Assembly: GCA_025360715.1 (NCBI GenBank)
Contig: JANYBS010000192.1
Span: 1 to 49,050 of the forward strand
Length of the DNA stretch: 49,050 bases
Source of the DNA: Candidatus Eiseniibacteriota bacterium
GTDB taxonomy: Bacteria; Eisenbacteria; RBG-16-71-46
Reading direction: 5' to 3'
The number at the start of each line of letters is the position of its first letter. Positions within the stretch are counted from its first letter, which is position 1. This document shows positions 1-49,050 of the stretch, piece by piece. Below the pieces are notes generated by a model. That model ran no database searches and had not been told where the DNA came from. It saw only the letters and a list, made by a program, of their open reading frames with translations. The position numbers were made by a program, and so were the translations under genes.

Positions 1-17
1 TTGAGATGCTCGCGCTC

Positions 18-935
18 TCAGGCGACGGGCGCTTCTCGCGTTCCCAGCCACTCGCGCCAGAGCTGCGGCGCCTCGTCCACGAACGACGTGTGGCGTGGCA
101 CCCAGCCGAGTTCGCGGTGAGCCTTGCCGGCGTTGACGCTCTGGTTGTTGAGCAGCGCCTTGCCGTACACGCCCAGCGTCTTCACCATGTCGTCGGCAGG
201 CCACGACTTGGCCTTGGCGCCCGAAGCAGCCGAAGCCGCTTCGGCCATGGCCTTCACGGTGAGCTGCGAGCCGTCGGCGATCAGGTACGCTTCGCCGGCC
301 TTGCCATGTTCGAGCGCCAGCGCATACGCGTCGGCCAGGTCGTCGCGGTGCACCATCGGCCAGTGCTGCGAGCCGTCGCCGGGATACGTGAGAGTCTTCT
401 GCTCGTGGGCCTCGGCCCACCAGGCTCCCAGGATGCCGCGGCCTTCGCCGTAGACGACGCCGGGGCGCAGCACGACCGTGGCGACCTCGTGCGCGGAGAG
501 GTCGATCGCGATCTGCTCGTGAGCCGGGCGCCAGCTCACGATCTCGAGTGGCTTGAGCGCGGCGGTCTCATCGAGCGGCGAAGTCGCCGGGCCATGCACC
601 CAGATGCCGCTCGTGTAGATCACACGACGCACGCGGCCATCGAGCGCGGACTGGCGGAAGGCCTCGAGCGCGTGCAGGTCCTGCTCGGTGGCGCCCTTCT
701 CGTGGTCGGCAGCGGCGTGAATAGCCACGTCGCAGTTCTGCAGCACGCCCAGGTAGTCGGCGATCGCCGCCATGTCGGCGATGACCGACTTGGCGCCAAG
801 CGCTTCGATGACGCGCGCGTGCGCGCGAGTGCGGGTGAGCCCGAAGACCTCATGGCCGGCACGGACGAGCCGCGCGGTGACCGCGCTGCCGATGTAACCC
901 GAGGCGCCGGTGAGGAAGATGCGCTGCTTGTTCAT
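18..935 (-). CDS. NAD(P)-dependent epimerase/dehydratase (extended SDR)
   Basis: A 305-residue extended short-chain dehydrogenase/reductase. The start ATG at 935 has an AAGGAG Shine-Dalgarno seven bases upstream; an in-frame extension to 1040 is possible but looks non-coding. The Rossmann glycine motif GASGYIG follows the first strand at residues 8-14, and a YTSG segment lies near residue 118. The canonical YxxxK pair is not obvious (a YGEGR segment is present instead), so catalysis may be atypical. Family members act on nucleotide sugars, flavonoid-like alcohols or other small substrates; nothing here fixes the substrate. It lies 187 bases downstream of queD on the same strand, with a GATAAT hexamer at 978-983 that could be its own -10 element. 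Family assignment is firm, function is open. Confidence 0.85.
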   Translation of the reverse strand: MNKQRIFLTGASGYIGSAVTARLVRAGHEVFGLTRTRAHARVIEALGAKSVIADMAAIADYLGVLQNCDVAIHAAADHEKGATEQDLHALEAFRQSALDGRVRRVIYTSGIWVHGPATSPLDETAALKPLEIVSWRPAHEQIAIDLSAHEVATVVLRPGVVYGEGRGILGAWWAEAHEQKTLTYPGDGSQHWPMVHRDDLADAYALALEHGKAGEAYLIADGSQLTVKAMAEAASAASGAKAKSWPADDMVKTLGVYGKALLNNQSVNAGKAHRELGWVPRHTSFVDEAPQLWREWLGTREAPVA

Positions 936-977
936 GACGGTGCTCCTTAGAGAGTAGGGGCCGGTTCGGTCCCTTCG

Positions 978-983
978 ATTATC
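978..983 (-). promoter_or_regulatory. possible -10 element for the epimerase gene
   Basis: GATAAT on the minus strand, 43 bases before the start codon and 5/6 to TATAAT. No good -35 hexamer lies 16-18 bases upstream, so this is only a weak candidate. Confidence 0.25.
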
Positions 984-1033
984 GGCTTTGATGGGTTTGG
1001 CTTGAGGGGCTTCGCCGGTAAACGCCACAGTCG

Positions 1034-1076
1034 CGGGCATCTGCCGTGTGCTCTCTGTACGGAAAGAAGATGCCCG
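1034..1076 (-). repeat. inverted repeat / hairpin between queD and the epimerase
   Basis: CGGGCATCT (1034-1042) pairs perfectly with AGATGCCCG (1068-1076), and CCGT/ACGG inside it (1044-1047 with 1059-1062) can also pair. No T-run follows on the minus strand, so it is not a classical intrinsic terminator. It sits after queD and before the epimerase and could be an mRNA stabiliser, a Rho-associated stop or a 5' leader structure. Confidence 0.5.
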
Positions 1077-1122
1077 GTATTCCCCGGCGCTGCGTCATTT
1101 CGCGGAAAAGTCGGGGAAACTC

Positions 1123-1488
1123 TCAGCGCCCTCGGTAAGTACAACGCGACGCGCCGGTCTCGTGGACCGTGATGGCGGCCAGATGGGGCACCAGCGGGTG
1201 CAGGCGGTTCCACAGCCATGCACAAAGATTCTCGGCCGTGGGGTTCTCCAGGCCGGCGATGTCGTTGAGCGTGCGGTGGTCGAGCTCCTGCTTGAGGATC
1301 GGCTCCACGATGGCGGCCACGGCGCCGAAGTCCACCAGCCAGCCCATCTTGGGGTCCACTTCGCCTTCGGCCATGACCTCGATCCGGTATGAGTGGCCGT
1401 GCATGCGAAAGCACTTGTGATCGGGTGGCACCATGGGCAACTGATGCGCGGCCTCGAAGCGGAATTCCTTCACGAGTTCGATACGCAC
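1123..1488 (-). CDS. queD: 6-carboxy-5,6,7,8-tetrahydropterin synthase QueD
   Basis: A 121-residue protein of the 6-pyruvoyl-tetrahydropterin synthase family. It converts 7,8-dihydroneopterin triphosphate to 6-carboxytetrahydropterin in queuosine precursor synthesis. Zinc-binding histidines are visible at H15 (EAAHQL) and H30/H32 (MHGH), with the catalytic Cys26 (DHKCF), an LDHRTLND segment and a PTAENL segment. The length is normal for bacterial QueD. The start is taken as GTG at 1488, just after the queC stop; a TTG at 1494 overlapping that stop is an alternative. It is the last gene of the queE-queC-queD run. Confidence 0.93.
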   Translation of the reverse strand: MRIELVKEFRFEAAHQLPMVPPDHKCFRMHGHSYRIEVMAEGEVDPKMGWLVDFGAVAAIVEPILKQELDHRTLNDIAGLENPTAENLCAWLWNRLHPLVPHLAAITVHETGASRCTYRGR

Positions 1489-1490
1489 GT

Positions 1491-2189
1491 TCAAGCCTCG
1501 GGGGTCTGGAAATACACAGTGGGGTCGCTCACGCCCGCTTCGCGGAAACCGCGCGCGCGCAGCATGCAGGAATCGCACGCGCCGCACGCGCGACCATCCT
1601 GGGAAGGATCGTAGCAGGAGTGGGTGATCGCGTAGTCCACGCCCAGCGAGACGCCGAGCTGGATGATGTCGGCCTTGCCCAGCGCCATGAGCGGCGTGTG
1701 CACGGTGTAGCGTGCGCCCTCGACGCCCGCGCGTGTGGCGAGCTTGGCCAGGTCCTCGAATGCGCGCACGAACTCGGGGCGGCAATCGGGATAACCCGAG
1801 TAGTCGATGGCGTTCATGCCGGCAACGAGGTCGCTGGCCCCGAGCGTCTCGGCGAAGCCCAGCGCGATGCCGAGGAAGATGGTGTTGCGCGCGGGCACGT
1901 ACGTGATGGGGATCGCGCTGGCCATGGCGGCATCATCGCGGCCCTTGGGCACGGCGATGTCGGCGGTGAGCGCCGAACCGCCGATCGCGCGCAGGTCCAC
2001 GCGCACCTCGCGGTGCGCGGTCGAGCCCAGCGCCGCGGCCACCTTGGCTGCAGCGGCGAGCTCCACGCGATGGCGCTGGCCGTAGTCGATCGCGAGCGTC
2101 GCGCATTCAAAGCCCTGCGCGCGTGCCCACGCCAGGCACGTCGCGGAATCCAGTCCGCCCGAGAGCAACACCACGGCTTTCTTGTTCAT
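1491..2189 (-). CDS. queC: 7-cyano-7-deazaguanine synthase QueC
   Basis: A 232-residue ATP-dependent enzyme that turns 7-carboxy-7-deazaguanine and ammonia into preQ0, the precursor of queuosine. The N-terminal PP-loop SGGLDS (about residues 9-14) binds ATP. A C-terminal cluster of four cysteines (HSCYDP...CGACDSC) is the family's zinc site. The ATG at 2189 overlaps the queE stop as ATGA, with a weak AGCGGGG upstream, so translation is probably coupled. An upstream in-frame start at 2216 would lie inside queE and is not used here. Confidence 0.95.
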
Positions 2190-2863
2190 ACGCCCCGCTT
2201 GGCGCCCCAGAGCCACACATGCAGACGCGTGCTCAGGCGCCAGCCTTCGCGTTTGCAGACCTCGGCCAGCTGCAGCGCGCGTTCGCGCAGGGCGGCGTCG
2301 GTCATTCCTTCGGGCATGATCATCACGCGCCCGCGCGGTACTTGGTGCTCTCGCAAGAGCCCGATAGCGTCGGCCAGATCGGGATCATCGCCCACCACCA
2401 CCTTGAGCGTGGTGTTCGGGTCACTCGTGTAAGCCGGCAGGTGCCGCCATGTGTCCGCCCAGCGCTCGGTCACCGAGGGCAGCTTGGGCGAATGATTGTA
2501 GAACAGCCGCTCGTGCCGCAGCGGCGGCGGCACGAGCCCGCTCGTCTCCACCTCGACGCGCGGCCATGCTTCGAGCGCTTCGGCGAGCAGCTCGGCCACG
2601 TTCGGGTGCGCAAGCGGCTCGCCGCCGGTGACCACCAGGAGGCTCGCATCGCCCAGCGCGCGCAGCTGTGCGAAGGCGCTGGCGATGGTGCTCGCGCGGC
2701 CGCCTGCGGCGTCCCACGTGTACTTGGTGTCGCACCAGCGGCAGCCCACGTCGCAGCCCTGCAGGCGCAGGAAGTGTGCGGGCGTGCCCGTGGACGGGCC
2801 TTCGCCCTGCAGGGAGAAGAACGCTTCGGAGACGCGAACGCCCAGAGTGAGGCGGCTGCTCAA
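2186..2863 (-). CDS. queE: 7-carboxy-7-deazaguanine synthase QueE (radical SAM)
   Basis: A 225-residue radical SAM enzyme that makes 7-carboxy-7-deazaguanine from the QueD product. The FSLQGEGP substrate motif is near residue 16, and the 4Fe-4S cluster motif is C37-x3-C41-x2-C44, followed by DTKYTW. VTGGEPL is the usual GGE SAM-binding motif. The only start before the conserved region is TTG at 2863, which overlaps the stop of the preceding secreted-protein gene as TTGA. It forms an overlapping run with queC and queD; folE and queF are not in the window. Confidence 0.93.
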
Positions 2864-3630
2864 GGTGCTTGGAACTCAGTCGTTGGGAACGACGACACCG
2901 TCTGGACGGCGTTGGTCATGATGGTGGCCAGTCCCTGACGATGCGTCGTCGAGAACCACAGCCCGTCGTGTTCTTCGTAGCCCTCGTAGGTCCATGGCAC
3001 CGGCGGTGGCGTGTTGCCCTTGAGCACGTATTCCCAGCGCTCGACGCGGTGGTTCTTCTGGTTCACGTACAGCCAGTACCGGTCGCCCGGGGGCAGCCCT
3101 GCGTGGTCGAAGTCGAGCGCCAGTCGGTCGTAGGTGGCTTGGGCCTCGGCGACTTCGGCCTCGTAGCGCAGGTGCGCGCCCGGTTCGAGCATGCGGTAAG
3201 GCAGCACGATCCAGTTGCTGTCGTTGGTCCACAGGGACTGTGCGCGTTCGGTGAGCTTGCGCAGCGAATCGCCCTCGATACGCGTCTCGTTCATGAACGC
3301 GATGCCGCCCGCGGTGTCACCCAATGTGTGGATGAAGAGGAACTTGACGCCATCGCGCGTCACGCCCTCGACGCGGTGCTGGCCGGTGCGCAGGTTCCAC
3401 GCGTGATGGCGGGGCGCCCGGATCGAGTCGCGCACCGCTGCTCCAAAGGTGAAGCGCAGGCCCGTGAGTGACGCCCACTTCTCGCGGCCGCCCAGGCTCT
3501 TGAGCACCTGCTGCGCGATCACGAGCGCCTTGGGATCGGTATCCGCGGCAGCGGCCCATGCATGCGTGTCGGCCAGAAGGCCGAGCGCGAACGCGGTCAA
3601 GAGTGCCAGCGGGGCGCAGCGGGACTTCAT
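2860..3630 (-). CDS. secreted protein of unknown function, possibly LolA/DUF6503-like
   Basis: A 256-residue protein with a clear signal peptide (MKSRCAPLALLTAFALGLLADTHAWA; cleavage likely after AWA or AAA). The mature part contains many aromatic residues and paired strands such as LDFDHAG, DRYWLYVN and HRVERWEY, resembling the open beta-sheet proteins of the LolA-like or DUF6503 type; that likeness is a guess from pattern, not a recognised family. The start ATG at 3630 overlaps the stop of the zinc-ribbon gene (TGATG) and the stop overlaps the queE start, so it is embedded in the queuosine operon. Why a secreted protein sits there is unknown. Confidence 0.7.
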   Translation of the reverse strand: MKSRCAPLALLTAFALGLLADTHAWAAAADTDPKALVIAQQVLKSLGGREKWASLTGLRFTFGAAVRDSIRAPRHHAWNLRTGQHRVEGVTRDGVKFLFIHTLGDTAGGIAFMNETRIEGDSLRKLTERAQSLWTNDSNWIVLPYRMLEPGAHLRYEAEVAEAQATYDRLALDFDHAGLPPGDRYWLYVNQKNHRVERWEYVLKGNTPPPVPWTYEGYEEHDGLWFSTTHRQGLATIMTNAVQTVSSFPTTEFQAP

Positions 3631-3797
3631 CAGTGCCCGGCACCCTTCTCGAGATCGAACTCCTTGTGGCAGTTGAAGCACTTCCAGTGATAGGTCGCTT
3701 GGGTTGCGGGCCACGTGACGTGGTCGCTGCGGCCACAGCCGGGGCAGGAGATACGCACGCGCGGGGCCTGGCCCTGCGAAGCGGTCGGTTGGCTCAT
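3630..3797 (-). CDS. small zinc-ribbon protein
   Basis: A 55-residue protein with two CxxC knuckles, C18-P-G-C21 and C40-F-N-C43, which should bind one zinc ion. The ATG at 3797 has an AAGGAG Shine-Dalgarno with good spacing (the complement of 3805-3810), which fixes the start. The stop overlaps the next gene as TGATG. Such small zinc ribbons may bind nucleic acid or scaffold a complex; the role cannot be read from sequence. It seems to be the first gene of the run that leads into queE-queC-queD. Confidence 0.75.
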   Translation of the reverse strand: MSQPTASQGQAPRVRISCPGCGRSDHVTWPATQATYHWKCFNCHKEFDLEKGAGH

Positions 3798-3898
3798 GGA
3801 AGTCTCCTTGGGAAATGGGGTACGGGAGCGCCGGGGCAGTATAGCGAGGCGCCGAGGCGCGCGCGAAAGCTGGCCCGGCCCTGGCGTGGCCCCGGTGG

Positions 3899-4336
3899 CT
3901 ACCGGTAGCGGTGGGCGTAGACGCCGACGCAGTGGTCCTGCACCACCGTGAAGCCGGCCTGAGCCAGGCGCTCGGCGGCCGCGTCGTGGCGAATGCCGGT
4001 CTGCAGCCACACGATGCGTGGGCGCTGGGCGCTCGGTAGCGCGATCAGTTCGCTGGCGATGCCGGGGATGGCGTCGATGCGGCGGAAGACCACCACGGCG
4101 TCGAGGCCCTCGGGCAGCTCGGTGAGGCTCGCCAGGTTCTTGCGGCCGAACGTCTCCGGGTAGACCGGGTTCACGCCGATGATCTGCTTGCCAAGGTCTT
4201 CGAGCGTCGCGGGCACGGAATACGCGGGCTGGTCGGGATCACGCTCGTCTTTGATGCCGAGCACGGCGATGCGCTGCATCGAGCGCATGACCGGCGCCAG
4301 ATCGGCTTCGGCGGTGAGGATCGAGCCGGGCATCAT
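3899..4336 (-). CDS. CoA-binding domain protein (YccU-like)
   Basis: A 145-residue single-domain protein of the CoA_binding family, related to the N-terminal part of succinyl-CoA synthetase alpha and to YccU. A Rossmann-like core is visible: RIAVLGIKD near residue 22, the GVNPVYPE segment near 54 and IVWLQTGI near 108, followed by a conserved DHCVGV near the end. Stand-alone proteins of this kind bind CoA but have no settled reaction. The first ATG at 4336 overlaps the stop of the upstream receiver-like gene (ATGA), so the two are translationally coupled. The 101-base gap to the zinc-ribbon gene has no clear terminator. Confidence 0.85.
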   Translation of the reverse strand: MMPGSILTAEADLAPVMRSMQRIAVLGIKDERDPDQPAYSVPATLEDLGKQIIGVNPVYPETFGRKNLASLTELPEGLDAVVVFRRIDAIPGIASELIALPSAQRPRIVWLQTGIRHDAAAERLAQAGFTVVQDHCVGVYAHRYR

Positions 4337-4710
4337 GCTTCGGGCTCGGCGACGGGCAGTTGCTCGCCCGTGAGCAGGCCGGGCAGCCGAGTCACGAAGG
4401 CGGAGCGCGGCATCACGAGGTCGATGCCGGCTTCCTGGGCGCTGGCGCGCAGGGCGTGGTCCACGTGCGGGTAGAAGCCCACGATGGGGATGGCGGCCGT
4501 CCGCGCGTCGGCTTTGAGCGCTCGTATGAGCGCGGGCGGGTCGCCGGGAGCTTGCAGGTCGAGGAGCACGAGTGCCGGCGGCGTGGCTGCGGCGGCTTGG
4601 GCAGCGCGCGCAAGCGGCGTGAGCGCGAGTTCCACATGGAGTGCCTTGGCGGTCGCGGCGATCTTGGTGGCGAAGAAGAGGTCGGGTACCACTGCCATCA
4701 CTCGGCGCAT
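4333..4710 (-). CDS. degenerate response-regulator receiver domain protein
   Basis: A 125-residue protein with the alternating pattern of a CheY-like receiver. VLLDLQAP at residues 48-55 carries an aspartate in the phospho-acceptor position, and ADARTAAIPIVGFYPHVD looks like the beta4/alpha4 region. The usual acidic pair near the N-terminus is reduced to one aspartate (VVPDLFF), and the conserved beta5 lysine is replaced by arginine (MPRSAF). It may therefore be a non-phosphorylated pseudo-receiver. It ends in an ATGA overlap with the CoA-binding gene. The start at 4710 is preferred over the internal ATG at 4698, but neither has a strong ribosome site. Confidence 0.6.
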   Translation of the reverse strand: MRRVMAVVPDLFFATKIAATAKALHVELALTPLARAAQAAAATPPALVLLDLQAPGDPPALIRALKADARTAAIPIVGFYPHVDHALRASAQEAGIDLVMPRSAFVTRLPGLLTGEQLPVAEPEA

Positions 4711-4762
4711 GCGAGGACCTTGGTGGGCGAGGCGCGGGGCGTCAAGCGCAGCAAATGCGAAA

Positions 4763-4788
4763 CCCGGCGACTCGCGAGAGTCGCCGGG
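4763..4788 (-). terminator. hairpin terminator after the 4816-5559 gene
   Basis: A perfect 11-bp stem (CCCGGCGACTC / GAGTCGCCGGG) with a four-base loop, followed on the minus strand by TTTCGCATTT. It lies 28 bases past the stop of the secreted-protein gene, where an intrinsic terminator is expected. Confidence 0.65.
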
Positions 4789-4815
4789 CTCACAGGCAGC
4801 AAGGGGTTGCTGCGA

Positions 4816-5559
4816 CTACCGGTACAGCGTCTTGATCTTGCCCCACGTCGACTGACGGGTGGGCGTCGTGCAATCCGGAGCGTCGAACTTGCCGTTCGGA
4901 TGTGCCGAGTAGCCCGCCGGCTGGCTCTGGATGTCCCACAGACCATCGAGCAGACCGGGGACCTGCGCGCCGTTGCAGAACGACAGGCGGTAGGAGCCGC
5001 CCGTGACGCGGTAGGCACCCTTGAACGAGCCGTTGATCACACCGAAGCTGCTCTTGGTGATGACCGTGACGAGCGAGTCGACGTTGCCGCCGAGCAGGAC
5101 CGTGCCGTTCGCGTACTGCGGAAGCGCGACTGCCGGTGCCGGTACCGTGGCGGAAGTGTAGCCGCGCACCACGACAGGCGTGTGCTGGTACAGGTTGAAC
5201 CCGCCGTTGCGATAGACGGTCGTCCACTTCGTGCCGGACGAACCGAATGGCGTCGTCACCGTGCCCTGCGAGACCAGTCCGCCCAGGACCAACGTCACTT
5301 CAGAGGTCGGGTCGGCCAGGTTGATGCCCGCGAGCGGCCCACAGAGCAGGCTCGGTGACGCGAGGATCGTCAGGACATTGGCTGCCGGCGAGATGTTGCC
5401 GACCGGGTTGGCCGGGGTCTCGCTGGCGAAGCCGTTCGCATCCCACTTGAGAAGGATGTTGGTGCCGGTGCCGGTCACGCACTGCGCGTGGGCATTGCTG
5501 GTGAGCGAAGCGGCGGCGAGTAGCGTGAACAGGGCCGCCGTACCGAGAATCCTCTTCAT
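4816..5559 (-). CDS. secreted protein with WG-x-IK-x-LYR C-terminal module
   Basis: A 247-residue exported protein. The signal peptide MKRILGTAALFTLLAAASLTSNAHA ends in AHA before the mature Gln. Four cysteines in the mature part could make two disulfides. The middle is Gly/Thr/Val-rich and strand-forming, with no family I recognise. The last 34 residues, from PAGY to the terminal TWGKIKTLYR, align with the end of the neighbouring gene at 5605-6312, though the rest of the two proteins is different. The start ATG at 5559 has CTGGAGG upstream. The shared tail looks like a sorting or anchoring signal, but that is inference. Confidence 0.75.
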   Translation of the reverse strand: MKRILGTAALFTLLAAASLTSNAHAQCVTGTGTNILLKWDANGFASETPANPVGNISPAANVLTILASPSLLCGPLAGINLADPTSEVTLVLGGLVSQGTVTTPFGSSGTKWTTVYRNGGFNLYQHTPVVVRGYTSATVPAPAVALPQYANGTVLLGGNVDSLVTVITKSSFGVINGSFKGAYRVTGGSYRLSFCNGAQVPGLLDGLWDIQSQPAGYSAHPNGKFDAPDCTTPTRQSTWGKIKTLYR

Positions 5560-5604
5560 GAGCAACCTCCAGAGGCGCCGAGACGCCCGATGTCAGGTCG
5601 AGGC

Positions 5605-6312
5605 CTAACGGTAAAGGGCCTTGAGTGAGCCCCAGGACTTGTGCGCGGCAGGAGTGACACCCGGGATCTGCATCTCGCCCGAGAGCTGGTTGACATAGCC
5701 GGCCGGGACGGTGGCGTTCGGACGGCCCGCCTGACCCGAGAGCACCCAGCCTGCACGACGGCCGGGCGAGACGACGAACAGGTCCGCGCCCTCATCGAGC
5801 GTCGCCGTGCCATCGATACCGCCCTGGTTCGCGTCGTAATCGTACGTGAGCGCAAGGCCGTTCACCGCGGCGCCGATCAGCAGGTTGCCGTCGATGAACG
5901 TGGAGGGCGACGTGGCGTTCGCCGGGTTCACGCCGTAGTCCGCGTTGTGGCTGTTGTCTTCGTAGACGCGGATACGCGCGCCGGGAGCGAACTGCACCTC
6001 GAGCACGTTGTTGGTGAACGAGGACGTGACGACATTCGCGCCGGTCAGGAAATACGTGTGCTCAGCGCTGTTGTTCACGAAGCCCGCGAACAGTGTGCTG
6101 AACGAGGTCACGAAGCCCACCGAGTTGTACGTGTCGCCGACATTCAGGAACGGCGAGACGTTCGTGGAGTTTGCCGACCCACCAGCGCACGACGAGCAAC
6201 CGTTGCTGGAGTAGTCGAAGCCCGTGAAGCCGAGGAGGAAATCACGCTGCGCGAACGCAGGCGTGGCGGCCATGACGGACAAAGCAAAGAGGAGTAGCAA
6301 GGCCTTCTTCAT
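5605..6312 (-). CDS. secreted protein with WG-x-LK-x-LYR C-terminal module
   Basis: A 235-residue exported protein with signal peptide MKKALLLLFALSVMAATPAFA (AFA cleavage site). The mature part is rich in Asn, Ser, Thr and Phe, carries a CSSC pair near its N-terminus, and has beta-rich segments such as NNVLEVQFAPGARIRVYEDNS. It ends in a 33-residue module (PAGY...SWGSLKALYR) matching the downstream gene. The ATG at 6312 follows GGGAGGTG at good spacing. It is 45 bases upstream of the 4816-5559 gene and probably co-transcribed. Two perfect inverted repeats lie 60-115 bases upstream and may be operators. Function unknown. Confidence 0.75.
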   Translation of the reverse strand: MKKALLLLFALSVMAATPAFAQRDFLLGFTGFDYSSNGCSSCAGGSANSTNVSPFLNVGDTYNSVGFVTSFSTLFAGFVNNSAEHTYFLTGANVVTSSFTNNVLEVQFAPGARIRVYEDNSHNADYGVNPANATSPSTFIDGNLLIGAAVNGLALTYDYDANQGGIDGTATLDEGADLFVVSPGRRAGWVLSGQAGRPNATVPAGYVNQLSGEMQIPGVTPAAHKSWGSLKALYR

Positions 6313-6372
6313 CGAGCACCTCCCAAAGGAACCCAAACAGAGCCGGTAAAGGCAGGTCGTCCACGCATGTCG

Positions 6373-6388
6373 CCCATCGATCGATGGG
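6373..6388. promoter_or_regulatory. 16-bp perfect palindrome, possible operator
   Basis: CCCATCGATCGATGGG is a perfect 16-bp palindrome lying 60 bases before the start of the secreted protein gene at 6312. It could bind a dimeric regulator or form a small hairpin in the leader. Confidence 0.45.
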
Positions 6389-6409
6389 ATGCACACCACG
6401 CGGCCACAC

Positions 6410-6427
6410 GCATCGCGGGGGCGATGC
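6410..6427. repeat. 7-bp inverted repeat with 4-base loop
   Basis: GCATCGC-GGGG-GCGATGC is a perfect inverted repeat 22 bases beyond the 16-bp palindrome, sharing the CATCG/CGATG core with it. The two may form one regulatory module. Confidence 0.4.
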
Positions 6428-6760
6428 ATGAACGACAGCCGGCACATGCGCTCCGCTGGGGGACGAAGCGAACGCCCGTGCTGATGCAACACAACCTTGG
6501 TGAGAGCCAGCGGCCTGGATCGAGATCAAGGCCGAGACAGGAAGAGGTTACTGACTTTCCGTGCGAATTGCAATACCCGAAGCAAAGGTCATTGTTCGGC
6601 ACTAGTTGTTGCGAGAAAAAGATTTAGCGATGCCATTCCGGCCCCAGGAAGGCGGCCCAGAGGGCGTGCCGATAGGTACCGGAATCGTCGATCCGCACAA
6701 GATATCCGCCACGAACAAGATGCCAACTGCATGTTTTGTAACGTTTTAGGGGTGTTCGGC

Positions 6761-7765
6761 TCACCCAGCGAGGGCCTTTGTCATGAGCGGCAGGCTCACA
6801 TCATACCGGTACGCGACGTTCATGTGCCCGTCGTCGAACTCCTGATGCACGTGCGTGATCCCCCGCTCGGACAGGGCCCGGGACAGCAGCCGCGCGCCCA
6901 GATGCAGGTGGTACTCGTCCCGGGAGCCGCAATCCAGATAGACCAGACGCATCTCCGCCACCGCGGCGGCGTGCGTCTCGAGCATGCGCAGCGGGTCGTG
7001 GACCAGCCAGCGAGCCCATACGTCCTCACGGAACGCCCCTGTCTCGAGATCCCACGGCACGGCGAAGCCCATCTCGCCCGCCGGGTCGGGTGAGTAGCAC
7101 GCGGCCATGCCGAGCACATTGAAGGTGAGGAAGTCGTCCTTGCCCTTCTGGGGCCGGGCCTCGAACCGCTCGAGGAATCGCCGGATGCCGCCTGTCGCCT
7201 GGATCACCGAGGCGGCTTTGGGGACGTCGCCGCGGTAGCAGTACTCGAAGTACGCATCGCCGCTGTGGCTCGCAAGCGCCGCGAATATCTCGGGATGGCG
7301 CATGCCGAGCCGCAATGCGCCGTAGCCGCCCGAGCTCTTGCCCATGACGCCGCGGTGTTCGCGCGTTGGCAACGTGCGGTAGCGCGCGTCGATCCACGGG
7401 ACGAGTTCCTCGATCAGGTGCGTCTCGTAGCCCCCCGTCGCGGCGCTGTCCATGTACTGCGAGCCGCCCAGGCGCGTGAAGCAGTCGGCCATCACAAGGA
7501 TCGCCTCGCTCGCGCTGCCTGCCGCGAGCAGCGCGTCCATACGATCGTCGAGCGAGGGGCTCCAGGGATGGTCATTGAGCAGCATGCGCCCGCGTCCGCC
7601 GAAACCTGTGAGGACGAGGATCACCGGATAGCGCCGCGCGCGCTCATGGTCATAGGACGGCGGCAGGTACACCGGAATGCGCCGCACGTGCGGATCACCG
7701 AGCGGATTGCCTGCGAGCACGCGGCTTGTGAACTCCTCGATCACCACTCGTCCTCGCGGCATCAT
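6761..7765 (-). CDS. alpha/beta-hydrolase esterase (esterase D / enterochelin esterase-like)
   Basis: A 334-residue cytoplasmic alpha/beta hydrolase with no signal peptide. The strand VYLPPSYDHERARRYPVILVLTGF is typical of the esterase D / PF00756 family. The nucleophile elbow G142-K-S144-S-G146 gives the catalytic serine; the acid is probably in DCGSRDE, and the histidine in DDGHMNV near residue 313. The substrate could be an acylated sugar, S-formylglutathione-like thioester or siderophore ester; the sequence does not decide. The start at 7765 is a double ATG with CTGGAGG eight bases upstream. It lies just 18 bases after the large membrane protein gene and is probably co-transcribed with it. 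Confidence 0.85.
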   Translation of the reverse strand: MMPRGRVVIEEFTSRVLAGNPLGDPHVRRIPVYLPPSYDHERARRYPVILVLTGFGGRGRMLLNDHPWSPSLDDRMDALLAAGSASEAILVMADCFTRLGGSQYMDSAATGGYETHLIEELVPWIDARYRTLPTREHRGVMGKSSGGYGALRLGMRHPEIFAALASHSGDAYFEYCYRGDVPKAASVIQATGGIRRFLERFEARPQKGKDDFLTFNVLGMAACYSPDPAGEMGFAVPWDLETGAFREDVWARWLVHDPLRMLETHAAAVAEMRLVYLDCGSRDEYHLHLGARLLSRALSERGITHVHQEFDDGHMNVAYRYDVSLPLMTKALAG

Positions 7766-7783
7766 CGCGGCGGCCTCCAGATC

Positions 7784-9862
7784 TCAGTGTGCGTTCGGCG
7801 TGCGCCGGGTGCGCCGCGCGAAGGTGACGACGGGCGCGGCGTCAGCGGATCGCACGCGCAACAGTGAATCGAGCCTCACGACCACCGAGTCCTGCCGCCA
7901 CTCGGGCAATATGCTTTCGAGCGTCTGCAGCTCGTGGCGCGCGGGCTGATCGAGTCGCGCGGCGGCCAGGCCCTGCACGAGGTCGCGGCGCGCGAGCCAG
8001 TCCTGCGGGTTCAGGTATGCGGCGACGCGTGTCTCGAGCAGGCCATATTTGGCCGACGGGCTCGCAGACGCACTCGCGAGCGAACCGCTCAGCAGCTCGC
8101 CCAGTGCCGCATGCGCTTCGGGCCGGCCGATGCCTGCGCGCACGGCGTCCATGAGATGGCGGCGCGCACTGAGCGTATCGCGCTCTTCCAGTGCGGTGCG
8201 TGCGGCGCGCAGCCACGCGACGTACATGGTGGTGTCATCCGCGGCGCCAAAGTCCTTCCACGCGGCCTCGGCGGCGGATCGGTCGCCATCCCACAACGAC
8301 GCCCAGCCGTACCAGTAAGTGTGGTCGCGGCGCTCCTCACCGGCGGCGAGGCCGCGGCGGAATGCGTGCCGTGCGCCGTGCGGGCGCTCGAGAAGCAGCA
8401 GGTCGCAGCCCACCTGGAAGAACGGCTCGCGCGCGCGGGCATACAGCGGCTCGAAGTCGACGCCGTTCCAGAACAGGAATCGGCATGGCAGTCCGGCGGC
8501 GGTCGATTCCGAGAACTGCGAATAGAAGAAAGACTGCAACGAGTCGTCCTGGTAGGCATCGCGGATCGCGGGACCGTTGCCCATCTGGAAGCCCGCCCAA
8601 CCCGGAAGCGTGGCGAAGAAGAAGCGCGTGTTCGGCGCCGGGTGCGGCTCGGTGCGAAGCAGCGCAAGGCGAAGCTGGGACGAGATGCGCGCGCCCCGTT
8701 CGAAATACCAGTTCGTAAAATGCCCGGTCCACCCCCACGGCGCATCGGCGATCGCGAACGACGGTACCGAGCTGGCGGCCGCATGCCACCACAGGAGCGC
8801 CATGACGAGCGCCACCCACACCCAGCGCGTGATGCGGCGAGCGAGCAGCGCCACGAGCATGCTGCCGCCGACCGCAGCGAGCGTGCAGTAGTAGCCGCTC
8901 CACGTGGATGCGACGGGGCCGGTCATGAGGCCGAAGAGCGCGAGCCACACGAGCGCGAAGCGCAAGAGAGCCGACGGTGACGCTGGCGCGGGCGTCGTGT
9001 GCCCGCCCGGCGCGGCGCGCGCCGGGATCCAGAACGCGATCGGCCCGAGAGCTGCGAGCGCCCACAGCGACGGGCCCGCATCCTGGAACGCGTTCCAGAA
9101 ACCACCGCCGGCCTCGAGCCCGAGCAGCGATTGCACCATGTGCACGTAGCCTGCGGCGAAGGATCCAGGCGTGAACGAGAACACCGTCGCCGTGATCGGC
9201 GCGACCTGGCGCACGTGCCACTCGCCCACTGCCCAGACGGCGAGCGGCGCGAGATAGGGCCACGCGCGACGCACGGCCTCTCGCGGCGCGCGGCCGGCGA
9301 TCAGCGCGTCGTACGCGATCAGCGCCGCGGGTAGCGGCAGCGCCGATTGCTTGCTGAGCACTGCGGCCAGGTACGCGAGCACGGCGAGAGCATTGCGGCC
9401 GCGGCGATGCAGCGCGAATGCCGTGAGCGCGAAGAGCAGCGCGAGCAGGTCCTGGCTGCACGAGATCCAGATGAGGTCCACGCGGATCAGCGGCAGCAGC
9501 AGCATCCACAGGGTGCCCGTGAGCGCGGCGGCCGGCGGCACCAGCGCGAGCAACAAGTCGAGCACGAGCCACGCCGAGATGAGCAGCGCTGCGAGGTTGA
9601 CCAGATGGAACGCGAGCGGCTGCATCCCGGCCGTGTGGAGCAGCACGGCGAAATACACCTCGCGTGAAAGCGGCCGGAAGTAGTTCGCGATCCCGCCCGG
9701 GTGCAGCAGGGCGTCGATCAGCGAGCGCGTGCGCGCTTGCTCGAGGAACACGTGGTCATCGTTGAGGAATCCGGTGGTCAGGGCGCCGGCGTAGAGCGCC
9801 GTGATACCCACGGCACCCAGCGCGAGCGCGAGCCACCCCGGACGGCGTGCGGTCGTCTCCAC
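7784..9862 (-). CDS. GT-C-like multi-spanning membrane protein with soluble C-terminal half
   Basis: About 692 residues. The first 400 or so contain around ten hydrophobic segments. D35-D36 in GFLNDDHVF after the first segment and NYFRPLSRE at 60-68 match the pattern of GT-C fold glycosyltransferases related to PMT and TMTC proteins, which use polyprenyl-phosphate sugars and have an acidic pair in the first extracytoplasmic loop. The C-terminal 280 residues are soluble and helical with TPR-like spacing near the end. The start is taken at GTG 9862 because the reading frame farther upstream runs into the divergent kinase gene. No Shine-Dalgarno is seen, but CATACT lies eight bases before the GTG, so the mRNA may be leaderless. 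Substrate unknown. Confidence 0.75.
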   Translation of the reverse strand: METTARRPGWLALALGAVGITALYAGALTTGFLNDDHVFLEQARTRSLIDALLHPGGIANYFRPLSREVYFAVLLHTAGMQPLAFHLVNLAALLISAWLVLDLLLALVPPAAALTGTLWMLLLPLIRVDLIWISCSQDLLALLFALTAFALHRRGRNALAVLAYLAAVLSKQSALPLPAALIAYDALIAGRAPREAVRRAWPYLAPLAVWAVGEWHVRQVAPITATVFSFTPGSFAAGYVHMVQSLLGLEAGGGFWNAFQDAGPSLWALAALGPIAFWIPARAAPGGHTTPAPASPSALLRFALVWLALFGLMTGPVASTWSGYYCTLAAVGGSMLVALLARRITRWVWVALVMALLWWHAAASSVPSFAIADAPWGWTGHFTNWYFERGARISSQLRLALLRTEPHPAPNTRFFFATLPGWAGFQMGNGPAIRDAYQDDSLQSFFYSQFSESTAAGLPCRFLFWNGVDFEPLYARAREPFFQVGCDLLLLERPHGARHAFRRGLAAGEERRDHTYWYGWASLWDGDRSAAEAAWKDFGAADDTTMYVAWLRAARTALEERDTLSARRHLMDAVRAGIGRPEAHAALGELLSGSLASASASPSAKYGLLETRVAAYLNPQDWLARRDLVQGLAAARLDQPARHELQTLESILPEWRQDSVVVRLDSLLRVRSADAAPVVTFARRTRRTPNAH

Positions 9863-10010
9863 GCGGGCAGAGTATGGGAGGGGCTCGCGGTTGCCAATGC
9901 AGGGGGCGGGTATCCGGCTTCTTGGAAGGCGCAGCCCTGCCGCGACTTGGCTGCCTTCGGGATGAGCATTCGCACTCAACTCGGGCGGCCCCGGTGCCGA
10001 TGACCTCTTT

Positions 10011-11627
10011 GTGAATCCTTCCTCTTTGGATGCTCCGGGCGCTTCGTCGCGCAGCGGCACTGGTGCGCGTTGGGCGGCAGTCCATCGCGCCGGCTGGTTG
10101 CTCTGGGCGGTCACGTTCGCGCTCTTGCTCGCACTCACGGCGACCGTGCCTGCGCTCTATCTGCCGCTGCTCGACCTGGTCGGCCGCGGTGAAGAGACCC
10201 CGGTGCTGCAGAACACATGGCTGGCGACCGTGGCGCTGATGGGGCTGGTCGTCCTCTTCTGCCTGTACACGATCCTCAAGCAGCGCGAGTTGAATGTGGT
10301 GCGCGCGGCGCTCGAGGTGGAGGAGCGCGACAAGCAGGATGTGCGCGCGCGGCTCTCCGAACTCTCCGCGTTGTTCCAAGTCTCCACCACGCTCCAGTTG
10401 CAGCTGCGGCCCGACGTGATGCTCGAGATCATCGTGCGCCGCGTGATCTCGACGCTGCGCGCCCAGCAGGCGTCGGTCATGCTGCTCGAGCAGGAGTCGG
10501 GCGAGTTGGTCACCCGCGCCTCGTACGGCCTGGAGGCCGAGTTCTCGCGGGGCGCGCGGGCGCGTCTGGGAGAGGGCATCGCCGGGTGGGTCGCGCAGCA
10601 GCGCGAACCCGTGCTGCTTGGCCGTGTGGCGCCGACGCCCGAATTGGCGCGTCACTATAAAGATAACCGCTCCATCAGCTCGGCGCTGTCGCTCCCGCTC
10701 ACGATCGGGGATCGCGTGGTGGGTGTGCTGAACGTGAACCGCATCAATCATCCCGAGTCCTTCGACGACCGTCACATCGAGGTACTACAAGTGTTCGCCG
10801 AGCACATCGCCGCGGTCATCGATCGCGCCGAGGTGCTCGAGCGCCTGGGAACCCGCGCTCGCCAGCTGGAAGCGGATAACGAGAAGCTCGCGGACCTCAA
10901 TCGCATGAAGGATGTGTTCCTGTCGACCGCCAGCCACGAGCTCAAGACGCCGCTCAGCTCGGTGATCGCATACGCGGAATTGCTCGACGACCACGACGGC
11001 AAGCTGTCGCGTGAACAGTCGCGTGAGTTCGTGGGCCGGCTGCGCGCGGAAGCGAACCGTCTGCTGGGATTGATCGACGACATCTTGGATCTGTCGCGGC
11101 TCGAGAGCGGCAAGATGGTGCTCAAGTCGCGGCGCGTGGATCTGGCCGAGATCGCGCGCGGCGCGATCGAGACCACCCGGCCGATGGCGCAGAAGTACGG
11201 CGTCGAGCTGGCCTCGGAGGTCGAGGAAGGCCTGCCCGCGCTTTATCTGGATGAGGTCAAGATGCGGCAGGTGATCGTGAACCTGCTCGTGAACGCGGTG
11301 AAGTTCAGCCCGCGCTCCGGGGCAGTCACGGTCCGCATCCGCCGGGACGCGCAGCACATCCGGCTGGAGGTCCACGATCAGGGGCCGGGTGTGGCGCCGG
11401 ATTCAGCAACCCACATCTTCGAGCTCTTCGGTCAGGGTCCGGGCGAGACCGAGGGCCGTTCCGGCCTTGGGATCGGCCTGCACCTGGTGAAACGGCTCAC
11501 CGAACTCCACGGTGGTCACGTGGGCGTGAACAGCCGTGCAGGCGAGGGAAGCACCTTCTGGGTCCGCCTGCCGCTCCCGGTGGCCCTTCCGGGCGACGCC
11601 GAGCAGGGGATGCGCGAAGCAGCGTAG
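10011..11627 (+). CDS. membrane-bound GAF-domain sensor histidine kinase
   Basis: A 538-residue sensor kinase. Two hydrophobic segments (about residues 27-55 and 69-88) are followed by a short coil, a GAF domain at about 115-275, a HisKA domain with the phospho-acceptor His309 in STASHELKTPL, and an HATPase domain with N-box VIVNLLVNAVKFSP, G1 box DQGPGV and G2 box GLGIGL. It should autophosphorylate in response to a ligand or redox signal bound by GAF. No response regulator gene is adjacent, so it is an orphan; the ECF sigma gene 107 bases downstream has no receiver domain. The start is GTG at 10011, with no obvious ribosome site. Confidence 0.93.
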   Translation: MNPSSLDAPGASSRSGTGARWAAVHRAGWLLWAVTFALLLALTATVPALYLPLLDLVGRGEETPVLQNTWLATVALMGLVVLFCLYTILKQRELNVVRAALEVEERDKQDVRARLSELSALFQVSTTLQLQLRPDVMLEIIVRRVISTLRAQQASVMLLEQESGELVTRASYGLEAEFSRGARARLGEGIAGWVAQQREPVLLGRVAPTPELARHYKDNRSISSALSLPLTIGDRVVGVLNVNRINHPESFDDRHIEVLQVFAEHIAAVIDRAEVLERLGTRARQLEADNEKLADLNRMKDVFLSTASHELKTPLSSVIAYAELLDDHDGKLSREQSREFVGRLRAEANRLLGLIDDILDLSRLESGKMVLKSRRVDLAEIARGAIETTRPMAQKYGVELASEVEEGLPALYLDEVKMRQVIVNLLVNAVKFSPRSGAVTVRIRRDAQHIRLEVHDQGPGVAPDSATHIFELFGQGPGETEGRSGLGIGLHLVKRLTELHGGHVGVNSRAGEGSTFWVRLPLPVALPGDAEQGMREAA

Positions 11628-11733
11628 ACGCTGCACTTCGTTGTGCCCCTATGCGATACTGCCCTCCGAGTCGCGCACTGCGGCGGTGTTTCGGGGTGAC
11701 TGAACTTCGCCCCCCTCCTTGGACGGGAACCGC

Positions 11734-12384
11734 GTGGACCCCAACGATATCCCGGCACATCCTGAGCCCTCGTCCGTACCCAAAGGTGTGAGCCCCGAGC
11801 CGAATCTGGCCGGCGCCCCGGCGCCGTTGGATGCGGCCGTGCTCGAACGTGTCCGGCAGCGGGACCCCGAGGCGTTGGGCCTGTTGTACGAACGTTACTT
11901 CGATCGTGTCTATGGCCTTGTGCACCGGCTCCTGGGGGACCGGACCATGGCTGAAGACGCGGTCTCGGAAGTCTTTCTCAAAGTTCATCGCGCGGCGGAC
12001 CGGTTGGATCCGCAACGCGACCCCGGTGCCTGGCTCATGACGATCGCGACGAACGTCTGCCGCGATCTGTGGCGCTCGGGGGCGTATCGGATGGGTCGGC
12101 GTGCGTCTGACGTCCAGGACGAGGCCGGTGTCGGCGGGCGGCTCTCGAGCAACACGCCTGGACCGGAAGGAGAGCTGCTGGGGGCGGAGCGGGAGCGCTT
12201 GGTGCAGGAAGCGCTCGCGGAACTCCCCGAGCAGTTGCGTATCGCGGTGGTGCTGCACGATTGGGAAGGCTTGAGTCATCAGGAAGTCGCCGACCGGACG
12301 GGAATCGAACACGCTGCGGCGCGCAAGCGATACTCGCGCGCCATCACGGCACTGGGCAGACTGCTGAAGGAACGGCTCCGATGA
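11734..12384 (+). CDS. ECF-type RNA polymerase sigma factor
   Basis: About 216 residues. Sigma region 2 is at about residues 38-105 (DPEALGLLYERYFDRVYGLV...DAVSEVFLKVH...DPGAWLMTIATNVCRD), and region 4 with its helix-turn-helix near 155-215 (ALAELPEQLRIAVVLHDWEGLSHQEVADRTG). The N-terminal 35 residues are Pro/Ala-rich. The start is either GTG at 11734 (used here) or TTG at 11719; ribosome sites are poor for both. The stop overlaps the next gene as ATGA. The downstream FecR-like membrane protein is the likely anti-sigma or signal-sensing partner. Regulon unknown. Confidence 0.9.
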   Translation: MDPNDIPAHPEPSSVPKGVSPEPNLAGAPAPLDAAVLERVRQRDPEALGLLYERYFDRVYGLVHRLLGDRTMAEDAVSEVFLKVHRAADRLDPQRDPGAWLMTIATNVCRDLWRSGAYRMGRRASDVQDEAGVGGRLSSNTPGPEGELLGAERERLVQEALAELPEQLRIAVVLHDWEGLSHQEVADRTGIEHAAARKRYSRAITALGRLLKERLR

Positions 12385-13253
12385 GCACGCGCGACGACGA
12401 CAAGTTGGGTGTCGACGAACTGCGCGCACGCGATCACGTGCGCAGTCTGGGCGTGCCGCGTGCTGATGCCGACTTCCGCGCTCGTCTCAAGGCGGAGTTC
12501 ATGGGCGGCGCCATCACCGAGCGAGTGCCCGTGTCGGCCGAGGCCGCGACGGAGGCTCGCAAGGTCCTCGTCCTTCCCCGCCCGTTCTTCGCGCGTCCTG
12601 CATTCTGGGCATCGGCCGCTTCGGTGGCCGCTGCGCTCGCGATCGTGGTGGGCATCGGCAATCGCGGCCCCGATTGGCAGGTCACCATGGCCCAGGGTGA
12701 CGGTGAGGTCATCGTCGGCGCGCAACACATCTCGATGCATGATCCCAAGGCGATCGGCGCCGCGCTCGCCCGCGGAGGCCGTGTGCATCTGCCGGTGGGC
12801 AACACGCTCGAGCTGGTGGCGCCCGGCGAAGTGGCCGTGCGCATGACGCGCGTCACCGATATGACGCTGCCGCCATCGCCGAACCGCTGGTTCGCGCGCG
12901 ACGTGCAGGTGGCGGTGCGCCAGGGCGACACGTTCTACTCCACCGGCGGCGCATTCCACGGCGCGAAGCTGCATGTGGTCACGGCGCAGGCGAACGTGCT
13001 GGTGACCGGCACGAGCCTCGCGGTGCTGAGCAACGAGGACGGCACCTGCGTATGCGTCATGGAAGGCCGCGTCGCGGTCGCCGAAGCGCATCCCAAGAGC
13101 GCGGCCGCAGCGGCCTCGCATATGATTCCAGCGGGCAAGCGCTACGTGTTCCCGAGCGACGGCACGGAGTCCTTCGAGGACGATATCCTCATGTACTCCG
13201 AGCACGCGTTGCATTCGTTGCACGGGACGGCCGCGAGACTCCTCGGCCGCTGA
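12381..13253 (+). CDS. FecR-domain membrane protein, likely anti-sigma partner
   Basis: A 290-residue protein with one membrane segment (about 73-92, ASAASVAAALAIVVGI). The short N-terminal part would be cytoplasmic and the C-terminal part periplasmic. The periplasmic part has the FecR-like pattern: GRVHLPVGNTLELVAPGEVAVRM, then VQVAVRQGDTFYST, then VLVTGTSLAVLSNEDGTCVCVMEGRVAV. The ATG at 12381 overlaps the sigma factor stop (ATGA), a classical sigma/anti-sigma arrangement. The N-terminus lacks the HxxxCxxC motif of ZAS anti-sigma factors. The call as regulator rests on this context; the FecR-like domain alone does not prove sigma binding. Confidence 0.8.
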   Translation: MSTRDDDKLGVDELRARDHVRSLGVPRADADFRARLKAEFMGGAITERVPVSAEAATEARKVLVLPRPFFARPAFWASAASVAAALAIVVGIGNRGPDWQVTMAQGDGEVIVGAQHISMHDPKAIGAALARGGRVHLPVGNTLELVAPGEVAVRMTRVTDMTLPPSPNRWFARDVQVAVRQGDTFYSTGGAFHGAKLHVVTAQANVLVTGTSLAVLSNEDGTCVCVMEGRVAVAEAHPKSAAAAASHMIPAGKRYVFPSDGTESFEDDILMYSEHALHSLHGTAARLLGR

Positions 13254-13286
13254 CGCTACAGCGTCACGCGATGCTTCACGCGGCGA

Positions 13287-14705
13287 TCACGCCGCCTGGG
13301 AGAAGACGGGCCATTCGTTCAGCGGCAGCGCTCGTGCGATCGCACGGCCTTCGGGCAGCAGGGTGATGGCGCCCTGGCCGGCATCGTCGCGCACGCGGCC
13401 CGAAGGCTCCGTGAGCAGTTCCACATAGGGGTCGGTGGGCAGCCCCGGCGTGTTGGCCAGAACGCGCGCGACCGAGCCGTCATCGAGCCGCACCATCTGC
13501 CCCGGCGGATGTACGCCGACGGCCTCGACGAGCGCGGCGCGTAGCGGCGCGGAGAACCGTCCACTGAGCGGGCCGAGCACGCGGCCGAGCGTCTCGTAAG
13601 GTGTGAGCGTGAGTGCCGTGGGATCGCACGCCGCGAGCAACGTCACGTACGCGTCGGCGATGGCGACCAGCGCGACATGCTCCGCGGACGATGCGCTGGG
13701 CTCCGCCAGGGGGGCGTCTTGCCCGGCGTGATGAGTCATCGCCACCTGCATCGCAAACAGCGTCGTGCGATCGAACGGCGAGCTGGCGGCGATGCGCCGC
13801 ATGCCCTGCGTGGGATGCTGCGCGATGAGCGCGCGCTCCTCGGGCGTCCACGTGCTGGGTGAACCGCTGCCGGCCATAGCCTCGTGGCCGGTGTCATGCA
13901 GCAGCGCGGCGACGCCGACCTGCGCGAGGATCCGGCGCGGGCAACCCATGCGCTCTGCCGTCGCGATCGCGACGAGCGCCACGTGCAGTGCGTGTGTCCA
14001 TGCAGGCGTCGGGGCGCGTCGCACCCACGCGAGCGCGGCGTTCAGGGGCTGGCCCGCCACGGCGGCATCGACGAGCGGCTGCGCCACGCGCTTGGCGTGA
14101 CGCAGTTGCACGCCGGCGCTCAGGCGCCCGCGGGCCAGCAGCAGGCGCGCGCCCGCGAGCGCTTGTTCGTACGCGTGGACGGCGGCCAGATACTCGGTAG
14201 GCGACGGGCTCGGGCTGCCGGCCGGGAGCACGCTGTGCACCGCCTGCGCCTGTGCCGCGACCTGCAGCGCCGGCACGATGTATCGCAGGCCCTGCGTCGC
14301 GCAGGCGTTCACGAGTTCGGCGCCCTTGTACATCTCGGAGGACAGGAAGTAGCGCATGAATCCTTCCAGCTCATTCGCCGGAAGTCCCTCATGGAAGGCG
14401 ATGCCGGCCAAGCCACGTAGCGCCAGTTCCTGCTGCAGTTGTTCGAGCTGGCGCGCGATCGTGGTGCGCAGCGGCAGGCGCGCGCCATTCACATACAGGT
14501 CGCCGTCGAAGTCGATCAGCTCCACCGACCCGGTTGCGGCGGCGAGGGGCTCGAGCACCTGCAGCATGTGCTCGAGCTGCCGCGTGAAGGCAAGGTTGCC
14601 CACGGCGTACGAGCGTCCGGTGCGCAGGAGCGCCACGAAGCGCGTGGCGATCTGCAGACCGTGCTCCTTGATCTGGTCGTCGGTCGGTGGTTGCGAGAGG
14701 CTCAT
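13287..14705 (-). CDS. HD-domain protein, degenerate HD-GYP type
   Basis: A 472-residue protein. Residues 1-150 form an alpha/beta module (VELIDFDGDLYVNGARLPLR...LALRGLAGIAFHEG) that resembles the N-terminal module of the neighbouring HEAT protein. An HD phosphohydrolase-like domain follows at about 235-400: H238/H241, the metal pair H270-D271 in ALLHDTGH, HPTQGMRRI, and THHAGQD where HD-GYP proteins have HHExxDGxGYP. The GYP motif is missing, so cyclic-di-GMP hydrolysis is doubtful. The ATG at 14705 overlaps the stop of the upstream gene (ATGA), so both are made together. Likely role is signalling, as an active or pseudo-enzyme. Confidence 0.8.
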   Translation of the reverse strand: MSLSQPPTDDQIKEHGLQIATRFVALLRTGRSYAVGNLAFTRQLEHMLQVLEPLAAATGSVELIDFDGDLYVNGARLPLRTTIARQLEQLQQELALRGLAGIAFHEGLPANELEGFMRYFLSSEMYKGAELVNACATQGLRYIVPALQVAAQAQAVHSVLPAGSPSPSPTEYLAAVHAYEQALAGARLLLARGRLSAGVQLRHAKRVAQPLVDAAVAGQPLNAALAWVRRAPTPAWTHALHVALVAIATAERMGCPRRILAQVGVAALLHDTGHEAMAGSGSPSTWTPEERALIAQHPTQGMRRIAASSPFDRTTLFAMQVAMTHHAGQDAPLAEPSASSAEHVALVAIADAYVTLLAACDPTALTLTPYETLGRVLGPLSGRFSAPLRAALVEAVGVHPPGQMVRLDDGSVARVLANTPGLPTDPYVELLTEPSGRVRDDAGQGAITLLPEGRAIARALPLNEWPVFSQAA

Positions 14706-16390
14706 GCGGCCCTCGCGGTATGAAGCGCTTCGAGGCACGCGGTGCGCACCGCTTCGGCTGACGAATGGCTGCTCTCGTGCAGGGCGTGCAGGGCTTCGGC
14801 GCTGCCGATACGGGCCAGTGTCCGCGCCGCCGCCGTGCGTTCCATGGTGCGCCGTGCGAACCAGCCGCCCTTGTTCAGCATCGCATGCAGCGCCGGAATC
14901 ACCGCATCATCCGCGACGTCGCCCAGCGTGCCCAGCAAGGCGAGCTTCACTTCGTCGGGCCGCGTCTCGAAGTCGGCGGCGTCGATCAGGTGCAGCAGCA
15001 TGGGCGCGACGCGCGGGTCGTTCTCGCGGGCGAGCATCGTGAGGACGCTCGCGAGCATCGCGGTGTCGGTGCACTCGAGCTGCGCGAGCAGCAGCGGGAT
15101 GCGTTGTGGCTGGGGCGTCTGGGCGAGTGCGGTCACCACCGCGCGGCGGACGCGCGCGTCGAGATGCCGCGCCGGCCCTGCGAGCAGCTTGCCTGCTTCG
15201 GCGCCGCCGATCTGGCCCAATACGAACACGATATTGCGCACCACATGCCAGCGCGAGTCACGCAGGAACGGCGCGAGCCAGTGTGGTTCGTCGTTGCAGA
15301 TGTACGCGAGCGCGGTCGTGGCAGCGGCGCGAAGGCGTGGCTTCCCCGCGCGGGCCATGAGGCCCACGATGAGCTCGATCGCCGGGCTGCCCAAGCGCAC
15401 GCTGAGTTCGAAGAACTGCCGGGTGCGCGCAGCGTCGAGTTCCTCCAGACGCTCGGACAGCGCACCGTGATCAAGGGCCATCAACAGGGAGCGCAACGAG
15501 GGCCCGGAGCGCATGAGCTCGGGATCGAGTTCGCGCAGCAGCCGTTCGGCGCGTTCTGCGGCGTCGAGTTCGCAGCGGCCCACGGCGCCGCTCAGCCAGG
15601 TGAGCGCCGCCATGGACAACGCGTCACGTGTGGCCTCGCACGGATCAGCGGCCATCACGCTTCGCAGGAACGCTTCGCCTTCTTCTGCGAACGCGCGAGA
15701 TTCTGCGTTGCGCAGTCGCGCCGCAACGGGCGCGCGCTCGGTGACCATCTCGATTTCGAGTGACTCCCACGCGCCTTGCGCATCGACGCCGACGGCGGGG
15801 CAGCGCCAGTCCTCTACGGCGTCGGGTTCCAGCGGCGAGCCTTCCATGCCCTGCGGCGTGTCGAGCTCGATGCGTTGTTGGGCGAGCGACTCCGCGAGCG
15901 AGGCGGCATCGACGCGGATGTGTTCGAGCGATGCTTCCCACAGCCAGGTGTAAAGGTCCTCGTCGGCAGGGAAGCCCAACGCCAGCGCGATCATCGCGTC
16001 CACGAGCACCGTCACGTCGGCCTCGGTGGTGGAGGCGGGCAGCGTGAGGCCGCGCACCCCGTCGCGGTACATGAGGAACGGCAGGCGCTGTTCCATCTCC
16101 AGGCCGTCGCTCTCATCACCCTGTTGGGGCGAGTGCACCAGCAGTTCGTCGCGCAGGAAGATCTCGAGTGGCGAGATGCGCAAGACCAGCGGCGCGTGGT
16201 AGCGCAGCGCTTCGCACAGGTCTTCGATCGCCCTCACTCGGCCCTGGCACACGCTCGCGTGATCGGCTCCATAGGCGCGGGCGGCGCGCATGAGCCGATC
16301 GAGCTGGCGGAACCACTCCGCCAGGTTGCGGACTGCGGGTGAGGGATCGCCGGGTGCGCTTCGGCGCGCAACGGCGGGGCGTTCGGACAT
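14702..16390 (-). CDS. HEAT-repeat protein paired with the HD protein
   Basis: A 562-residue cytoplasmic protein. Residues 20-165 form a helical/strand module (APLVLRISPLEIFLRDELLV...LPFLMYRDGVRGLTL) related in pattern to the start of the HD-domain partner. From about 290 to the end there are HEAT-type helical pairs, for example SRWHVVRNIVFVLGQIGG, DARVRRAVVTALAQ and VRTACLEALHTARAA. HEAT arrays usually bind proteins. The start ATG at 16390 has AAGAAGG upstream. It lies divergent to rpmH. With the HD gene it makes a two-gene unit that is probably a signalling or scaffold pair; the target is unknown. Confidence 0.8.
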   Translation of the reverse strand: MSERPAVARRSAPGDPSPAVRNLAEWFRQLDRLMRAARAYGADHASVCQGRVRAIEDLCEALRYHAPLVLRISPLEIFLRDELLVHSPQQGDESDGLEMEQRLPFLMYRDGVRGLTLPASTTEADVTVLVDAMIALALGFPADEDLYTWLWEASLEHIRVDAASLAESLAQQRIELDTPQGMEGSPLEPDAVEDWRCPAVGVDAQGAWESLEIEMVTERAPVAARLRNAESRAFAEEGEAFLRSVMAADPCEATRDALSMAALTWLSGAVGRCELDAAERAERLLRELDPELMRSGPSLRSLLMALDHGALSERLEELDAARTRQFFELSVRLGSPAIELIVGLMARAGKPRLRAAATTALAYICNDEPHWLAPFLRDSRWHVVRNIVFVLGQIGGAEAGKLLAGPARHLDARVRRAVVTALAQTPQPQRIPLLLAQLECTDTAMLASVLTMLARENDPRVAPMLLHLIDAADFETRPDEVKLALLGTLGDVADDAVIPALHAMLNKGGWFARRTMERTAAARTLARIGSAEALHALHESSHSSAEAVRTACLEALHTARAA

Positions 16391-16494
16391 GCGGGCCTTC
16401 TTGAGAGGTCGGGAGCCGGCGGGGAGCAGGGAACCCTCAGTCGTTTGGAGGGTTATCGGCGGGGTCCGGGATGCGATTGAGTTGCGCTTCGGAT

Positions 16495-16545
16495 ATTGTG
16501 GACCCATCAAGTTGGACCCTCAAGGCGATGTAATGGGTCCACAAT
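16495..16545. promoter_or_regulatory. 12-bp perfect inverted repeat between divergent HEAT and rpmH genes
   Basis: ATTGTGGACCCA (16495-16506) and TGGGTCCACAAT (16534-16545) are exact reverse complements, separated by 27 bases. The arms stand about 2.5 helix turns apart and could be paired operator half-sites or a hairpin. They lie 105 bases upstream of the HEAT gene start and 54 bases before the rpmH -35 element. Confidence 0.5.
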
Positions 16546-16571
16546 GAGCGAACCTTCCGGGTCTCTTTGCG

Positions 16572-16599
16572 GTACCTCTGCAGTACCTCTGCAGTACCT
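16572..16599 (+). repeat. 11-bp tandem repeat next to the rpmH promoter
   Basis: GTACCTCTGCA occurs twice in direct tandem (16572-16582 and 16583-16593), and its first six bases occur again at 16594-16599. The array ends exactly at the -35 element of the predicted rpmH promoter, with an 11-base period close to one helix turn, which suits side-by-side activator sites. Confidence 0.5.
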
Positions 16600-16627
16600 T
16601 GACCCCACTCCCGCTGTCGCTTAGGCT
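16599..16627 (+). promoter_or_regulatory. predicted sigma-70-type promoter of rpmH-rnpA operon
   Basis: TTGACC at 16599-16604 and TAGGCT at 16622-16627 with a 17-base spacer. Transcription would start near 16634, about 47 bases before rpmH. The lexA promoter in this window has the same -10 hexamer. Confidence 0.6.
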
Positions 16628-16680
16628 TCGCCGCTCTCTGTCGCAAAGGCTGTCCATCCATAAGGAAGGGTGTTCAAGCA

Positions 16681-16821
16681 ATGAAGCGCACGTTCCAGCC
16701 GAACAATCGTCACAAGGTGAAGGTGCATGGCTTCCGCGCCCGTATGAAGACCAAGGGCGGCCGGAAGGTCCTCGCGGCGCGCCGCGCGCGTGGCCGTAAG
16801 CGCCTCACCGTGTCGGACTAG
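16681..16821 (+). CDS. rpmH: 50S ribosomal protein bL34
   Basis: A 46-residue, very basic protein that matches bL34 end to end: [12 protein letters not shown] at the start, then [27 protein letters not shown]. It is part of the large ribosomal subunit. The ATG at 16681 follows an AAGGAAGGG ribosome site. It is the first gene of the rpmH-rnpA-yidD-yidC operon. In many bacteria dnaA lies divergent or upstream of rpmH; here that place is taken by the HEAT and HD genes. Confidence 0.98.
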
Positions 16822-16960
16822 ACTTCACCGTTCGTATCTCCTTCGAAGTCTCTGTCCGCCTTATTTCAAGCGGTCCGTCGATGCATCGGCGGTTCCGCCA
16901 GGCGAGCCGGTTCGTGTGGGAGGCCTCTCTTCGCACCGAGTCGGCAGCACGGTGGACTTG

Positions 16961-17341
16961 ATGAACCAACCGATCCCCGAACGCATCGCGCCCCAACATC
17001 GCATGCGCTCCGCAAAGGACTTCGCGGCAGCGCGCACAGAGGGCGTGGCCTATCGTGGTCGGGCCTGTCTCCTGGTCGCGCAGCCCGCGCCCGGTGAGAT
17101 CACCCGGGTGGGATTCATCGCCAGCAAGCGCGGCGTCGGCAATGCGGTCAAGCGCAACCGCGCGCGCCGCAGGCTCAAGGAGATCGTTCGGCGACGCTGG
17201 CCCCGGCTCCCACACCACGGATTCCTTCTCGTGTTCATCGCCTCGCGCGGCTCACTGAGCGCGCCACATCAGGAACTCGCCAGTGAAGTCGAGCGGCTGC
17301 TCGCCCATGCGGGCGCGCTTGCTCCGGCTGTGGCTTCCTGA
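16961..17341 (+). CDS. rnpA: ribonuclease P protein component
   Basis: The 126-residue protein subunit of RNase P, which helps the RNA subunit cut the 5' leaders of pre-tRNAs. The hallmark KRGVGNAVKRNRARRRLKEIVRR (RNR motif) is at about residues 49-71, and the N-terminal RMRSAKDFAAARTEG is typical. The start is placed at ATG 16961; a longer frame reaching back to 16790 overlaps rpmH and looks like spurious extension. The 139 bases between rpmH and this start hold no terminator, so co-transcription is likely. It ends five bases before yidD. Confidence 0.95.
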   Translation: MNQPIPERIAPQHRMRSAKDFAAARTEGVAYRGRACLLVAQPAPGEITRVGFIASKRGVGNAVKRNRARRRLKEIVRRRWPRLPHHGFLLVFIASRGSLSAPHQELASEVERLLAHAGALAPAVAS

Positions 17342-17346
17342 TTCCC

Positions 17347-17556
17347 ATGCGCGCGCTCGTCCTCTACCTCATTCGCGCGTACCAGCAGCTCCTGCCGCCG
17401 CTCTATCGCGGTGCCTGCCGCTACCAGCCCACCTGTTCGCACTACGCGCTCGAGGCGATCGAACGCCACGGCGTGCTGCGCGGTGGTTGGATGGCCTTGC
17501 ACCGAGTAGGGCGCTGCCACCCGCTGGGAACGGCGGGCTACGACCCGGTGCCCTGA
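17347..17556 (+). CDS. yidD: membrane protein insertion efficiency factor YidD
   Basis: A 69-residue protein of the YidD family. The conserved stretch YQQLLPPLYRGACRYQPTCSHYALEAIERHG is intact, with the family's cysteines, followed by RCHPLGTAGYDPVP. YidD sits at the inner face of the cytoplasmic membrane and aids YidC-dependent insertion. The gene lies between rnpA and yidC with gaps of 5 and 3 bases, the standard order. Confidence 0.95.
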   Translation: MRALVLYLIRAYQQLLPPLYRGACRYQPTCSHYALEAIERHGVLRGGWMALHRVGRCHPLGTAGYDPVP

Positions 17557-17559
17557 CCT

Positions 17560-19371
17560 ATGGATCGCAGAACCTCGCTGGCCCTCGCTCTTTGTCTTGT
17601 CATCTTCGCCCTCTTCACGGCGCTCGGCCAGAAGTACGCACCGAAGCCGTTGCCCAAGCGCCCGCTCGCCGCAGGCACCGTGGCCGCCTCGCAGGTGCCG
17701 GGCTCGCTCGCGCCGGCCGACACCAGCTCGCCGGCCGCGCACGCGGTGGCTGCAGCGAAGGCCGCCAGCTCCATCGCCGAGAAGCACTCGGTGATCGAGA
17801 CGCCGCTCTATCGCGCCGAGTTCACCAATGAGGGCGCGCGCTTGCTCAGTGTGGAGCTCAAGAAGTACGGCTCCTCGTACGGCAAGTCCGAGTACCTCAA
17901 GCACCCGGATCGCCTGCCCAAGCGCGGTGAAGATGTGCCCGCTGGTGACCGCGTCACGCTCGGCGGCGAGCCCGCCTTTGCGCTCGACCTGGGCTCGGGT
18001 AGCGCCAAGCGTGGCTTTGACCATCGCATGTACGCGGTGGCCGAGAGCACGGATGCGGCCGGCGCGATCCGTGCGCTCACGTTCACGACCACGGACTCGA
18101 GCGGTCTCACCGTCCGCCAGGTCTGGCGTGCGCGCCCCGACAGCTACCTGCTCGACCTCGCGGTCGATATGTCGAACGTGCCCGACCGCTGGCGGCTGAG
18201 CGACTACTCGCTGACCATGCGCTCGTGGCCGCTCATGAGCGAGCCCAGTCCCGCGCTCGATCAGCGCAGCCTGCGCGCCGTGAGCCTGGTGGGTAAGGAC
18301 CTGCACCGCGATGTGGCGCAGGGCATCGTCAACAAGGAGCGCAAGCCCGAAGAGGGTGTGGCGCACTGGGCCGGCGTGCAGTCGCACTACTTCATCGCGC
18401 TCATCGCCGCCGCCTCGGGCGATGGCCGCTCGGTGCTCCGTTCGGCGGAGGAGCGCAACCTGACGCCCGAGCAGCTCGCGTTGTTGCCCAAGGACACCAA
18501 GAGCGTGCAGCCGGTGGCCGTGGGCACTCTCGTGATGCCGGTGCCCGCCACGGGTTCGGTCTCGCACCGCTTCGTTGCCTACTTCGGCCCTGCCGACTAC
18601 TTCGCGCTGCAGAAGCAGAGCGGCCCGCTCGAGCTGGAACGCGCGGTCGACATGGGCTGGAGCTGGGTCGTGCCGATCAGCCGCCTCATGCTGCAGGCGT
18701 TGCGCGCCGTGGAATCGGTGGTCAAGAACTACGGCTTGGCGATCCTGCTGCTGGCCACGATCGTGCGGCTCCTGCTGCATCCGTTCAACATGTCGAGCAT
18801 GAAGAGCATGCGGGCCATGCAGAAGTTGCAGCCCGAGATCGAGCGGATGCGCGAGAAGTACAAGAGCGATCCGAATGCGCTCAACACCGCCACGATGGCG
18901 CTCTATCGCGAGAACAACGTGAACCCGGCGGGCGGTTGCCTGCCGATGATCCTGCAGATGCCGCTCTTCTTTGCGATGTATGCGGTGATCAACAACGCCA
19001 TCGACCTGCGCCATGCGCCGTTCTATGGCTGGATCCACGACCTTTCGGCGCCGGACCTTCTGGTGATGGCCGGCCCGTTACCCATCCGCCTGCTGCCGAT
19101 CGTCATGGCAGCGACGGGCTTCTTGTCGCAGAAGTTCGCCCCGACGGATCCGAAGCAGGCTCCGACGATGTACATGATGAATGTGGTCATGCTGGGTATC
19201 TTCTACAATCTGGCCTCCGGTCTGGTGTTCTACTGGACGGTCATGAACGTGCTCACCGCTGTCCAGCAATGGCTGGCGATGCGCGGCGACGGCGGCGTGG
19301 TGGTGGTCACCCCCACGCCGGAGAAGCCGAAGAAGGGCCGCCGTTCCGGGGATCCCCGGAACTCGGCCTAG
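17560..19371 (+). CDS. yidC: membrane protein insertase YidC
   Basis: A 603-residue insertase. The first hydrophobic segment (SLALALCLVIFALFTAL, 5-21) is followed by a large periplasmic domain at about 70-355, as in Gram-negative YidC. The conserved core starts near 365: NYGLAILLLATIVRLLLHPF contains the arginine of the substrate groove, then the cytoplasmic coiled hairpin QKLQPEIERMREKY and the segments GGCLPMILQMPLFFAMYAVI and LVFYWTVMNVLTAVQQWLAM. The tail is basic (KPKKGRRS), as expected for ribosome contact. It begins three bases after yidD. The periplasmic domain supports a two-membrane cell. Confidence 0.97.
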   Translation: MDRRTSLALALCLVIFALFTALGQKYAPKPLPKRPLAAGTVAASQVPGSLAPADTSSPAAHAVAAAKAASSIAEKHSVIETPLYRAEFTNEGARLLSVELKKYGSSYGKSEYLKHPDRLPKRGEDVPAGDRVTLGGEPAFALDLGSGSAKRGFDHRMYAVAESTDAAGAIRALTFTTTDSSGLTVRQVWRARPDSYLLDLAVDMSNVPDRWRLSDYSLTMRSWPLMSEPSPALDQRSLRAVSLVGKDLHRDVAQGIVNKERKPEEGVAHWAGVQSHYFIALIAAASGDGRSVLRSAEERNLTPEQLALLPKDTKSVQPVAVGTLVMPVPATGSVSHRFVAYFGPADYFALQKQSGPLELERAVDMGWSWVVPISRLMLQALRAVESVVKNYGLAILLLATIVRLLLHPFNMSSMKSMRAMQKLQPEIERMREKYKSDPNALNTATMALYRENNVNPAGGCLPMILQMPLFFAMYAVINNAIDLRHAPFYGWIHDLSAPDLLVMAGPLPIRLLPIVMAATGFLSQKFAPTDPKQAPTMYMMNVVMLGIFYNLASGLVFYWTVMNVLTAVQQWLAMRGDGGVVVVTPTPEKPKKGRRSGDPRNSA

Positions 19372-19381
19372 CAGGACGGTT

Positions 19382-19406
19382 CGGCATGGCGGACGGGGCC
19401 ATGCCG
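19382..19406 (+). terminator. weak hairpin after yidC
   Basis: A 9-bp stem, CGGCATGGC / GCCATGCCG, with a seven-base loop, 10 bases past the yidC stop. No T-run follows, so it may only slow transcription or protect the message. A perfect palindrome GCGCCTCGAGGCGC lies farther on at 19448-19461. The 240 bases between yidC and jag hold nothing else clear. Confidence 0.35.
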
Positions 19407-19611
19407 GGCTTAAGCTCCCCGTCGTATCCCTCACCGTCTGGAGGGCAGCGCCTCGAGGCGCGCCCGGCGCTTGGGACTGTTCCCCCAGCGAGCGCCGCGC
19501 GCATCGGCCGCGCCGCCGGACACTATTGAAGTTCACTCGTGACGTTTGCGCCCGGAGCGCGCCCTGACGGGCGGCGCCCAGCGGCGGCAGACGGCGCGCA
19601 ACGGAGTGGTC

Positions 19612-21318
19612 ATGGCAAAAGGTTCAGTCTACGAAGGCAAGTCGTTCGACGAAGCGGTGCAGAAGGGCCTGGCGGATCTGCGGTTGTCGCGGGCGGAAGC
19701 CACGATCACCGTTGTCGAGGAGGGCAAGGGCGGGTTTCTGGGTTTTGGTGCCCGGCCCTACAAGGTGAGCATCATGCGTCGCCCCGGCGGCGCGGTGCGC
19801 GAACCCGAGGAGACGAAAGAGCGCCGCGTGCAGAGCAATCGCCGCGACGACCGTCGTGGTGGCCGCGGTGGCCGCGACCGCGACGACAAGGGTGGGCGCG
19901 ACAAGGACAAGGAGAAGGACAAGGAGAAGGACAAGGAGAAGGACAAGGAGAAGGACAAGGAGAAGGCCCCGCGCGAAGACCGTGGCGGTCGCGATCGCGA
20001 CCGTGAAGCGCGTCCGCAAGAGACGACTGCCGCCAAGGGTGATGCCCCGCGCGGCGAACGCCCGGCACGTGGTGAGCGTCCCGACCGTGGACCGCGCCCG
20101 GAGCGCGGTGAGCGTCCGGCTCGTGCTGAGCGTGGCGAGCAGCGTGGCGAGCAGCGTGGTGAGCAGCGTGGTGAACGCGCGCCGCGCCCGGTGCAGGCCG
20201 ATGCGGCTCCGGCGTCCCCGGCGCCCGTTGCGGCTTCTGCCAATGGTGATGCCGCCGATGGCGGCGAGGCGGGTGATGCGCGTCGTCGTCGCCGCCGCGG
20301 CCGCCGCGGTGGCCGGGGCCGCCGACGTGGCCCGGGTGCCGAGGGTGGCGCGCCGCATCCCGAGGGCGCGGTGAATGGAAACCCGGCGCCGTTCGATGAT
20401 TCGTTCGAGGGTGCTGATGAGTTCGATGATGCCGATGTCGCCGATGTCGCGGTGCAGGCGCCGATGACACCGGCGCCGGCACCGGCGCATATGGCACCTG
20501 TGGCGGCGGCTTCGGCGTTCGCGGCGATCGGTGGCGAGGCTCCGGAGGAACCCGCGATCACTTTGGATCCCGCCGAGCGCGAGCGGGTCCGCGAGTCGCG
20601 CCGTGAAGCGCGTCGCGAGGCACGCCGTGGGGGTGAGATGGGCAGTCGTGAGGATCGCGAGCAGCGCATGATGGAGGAGCTGGTCGAGGCATCGCAGGCT
20701 CCGCCGGCCCCGCTGCCGCCTGCGCCGCTCGCGGCCGACGCGCCGCTGCCCGCTTACGTGGCACCGGTGCGCATCGAGCGTCCCGCGCGCGAGGAGCGTC
20801 CGCGCCGTGAGCGCAGTGAAGCGCCCGAGATGGACACGCAGCAGCTCGCCGAGGCGGCCAAGCGCCTGACCGAGGAACTGTTGGGTGCGATGGGCTTCGA
20901 GGCCACGGTCGCAGTCACGGCCGAGGACGATCGCGTCGATGTGACCGTGGAAGCTGGGCAGGACGATGACCTGCTCAACGGTTCCAAGGGCGAGACGCGC
21001 CAGGCGATCCAGCAGCTGCTCAATCGCTTCCTGAACAAGGGCGAGGGCTCGCGCTACCACCTGCAGCTCGAGGTGAGCGATTTCTGGGCAAAGCGCGAGA
21101 GCGAGCTCGAGACGCTGGCCAAGAGCATGGCCGAGCAAGCGCTCGCCACGAACAGCGAGCAGGTGACGGACTACCTGAACTCGCAGGAGCGCCGAATCGT
21201 CCACGTGACGCTCAAGCCGGATGCGCGGGTCAAGACGTACGCGCTCGGCAACGGCATGATCAAACGCGTGGCCATCGCGCCGGCCGACTTCCCTGAACGC
21301 ACGGGCGAGGAAGGCTGA
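19612..21318 (+). CDS. jag: Jag/KhpB RNA-binding protein with a very long charged linker
   Basis: A 568-residue protein, much longer than usual for Jag/KhpB (about 200-350). The N-terminal Jag_N domain is at 1-60 (GKSFDEAVQKGLADL...EEGKGGFLGFGARPYKV). Residues 65-405 are low-complexity: (DKEK)5, then Arg/Gly/Glu repeats such as RGEQRGEQ, RRRRRGRRGGRGRR, and Ala/Pro stretches. The C-terminal part holds a KH domain (about 415-490, with NGSKGETRQAIQQLLNR as the GxxG loop) and an R3H domain (about 495-568, with ERRIVH as R-x3-H). The ATG at 19612 follows GGAG. It binds RNA and, in other bacteria, affects cell elongation and division. The tail-like linker may drive RNA binding or condensation. Confidence 0.93.
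   Translation: MAKGSVYEGKSFDEAVQKGLADLRLSRAEATITVVEEGKGGFLGFGARPYKVSIMRRPGGAVREPEETKERRVQSNRRDDRRGGRGGRDRDDKGGRDKDKEKDKEKDKEKDKEKDKEKAPREDRGGRDRDREARPQETTAAKGDAPRGERPARGERPDRGPRPERGERPARAERGEQRGEQRGEQRGERAPRPVQADAAPASPAPVAASANGDAADGGEAGDARRRRRRGRRGGRGRRRGPGAEGGAPHPEGAVNGNPAPFDDSFEGADEFDDADVADVAVQAPMTPAPAPAHMAPVAAASAFAAIGGEAPEEPAITLDPAERERVRESRREARREARRGGEMGSREDREQRMMEELVEASQAPPAPLPPAPLAADAPLPAYVAPVRIERPAREERPRRERSEAPEMDTQQLAEAAKRLTEELLGAMGFEATVAVTAEDDRVDVTVEAGQDDDLLNGSKGETRQAIQQLLNRFLNKGEGSRYHLQLEVSDFWAKRESELETLAKSMAEQALATNSEQVTDYLNSQERRIVHVTLKPDARVKTYALGNGMIKRVAIAPADFPERTGEEG
19906..19965 (+). repeat. five 12-bp tandem repeats in jag
   Basis: GACAAGGAGAAG repeated five times exactly, in frame, coding (Asp-Lys-Glu-Lys)5. 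The perfect DNA identity suggests recent expansion by slippage, and the copy number could vary between strains. Confidence 0.85.
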
Positions 21319-21350
21319 CGCCGGCGACCCGCCGACACGCCGCATCATCG

Positions 21351-21392
21351 GGCGCCGGGCTCGCCACCACGCGAGCCCGGCGCCTTTGTCTT
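21351..21392 (+). terminator. intrinsic terminator after jag
   Basis: A perfect 14-bp stem, GGCGCCGGGCTCGC (21351-21364) with GCGAGCCCGGCGCC (21371-21384), a six-base loop and then TTTGTCTT. It separates the jag transcript from mnmE. Confidence 0.85.
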
Positions 21393-21424
21393 GATACGTC
21401 CACCACTTTCGCCGCGAGGCCCGC

Positions 21425-22891
21425 TTGCCCCGTTCGCTCGAGGACACCATCGCTGCCATCGCGACCGCGCCCGGCCCGGCGGGGCTCGCGGTCGTGCGCG
21501 TGAGCGGCGCGCAGGCGCTTGGGGCGGCGGACGTGGTGTTCCGCGCCAGCGGTCGCGCGGGCCGTGCAGAGGCGGTCACGCTGACCGCCGCCGACTCGCA
21601 CACCCTGCATCACGGTTGGGCGGTCGATGCGCACGGAGCGCGGCTGGACGAGGTGGTCGCGGCGATCTTCCGCGCGCCGCGCTCGTATACGCGCGAGGAT
21701 GTCGTCGAGTTCTCGTGCCACGGCGGCGGCCAGAGCGCGCGGCGCGTGTTGGCTGCGCTCTTGGCAGCCGGAGCGCGGCTGGCGGGCCCGGGCGAGTTCA
21801 CGTTGCGCGCGTTCGTGCTTGGACGGCTGGACCTGGCGCAGGCCGAGGCGGTCGCCGACCTGATCCATGCCGAGACGGCCGCGGCGGCCGACCTGGCGCT
21901 GGCGCAACTTGCGGGCGAGCTTTCGCGGCGCATCGCGGCGCTGGCCGAGCGGGTGACCGACGCGCTGGCCACGGTCGAGGCGCATGTGGATTTCGCCGAG
22001 GACGTGGGCGGCGTCGAGGTGCCGCAGTCCGTGCGCGAGGAGTTGCGAGAAGTGTCGGCAGCACTGGGCGCGCTGATCGCGAGCGGGGCGTACGCGCGTG
22101 CGGTGCGCGGCGGTGTGCCGGCGGCGATCGTGGGCCGGCCGAACGCGGGTAAGTCGTCGCTCTTCAATGCGCTGCTCGGCGAGGCGCGCGCGATCGTGGC
22201 GCCGGTCGCCGGAACGACGCGCGACCGCGTGAGCGAGGCGATCGAGATCGCCGGCGTGCGCGTGATGCTGTCGGATACCGCGGGACTGCGCGAGATCGGC
22301 GATGCGGGCCATGCCGTGGAGGGCGCGGCGGGCGCCTGGGCCGGTGACGCGATCGAGGCTGTGGGGATGCAGCGCGCGGTCGCGGCGCTCCAAGGCGCGG
22401 CGCTCGTGCTGTGGGTGGTCGACGCGTCCTCGCCGCTGGCTGCCGAGGACCGGGCGGTGGCTGCGCGTGTCGCGGCGTTGCCGCGTGCGCGCGTCGTGGT
22501 GGCGCTCAACAAGGCGGATCTGCCGGCGCGTGTGGCCGCCGAGGATGTGATGGCGCTCGTGCCTGGTGCGCGCGCGCAGGCGGTCTCGGCGCTCAGCGGC
22601 GCGGGCGTCGAGGCGCTGCGCGGCGCGATCGCGCACGCTTTGGGTGGCGGCGATGCCGGCGACGCACCGGCGCTGGCCGGAGCGGTGGCCGACCCGCGCC
22701 ATGCCGAGGCGCTCGCGCGTGCGCGTGACGCGGTGCAGCGCGCAAGTGCAGCCGCGGCGCAGGCGCTGCCGGGCGAGATCGTGGCGCTCGAGTTGCGCGA
22801 AGCGCTGGCGGCGATCGGCGAGGTGACGGGCACGCACATCGGCGAGGATCTCCTGGACCGCATCTTCAACCGCTTCTGCATCGGCAAATGA
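21425..22891 (+). CDS. mnmE: tRNA uridine-5-carboxymethylaminomethyl modification GTPase MnmE
   Basis: A 488-residue GTPase that works with MnmG to put the cmnm5 group on the wobble uridine of certain tRNAs. The N-terminal folate-binding domain starts [22 protein letters not shown]. The G domain (about 225-385) has G1 [17 protein letters not shown]2 GTTRD, G3 DTAGLRE and G4 NKAD. The protein ends in the conserved CIGK with the essential cysteine. The start is TTG at 21425 with GAGG upstream. Its stop overlaps the mnmG start as ATGA. Confidence 0.97.
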
Positions 22892-24789
22892 ACGCTCAGA
22901 CCCCCGCCGACATGGCAGCCGCGCGCGCTGCGCGGCAGGCACAGGCCGAGCGCCGTGAAGGCTCGTGGGACGTGGTTGTGATCGGCGCCGGCCACGCGGG
23001 CTGTGAGGCCGCGCACGCGTGCGCGCGCATGGGGCTGCGTACGGCGCTGCTCACGGTACGCATCGAGGACACGGCCAAGATGTCGTGCAACCCGGCGATC
23101 GGCGGCATCGCCAAGGGCCACATGGTGCGCGAGATCGATGCGCTGGGCGGCGTGATGGGCCGCATCACGGACCTTGCGGGCATCCAGTTCAAGATGCTCA
23201 ACCGCGGCCGTGGCCCAGCGGTATGGTCGCCGCGAGCGCAGTGCGACAAGGCGCAGTATTCGGCTCAGATGTTGGCGCTGCTCGATGCGGTGCCGGGGCT
23301 GGAGTTCGTGGCGGGTATCGCGAACCACGTGCGACTCGAGCGCGGGCGTGTGGCGGGTGTGGAGCTGGCGGACGGTCGCGTGCTCGGTGCGCGCGCGGTG
23401 GTGATCACGCCGGGGACTTTCCTGAACGGCCTGATCCACATCGGCCCGCGCAAGCTCGAGGGCGGGCGAATCGGTGAGCACGCCGCGCGTGCGCTCAGTG
23501 AGTGCCTGGCCGAGCTGGGCCTGGAGCGCGGGCGCCTCAAGACGGGCACGCCGCCACGGCTGCACCGCGATTCCATCGACTGGAGCGCGCTTGTTCCCGC
23601 GCCCGGCGACGCCGTGCCGGTGCCGTTCTCGCACTGGACGGCCGTGCTCGAGCTGGAGCAGGTGCTCTGTTGGGCCACGCATACGAACGAGGCGACGCAT
23701 CGGGTGATCCGTGAGGCGATGCACCTCTCGCCGCTCTATTCCGGGGAGATCGCGGGCGTCGGGCCGCGCTACTGCCCGTCGCTCGAGGACAAAGTGGTCA
23801 AGTTCCCCGAGCGCGTCTCGCATCACATCTTCCTCGAGCCCGAGGGTCGCGACGTGGACGAGGTCTACGTGAATGGCGTCTCGACGAGCATGCCGCAAGA
23901 GGTACAGGTGGCTTTCATCCATACGATCCGCGGACTCGAACGCGCGCGCTTCATCCGCCCGGGCTATGCGGTTGAATACGACTTCGTGTTGCCGCATCAG
24001 CTCGCGCCCACGCTCGAGGTGCAGAAGGTGCCGGGGCTCTACCTGGCCGGGCAGATCTGCGGCACGTCGGGCTACGAGGAGGCCGCGGCGCAGGGGTTCA
24101 TCGCCGGTGTCAACGCGGCGCTCGCGGTGCAGGGGCGCGCGCCGTTCGTGCTGCGCCGCGACCAGGCGTACATCGGCGTGCTGATCGACGACCTGGTCAC
24201 GAAGGAGCACCGCGAGCCCTACCGCATGTTCACCTCGGCGGCCGAGCACCGGCTGTTACTGCGTGCAGACAATGCAGATGAGCGCTTGTGCGAGATCGGC
24301 CACGAGCTCGGTCTGGTGACCGGCGACGAGATCGCGCAGGTGCGCGCGAAGCTTGCGGCGCTCGATTCCGAAGCCGCGCGGCTCGCGCGCGTGAGCGTCA
24401 GCGTACCGGGCGTTGGTGGCGAGACGCGCAGCGTGCGCGCGCACGATTGGCTCGCGCGGCCCGAAAGCACTTACGCGCGGCTGGCGGATCTGGGCGTGGA
24501 CCTGGCGTTGCCGCCCTCGTGGCGCGAGACGCTCGAAGTGCGGCTCAAGTACCGTGGCTACATCGAGCGCCAGCAGCGCACGGCTTCGCAGGCGGCGGCG
24601 ATCGATGGCGTGATGTTGCCGCCGGCGCTGTGGGATGAGGCGCTCAACGGGCTCTCGAGCGAAGCGCGCGAGAAACTGGTGCGATGGCGGCCGGCGACGC
24701 TCGGACAGGCGTCGCGTATCACGGGCGTCTCGCCGTCGGATGTCGCGGTGCTCATGGTGCACGCGCGGCGCGCGGGGAAGATCGGCTGA
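22888..24789 (+). CDS. mnmG: tRNA uridine-5-carboxymethylaminomethyl modification enzyme MnmG
   Basis: A 633-residue FAD protein, the partner of MnmE. The N-terminal dinucleotide motif GAGHAG is at residues 33-38, about 20 residues later than usual because of an Ala/Arg-rich N-terminal extension. The family signatures [25 protein letters not shown] and [13 protein letters not shown] are intact, with RLKTGTPPR in between, and the C-terminal MnmE/tRNA-binding helices follow. The start overlaps the mnmE stop, the common order in origin regions (gidA). Confidence 0.97.
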
Positions 24790-24833
24790 ACATGCCGGTT
24801 AACTGATGATTCCAGAGCCGCTTGCGCGCGAGC

Positions 24834-24863
24834 CCGACAATGGTGCGGGTGGCGTGCTAGAGT
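24834..24863 (+). promoter_or_regulatory. possible leaderless promoter of rsmG
   Basis: CCGACA (24834-24839), an 18-base spacer and TAGAGT (24858-24863) with a TGC extension just before the -10. The ATG starts eight bases after the -10 element. Confidence 0.35.
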
Positions 24864-24871
24864 GCGCGGAT

Positions 24872-25633
24872 ATGCGAGAGACCCGCCGTTCCGATTCGCC
24901 GCGCAAACAACAACGCGGCGCTGCGCCGCAGCGCACCCAGCGCCCCAAGTTCACTCCCGATCCGCCCAATGTCGACCGCCTGCTCGGGCGCCAGCCGTGG
25001 TCCAAGTTGCGCGACCTGCTGCCGGGCGATGCTGCCGGGCACGACGAAGTCATGGCGCGTATCCGCGCCTACGCCAAGTTGTTGCTCACGTGGAACCAGG
25101 GCGTCTCGAACCTGATCTCACGCAATGACGAGATCCGGCTTGTTGACCGGCACATCGCGGAATCGCTGGCGCCCTCGCGATTGCTGGCTGCCAGCGGGTG
25201 CGAACGGTTCGTCGACTTTGGTTCTGGTGGCGGCCTGCCGGCCGTGCCGCTGTCGTTGGCGGGCGTCGGATCATTCTGGACACTTGTGGAATCGCGCCGG
25301 AATAAGACGCTGTTTCTTCGTAAGGTGCACCAAGATTTGAAGTTGAACAAGATGGACATTCGCACCGACCGGCTCGAGGTATTGCTCGAGAAGCAGGACC
25401 AGGCGCTCGAGTGCGATGGCTTCACATCGCGCGCGACGGCCACGCTGGCTCCGACACTGGAGTTGGCTGGGCGGATCGTCCGCAAGGGCGGCAAGGCATT
25501 CCTCTGGAAGGGAAGCGGGCACGTCGAGGAGCTTGAGGCCGACGGCAGCAGTTGGGCTGAGACCTGGAAGCTCGTGAGCGTGGAACCGATTCTCGCCGGG
25601 CCCAACGTTGTTTGTGTATTCGATAGACTGTAA
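24872..25633 (+). CDS. rsmG: 16S rRNA (guanine-N7) methyltransferase RsmG
   Basis: About 253 residues. RsmG methylates a guanine in the 530 loop of 16S rRNA using SAM. The SAM-binding motif is VDFGSGGGLPAVPLSL near residue 115, preceded by the family segment NLISRNDEIRLVDRHIAESL. The first 40 residues are basic and Gln/Arg-rich, unlike most RsmG. The ATG at 24872 is chosen because an extended -10 (TGC-TAGAGT, 24855-24863) ends eight bases before it and no ribosome site is seen, fitting a leaderless message. An in-frame ATG at 24806 is the alternative. It follows mnmG by 82 bases. Confidence 0.92.
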   Translation: MRETRRSDSPRKQQRGAAPQRTQRPKFTPDPPNVDRLLGRQPWSKLRDLLPGDAAGHDEVMARIRAYAKLLLTWNQGVSNLISRNDEIRLVDRHIAESLAPSRLLAASGCERFVDFGSGGGLPAVPLSLAGVGSFWTLVESRRNKTLFLRKVHQDLKLNKMDIRTDRLEVLLEKQDQALECDGFTSRATATLAPTLELAGRIVRKGGKAFLWKGSGHVEELEADGSSWAETWKLVSVEPILAGPNVVCVFDRL

Positions 25634-25659
25634 ACATTTTGTAGTGTTTTGATGTGTTT

Positions 25660-25675
25660 GGTTCCACGTGGAACA
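25660..25675. promoter_or_regulatory. parS centromere site
   Basis: The 16-mer GGTTCCACGTGGAACA contains a perfect 14-bp palindrome (25661-25674) and matches the bacterial parS consensus tGTTnCACGTGnAACa except at the first base. It lies between rsmG and parA, where chromosomal parS sites are common. ParB made from 26594-27466 should bind here and spread. Confidence 0.9.
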
Positions 25676-25681
25676 TAGCGC

Positions 25682-25711
25682 TTGAGCGCGACTCGCTCCG
25701 ATTGCTATCTT
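25682..25711 (+). promoter_or_regulatory. possible upstream promoter for parA
   Basis: TTGAGC (25682-25687), 18 bases, and TATCTT (25706-25711) with TGC directly before the -10 (extended -10). A second candidate, TAGAGT at 25827-25832, ends seven bases before the parA ATG and would give a leaderless message. Confidence 0.35.
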
Positions 25712-25839
25712 CTGCAGGCCTCGACGCCCCGCGCACGCACGCGATGGCGTAAGCCCTCCGATCTGAGCGCTGCGCGTACTGCCCCCGCCGGATCGCCTCT
25801 CTTCTCGCCAAGGGCCCACGGCCCATTAGAGTCAGGTGC

Positions 25840-26601
25840 ATGGGACGCGTCATATCGATCGCCAGTCAGAAGGGTGGCGTTGGCAAAACCACGACCACGA
25901 TCAACCTCAGTGCCTGCCTTGCGCAGGAGAACAAGAGGGTGCTCGTTATCGACATCGATCCTCAGGGAAACGCGACCAGCGGCCTGGGGATCAACGGCAA
26001 TGACCAGCGCCAGACGGTCTATGAAGTGCTGATCGGTCAGGCGGAGATTTCCGACGCCATCATGCCGACCGCGCTGTCCACGCTCGATCTGTTGCCTGCA
26101 GGCCAAAGGCTTTCCGGCGCTGAGGTGGAGTTGGTCGGCATGATGGCGCGCGAGACGCGCCTCAAATCCTGCCTGACCAAAGTGCGGGATGAGTACGATT
26201 ATGTCTTCATCGACAGCCCGCCGTCACTGGGGCTGCTGACCGTGAACTCGTTGACGGCCTCAGACTCGGTGCTCATTCCCCTTCAGTGTGAATATCTGGC
26301 GCTGGAGGGGCTGACGCAGCTCATCGGGGCTATCCGGCTGGTCCAGGACCACCTCAATCCCGCCCTTCGGATCGAGGGAGTGCTCCTGACGATGTTCGAC
26401 GCGCGGCTCAACCTCTCCCAGCAGGTCGCGGAAGAGGCCAGGAAGTTCTTCTCGGACCGAGTCTATAAGACCGTCATCCCCAGAAACGTCCGTTTGAGTG
26501 AGGCGCCGTCGTTTGGAAAGCCCATCGTGCTCTACGATCCGCACAGCTCCGGAGCTGAAAGCTACCGCGAGCTTGCACGGGAGGTGCTGGAACATGAGTA
26601 G
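25840..26601 (+). CDS. parA: chromosome partitioning ATPase ParA (Soj type)
   Basis: A 253-residue Walker-type ATPase of the short, chromosomal ParA/Soj class, without an N-terminal DNA-binding domain. The deviant Walker A is KGGVGKTTT at residues 11-19, with the signature lysine, then DIDPQGNAT, and the Walker B region YVFIDSPPSLGLLTVNSL. It forms ATP-dependent dimers on the nucleoid and moves ParB-parS complexes. The gene overlaps parB by eight bases. The codon use is slightly less GC-rich than upstream genes, but the position is the normal one. Confidence 0.97.
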   Translation: MGRVISIASQKGGVGKTTTTINLSACLAQENKRVLVIDIDPQGNATSGLGINGNDQRQTVYEVLIGQAEISDAIMPTALSTLDLLPAGQRLSGAEVELVGMMARETRLKSCLTKVRDEYDYVFIDSPPSLGLLTVNSLTASDSVLIPLQCEYLALEGLTQLIGAIRLVQDHLNPALRIEGVLLTMFDARLNLSQQVAEEARKFFSDRVYKTVIPRNVRLSEAPSFGKPIVLYDPHSSGAESYRELAREVLEHE

Positions 26602-27466
26602 AAATGTGCTTGGGCGGGGGTTGGGAGCGCTGATCTCCACTTCTGACGCCTCTGAGGCCGTGGATGGCCGTTCGACTGCCACACATCAGCAGGGCGTCGC
26701 CGAACTCTCGGTCGACGACATTGGTCCGAATCCATTCCAGCCGCGCACACGCTTCGACGACGCTGCCCTCAAGGAGCTTTCGGAGTCCATTCGCGTCCAG
26801 GGCGTGCTTCAGCCCGTCATCGTCCGCAGGCTGGGCACGGACGACTTCCAGCTGGTTGCCGGCGAGCGACGGCTCCGCGCCGCGCAACTGGCGGGGCTCA
26901 AGCGCATCCCCGCCATCATCCGCGAGTACGACGATCGCTCCATGATGGAACTGGCGCTGATCGAGAACATCCAACGCGAAGACCTGAACCCGATCGACGA
27001 AGCCAAGGCCTTTCAGACGCTCGTCGAGAAAGTCGGCCTGACGCATGACCAGCTTTCAGAGCGCGTCGGGAAGCAGCGCAGCTCGATCAGCAACTCCCTA
27101 CGCCTGCTGACCCTGCCGGTCGAACTGATGGAGATGGTTTCACGTGGAACATTGAGCGCCGGACATGGTCGGGCGCTGCTCGGGCTCGAATCAGCGGGCG
27201 ACCAGCTTGCGGCCGGACGGTACGTGGCCAACAAGGGCTTTTCGGTCCGCAGGACCGAGGCCTTCGTCAAAAGAAAGACTCGCAATGCTCACTCGCGTAA
27301 GAAGGTCGAGAAACTCGGTGGGCTTGGGGAGTGGGAGAATAAACTGCAGCAGCGGTTCGGGACGCGCGTAGTGATCGACGCGGGGCGCAAGGGTGGCAAG
27401 GTGGAATTCGAATTCTACAGCCAGGACGATCTCGAGCGACTGCTCGAAGCCTGGGGAGTCCTCTGA
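26594..27466 (+). CDS. parB: chromosome partitioning CTPase/DNA-binding protein ParB (Spo0J)
   Basis: A 290-residue ParB. It begins MSRNVLGRGLGALI, the usual conserved start that contacts ParA. The CTP-binding N-domain has AGERRLRA at 89-96 and ENIQRE at 124-129, the helix-turn-helix for parS is at about 147-172, and a C-terminal dimer domain ends the protein. The ATG at 26594 lies inside the end of parA. A second parS site is inside this gene. The long frame reaching back to 26498 is overlap with parA and not used. Confidence 0.97.
   Translation: MSRNVLGRGLGALISTSDASEAVDGRSTATHQQGVAELSVDDIGPNPFQPRTRFDDAALKELSESIRVQGVLQPVIVRRLGTDDFQLVAGERRLRAAQLAGLKRIPAIIREYDDRSMMELALIENIQREDLNPIDEAKAFQTLVEKVGLTHDQLSERVGKQRSSISNSLRLLTLPVELMEMVSRGTLSAGHGRALLGLESAGDQLAAGRYVANKGFSVRRTEAFVKRKTRNAHSRKKVEKLGGLGEWENKLQQRFGTRVVIDAGRKGGKVEFEFYSQDDLERLLEAWGVL
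27136..27151. promoter_or_regulatory. second parS-like site, inside parB
   Basis: GGTTTCACGTGGAACA keeps the CACGTG core and both AAC/GTT arms, with one break of symmetry (T versus C at one arm). It fits the parS consensus as well as the first site does and lies 1.5 kb from it. In the gene it codes Met181-Thr186. Confidence 0.8.
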
Positions 27467-27501
27467 TTCCCTGGCGAAGTTGAATTCTCCTCGGAGGCGT
27501 C

Positions 27502-27906
27502 ATGATGAAGTTCCGCAACCGCCCCGCACCTGATGAGCCCGTCGCACCCAACACCGTCATCGGCGTCAGTTCCAGCTTCCGCGGGACGCTGATGGTCACG
27601 GGCACGTTGGTGATCGAAGGCGAGTTCGAGGGCGATATCCTGAACTGCGACCGGCTCGAGATCGGCGAACATGGCGTGATGCGCGCGGACATCGAAGTGC
27701 GCGAGGCGCTCATCCGCGGCCGTGTGCACGGGAACATCCGAGCTCTTGGCACCATCGAGATGCGCGCCGGCGCCAGAGTCGAAGGCGATGTCGCGGCCAT
27801 GAGTGTGATGATGGAGCCCGGCGTCTTCTTCACTGGCCGCTGCACGATGCTCGAGGCGGGCACTGCCGGCGTCGACATCGTGAGCGAGGGCCGTGCGCGC
27901 GGATAG
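27502..27906 (+). CDS. bactofilin
   Basis: A 134-residue bactofilin (DUF583). After a Pro-rich N-terminal tail, the core at about 18-120 consists of short hydrophobic/Gly repeats typical of the right-handed beta-helix: GTLMVTGTLVIEGEFEGDI, DRLEIGEHGVMRADIEVREALIRGRVHGNI, GTIEMRAGARVEGDV. Bactofilins polymerise without nucleotide into cytoskeletal filaments and in several bacteria connect to ParAB or cell-wall enzymes. The ATG at 27502 follows TCGGAGG. It lies 35 bases after parB, so partition and bactofilin genes are likely co-transcribed. Confidence 0.93.
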   Translation: MMKFRNRPAPDEPVAPNTVIGVSSSFRGTLMVTGTLVIEGEFEGDILNCDRLEIGEHGVMRADIEVREALIRGRVHGNIRALGTIEMRAGARVEGDVAAMSVMMEPGVFFTGRCTMLEAGTAGVDIVSEGRARG

Positions 27907-27934
27907 GCTTGTTGATAACAACGCAAGGCATTCT

Positions 27935-27963
27935 CTGATAACAATGTATGTCGACAATAAAAT
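27935..27963 (+). promoter_or_regulatory. promoter of the EamA transporter gene, probably leaderless
   Basis: CTGATA (27935-27940), a 17-base spacer and TAAAAT (27958-27963). The GTG start codon follows nine bases later. The 66 bases between the two genes are strikingly AT-rich for this genome and hold the direct repeat TGATAACAA twice (27912 and 27936). Confidence 0.5.
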
Positions 27964-27972
27964 GACTCTTGG

Positions 27973-28926
27973 GTGCCCAGCGTCGAGCCCGCTGCTAGCG
28001 TGAATCCCCCGAAGCACTACTCCAAGGCGGTCGCGGGACGCTGGCTGGTCTTCGCTGCCACATGTTTCTGGGGCGCCACTGCGACGCTCGCGCGCTTCGT
28101 GTTCCGCGACCGCGCAGTCCCGCCGCTCACTGTCGTGGAGCTGCGGCTCTCGATCGCCACTGTGCTCCTGCTCGCATGGTTGCTCATGCGCCGGCCGGCT
28201 TCTTTGCGTATCGAACGCCGTGACTTGGGCTACTTCGTCCTGCTCGGCGTGTTCGGTGTCGCCGCGGTCCAGGGAAGCTACTACTACTCGATCTCAAAGC
28301 TCGGAGTGGGCCTCGCGATCCTGATCCAGTACCTGGCACCCACGTTGATCGTGCTCTTCGATCTCGTGCGCGGCCGAAGGGTTGGATGGCCGATGCTCAG
28401 CGCCGTGGGGCTTGCCCTCGGCGGCACTGCCCTGCTGGTGGGCGGCGTCGACACGCACGCGCTGCACGCAAGTACGCTGGATTGGTTGATCAGCTTCTCG
28501 TCGGCGTTCATCTTTGCGTTCTATATCCTGTACTCCAAGCGAGGGCTGGCGCGGTATCGCCCCGAGACCGTGCTCATGTACACCTTCGCGATCGCCGCGA
28601 TCGTTTGGGGCGTCGTCACTCCGCCGTGGCGGATCGTCGCGCAACACTACGACCCGCAGCTGTGGTGGATGTTCCTTGGCCTTGGAGTCTTCTCGACGCT
28701 CGTCCCCTTCAGCCTGTTCTATGCCGGCCTGCGACGCCTGCCCGCCGGTGAGGCGAGCGTCATCGCCACGGCCGAGCCGCTGGTGGCGGTCTTCGCCGCC
28801 GCGGTCTTCCTGCATGAGGGTTTGCGCCCAGCGCAGATAGCGGGCGCGGTACTGGTCCTCTTTGCGGCTCTTCTCGCAACCCACCGGGAACCCACAGTGG
28901 CAGGGACTTCGGCCGAAGGCGGTTAA
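27973..28926 (+). CDS. EamA/DMT-superfamily transporter
   Basis: A 317-residue integral membrane protein with ten predicted hydrophobic segments in two EamA halves: about 24-165 (WLVFAATCFWGATATLARFVF is the typical first helix) and 170-305. The second repeat ends with GEASVIATAEPLVAVFAAAVFLHEGLRPAQIAGAVLVL, the common EamA signature. Such carriers usually export amino acids or other small metabolites by proton antiport; the substrate cannot be told. The start is GTG at 27973, next to a good -10 element; GTG at 28000 is possible too. Confidence 0.88.
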   Translation: MPSVEPAASVNPPKHYSKAVAGRWLVFAATCFWGATATLARFVFRDRAVPPLTVVELRLSIATVLLLAWLLMRRPASLRIERRDLGYFVLLGVFGVAAVQGSYYYSISKLGVGLAILIQYLAPTLIVLFDLVRGRRVGWPMLSAVGLALGGTALLVGGVDTHALHASTLDWLISFSSAFIFAFYILYSKRGLARYRPETVLMYTFAIAAIVWGVVTPPWRIVAQHYDPQLWWMFLGLGVFSTLVPFSLFYAGLRRLPAGEASVIATAEPLVAVFAAAVFLHEGLRPAQIAGAVLVLFAALLATHREPTVAGTSAEGG

Positions 28927-28946
28927 GCCCCCTCGCGAAATAGCGT

Positions 28947-28961
28947 GGTTCCTTGGGAACC
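28947..28961. repeat. small hairpin between the transporter and ribA
   Basis: GGTTCC-TTG-GGAACC, a perfect 6-bp stem with a three-base loop, in the 89 bases before ribA. No FMN riboswitch elements are seen there. Confidence 0.35.
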
Positions 28962-29015
28962 CATCGCGCATCTGAACGGGCGGTCTGGAATACCACCCTC
29001 AGGAGATGCGAACGG

Positions 29016-29813
29016 ATGAAAGCGCGTATCGCTTCGATGCCGAAGGCCGTAACTGACAACCCCGCCGCGACGACGCCTATCCAGATGGTCTCCGTCGCCA
29101 ACCTGCCCACTCGTTTCGGAAACTTCCGCGCCGTTGCGTTCACCGCCGACGCGCGGGGTGACGAGCACATTGCCATCGTCCACGGCCACGTGCGTGACGA
29201 GAAGGATGTGCCCATGCGCATCCACTCCGAATGCCTGACCGGCGACGTGCTCGGATCACTTCGCTGCGATTGCCGTGACCAACTCATCCATGCGCTTGAG
29301 ACGTTGGGTCAGATGGAGCGCGGAGTGTTGCTCTATCTGCGCCAGGAAGGGCGCGGGATCGGGCTGACGAACAAGATTCGTGCGTACGCGCTGCAGGACA
29401 ATGGCCATGACACCGTTGAAGCCAATCACATGCTCGGATTCGGCGATGACGAGCGTGACTACAACGTTGCCGGCGAGATGGTGCGTGCCCTGGGCATCAA
29501 GAGCGTGCAGCTCATGACCAACAATCCGCGCAAGCTGATCGGGATGAAGGAGCAGGGCATCACGGTCAGCGGGCGGTTGCCGGTGGTGATGCCGGTGAAT
29601 CGTTTCAACGCGAACTACCTGATGACAAAGCAGAAGCGCTCGGGGCACATGCTCAGCCTGCGCGAACCCGATGTCGCAGCGGTCTTGCAGGCTCACGAAG
29701 TCGCAACCAAGAACACCGATACGCAGGAGCGCGATCGCGGCTCGAAGGCGCTGCCACTCAAACCGCGGTTCGAGCTTGGTGGAACGACCGGAGCAACCGC
29801 AGCCAGCGCGTGA
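29016..29813 (+). CDS. ribA: GTP cyclohydrolase II
   Basis: A 265-residue enzyme that opens GTP to 2,5-diamino-6-ribosylamino-pyrimidinone phosphate, the first step of riboflavin synthesis. The zinc cysteines are C73, C84 and C86 in SECLTGDVLGSLRCDC. Other family motifs are LYLRQEGRGIGLTNKIRAYALQD, the region QLMTNNPRKLIGMKEQGI and a short RLPVVMPVNRFNANYL. There is no fused DHBP synthase domain. The ATG at 29016 has AGGAG ten bases upstream; longer frames to 28953 lack support. The C-terminal 40 residues are a variable tail. Confidence 0.95.
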   Translation: MKARIASMPKAVTDNPAATTPIQMVSVANLPTRFGNFRAVAFTADARGDEHIAIVHGHVRDEKDVPMRIHSECLTGDVLGSLRCDCRDQLIHALETLGQMERGVLLYLRQEGRGIGLTNKIRAYALQDNGHDTVEANHMLGFGDDERDYNVAGEMVRALGIKSVQLMTNNPRKLIGMKEQGITVSGRLPVVMPVNRFNANYLMTKQKRSGHMLSLREPDVAAVLQAHEVATKNTDTQERDRGSKALPLKPRFELGGTTGATAASA

Positions 29814-29932
29814 ACCTCAGGTCCCGTCGCCGGTCACGGCAACGGTGTCTCGCACGTCGCAGCATAGCGCCGCGGCCGGCACGGGTACCTGATGTGGACC
29901 TGGCAGTCCTGTTGCAATTCTTCCGCCGAGCT

Positions 29933-30409
29933 TCAGCTCGCCGCGGCCCACGTCTCCGGGACGTCGTGATCGGACAGTGCGCGGTGCGTGCTGAGCAACC
30001 GCTCTCGCATCTGGCTCATTCGCAGCGGGCTCACCGTCTCGACGGCATAGCGCTCGTCCCACAGAAGGTTGCCGCGCAACCACACGCGCAACTCGGGATG
30101 ACTCGCCATGAGCGACATGCTCGTACGGCCCTTGAGTTCGCGAACTGCGCTGGCGACGCTCTGCGCCGGGCGAAGGCCGAACATGACGTGCACATGGTCG
30201 GCGCCGGCGATCACTTCGATGAGCTCGAGATCGCGCTCGTCAGCAGCCTTGCGGATGAGTGTCTGCAAGGCTTCGATGTGCCGGTCCTTGAGCACCGGAC
30301 GACGGCCCCGTGTGCTCCACGTGACGACGTAGTGGAGCTGGCTGCGATAGACAGGCTCCCAACGATCCGTGAGCGCGCTCTTCACCTGGGGAGCCAGATC
30401 GAATTCCAC
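29933..30409 (-). CDS. IS200/RAYT-like Y1 transposase-domain protein, catalytic Tyr missing
   Basis: A 158-residue protein of the Y1_Tnp (REP-associated tyrosine transposase) fold. The HUH metal motif is H72-V-H74 in GADHVHVMFGL, preceded by YVVTWSTRGRRPVL and followed by ELKGRTS and WDERYAVETVS. In active proteins a tyrosine (vxxYIxxQ) follows about ten residues later; here the region reads LRMSQMRERLL, without tyrosine. The start is GTG at 30409, because AGGAGGT lies six bases upstream; the ATG at 30451 lacks this. No flanking IS ends are seen. It lies after the lexA terminator. It may be domesticated or dead. Confidence 0.75.
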   Translation of the reverse strand: MEFDLAPQVKSALTDRWEPVYRSQLHYVVTWSTRGRRPVLKDRHIEALQTLIRKAADERDLELIEVIAGADHVHVMFGLRPAQSVASAVRELKGRTSMSLMASHPELRVWLRGNLLWDERYAVETVSPLRMSQMRERLLSTHRALSDHDVPETWAAAS

Positions 30410-30460
30410 GACGCTACCTCCTGCGGGGACTGATGAACATTTGTGCACCATGCGGGGGTG

Positions 30461-30484
30461 AAAAACGGGAGGCTGAGCTCCCGT
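30461..30484 (-). terminator. intrinsic terminator of lexA
   Basis: On the minus strand, ACGGGAG-CTCAGC-CTCCCGT forms a perfect 7-bp stem and is followed by TTTTC. It starts 19 bases after the lexA stop. It could also be a REP-like element serving the adjacent RAYT-like gene. Confidence 0.7.
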
Positions 30485-30502
30485 CGTACAACATTGAGAT
30501 GA

Positions 30503-31129
30503 TCAGCGGCCGGCGAGGGTTCGCATCACTCCGCGCACCGTGCCGACGATCTGGAACGGCGTGCCAGGCTCGACCACGATCGGCGCGTATTTCGCATTCG
30601 CGGCGATGAGTTCGATGTGAGTCTTTCGAGGATGATAGTACTTGGCGGTCGCCTCATCCTCGCCGACCAGCGCGACGATGATCTCGCCCGCGCGAGCCGT
30701 CTCCTGCTTGTGGACGATGATGTAGTCGCCCGGCAGGATGCCCGCGTCGATCATGCTGTCGCCGCGGACCTGGAGTGCGAATATGTTGTCGGTACCGCCG
30801 AACATATCGCTCAGTTCGAGCGTTCCGTCGTGGTTCTCTTCTGCAAGGATCGGTTCGCCGGCGGCGACGCGACCAAGGATCGGGATCCCGGCGAAGCTCG
30901 GCCGCAGCAATCGCGGAGTTCTGGCAGCGGTTGTGCGGATTCCGCGCGAGAGCTTCTTGCTCCGGCTGATCTGGCCGCTCTTGTCGAGAAGATTGAGGTA
31001 ATAGCGCACACCGTTCGTGGAGCGGATCGAGAACTGCTGTCCGATCTCGCGAATGGTCGGCGCCGACCCATTCTCGCTTTGGAACTTCTGGATGTACGCG
31101 AGGATCTCTCGCGCTCGGTCATTGATCAT
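30503..31129 (-). CDS. lexA: LexA repressor
   Basis: A 208-residue SOS repressor. The winged helix-turn-helix is at 1-65 (MINDRAREILAYIQKFQ...APTIREIGQQFSIRSTNGVRYYLNLL). The self-cleavage site is A90-G91 in GRVAAGEP, with the catalytic serine S125 (GDSM) and lysine K163 (ATAKYY). When RecA filaments form, LexA cuts itself and its targets are freed. The ATG at 31129 follows GAGGAGC. Its promoter region holds a TGCAC-N4-GTGCA operator between -35 and -10, so it is probably self-regulated. Confidence 0.96.
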   Translation of the reverse strand: MINDRAREILAYIQKFQSENGSAPTIREIGQQFSIRSTNGVRYYLNLLDKSGQISRSKKLSRGIRTTAARTPRLLRPSFAGIPILGRVAAGEPILAEENHDGTLELSDMFGGTDNIFALQVRGDSMIDAGILPGDYIIVHKQETARAGEIIVALVGEDEATAKYYHPRKTHIELIAANAKYAPIVVEPGTPFQIVGTVRGVMRTLAGR

Positions 31130-31180
31130 GGCGACGGCTCCTCAGCGAACGGTCCGCAACGCGAACCTGGCACATTTGGA

Positions 31181-31210
31181 AGCCTACTGCACACCCGTGC
31201 ACCGAGTCAA
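31181..31210 (-). promoter_or_regulatory. lexA promoter
   Basis: On the minus strand TTGACT (31210-31205), an 18-base spacer and TAGGCT (31186-31181). Transcription would start near 31174, some 45 bases before the lexA ATG. The spacer holds the LexA box. Confidence 0.65.
31188..31201. promoter_or_regulatory. LexA operator of the TGCNC-N4-GTGCA type
   Basis: TGCAC-ACCC-GTGCA, a perfect inverted repeat lying exactly in the -35/-10 spacer of lexA. It matches the LexA box described for Fibrobacter succinogenes (TGCNC-N4-GTGCAT), except for the last T. It does not fit the E. coli (CTGT-N8-ACAG), Gram-positive (CGAAC-N4-GTTCG) or alphaproteobacterial (GTTC-N7-GTTC) boxes. Confidence 0.75.
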
Positions 31211-31401
31211 GGGGCCTTCTGCTGACTGTGTCGGAAGCGGTGGCCTACGGTGCTGCCCTCTCGCCGTGCCACGGCGTCGTGTCGCCGTCGCGGCCGTCCT
31301 CGAGGCGTCGCTGTGGCACGGCGGTGACGCCGCCGACGCGTTGCGGGACAGCGAGTTGCCCCGGCGTATCCCGTGCGGCGACGTTGGCAGCCCGCTTGCC
31401 T

Positions 31402-31594
31402 TATATCCATGTCGAGGCCGCAAGGCCTTGTTCGCACCGGAAAGGGGGCGGTTCGCCGAAGGCGCCGAGGTTGGTCGCTATCGGGGGCCGATCGGCCGAG
31501 GCTCGACGGCAGCCGCCCACCTCCGGTGTGATCCGCAGGTCCTTACGACAGTAGCCCGGCTCGTCATGGGGAACATACGAGCCGGGTTCTTCGT
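31402..31594 (+). ncRNA. candidate structured small RNA
   Basis: A stretch of about 180 bases without a believable reading frame that can fold along its length. Pairings visible by eye are 31433-31441 with 31522-31530 (9 bp), 31446-31451 with 31513-31518 (6 bp), 31469-31476 with 31490-31497 (8 bp including GU pairs), and 31422-31430 with 31536-31544 (8 of 9). A GNRA-capped hairpin is at 31415-31428. A TTATAT hexamer precedes it at 31401 and a terminator-like 9-bp hairpin with a T-rich tail ends it (31555-31594). The size would suit a 6S-like RNA, but no known family signature is recognised. GC-rich DNA folds easily, so confidence is modest. Confidence 0.35.
31555..31594 (+). terminator. terminator-like hairpin at the end of the candidate RNA
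   Basis: CCCGGCTCG (31555-31563) pairs perfectly with CGAGCCGGG (31578-31586) around a 14-base loop, and TTCTTCGTT follows. No plus-strand protein gene ends here, which is why a small RNA is suspected. Confidence 0.45.
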
Positions 31595-31737
31595 TCGAAG
31601 CGGGCGCTGTCTCGGCGGTGACGGGTCGCGTGTCCTCCAAACGCGATCGGGTGGCGGTGGTGATGTTGGTCCAGGGCGCGTCTTCCGCAGCGCGCCCGCC
31701 TCGAACGGATCGGCCCGTGCAGCGACACGGGCAGACA

Positions 31738-31770
31738 GAAGCCCCGGCGCTCGGGATGCGCCGGGGCTTC
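31738..31770 (-). terminator. hairpin terminator of the TonB-dependent receptor gene
   Basis: A perfect 13-bp stem, GAAGCCCCGGCGC / GCGCCGGGGCTTC, with a seven-base loop, 30 bases past the stop codon on the minus strand. The following tract (TGTCTG) is only partly T-rich. Confidence 0.6.
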
Positions 31771-31800
31771 GTGCTGTCACGGGTGATCCGCGTGGCGTGA

Positions 31801-33942
31801 TCAGAACGGCAGCGAGATCTCCGCCATGTAGCGCCTGGGCGGCGCGATATAGAACTGGTGGTCGCCGATGTCGCTCTCGGCCACCACGTGTCGGTCGTCG
31901 CCCAAGTTGCGGCCCGAGACCGTGACGCGAGCCCGAGAGACTTCCAGGCTCAGGCCTGCGTCGACCTGCGAGAAGGGCTCGAGGAACACGCCGTTGTCGC
32001 GATCCAGGGCGCGCTTTCCTACGCGCTGCACGGCGACCCAGCCCCCCAGATACTTGCTCGGCGCATACGCGAGCCGGGCGTTGATCAGTTCCTGCGGCGC
32101 GAGTTCGATCAGGTTGCCCGACACATCGAGGGCGACGCCCTCCGGCGAGACGTCGATGAAGCTCGTGAAGCGCGGATCGTAATGCGCGTAGCCGCCGCTC
32201 AGCTTCAGTCCCGGCATGCCCGCGGGCGACAGCCCCACCTGCACTTCATAGCCTTTGAAGCGTTCGGCGCCGGCATTCACGAGGATCGGCGTCAGGTCCG
32301 GTGCCTGCGAGGCCACCACCAGATTGCGGAAGTCGATCTGGAAGTAGTGCGCATCCACCGACAGCTGGTTGTGGAACGCCTGCGACTTCACACCGAACTC
32401 GTATGAGTGCGTGTGCTCAGGATCGAGGATCTTCGCGCCCTCGGCCTCGGTCAGGTTCGGCGCGGCCGGCTTGAAGGAGCTCTTCCAGTTGCCGTACACG
32501 TTCACCGCGTCGAGCGCGCCCTTGGCTTCCGGCATCAGCCGCACCAATGCTGCGATGTCGCCCGACCACGCCTGGTCCGTGCGCGCGTCGTCCGCAAGTT
32601 TGGGATCCCCGCCGACTTCCTGGCCGAAGCCGTGCAGTTTCTCGTTCGCACGGTCCCAGCGGCCACCTCCCGAGAGGGTGAGCGCCTTCGCGGGCGTCCA
32701 TTCGTCATGCGCATAGGCGCCGATGAACGTGCGGCGATCCTGGAACGCACGGTTGTCGCCCACCGGCACATCGGCGAAGACCGGAATCGAGTTCGGGTCC
32801 GCCGGATCCTGCTCGATATCGAATCCGATGCCGGTCGACGTGGTGCGGCCCCATGTGATCGCAGCCCCCGTGACCCACTCGTGCTTGCCGAACAGCTCCC
32901 AATCGGTGACCAAGCGAAGGTCGTCGTAGAACACCGTCTCGATCGGCCGCAACTCCACTCCCGCCGAAGCGAGCATCCCCGAAGTCGTATCGACCTCGCC
33001 CGCAAATGCGCGGATCGAGTGCTGACGATCGCGCGTGGCGCTCATGGTGTTCTCGAGCCGCATGCGATCGCGTAGCGGCGCCGCGATCCGCAGGTTACCG
33101 GCGATCACGCGATGCTCGATGAGCGAGCCCTGCACCGTATAGTTGCGGTCGATCTTGAAGCCGTCTTCGACCTTGCCGTCGTCACCAAAAGGCAGCGGAC
33201 CGCCCCAATCGTTGTGGTCAGCGGTTCCGGTCAGGTCGAAGGCGATCGCCGTCCTGCCCGACACCCCGTGCACCGACAGTCGGCCGCGCTCCTGCTCGCT
33301 CGCGGTCCGGTCCTGGAAGCCGTCGTCGCGCAGTCCGCTCAGCGCCACGTCCATGCCCCAGTTCTCATCGATCTGGCGGTGCATGCCGAGGCGTCCATGG
33401 AGGTCGCCAAAAGACCCGCCGCCGAGCGAGACCGTGCCGCGCTCCTTGGCCTCGCGATCCGTGAACACCTGGATCATGCCAGCGAACGCCGAGACGCCGT
33501 ACAAGCTGCCCTGCGGGCCCTTCACGATCTCGATGCGGTCGATGTCATCGACTGCGATCTGCACCAGCGACGGGTTGAACGGGCCACCGACCGGCACGCC
33601 ATCCACCATGATGAGCAGCGCGTCGAATTCCTTCAGGCCCCACAGGCCGATGTTCGGCAGACGGCTGCCGTTATCCGAGCCGCCGCCGGTGTCGATGCCG
33701 ACGACGTCGATGAGCGCTTCGCCCAGCGTGCGCGCGCCCGAGCGGCGAAGTTCGGCGCCACTCACGATGGTGGCGGCGTTGGGGACTTCGATCGCGGGCT
33801 TGTTGGTCTTGGTCGCCGAGACCAGGATCTGGTACTTGGCCGGATCGTGGCGCATGAACAACGTGTCGGCATTCTGGGCGTGAGCGGCAACGGGCAGCAG
33901 GAGTGCAGCCGCGGCGAACGCGGCGAGGTAGCGCAGACGCAT
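31801..33942 (-). CDS. TonB-dependent outer-membrane receptor
   Basis: A 713-residue outer-membrane transporter. A signal peptide (MRLRYLAAFAAAALLLPVAAHA) is followed by a plug domain at about 37-165: KTNKPAIEVPNAATIVSGAEL, the region RSGARTLGEALIDVVGI, then IMVDGVPVG and IEIVKGPQGSLYG. The barrel runs to the terminal aromatic YMAEISLPF, the usual BAM signal ending in Phe. The ATG at 33942 follows AGAGGA. The substrate (iron chelate, cobalamin, sugar or metal) is not evident: no riboswitch or Fur-like site is seen, and the upstream gene codes for an unknown secreted protein. ExbB/ExbD/TonB are not in the window. Confidence 0.93.
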   Translation of the reverse strand: MRLRYLAAFAAAALLLPVAAHAQNADTLFMRHDPAKYQILVSATKTNKPAIEVPNAATIVSGAELRRSGARTLGEALIDVVGIDTGGGSDNGSRLPNIGLWGLKEFDALLIMVDGVPVGGPFNPSLVQIAVDDIDRIEIVKGPQGSLYGVSAFAGMIQVFTDREAKERGTVSLGGGSFGDLHGRLGMHRQIDENWGMDVALSGLRDDGFQDRTASEQERGRLSVHGVSGRTAIAFDLTGTADHNDWGGPLPFGDDGKVEDGFKIDRNYTVQGSLIEHRVIAGNLRIAAPLRDRMRLENTMSATRDRQHSIRAFAGEVDTTSGMLASAGVELRPIETVFYDDLRLVTDWELFGKHEWVTGAAITWGRTTSTGIGFDIEQDPADPNSIPVFADVPVGDNRAFQDRRTFIGAYAHDEWTPAKALTLSGGGRWDRANEKLHGFGQEVGGDPKLADDARTDQAWSGDIAALVRLMPEAKGALDAVNVYGNWKSSFKPAAPNLTEAEGAKILDPEHTHSYEFGVKSQAFHNQLSVDAHYFQIDFRNLVVASQAPDLTPILVNAGAERFKGYEVQVGLSPAGMPGLKLSGGYAHYDPRFTSFIDVSPEGVALDVSGNLIELAPQELINARLAYAPSKYLGGWVAVQRVGKRALDRDNGVFLEPFSQVDAGLSLEVSRARVTVSGRNLGDDRHVVAESDIGDHQFYIAPPRRYMAEISLPF

Positions 33943-34011
33943 GAGTATCCTCTTGATGGAAGTGGTTCGTGACCTATGAGTGCGGAAAGGGCGCGAGTCT
34001 CACTTCGAGGA

Positions 34012-34677
34012 TCAGATGCGCAGCGGTACCTGGCTCGGGCTGCTGTGCAACGTCGAGGGGGCGAAAAAAGTCACTGCGGTCGTGCGCCTTGCGATGCTGC
34101 GCGCGAGGGCCGTACTCAAAAGCGCCAGGTCCGCATCCCGCGTGCGCGGCGCCTCCGCGGCGCAGTCGAGTAAGCTCGCCACCTGCATCACCGCATCGCC
34201 GCGCGTCGCGAGCCAGCCGCAGGGACGCACGTCTTTCGGCGCGAGCGGGCTGGACTCGTCCAAGCGCCCGGCGATCGCGTCCGCGCGCATGCTCACGGCG
34301 TCCTTCGCACCATCGCTGACGGCGAACTCCGCCGAGGGCGCGGACTCCCATTCCCCGTGTTCGCTGCCGGCGCGCAGGATCAAGCGCGCGCTATGGGCGT
34401 GGATGCGCGGCATGCGCCAGTGGATCTGGCCGCTGCGTGCCTCGGTCTCCGATGACACGCGCAGGAAGCGCTCGCCGCCGTCGGTCGCCAGGTAGAGCTC
34501 CACCTCGTGGATCCCGGCAGGTAGTGGACCAAGCACGGTGGAGAGTTCCGCTCCCGCTACTACGACTCCCGTCGGCGGCGAAGGCGCCGGGATGCGCGGC
34601 TCACCCGCCGCCGCTGCGCGCGGGTGCGCGAGCAGCAGGGACGCCAGCACGGCAAGCGCGGTCAGAAGCGCGCGCAT
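34012..34677 (-). CDS. secreted protein of unknown function, upstream of the TonB receptor gene
   Basis: A 221-residue exported protein. The signal peptide MRALLTALAVLASLLLAHPRAAAA is clear. The mature part begins with a Pro-rich stretch and an Ig/FN3-like strand pattern (GIHEVELYLATDGGERFLRV...ARLILRAGSE), then a more helical half with two cysteines (VRPCGW, LLDCAAE). No family is recognised. The ATG at 34677 is used; GTG at 34704, nine bases after an extended -10 (TGC-TAGACT, 34722-34714), is an alternative that would make the message leaderless. It is 69 bases from the receptor gene on the same strand and may be part of its operon. Confidence 0.65.
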   Translation of the reverse strand: MRALLTALAVLASLLLAHPRAAAAGEPRIPAPSPPTGVVVAGAELSTVLGPLPAGIHEVELYLATDGGERFLRVSSETEARSGQIHWRMPRIHAHSARLILRAGSEHGEWESAPSAEFAVSDGAKDAVSMRADAIAGRLDESSPLAPKDVRPCGWLATRGDAVMQVASLLDCAAEAPRTRDADLALLSTALARSIARRTTAVTFFAPSTLHSSPSQVPLRI

Positions 34678-34851
34678 GGGGGAGGTCGGCACAGGGGGCA
34701 GCACGGGGCGAGGAGTCTAGCATCGTCACCGCCCCGGTTGGAATCGGTTCTTCACAGGCCCGGCCGCACACACCTCTGGCCTTGTGCCGCTCGACACTGA
34801 GCCCGCATCGTTCTGCATCCATTGCACATCAGACCAAGGGCGGGGTCACCT

Positions 34852-34882
34852 GCCGTCCCGCCGCTCCGCCGTCCCGCCGCTC
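34852..34882. repeat. 15-bp direct repeat before the menaquinone genes
   Basis: GCCGTCCCGCCGCTC occurs twice (34852-34866 and 34868-34882), one base apart, 41 bases before the prenyltransferase start. It may be a regulator site or a simple duplication. Confidence 0.5.
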
Positions 34883-34922
34883 TGGCCCAAGCGTCGGGGC
34901 TGGGCTAACCTGACTTGCTGAC

Positions 34923-35888
34923 GTGTCTGCCCGCGCCGAACGCGCGTCCCACACCATCCCTAAGGGCGCCGCTCCCATGTCTTCCGCCTCCCCGGCCATC
35001 TCGAGCACCGACAAGCTGCGCACCTATGCGTCGTTCGTGCGGTTCGAGCACACGCTCTTCTCGTTGCCATTGATCCTGGCCGGCATCTTCAGCGTGCCCG
35101 GGCCGCACCTGACGCTCGCGCGCTGGGTGCTCACCGCGCTGGCCGCCGTGGGCGCGCGCACCGCCGCCATGAGCCTGAACCGCGTCATCGATCGCCGCAT
35201 CGACGCGCGCAATCCGCGCACGAGGGTCCGTGAGCTGCCCGCCGGCAAGATGCGCTTCGCCGAAGCGATCGCGCTGCTCGTGGGCTCCACGGTCGTCTAT
35301 CTGCTGGCCTGCGCCGCGCTCGGGCCTTGGTACGTGAAGGTCGCCCTCGTGCCGCTCGCGGTCTTCACGATCTATCCGTACCTCAAGCGCTTCACGCCGT
35401 TGTGCCACGTGGGTGTGGGTGTGGGCCTCGCGCTCGCGCCGCTCGCCGGCTACGCCGCCGCGCATCCGGACCTCGCCGATCCGTGGCCCGCGCTTGCGCT
35501 CGCGGCGTTCGCGCTGTGCTGGGTGACCGGCTTCGACATCATCTACGCCACGCTGGATGAAGAGAGCGACCGCGCGAACGGTATCCATTCCATGGTGGTC
35601 TGGCTTGGCCGCGACCGCGCGCTGCGCGTGTCGTGGGCGCTGCATCTGGTCTCGGCCGCGGCGCTCGCCTACGCGGTGTACCGCGTGCTCGGCGGGCTTC
35701 CGGTGCCGGGCATGATGTGGCTCGCGATCGCCGGTGTGCTGTTCGCCGCCACGCTCGTGCTGCTTTATCTCGAACAGCGCTGGGCCGAGGACGTGAACCT
35801 GGCGTTCTTCAAGACCAACGTGTGGGTGGGGTTCCTGGTTTTCGCGATGGTGCTCGCGGCACGCTTGGCCAGCGGTGGGTTGCTCTGA
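34923..35888 (+). CDS. mqnP: UbiA-family prenyltransferase, likely MqnP (menaquinone, futalosine route)
   Basis: A 321-residue intramembrane prenyltransferase with about eight or nine helices. Both aspartate motifs that hold the Mg-diphosphate are seen: NRVIDRRID near residue 83 and YATLDEESDR near 210. The shape and context fit MqnP, which attaches a polyprenyl chain to 1,4-dihydroxy-6-naphthoate. UbiX- and UbiD-like genes follow directly with overlaps, and mqnE is 11 kb away. The start is GTG at 34923 or ATG at 34977 (MSSASPAI); neither has a good ribosome site. The alternative is UbiA (4-hydroxybenzoate), less likely because no ubiquinone genes are present. Confidence 0.85.
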   Translation: MSARAERASHTIPKGAAPMSSASPAISSTDKLRTYASFVRFEHTLFSLPLILAGIFSVPGPHLTLARWVLTALAAVGARTAAMSLNRVIDRRIDARNPRTRVRELPAGKMRFAEAIALLVGSTVVYLLACAALGPWYVKVALVPLAVFTIYPYLKRFTPLCHVGVGVGLALAPLAGYAAAHPDLADPWPALALAAFALCWVTGFDIIYATLDEESDRANGIHSMVVWLGRDRALRVSWALHLVSAAALAYAVYRVLGGLPVPGMMWLAIAGVLFAATLVLLYLEQRWAEDVNLAFFKTNVWVGFLVFAMVLAARLASGGLL

Positions 35889-36442
35889 TGGCGCGCTACC
35901 TCATCGGCATCACCGGCGCCTCAGGCAGCATTCACGGCGTGGACCTGCTGCGGCACTGCCCCGGCGAGAAGTTCCTGGTCATGAGCGACTGGGCACGCCA
36001 GGTGCTGTTTTCCGAGACCGGCCTCAAGCCCGCCGACCTGGCGCCACACGCCAAGAAGGTCTTCGCCGACAACGATCTTGCCGCGCCGTTCAGCTCGGGC
36101 AGCAACCGCCACGACGGCATGATCATCGTGCCATGCAGCGTGAGCACGGTCGCCAAGATCGCCGCCGGCATCGCCGACACGCTCATCACGCGCGCTGCCG
36201 CGGTGTGTATGAAAGAGCGCATGCGCCTGATCATCTGCGTGCGCGAGACGCCGCTGTCGAGCATCGCGCTCGAGAACTGCCTCAAGCTCTCGCGCGAGGG
36301 TGTGGTGATCATGCCCGTCTCGCCGCCTTGGTACCGCAACCCCAAGGACCTGGACGAATCCGTGCGCGGCTTCACGAACAAGATCCTGCAACTGCTCGGT
36401 GAACCCACGGACGGCGGCTGGCGCGATGAGGAATTGGAATGA
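35888..36442 (+). CDS. UbiX-family flavin prenyltransferase, likely MqnM
   Basis: A 184-residue flavoprotein of the UbiX/Pad1 family. It joins dimethylallyl phosphate to FMN, giving the prenyl-FMN that the UbiD-type decarboxylase needs. The start MARYLIGITGASGSIHGVDLL is the FMN-binding hallmark, with SNRHDGMIIVPCSVSTVAKIAAGIADTLITRAA and the RMRLIICVRETPLSSIALENCLKL region complete. The ATG overlaps the mqnP stop (TGATG), and the stop overlaps the UbiD-like gene (ATGA). Its role here is to serve the menaquinone decarboxylase, by operon. Confidence 0.9.
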   Translation: MARYLIGITGASGSIHGVDLLRHCPGEKFLVMSDWARQVLFSETGLKPADLAPHAKKVFADNDLAAPFSSGSNRHDGMIIVPCSVSTVAKIAAGIADTLITRAAAVCMKERMRLIICVRETPLSSIALENCLKLSREGVVIMPVSPPWYRNPKDLDESVRGFTNKILQLLGEPTDGGWRDEELE

Positions 36443-38241
36443 GCGGCTTTCGCACGCTTCGTGCCTTTCTGGAGTTCTGTGAGAGCAAGGGCGACCTCAA
36501 GCGGGTCACGCGCGAGGTGGACTGGGCGTACGAGGTCACCGAGATCGCGTGCCGCGAAGCCAAGCACGAAGGCCCTGCGCTGCTGTTCGAAAATGTAAAG
36601 GGCGCGCGCTTTCCACTCGCGGTCAACGTGTTGGCCTCGCACCGCCGCATCGAGTGGGCGCTGGGCCGCAGCCCCAGAGCGATCGGCGCCGAGATCGAGG
36701 AGATCTTCCACGCGGTGCCGCCCAAGAAGCTCGCCGACCTGTGGAAGCTGCGCGGCAGCCTGCCGCGCGTGCTCGCGAGCCGGCCGCAGCATATCGAGCG
36801 TGGTCCCGCGCAGGAGTTCTCGCTGGGCGCCGACCTGGATCCGCTGCCGATATTGCAGCTCTGGCCGCATGACGGCGGGCGCTTCATCACGTTCCCGCTC
36901 GTCTTCACCGAGGACCCCGATACGCACGGCCGCAATCTTGGCCTGTATCGCATCCACGTCTACGACAAGCAGACCACAGGCATGCACTGGCAGATCGGCA
37001 AGGGCGGAGGCTTCCACTTCTATAAAGCCGAGAAACGCGGCGAAGGCCTCGAGGTCGCGATCGCCGTGGGTGCCGATCCGGCCACGCTGCTCGCCGGCGT
37101 CGCGCCGCTGCCCGAGGGCATCGACGAACTCGCGTTCGCGGGCTTCCTGCGCGGCGCGCCTACGCGCATGTCGCGCTCGCGCAGTCTTAAGATGCGCGTG
37201 CCCGCCGATGCCGAGTTCGTGATCGAAGGCATCGTGCCCGCGGGCGAGCGCCGCACCGAAGGGCCGTTCGGCGATCATTTCGGGCACTACTCGCACGCCG
37301 CGCCGTTTCCGGTCTTCCACGTGAAGAACGTCACGCATCGCGCGCAGCCCATCTTCCAGGCGAGCGTCGTGGGCAAGCCGCCGCAGGAAGACAAGTTCAT
37401 GGGCGAGGCCGTGCAGGAGATGTTCACCGGTGTGCTCAAGGTGATCCATCCCGAGATCGTGGACCTGTGGGCGTATTTCGAAGCCGGGTTCCACAACCTG
37501 CTCGTGGTCTCGGTCGAGAACCGCTTCGCCAAAGAAGGCAAGAAGACCGCGCTCGGGCTCATGGGCACCGGCCAGTTGTCGCTCACGAAGATGATCGTGC
37601 TGGTCGATGGCGACGTGAACCCGCGCGACCGCGCGCAGGTGTTCGAGGCCATCGCCAAGCACTTCGATCCCGCCGAGGACCTGATGCTGCTGCCCGGCGT
37701 GCCGCTCGACACGCTCGACTTCACCAGCTTCAAGATGAACCTCGGCAGCAAGATGGTGCTCGACGCGCAATCGCACGCGAAGCACGCGGGGTCTTCGGGG
37801 AACTCTCCGGACACCGGACGCTCGCCCGCCGCGCTGCTGACAACGGTCGCCGACCCGCGCGCGTTCGACACGCGCGGCGTGGGGCGCATCGTGGCGCATC
37901 GCTTGGCATGGGGCGGCATGCTCGTGGTGCAGGTGTCGGGCGACGGCCGCGACATCATCGAGACGCTCGTGCAGCGCCCCGAATACGCCGCGGTGCGCTT
38001 GATCGTGGCGGTGAGCGGTGACGTGCCGCTGGACGACGACGAACTCCTGCTCTGGGGCATCTTCACGCGTTTCGATTGCGCGCGCGATTCGATCCCCGCG
38101 CACACGCAGTCGCGCGGTGCGTGGCTCACGTGCTCGGGTCCGCTCGGCATCGACGCCACCTTTAAAGAAGGCTACCCGGCGCCCGTTGAGAACCTGCCCG
38201 AGATCATCGCGAAGGTGGATGGCTGGTGGGGCAAGGCGTGA
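36439..38241 (+). CDS. UbiD-family decarboxylase, likely MqnL
   Basis: A 600-residue decarboxylase of the UbiD family that uses prenyl-FMN. Seen are the N-terminal FRTLRAFLEFCESKGDLKRVTREVD, the segment MHWQIGKGGGFHF, the acidic motif EFVIEGIVPAGERRTEGPFGDHFGHYS around residues 255-283 (the E-x-P-E-G-PFGD/H pattern) and the dimer region VDLWAYFEAGFHNLLVVSVE. It is longer than E. coli UbiD (497) and carries a Ser/Gly-rich insertion near residue 450. In the futalosine route it would decarboxylate the prenylated naphthoate. Overlaps on both sides show tight coupling. Confidence 0.9.
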   Translation: MSGFRTLRAFLEFCESKGDLKRVTREVDWAYEVTEIACREAKHEGPALLFENVKGARFPLAVNVLASHRRIEWALGRSPRAIGAEIEEIFHAVPPKKLADLWKLRGSLPRVLASRPQHIERGPAQEFSLGADLDPLPILQLWPHDGGRFITFPLVFTEDPDTHGRNLGLYRIHVYDKQTTGMHWQIGKGGGFHFYKAEKRGEGLEVAIAVGADPATLLAGVAPLPEGIDELAFAGFLRGAPTRMSRSRSLKMRVPADAEFVIEGIVPAGERRTEGPFGDHFGHYSHAAPFPVFHVKNVTHRAQPIFQASVVGKPPQEDKFMGEAVQEMFTGVLKVIHPEIVDLWAYFEAGFHNLLVVSVENRFAKEGKKTALGLMGTGQLSLTKMIVLVDGDVNPRDRAQVFEAIAKHFDPAEDLMLLPGVPLDTLDFTSFKMNLGSKMVLDAQSHAKHAGSSGNSPDTGRSPAALLTTVADPRAFDTRGVGRIVAHRLAWGGMLVVQVSGDGRDIIETLVQRPEYAAVRLIVAVSGDVPLDDDELLLWGIFTRFDCARDSIPAHTQSRGAWLTCSGPLGIDATFKEGYPAPVENLPEIIAKVDGWWGKA

Positions 38242-38759
38242 GCCGTTCGCGGCTTGCGCTCGCGTCGCTGCTGCTGATGCTAGGCGCACTCGCCTCGTGC
38301 GCGCCGCCCGACACCCAGAACGCGCATGCGCTGCTTGGCGCGTGGGTCGGCTCGGTCACGTATCAAGGCGAGAGCACGCCGCTCACGCTCGAGATCATTC
38401 CAGAGGCCGACTCGCTTGCCGCCACCTTTGGCGCGCCCGAACTCGGCGTGTCGCGTGCGGCGATCGCGCACTTCTCGTATGCGAGGCCGCGCGTGCATTT
38501 CGTAGTGGCGGCTACCATCGATACGCTGGCGTTCGACGGCTACTTCCGCCGCGGCATCCTGGTGGGCGTCGTGACTTCACGCGCGATCCCCACTACCGAG
38601 CGGCTCGTGCTGCTGCCGCAGTTCGGCTTTCACCGGCCGCAGAAGAAGCTCGAGCTGGCCGGCGTCGACAGCACCTACAACGCGCCCGCGCCGCAATCGC
38701 AGCTGCCGCCGGCCACGCCGCGAGCGGACTCCCTGGCCACCTGGCTGCGCTCGCGCTAG
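38238..38759 (+). CDS. small lipoprotein of unknown function
   Basis: A 173-residue lipoprotein. From GTG 38238, which overlaps the UbiD-like stop as GTGA, the signal peptide runs SRSRLALASLLLMLGALASC with a lipobox LASC. The mature part looks like a small lipocalin-like or beta-sandwich protein: LLGAWVGSVTYQGESTPLTLEII, VHFVVAATIDTLAFDGYFRRGILVGVV, ending in a Pro/Ala-rich tail. A start at 38226 is possible. No family recognised. The overlap puts it in the menaquinone operon, but its link to that pathway is unclear. Confidence 0.7.
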   Translation: MSRSRLALASLLLMLGALASCAPPDTQNAHALLGAWVGSVTYQGESTPLTLEIIPEADSLAATFGAPELGVSRAAIAHFSYARPRVHFVVAATIDTLAFDGYFRRGILVGVVTSRAIPTTERLVLLPQFGFHRPQKKLELAGVDSTYNAPAPQSQLPPATPRADSLATWLRSR

Positions 38760-38773
38760 GGGCTGCCGCGCGG

Positions 38774-38779
38774 TAACGT
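38774..38779 (+). promoter_or_regulatory. possible -10 element of the BtpA-family gene
   Basis: TAACGT, seven bases before the ATG at 38787, with no ribosome site between; it may give a leaderless message. No clear -35 element. Confidence 0.25.
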
Positions 38780-38786
38780 GCGCGCC

Positions 38787-39602
38787 ATGTCCACTCCCGA
38801 GAGCTTCACACGCGCATTCGGCGCGCCTCGCGCGCTCATCGGCATGCTCCATGTGGGCGCGTTGCCGGGTACTCCTCGCGCGCACGAGCCGCTCGCCGCG
38901 CTCATCACCCGCGCGGTCGCCGAAGCGCGTGTTTATCAGGGCGCCGGCTTCACCGCCTTGGCCATCGAGAACATGCATGACCGCCCGTATCTCAAGGGCA
39001 CGGTCGGCCCCGAGATCGTGGCCGCCATGACCGCCATCGGCAGCGCCGTACGCCGCGAGGTGCCGCTGCCGCTGGGCGTGCAGGTGCTGGCCGGTGCCAA
39101 TCGCGAGGCGCTCGCCGTGGCGCTGGCGTGCGGTGCGAGTTTCGTGCGCGCTGAAGGGTATGTGTTCGCGCATGTGGCCGACGAAGGACTGATCGAGGCG
39201 TCGTCGGGCGAGCTGCTGCGCTATCGCCGCGCGATCGGCGCCGAGCACATCGCGGTCCTCACCGACATCAAGAAGAAGCACTCGGCGCATGCGATCACCG
39301 CCGACGTGTCGCTGGTCGAGACCGCGCAGGCGGCCGAGTTCTTCCTGGCCGACGGCGTGGTTGTCACCGGCTCCGCCACCGGCGTGGCTGCGTCTGCAGC
39401 CGAGGTGCGCGATGTCGCCGCGGCGGTGGACATCGGCGTGTTCGTGGGCTCGGGCCTGACGCCTGCGAATGTGGGCTCGTTCATGAGCGCGCATGGGTTC
39501 ATCGTGGGCAGCAGCGTCAAGCAAGGCGGCCTGTGGTCGAACGCGATCGATCCCGCCGCGTGCGCCGCCATGGGCCGCGCCTTCGCGGCGCTCGGCGCGT
39601 GA
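38787..39602 (+). CDS. BtpA/SgcQ-family protein
   Basis: A 271-residue TIM-barrel-like protein of the BtpA (photosystem I biogenesis)/SgcQ family. Conserved parts are LIGMLHVGALPGTP near the N-terminus, AGFTALAIENMHDRPYL, VRREVPLPLGVQVLAGANREALAVALACGASFVRAEGYVFAHVADEGLI, LTDIKKKHSAHAIT, GVVVTGSATG and FVGSGLTPANV. The barrel suggests an enzyme on a phosphorylated sugar or nucleoside, but the reaction of most members is unknown. It is followed closely by a PfkB kinase and psuG, so it may act on the products of pseudouridine breakdown. That function is inference. Confidence 0.85.
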   Translation: MSTPESFTRAFGAPRALIGMLHVGALPGTPRAHEPLAALITRAVAEARVYQGAGFTALAIENMHDRPYLKGTVGPEIVAAMTAIGSAVRREVPLPLGVQVLAGANREALAVALACGASFVRAEGYVFAHVADEGLIEASSGELLRYRRAIGAEHIAVLTDIKKKHSAHAITADVSLVETAQAAEFFLADGVVVTGSATGVAASAAEVRDVAAAVDIGVFVGSGLTPANVGSFMSAHGFIVGSSVKQGGLWSNAIDPAACAAMGRAFAALGA

Positions 39603-39627
39603 GCGGCCGCACCGTGATGCGCGCGCG

Positions 39628-40554
39628 ATGAGTCCGGCGCCCGACCTGGTGCTGCTCGGCAACCTGCTGGTCGACGACATCGTCTACGGCGATGGCCGCA
39701 CGCGGATCGCCGAAGCCGGTGGCGCGGCGCTGCATGCCGCGTTCGCTGCCACGCTCTGGGGCGCGCACGTAGGCCTCGTCTGTCCGCTGGGCGAGGACTA
39801 CCCGGCGGCGGCGCTCGACGCGTTGCGCGCGCACGGTGTGCGGCTCGAGGGCTTGGCGCCGTTGCACGGCCCGGGCGTGCGCGCGTGGATCCTGTACGAA
39901 CCTAGTGCCCGCCGCATCGTGCACCGGCTGGGTTGCCCGTCGCACGAAGCCGCCTCGCCCACATTCGCGCAGATCCCGCATGAGTGGCTTGGCGCGCGCG
40001 CATTCCATCTGGCGCCCATGCCGCTCGTGCGCCAGGCAGCGCTCGTGCAGGAGTTGCGCGCGGGCGGTACCGCCAACGCGTTCATCAGCGTGGACCCGCA
40101 TCATCCCGTGACGCTCGAGACGTTGCCACGGTGGCGCAAGGTCCTTGATCAGGTCGATGCGTTCTTTCCCAGCGACGACGAGTGGCGCTTGAGTGAGGCG
40201 GGCGCCGACGCGCGTGAATCGTTCGCGACACTCGCAGGCGGCCGACTGCGATACGTGCTGCACAAGCGCGCCGCACACGGCGGGACGCTTTACGATGCCA
40301 CGAGCGGCGAGTTGCACGAGTGGTCCGCGCGCGCCGAGAACGTGATCGACCCCACCGGCGCGGGCGACGCATTCGCGATGGGCTTCGTGAGCGCCATCAT
40401 CGGCGGCCACAACGTGCGGCAGGCGCTGGAGCGCGCGCGGGTCAGCGCCAGCTTCGCGCTCGAAGGCTGGGGTAGCGAAGGACTGGCGCGCGCCACACCC
40501 GCGGCGGCACAGGCCCGGCTTGCGGCATGGGCCACACAGGAGAGTGCAACGTGA
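39628..40554 (+). CDS. PfkB-family carbohydrate/nucleoside kinase, candidate pseudouridine kinase
   Basis: A 308-residue ribokinase-like enzyme. The substrate-side glycine motif GGAALHAAFAATLWG is near residue 31, and the C-terminal anion hole and catalytic base DPTGAGDAF are at 241-249, with D247 as the base. The ATG at 39628 lies 25 bases after the BtpA gene. Because the stop overlaps psuG as GTGA, its substrate is probably pseudouridine (PsuK), giving pseudouridine 5'-phosphate for PsuG. Sequence alone only shows the PfkB family. Confidence 0.85.
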   Translation: MSPAPDLVLLGNLLVDDIVYGDGRTRIAEAGGAALHAAFAATLWGAHVGLVCPLGEDYPAAALDALRAHGVRLEGLAPLHGPGVRAWILYEPSARRIVHRLGCPSHEAASPTFAQIPHEWLGARAFHLAPMPLVRQAALVQELRAGGTANAFISVDPHHPVTLETLPRWRKVLDQVDAFFPSDDEWRLSEAGADARESFATLAGGRLRYVLHKRAAHGGTLYDATSGELHEWSARAENVIDPTGAGDAFAMGFVSAIIGGHNVRQALERARVSASFALEGWGSEGLARATPAAAQARLAAWATQESAT

Positions 40555-41474
40555 ACGAGATCTTCTGCATCGCCCAAGGCGTCGCCCGCGCGCTGGCTGC
40601 ACATGCGCCCGTCGTGGCGCTCGAGACCACCGTCGTCACGCATGGCTTGCCGCACCCGGACGGTGTGGCCGCGGCGCTCGCGCTCGAGGCCGAAGTCACC
40701 GCGGCCGGCGCGGTGCCGGCCACGATCGGCGTCCTCGATGGCTTGGTGCATGTGGGCATGGACGAAGCGCAACTCGAACGCTTGGCCACCACGCCCGGAG
40801 TGGCCAAGCTCAACCTGAGCAACTTCGCTGGTGTGCTCGCGAGCGGTGCCGCGGGGTCCACCACCGTCGCGGCAACGATGTTCGCGGCGCATCAGTGCGG
40901 CATCGCGGTCTTCGCGACCGGCGGTATCGGCGGCGTGCATCGCGGCGCGTCCGAGACGGGCGATATCTCGGCCGACCTCACCGCGCTCGCGCGCATCCCC
41001 GTCGCCGTGGTGTGCGCGGGTGCCAAGGCGATACTCGACCTGCCGCGCACGGTCGAGATGCTCGAGACGCTCGGCGTGCCCGTGTATGGCTATCGCACGC
41101 GCGAGTTCCCGGCGTTCTACCGCCGCGAGAGCGGCTTGCCCGTGGACCTGGCGTTCGACGATCTGGCGCTGCTCGCGCGCGCGATCCGCATGCATGTGGA
41201 GCTTGGTTTCGGCACCGGCACGCTGGTCGCCAACCCGGTGCCCGAGGCCGACGCCATGCCGCTCGACCTGTATGAGAGCGCGCTTCGCACCGCACTGGCG
41301 GCCGCTGCGACCGAAGGCGTGCGTGGCCGCGCCGTGACGCCGTTCCTGCTCGATCGCATGCGCGCGATCACCGGCGGCGAGAGCGTGCGCGTGAACCTGG
41401 CGCTGCTGCGGAACAACGCGAAAGTGGCCGCGCGATTGGCCGCGCTTCTCGCCGAGCCGTTGCGCGGCGCCTGA
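40551..41474 (+). CDS. psuG: pseudouridine-5'-phosphate glycosidase
   Basis: A 307-residue enzyme of the PsuG/IndA family that splits pseudouridine 5'-phosphate to uracil and ribose 5-phosphate. Family motifs are all present: VVALETTVVTHGLPHP near the N-terminus, PATIGVLDG, VAKLNLSNFAGVLASGAAGSTTVAATM, FATGGIGGVHRGA, ISADLTALARIPVAVVCAGAKAILDLP (holding the catalytic lysine), TLGVPVYGYRT and FPAFYRRESG. The start is GTG at 40551 inside the kinase stop. It ends the BtpA-PfkB-PsuG unit. Confidence 0.95.
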   Translation: MNEIFCIAQGVARALAAHAPVVALETTVVTHGLPHPDGVAAALALEAEVTAAGAVPATIGVLDGLVHVGMDEAQLERLATTPGVAKLNLSNFAGVLASGAAGSTTVAATMFAAHQCGIAVFATGGIGGVHRGASETGDISADLTALARIPVAVVCAGAKAILDLPRTVEMLETLGVPVYGYRTREFPAFYRRESGLPVDLAFDDLALLARAIRMHVELGFGTGTLVANPVPEADAMPLDLYESALRTALAAAATEGVRGRAVTPFLLDRMRAITGGESVRVNLALLRNNAKVAARLAALLAEPLRGA

Positions 41475-41738
41475 CGCCGCCCGGACAAACACGGCGCGCC
41501 CGCGTGGGCGCGGCTGCGCTCGGTCGCACGTTCGTCCGCGTTCGTCGCTGGCCTCACCCGCAGCGCGAGTGATGCGGGCACATTGGTCGCGCGCTGCAAC
41601 TTCATGCCGCGAGGCCGCGTAGGCCTATCAGCGCCCAACACTCATCCGTTGCTTCCGGAATCCGTTTCCAACCCGGCCGCGATCCGGGCTGTCCAATCCA
41701 GCCGAAACCGGCATGCCCACCGGTCCCGGAGCTCCCCG
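41475..41738 (+). other. 264-base gap after psuG
   Basis: Holds a perfect 7-bp hairpin (CGCGCCC-GCGT-GGGCGCG, 41495-41512) without a T-run, which may end the psuG transcript. The rest has no clear promoter or gene. An in-frame extension of the next gene to 41583 lacks a ribosome site. Confidence 0.4.
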
Positions 41739-44312
41739 ATGAAGACCCTCGTCCCCGCCCTGTTGTTGCTTGCTGCCTGCACGTCGATCGTGATCGCCGC
41801 GCCCACGCCTGTTCCACCGGTGCGCGCCGTGCGCACGAACGCGCCGATCGTGATCGACGGCGTGCTCGACGAGCCGATATGGAAGAGCGATAACGCCACC
41901 ACCGCATTCCATCAGAGCGATCCTTCGCCGGGTGCGCCGGGCACGCAGCAGACCGAGATCCGCATCGCCTACGACGACGAGGCCATCTATCTGGGCGCGC
42001 GCATGTACGACACCGCGCCCGATTCGATCGTGGCGCGCCTCGCGCGACGCGATGTGAGCATCGCCTCGGATCGCGTGAGCTTGTACCTGGACCCGTTCCA
42101 CGACCATCGCACGGGTTATTACTTCATGGTGAATGCGGCCGGCACCGTGTATGACGGCACCATCTCGAACGATGGCTGGGACGACGGCTCGTGGGACGGC
42201 GTCTGGGACGCGAAAGTGCATCGCGACCTCCAAGGCTGGACCGCCGAGATGCGGATCCCGTTCTCACAACTGCGCTTCCGGGCGGCGGACCAGATGGTGT
42301 GGGGTGTCAACGTTCGCCGGGTACTGCCGCGCGCGAACGAAGAGGACTTCCTCATCTTCCCGCCGCGCGGCGAGAGCGGCTTCGTGTCGTGGTGGCCGGA
42401 GCTGCATGGTCTCGATGGCGTGCACACGAGCCGCCACATCGAGGTCCTGCCGTACGCCACGACCAAGGCCGAGTACCTGGACCACTCGCCGGCGGACCCT
42501 TTCCACGACGGTTCGCGCTACCGGCCCGCCGCCGGCGCCGATCTGCGCACGAGCCTGGGCAACAACCTCACGCTCAATGCCACCATCAATCCCGACTTCG
42601 GCCAGGTCGAGATCGATCCGGCCGTGGTGAACCTGTCGGACGTCGAGACATTCTTCGATGAGAAGCGTCCGTTCTTCACTGAAGGCAATGGCGTCTTCCA
42701 CACCGGCAACAACGGCGCGAATGACTATTGGAACTTCAACTGGCCCGATCCGGCGTTCTTCTACTCGCGCCGCATCGGCCGCGCGCCGCAGCGCGACCTG
42801 AGCGGCTACGATTTCGCCGACCCGCCCTCGGGTACGCACATCCTGGGCGCCGCCAAGATCACCGGCCAAGTCGCGCCCGGCTGGAACGTGGGCACCGTGC
42901 AGGCGCTCACCTCGCGCGAGTGGGCCGATGTCTCCGCGAGCGGCGAACACTCGCGCCTGGAAGTCGAGCCACTCACGTACTACGGCGTCTACCGCTTCCT
43001 GCATGAGGGCAAGGAGTCGCGACGCGGCATCGGTATGAATTCCAATCTCACACTGCGCGATCTGCACGAACCGGCGCTCGCATCCCAGCTCAACCGTGCG
43101 TCCACCATGACTGCGGTCGATGGTTGGACGTTCCTCGACCACGACAAGACGTGGGTGGTCTCGGGATGGGGCGCGGGCTCGTACGTGACCGGTGAGGCCA
43201 GCCGCATCGCCGCGCTGCAGCAGGATCCGCGTCACTACTACCAGCGGCCCGATGCTTCGTATCTGCACTTCGATCCCAACGCGACGTCGCTCAGGGGCTA
43301 CGGCGGACGGCTCTGGCTCAACAAGCAGAATGGCGCGATCCTCGCGAATAGTGCCATCGGCTTCATCTCGCCGGGTTTCGAGAACAACGATCTGGGCTTT
43401 GTGTGGCGTTCGGACCTGATCAACGCGCACACGGGCTGGGGCTATCAGTGGAACAAGTCGAACCACTGGCGCCGCTACGCGAACGTGCTCGGAGCGACTT
43501 TCGCGAGTTGGGACATGGGCGGCACGCACACGCAGCAGGGCTTCTTCCTCAAGGGCCGGTTGGAACAGCAGAACGGCTTGAGCTGGAGCAACACTCTCAA
43601 CTATGGCACGCGTGCCATGTCCGCACGCGCCACGCGCGGCGGGCCGTACATGATCGAGCCGTCGTACTACTCGTACTCGGCGCATTTCGATTCCGACAGC
43701 AAGCGATCGCGCTTCTACGCGATCGACGTGAACGTCGCGGGCGACGAGTTCGGCTCGCAGAACACGTCGTTCAACCCGAGCTTCACGTGGAAGCCCAGCT
43801 CCAATGTCTCGCTGGAGGCGGGACCCAGTTTCGAGCGCAATATCGTTGATGCGCAATATGTCGAAGCGCTCACCGATGCGGGGAACACGGCCACGTTCGG
43901 CAAGGACTACCTGTTCGCGCATCTGGACCAGTCCACGGCTGCGGCCTCGATCCGTGTCGACTACGCGGTCACGCCGGCGCTGAGCGTGCAGTTCTACGCG
44001 CAGCCGCTCATCTCTTCGGTGCGCTACACGGGCTATCGCACGCTCGCACGGCCGCGCACGTACGAGTTCAACACGTTCGACGCAGCGGCAGCGGGTATCG
44101 ACCGCGACTTCACGTTCCGCACGGTGCGCGGCAACGCGGTCATACGCTGGGAGTATCTGCCCGGCTCAGCGCTGTTCGTCGTGTGGACGCAGACGCGCAC
44201 GGGCTTCAGTTCCGATGGCGAGTTCCGTCTGCACGAGTCGCTCTCGGATGTGGCGCGCGTGAAGCCCGACGACGTGTTCCTGATCAAGGTCTCGCGCCAC
44301 TTCGAACTGTAG
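41739..44312 (+). CDS. DUF5916 outer-membrane protein with N-terminal CBM9-like domain
   Basis: An 857-residue exported protein. The signal sequence MKTLVPALLLLAACTSIVIA contains LAAC, so it may be a lipoprotein or be cut after VIA. Residues 38-215 match the carbohydrate-binding family 9-like domain that starts DUF5916 proteins (PIVIDGVLDEPIWKS...EIRIAYDDEAIYLGARMYD...VSLYLDPFHDHRTGYYFMVN...WTAEMRIPFSQLRF). The C-terminal 600 residues are a beta-barrel (INPDFGQVEIDPAVVNLSDVETFFDEKRPFF is characteristic) ending VFLIKVSRHFEL. Such proteins are frequent in Bacteroidota, Gemmatimonadota and relatives; their substrate is unknown. The ATG at 41739 follows GGAG. Confidence 0.92.
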   Translation: MKTLVPALLLLAACTSIVIAAPTPVPPVRAVRTNAPIVIDGVLDEPIWKSDNATTAFHQSDPSPGAPGTQQTEIRIAYDDEAIYLGARMYDTAPDSIVARLARRDVSIASDRVSLYLDPFHDHRTGYYFMVNAAGTVYDGTISNDGWDDGSWDGVWDAKVHRDLQGWTAEMRIPFSQLRFRAADQMVWGVNVRRVLPRANEEDFLIFPPRGESGFVSWWPELHGLDGVHTSRHIEVLPYATTKAEYLDHSPADPFHDGSRYRPAAGADLRTSLGNNLTLNATINPDFGQVEIDPAVVNLSDVETFFDEKRPFFTEGNGVFHTGNNGANDYWNFNWPDPAFFYSRRIGRAPQRDLSGYDFADPPSGTHILGAAKITGQVAPGWNVGTVQALTSREWADVSASGEHSRLEVEPLTYYGVYRFLHEGKESRRGIGMNSNLTLRDLHEPALASQLNRASTMTAVDGWTFLDHDKTWVVSGWGAGSYVTGEASRIAALQQDPRHYYQRPDASYLHFDPNATSLRGYGGRLWLNKQNGAILANSAIGFISPGFENNDLGFVWRSDLINAHTGWGYQWNKSNHWRRYANVLGATFASWDMGGTHTQQGFFLKGRLEQQNGLSWSNTLNYGTRAMSARATRGGPYMIEPSYYSYSAHFDSDSKRSRFYAIDVNVAGDEFGSQNTSFNPSFTWKPSSNVSLEAGPSFERNIVDAQYVEALTDAGNTATFGKDYLFAHLDQSTAAASIRVDYAVTPALSVQFYAQPLISSVRYTGYRTLARPRTYEFNTFDAAAAGIDRDFTFRTVRGNAVIRWEYLPGSALFVVWTQTRTGFSSDGEFRLHESLSDVARVKPDDVFLIKVSRHFEL

Positions 44313-44370
44313 CGCGGTCGTTCACAAGGGGCGCCAAAGCCGCTTTCGGGGGATCGCGGTGAGGCGACGG

Positions 44371-44394
44371 AGGCCCGGTCAGACGACCGGGCCT
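44371..44394. terminator. shared hairpin between convergent genes
   Basis: A perfect 10-bp stem, AGGCCCGGTC-AGAC-GACCGGGCCT, between the DUF5916 gene (plus) and the ABC exporter gene (minus). It can serve both transcripts; the T-tracts are poor. Confidence 0.55.
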
Positions 44395-44430
44395 TCCGTG
44401 TGACTGCGCGTGCCAGTGGTACCGCGCGTG

Positions 44431-46443
44431 TCAGCGGTTCGGGTTCTGCATCAGGTCCAGCATGCCCACGTCGCGGCCGCTGGCGCCGCGGCCCGAAGGC
44501 CCATCGGGCACCGCGTCGCCTTCGCCCGGCGCGAGGAACAGGTTCTTCTCCAGCCCATGCTGGCGGTCGTACAGGTCGCGGTAGCGGCCGTGTGACACGT
44601 AGAGCTGGTCATGGTTGCCGCGCTCGACGATGCGGCCGTCCTCCACCACGAGGATCTGGTCCGCGCGGCGGATCGTCGACAGGCGGTGCGCGATCACGAA
44701 CGTCGTGCGGCCGGCCATCAGGTGATCGAGACCGGCTTGGATGAGCGACTCGCTCTCGGAATCCAAGCTCGACGTGGCCTCGTCCAGGATCAAGATCCTG
44801 GGATTCGCCAGGATCGCGCGCGCGATGCTCACGCGCTGGCGCTGCCCGCCCGAGAGCTTCACGCCACGCTCGCCCACGATCGTGTCGAGCCCTTCGGTGA
44901 AGCGATCGGCGAACTCATCCACGCGGGCGATGCGGCACGCCTCGCGGATCTCGGGTTCTGTCGCCTCCGGCCGCGAGAACGCCACGTTCTCGCGGATCGT
45001 CCCAGCGAACAAGAATGTGTCCTGCAGCACCACGCCCAGTTGCGTGCGGAACGAATCGAGCTTGGCGGTCGATAAATCCGTGCCGTCGACGCTCACCATG
45101 CCTTGGTTCGGCGCATGGAACGCGGATACCAATCCGATGATGGTCGACTTCCCCGAGCCCGAGGAGCCCACGAGTGCCGTCACCGTGCCCGGCGGGGAAT
45201 CGAAACTCACGTCATGCAGCACCGGCTTGCCGGTCTCATAGGCGAAGTCGACGTGAGCGAACTTCACGTCACCGCGGATCACCGGCAGCGTTACCGTGCG
45301 CTTGGGGTCGGCGTCCTCGGGTATCTCACTGAGGACCTCGCGCGTACGCTCAAGACCCGCGAGCGCCTCGGTGAGCTGTGTGCCGATGGCGACGATCTGG
45401 AAGATCGGCGCGATCAGGAAGCCCAGGAAGAGCGTGTATGAGAAGTATCCGCCCGGCGTGAGCGTGCCCTTCAAGATACCGCTTGCGCCGAAGTACATGA
45501 TCACCGCGCCGACCAAGCCTAAGAGCAGCGAGCTCGACAGCTGCATCACCGACTGCGCGGTGAGCGTGGCCAGCACGTTGTCGAGCAGGCGCTTCACACC
45601 CTCGGCGAACACGTTCTGCTCGCGCTTCTCGGCGTGGTAACCTTTCACGGTACGGATCGCGCCGAGCGATTCGGTGAGGCGGCCCGTGACGTCGGCGGAG
45701 ATCTTGCCGCGCTCGCGGAAGATCGGACGCATCACGGTGAACGCGCGGCTGAGCACGATCGAGAAACCGATCAGCACGCTTGCGGCGATGAGCGTCATCG
45801 TGGCGTTGATCTGCAGCAGCACGACCAACGAGAGCCCGGCGGTGAGCAATCCGCCCGCGAACTCTACAAGCCCGGTGCCGATCAGGTTCCGCACGCCTTC
45901 GACGTCGTTCATGATCCGCGAGACGAGCGCGCCGGTCTTGTTGCTGTCGTAGAACGAGACGGGCAGCCGCGAGATGTGCGCCTGCACGCGCCGGCGCATC
46001 TCACCGATCAGGCGTTGAGCCTCTTTGGAGAGCAACTGGGTGAGTGCGAACGATGACGCGCCCTGAACAAGCGTGGCCGCCACCACCACCAGCACGAGCG
46101 GCGGCAGCAACTCGGGATGCGTGCCGCTATGCGGAGTGGTGCCATACAGGTGGCGCAAGGGCGCCCACGCATGGTCCAGCATGTCGGTGCGAACCGGCAG
46201 GCTGTTCGCGGCCGGCGCGGGCGCGCCGCTGCGCATGCCGAGCACGTCGTCGAAGAGGAACTTGGTCGAACCCGGCAGCACCAAGCCGGTGACGCGGTTC
46301 ACGATCATGAGCAGAAAGCCCAGCGCGAGCATGCCCCGGCGGGGCCGGATCAGCTCCCAGACCATAGGCCACACGGTCCTGAGCGAGACGGGCTTCTTCG
46401 GGTCAGCGGGGGCGATGGCAGGACGCGGCGCGGTTGCGCTCAT
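44431..46443 (-). CDS. ABC-type exporter, fused membrane and ATPase domains (MsbA-like)
   Basis: A 670-residue half-transporter. The membrane domain with six helices spans about 35-350, with a longer than usual first periplasmic loop (about 70-110). The ATPase domain (about 385-620) has Walker A GSSGSGKST, Q-loop VVLQDTFLFAGTIRENVAF, signature LSGGQRQR, Walker B ILILDEATSSLD and switch VIAHRLS. It would work as a homodimer exporting lipids, drugs or peptides. A short polar C-terminal tail follows. The ATG at 46443 has AAGGAG upstream at a long distance. It is divergent from mqnE. Substrate not determined. Confidence 0.92.
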   Translation of the reverse strand: MSATAPRPAIAPADPKKPVSLRTVWPMVWELIRPRRGMLALGFLLMIVNRVTGLVLPGSTKFLFDDVLGMRSGAPAPAANSLPVRTDMLDHAWAPLRHLYGTTPHSGTHPELLPPLVLVVVAATLVQGASSFALTQLLSKEAQRLIGEMRRRVQAHISRLPVSFYDSNKTGALVSRIMNDVEGVRNLIGTGLVEFAGGLLTAGLSLVVLLQINATMTLIAASVLIGFSIVLSRAFTVMRPIFRERGKISADVTGRLTESLGAIRTVKGYHAEKREQNVFAEGVKRLLDNVLATLTAQSVMQLSSSLLLGLVGAVIMYFGASGILKGTLTPGGYFSYTLFLGFLIAPIFQIVAIGTQLTEALAGLERTREVLSEIPEDADPKRTVTLPVIRGDVKFAHVDFAYETGKPVLHDVSFDSPPGTVTALVGSSGSGKSTIIGLVSAFHAPNQGMVSVDGTDLSTAKLDSFRTQLGVVLQDTFLFAGTIRENVAFSRPEATEPEIREACRIARVDEFADRFTEGLDTIVGERGVKLSGGQRQRVSIARAILANPRILILDEATSSLDSESESLIQAGLDHLMAGRTTFVIAHRLSTIRRADQILVVEDGRIVERGNHDQLYVSHGRYRDLYDRQHGLEKNLFLAPGEGDAVPDGPSGRGASGRDVGMLDLMQNPNR

Positions 46444-46541
46444 GCGAGGGGGTTCTCCTTGGGTAGAGCCGCATCATAGAGTCCTGGGTATGGATGCGGC
46501 CAGCGCGGCCCGGGAGCGGCATTCCCGGTGTCGCCGGTGGC

Positions 46542-46570
46542 GTGACGCACGCAGGCGTCGCCGCTATACT
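46542..46570 (+). promoter_or_regulatory. predicted promoter of mqnE
   Basis: GTGACG (46542-46547), 17 bases, TATACT (46565-46570). The transcript would begin near 46577, with a 35-base leader including AAGGA before the GTG start. Confidence 0.6.
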
Positions 46571-46611
46571 CGCGATTCACCCACGAAAGTGCCGCCAGAG
46601 AAGGAATTCCC

Positions 46612-47736
46612 GTGAGCCTCGTCTCCCAACTTCGTCTTCGTGATCCGCTGGTCGAGAGCGCCCGCCAGAAGCTGGCCGCCGGCGACCACCTGACCCAGCC
46701 TGACGGCATCCGGCTGTTCGATGCCGACGTCATGGAGCTCGGCCGCCTCGCCGACGCATTCGCGCGCGACAAGCATGGCGACCGCGTCTTCTTCACCGTG
46801 AATCGTCAGCTTAATCCCACGAACGTCTGCGTGCTCGCTTGCAAGTTCTGCGACTACGCCAAGAAGCCGGGGGCCGAGGGCGCGTACACGATGACGAAGG
46901 AGCAGATCCTCTCGCACGTGGACCCCGAGATCACCGAGATCCATATCGTCGGCGGGCTGCACAACAAGTGGCGGTTCGACGACTATCTGAACATCATCCG
47001 CTGGGTCAAAGAGAAGAAGCCCGACCTGAGCGTGAAGGCATACACGGCTGTGGAGATCGACTTCTTCTGCCGCCTCACCAAGAAACCGGTGGAGTGGGTG
47101 CTCACCGAGCTCAAGAACGCAGGCCTCGATGCGCTGCCCGGTGGTGGCGCCGAGGTGTTCAGCGAGCGCGTGCGCCGCGAACTCTTTGGCCAGAAGATCG
47201 GCGGCCAGCGTTGGCTCGAGATCCACGAGATCGCGCATCAGCTGGGGATCCCGAGCAATTCCACGTTGCTGTATGGCCACATCGAGACGCGCGCCGAGCG
47301 CGTGCAGCACATGATCGACCTGCGCGAGCTCGAGATGCGCGCGCCGGGTTTCTTCGCGTTCATCCCGCTCGCTTTCCAACCCGGCACCACGGGCCTCGTG
47401 CGCCGGCAGGCTTCGGCGATCGAGGATCTCAAGACGATCGCGATCTCGCGCCTGATGTTCGACAACGTGCCGCATGTGAAGGGCTACTGGATCATGCTGG
47501 GCCAGGACACCGCGGCGGCCGCCATCAACTTCGGCGCCAGCGATCTTGATGGCACCATCGGCCAGGAGAAGATCGCGCACGCGGCGCTCGCCAAGAGCCC
47601 GGTCGGCATGGCCGAGATGGGGATGGTCCAGATGATCCGCGAAGCTGGCAAAACGCCGGTGCAGCGCGACGCGCTGTATCGCGTGATCCGCGAATATCCG
47701 CTCGAAGCGGCCACGGCCGCCGCAGCATCCGCCTGA
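46612..47736 (+). CDS. mqnE: aminofutalosine synthase MqnE (radical SAM)
   Basis: A 374-residue radical SAM enzyme of the MqnE/MqnC group. The cluster motif is C73-VLA-C77-KF-C80, preceded by VNRQLNPTNV. Further typical pieces are EIHIVGGLHNKWRFDDYLNIIRWVKEKKP, VKAYTAVEIDFF and DALPGGGAEVFSERVR. MqnE joins the MqnA product with SAM-derived adenosyl to give aminofutalosine, the start of the alternative menaquinone pathway. HIVGGLHN rather than the dehypoxanthine-futalosine type favours MqnE over MqnC. The GTG at 46612 follows AAGGA. It fits the UbiA/UbiX/UbiD genes at 34923-38241. Confidence 0.93.
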   Translation: MSLVSQLRLRDPLVESARQKLAAGDHLTQPDGIRLFDADVMELGRLADAFARDKHGDRVFFTVNRQLNPTNVCVLACKFCDYAKKPGAEGAYTMTKEQILSHVDPEITEIHIVGGLHNKWRFDDYLNIIRWVKEKKPDLSVKAYTAVEIDFFCRLTKKPVEWVLTELKNAGLDALPGGGAEVFSERVRRELFGQKIGGQRWLEIHEIAHQLGIPSNSTLLYGHIETRAERVQHMIDLRELEMRAPGFFAFIPLAFQPGTTGLVRRQASAIEDLKTIAISRLMFDNVPHVKGYWIMLGQDTAAAAINFGASDLDGTIGQEKIAHAALAKSPVGMAEMGMVQMIREAGKTPVQRDALYRVIREYPLEAATAAAASA

Positions 47737-47756
47737 CCCACACCGGAGGTGGCAAC

Positions 47757-48164
47757 ATGGCGCACGTTCATTCACCCGGCTTTCTTGCGCTCGTCCACGA
47801 TGCGAAATCGCGCGTGAGGGAGTTCTCGATCGACGAATTCGTGAAGCGCTTGCAGGGCGGCGAGCAGTTCATCGTGCTCGACACCCGCGAGGACCACGAG
47901 TGGGCGCAGGGCCATCTGCCCGGCGCGCATCACATGAGCAAGGGCACGATCGAGCGCGATATCGAAGCCTCGATCCCGCAGAAGGACGCGCCGATCGTGT
48001 GCTACTGCGGCGGGGGTTTTCGCAGCGCGCTCGTGATCGACAACCTGCAGAAGATGGGCTACACGAACGCGATCTCGCTCGATGGCGGCTGGCGCGGCTG
48101 GAACGAGCGCGGACTTCCCGTAGCGGTGTCGGATGCGGCCGGCGAGCCGATCGTCCAGAAATGA
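47757..48164 (+). CDS. rhodanese-domain protein
   Basis: A 135-residue single rhodanese domain. DTREDHEWAQGHLPGAHHMSKGTIE is the usual N-terminal half, and the active loop starts at C84 in VCYCGGGFRSA, so it can carry persulfide sulfur or act on thiols. It has no signal peptide. The ATG at 47757 follows CCGGAGG, 20 bases after mqnE, and the stop overlaps the DinB-like gene as ATGA. It may supply sulfur handling linked to mqnE or be only a passenger in the operon. Confidence 0.92.
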   Translation: MAHVHSPGFLALVHDAKSRVREFSIDEFVKRLQGGEQFIVLDTREDHEWAQGHLPGAHHMSKGTIERDIEASIPQKDAPIVCYCGGGFRSALVIDNLQKMGYTNAISLDGGWRGWNERGLPVAVSDAAGEPIVQK

Positions 48165-48634
48165 TCACCGAACTCAAGGGCTTCGCGCTCGTCTTCGGGA
48201 CCACGCACGGCTTGCTCCATCGCGCGCTCGAAGGTGTGAACGACGCCGATGCAGCGCAGCGCGTGGGAATGCAGAACTCCATCCTGTGGGTCGCGGCCCA
48301 CACGGTCGCCGTGCGCCAGAGCTTCCTGCGCGGCTTGGGCAGCGCCGCCGAACTGTCGTGGGCGAGCCAGTTCCCGCGCGGCGGCAAGTACGAGGACGTG
48401 CGCGATTGGCCGACGATCGCCGACGTGCGCGCTCGCTGGGATGAAGTGCATACGGCATTCATGGCGCAGCTCGAGACCATCACCAGCGAGCAGGCAGCCG
48501 CCGAGACGCGCATCCCGGGCCTCGACAAGACGATCCTTGGCGTGGTCGGGCTGGCCGCGATGCACGACGCGTATCACGTGGGCCAACTGGGCACGCTGCG
48601 CCGCAACTTCGGGCTCGACCGCCTGGTCGGCTGA
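48161..48634 (+). CDS. DinB/YfiT-like four-helix protein
   Basis: A 157-residue protein of the DinB/YfiT superfamily. The three metal-binding histidines are likely in THGLLHRAL near residue 20, VAAHTVAVR near 47 and MHDAYHVGQLGTLRR near 137; the last is the most typical motif. Members are thiol-dependent transferases or hydrolases (bacillithiol, mycothiol or glutathione), or have no known reaction. It overlaps the rhodanese gene, so a shared thiol-related role is possible but not shown. Confidence 0.85.
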   Translation: MITELKGFALVFGTTHGLLHRALEGVNDADAAQRVGMQNSILWVAAHTVAVRQSFLRGLGSAAELSWASQFPRGGKYEDVRDWPTIADVRARWDEVHTAFMAQLETITSEQAAAETRIPGLDKTILGVVGLAAMHDAYHVGQLGTLRRNFGLDRLVG

Positions 48635-48760
48635 AGCGCGAGGCCGCGCGAGGCCGTGCGCGACACGCTACACGCGCGCGCCGCGCAGGTGCGGTGACAG
48701 CGCTGAACGGCTAGAGTGGCGGCCCGCATCAGCGCTCCCGCTCCCGTCACCGGAGGCTTC

Positions 48761-49050
48761 GTGTTCGAGTCGTCCTCGCCGCTCTTCCACGCGCAGAAAT
48801 ACGATGATCCACAGCGCGTGCTCGAAGCGGTGTTCGGCTATCGCGAGTTCCGCCCGGGCCAGCGCAAGATCATCGACGCTGTTCTCACCGGCCGCGACTG
48901 CATCGGCGTCATGCCCACGGGCGCCGGCAAATCGCTCACGTTCCAGGTGCCGGCCAAGATCATGGACGGTGCGATTCTCGTATTGAGCCCGCTCATCTCG
49001 CTCATGAAGGACCAGGTCGACGCTCTCGTGCGACTGGGTTACCGCGCGAC
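48761..49050 (+). CDS. recQ: RecQ-family ATP-dependent DNA helicase, 5' part
   Basis: The first 96 codons of a RecQ-type helicase, cut by the window end. FGYREFRPGQRKIIDAVLTGRDCIGVMPTGAGKSLTFQVPA contains motif 0 (GYxxFRxxQ) and motif I, the Walker A GAGKS. LVLSPLISLMKDQVDAL is motif Ia. RecQ unwinds DNA 3' to 5' in recombination repair. The start is GTG at 48761 with GGAGG four bases upstream. A TAGAGT hexamer at 48712-48717 is a possible -10 element with no properly spaced -35. Confidence 0.9.
   Translation, partial: MFESSSPLFHAQKYDDPQRVLEAVFGYREFRPGQRKIIDAVLTGRDCIGVMPTGAGKSLTFQVPAKIMDGAILVLSPLISLMKDQVDALVRLGYRA

Follow-up and report, generated by a model that had tools for sequence, protein, structure and literature searches.

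Two neighbouring genes on the minus strand of the 49,050-nucleotide stretch of DNA analysed here (the window) encode exported proteins with a common C-terminal end, and the locus raises the question of whether this end acts as a sorting or anchoring signal, as an earlier note made on the sequence had proposed, or belongs to one protein family. Open reading frames were found where that note had placed them, each with a purine-rich, GGAGG-like ribosome site and, as also claimed, a Sec-type signal peptide. Gene A (4816..5559, minus strand) encodes an exported protein of 247 aa, as judged from its reading frame, ribosome site and family alignments, and consists of a signal peptide, MKRILGTAALFTLLAAASLTSNAHA (5485..5559, minus strand; crude score 2.5), a beta-rich body and a C-terminal segment, hereafter the WG tail, TPTRQSTWGKIKTLYR (4819..4866, minus strand). 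Gene B (5605..6312, minus strand) lies upstream of A across a gap of 45 bases and encodes an exported paralogue of 235 aa, identified by its reading frame, ribosome site, alignments and an AlphaFold2 model (pLDDT 87.9). It has the same layout, with a signal peptide, MKKALLLLFALSVMAATPAFA (6250..6312, minus strand; crude score 3.2), a beta body and a WG tail, TPAAHKSWGSLKALYR (5608..5655, minus strand). Both cleavage sites were placed by eye, and in both genes the stop codon directly follows the tail.

A direct BLASTP comparison of A with B gave a significant match only in the last 34 residues, of which 14 are identical (E 8e-6 for this single comparison), in agreement with the shared end of 33–34 residues described previously; the portable part proved to be only the last 16 of these. 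When A and B were aligned via intermediates, they turned out to be distant paralogues over their entire length, with about 20% identity, contrary to the view that their bodies are unrelated. PAGY and the following mid-tail Gly, which had been counted as parts of the tail, are features of this A/B body family. Because A and B are full-length paralogues, the tail cannot be demonstrated from the pair alone. Neither protein matched a Pfam or NCBIfam family. The body family itself was matched in 27 of 64 genomes, in a few cases solely via the tail; its members stand mostly in tandem pairs, in several phyla (the window; L013, L113, L144–L163); one member weakly resembles the flocculation protein PepA (E 6e-5).

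The occurrence of the tail was examined with a DNA-level pattern, W-G-x-x-K-x-x-Y-R-stop, using the reversed pattern as a control. The genome of the window contains 31 stop-anchored matches to WGxxKxxYR, against none for the reversed control, and each of five genomes of the genus has 19–31. Within the phylum the tail was found in 43 of 47 genomes, with almost no control matches, and a stricter pattern, applied to 339 genomes with a control of 0 or 1 per genome throughout, detected it in 19 of the 292 genomes outside the phylum, the richest of which hold 52, 29, 19, 17, 13, 12 and 11 copies. Since presence was called from a strict DNA pattern, all of these counts are lower bounds, and degenerate tails do exist, for example in G025, a genome of the same class. 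There, at locus L158, members of the A/B family end in KSWGAIKKSLNEEGQN and RWGEIKKELRPGR; this genome has T9SS (type IX secretion system) type-A domains and no exact WG tails. The WG tail thus occurs far beyond chance and far beyond the two window genes. According to the earlier note, a general signal would become unlikely if A and B were ordinary paralogues over their whole length, or if no other protein of the genome carried the tail; the paralogy is real, and the 31 matches show the second supposition to be false.

To define the signal, 158 tail genes, 140 of them complete, were extracted from loci of 21 genomes, and their bodies were clustered after removal of the last 20 residues and the signal peptide. 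At least 76 body clusters were obtained. One representative per cluster gave the consensus [TVS]-[PA]-[VTA]-E-x-x-[ST]-W-G-x-[IVL]-K-[AS]-[LM]-[YF]-R-COOH, in which W, G, K, Y and R owe part of their conservation to the search pattern, which contained them. The upstream [TVS]-[PA]-[VTA]-E, the [ST], the preference for [IVL] and the [AS]-[LM] lay mostly outside that pattern, with the qualification that later searches did demand an S/T-like codon and, at the I/L/V position, a codon with T as its second base. The signal is 16 residues long, conservation being at background upstream of position -17, and the mean column identity outside the tail was 7% among 73 representatives. Judged from these sequences, the final 16 residues form a portable segment that ends exported proteins of many unrelated families.

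The bearers of the tail are largely exported. Signal peptides, scored with a simple script, were found in 130 of the 140 complete tail genes by this crude test, and in a comparison with the surrounding genes the score was passed by 60 of 64 tail genes versus 149 of 399 neighbours. In the larger loci the motif was exactly terminal in 62 cases, within 10 residues of the end in 4 and internal in 1; as these loci had been chosen for terminal matches, the distribution tells us only that internal copies are scarce. The bodies included ice-binding, NHL, FG-GAP, CHRD, CBM96/DNRLRE, cupredoxin, pectate lyase, lamin-tail and beta-helix domains, the most frequent Pfam family accounting for at most 3 of 73 representatives. 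Also among them were choice-of-anchor J, V and X domains, names given by NCBI to bodies that precede various anchors. At five loci (L064, L072, L079, L082 and L095), 1–10 extra residues stand between the tail and the stop codon, as in WGALKGIYRER and WGRIKAMYRSPR; exact C-terminal placement may accordingly be tolerant. Tandem arrays of WG-tail genes from a single cysteine-rich beta family were observed on C27 and C206 of the window's genome and on C94 of G001. Thirteen members of this family were sampled, from G000 and G002, and had no fold match in the PDB; the G001 arrays are known as motif matches only.

The structure of the tail was considered next. The AlphaFold2 model of B, built from 39 aligned sequences, consists of a beta body (residues 24–216), a linker and a short predicted helix, WGSLKALY, at residues 227–234 (5611..5634, minus strand), which lies outside the body and has a local pLDDT of about 64–72, lower than that of the body. 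In a second, unrelated WG family, AlphaFold2 likewise placed the last 17 residues outside a beta body, with low confidence and predicted disorder. Foldseek gave no significant match in the PDB for the body models of B or of this second family. Only the last nine positions enter the periodicity analysis: their conservation repeats at about 100 degrees, the value for an alpha helix, with hardly any signal at 170–180 degrees; the hydrophobic moment exceeded that of shuffled sequences for helix and strand alike and was therefore not used as evidence. Taken together, the model and the periodicity suggest, with modest confidence, that the WG tail is a short amphipathic helix.

We then asked which C-terminal ends stand in place of the WG tail on homologous bodies. 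At locus L159 of G022, a genome of the same class that encodes a clear exosortase, the window family has three copies in tandem, of which two carry the WG tail, while the third (L159:539-1243) ends in VPEPSSLMLLAVPLLGWAGLRVQRGCRSRRG, a PEP-CTERM-like sequence that scored 16.7 bits against the Pfam PEP-CTERM model, under the cut-off of 20.7, and E 6e-5 against the NCBIfam PepA PEP-CTERM model, also under its cut-off. Beta-helix bodies of WG-tailed and T9SS-domain proteins align over most of their length (L072 vs L111, E 3e-44). At L064, adjacent genes end one in a WG tail with two extra residues and the other in a T9SS domain, and at L104 a WG gene is located between two genes that share its N-terminal domain but have a T9SS type-A end. 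As homologous bodies end in a WG tail, a T9SS Ig-like domain or a PEP-CTERM-like end, the tail occupies the position of a sorting signal. The proposal of a C-terminal sorting or anchoring signal is strongly supported by these swaps with known C-termini, together with the diversity of bodies and the spread over several phyla.

C-terminal sorting signals have been recognized by a profile in which many proteins relate to one system, the signal behaves as a suffix, and families choose between anchors (PMC3237569). The WG tail shows the general features of such signals, namely an accompanying signal peptide, the extreme C-terminal position and suffix behaviour; as to co-distribution with a translocon, it is nested in SprA genomes, phylogeny being uncorrected, and no one-to-one partner was found. 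It shares this comparative-genomic profile with LPXTG, GlyGly-CTERM and MYXO-CTERM (PMC3237569). LPXTG and GlyGly-CTERM, however, consist of a motif, a transmembrane helix and a basic cluster, whereas a hydrophobic segment is missing from the WG tail; the LPXTG motif, transmembrane helix and basic cluster are absent from the WG consensus. PEP-CTERM is likewise a portable C-terminal signal on Sec-exported proteins, but it is made up of a PEP motif, a transmembrane helix and a basic cluster, and the WG consensus has neither a PEP motif nor a hydrophobic helix and also occurs in genomes without exosortase. Exosortase was considered as a general partner and rejected on the grounds that it is absent from G014, G021, G071, G145, G181 and G318, which carry 4–18 tails. 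The closest resemblance in context is to T9SS type A (TIGR04183, and PF18962, Por_Secre_tail), which is also C-terminal on many unrelated Sec-exported proteins, occurs in the same genomes on homologous bodies and ends in hydrophobic residues followed by a terminal R/K, with an SprA translocon and a PorV-type shuttle encoded. The type-A signal is, in contrast, an Ig-like beta domain of about 70–80 residues, while the WG tail has 16 and is predicted to be helical, and neither TIGR04183 nor PF18962 matched A, B or any of 73 representatives. T9SS type B (TIGR04131, CHU_C) is a second signal class, served by other shuttles (PMC12618676); it is a domain of about 100 residues often found beside porP/sprF, whereas the WG tail is short and no recurrent neighbour, including a linked porP/sprF shuttle gene, was found at tail loci of 10 genomes. 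Some type B signals are also orphans (PMC12618676). Both the consensus and the HMM searches bear out the statement that the tail differs from PEP-CTERM and LPXTG signals and from the Ig-like domain of T9SS. No Pfam or NCBIfam model covered the tail in the 73 representatives, and the papers searched on the motif, on choice-of-anchor signals and on T9SS outside Bacteroidota yielded no description of it.

The distribution of the secretion machinery was compared with that of the tail. SprA_N was found in 116 of the 339 genomes. Outside the phylum, 18 of the 19 genomes with the tail have it, versus 59 of the 273 without, an association (Fisher p 1e-10) that is confounded by shared ancestry. In-phylum genomes without an SprA match were mostly incomplete, and those tested still had T9SS type-A domains. 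Such domains were present in all 54 genomes tested, usually in large numbers and often at least 87, and PorV-family proteins in all 40 genomes tested (6–39 each), so that the latter, present everywhere tested, do not discriminate. The window's genome has at least 87 type-A domains, and 24 in-phylum genomes tested (G000–G046) encode 6–15 PorV-family outer-membrane proteins each; these numbers mark the phylum as a heavy user of T9SS. The WG tail is nested in SprA/T9SS genomes, and many T9SS genomes lack it; in family f5 of the same class, T9SS is present with only 0–3 tails. T9SS domains in the tail genomes end in T-R-K-M-V-L-L-R/K; like the WG tail, they close with two hydrophobic residues and a basic one, and a further basic residue stands at -5 or -6. 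In Porphyromonas (P. gingivalis) T9SS domains, the extreme C-terminal residues are essential, short extensions are tolerated and a lysine is conserved in the last strand (PMC11285876). In Flavobacterium, different T9SS signals use different shuttles and the same translocon (PMC12618676). From the co-distribution, the similar ends and these two reports, the route with the best support is a third type of T9SS signal, helical in form.

From the co-occurrence and the swapping we infer actual use of T9SS, and we hold with moderate confidence that the WG tail is a portable, short helical sorting signal read by this system. Sec would carry the protein over the inner membrane; the linker and a short, basic, amphipathic helix, which would display W, I/L/V, K and Y on a single face and end in the carboxylate of the terminal Arg, would remain detached from the folded body. 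The tail would be read in the periplasm by the SprA translocon system, probably via one of the many PorV-family shuttle paralogues, and the body would then reach the cell surface or the medium, with the tail removed or kept. This would add to the Ig-like types A and B a third class of T9SS signal, helical and minimal, that is found mainly on small proteins. An alternative that we consider unlikely, while taking it seriously, is that the tail sorts proteins for a machine or processing enzyme of its own, so far undescribed, whose presence alongside T9SS in these phyla would be coincidental. The missing Ig-like domain, the failure to match any T9SS model, the many T9SS genomes without the tail and the body families that, within one genome, use this tail alone all speak for such a machine; yet nearly all tail-positive genomes are SprA-positive, bodies are shared with T9SS-domain proteins even in adjacent genes, and no recurrent neighbour gene points to another machine. 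It seems rather doubtful that an entirely undescribed machine, distinct from T9SS, serves tens of small exported proteins per cell in several uncultured phyla.

Surface retention, in which a basic amphipathic helix would bind LPS, membrane or S-layer after exit by another route, would suit the helix predicted for B and the net charge of +2 or +3 in the last 10 residues of 70 of 76 representatives; the near-invariant W, G, K, Y and R and their terminal position nevertheless indicate specific recognition and not binding by charge and amphipathicity in general, and the swapping with translocation signals is left unexplained, which makes this reading improbable. Ordinary paralogy, by which the tail would be the conserved end of one protein family, is true of A and B themselves but very hard to sustain for at least 76 body clusters of diverse Pfam families that have only the tail in common. 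Short helices at the C-terminus and aromatic end motifs serve in outer-membrane barrel insertion and in the loading of cytoplasmic compartments; for the WG tail, however, the frequency of signal peptides argues against cytoplasmic cargo, and the soluble beta domains of the bodies, none of them a barrel, and the terminal Arg in place of Phe or Trp argue against barrel insertion, so that either role is scarcely credible. The WG tail looks like a hitherto undescribed label that directs proteins alongside T9SS and probably through it.

C-terminal sorting signals define the content of the bacterial surface. The curated models searched do not include the WG tail, so that several uncultured phyla probably contain, in each genome, tens of secreted or surface proteins with no annotation beyond "hypothetical". 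Should the tail belong to T9SS, the SprA pathway would take a helix of 16 residues in addition to folded Ig-like domains; this would bear directly on recognition by the translocon and its shuttles and would offer a very small tag for secretion. Otherwise, the tail points to a machine not yet discovered. Under either reading, the sets of WG-tail genes are now defined. Elsewhere in the window, a probable queuosine precursor cluster was observed at 1123-2863 on the minus strand, comprising a 6-pyruvoyl-tetrahydropterin synthase family gene (QueD-like), QueC and a radical-SAM gene (QueE-like).
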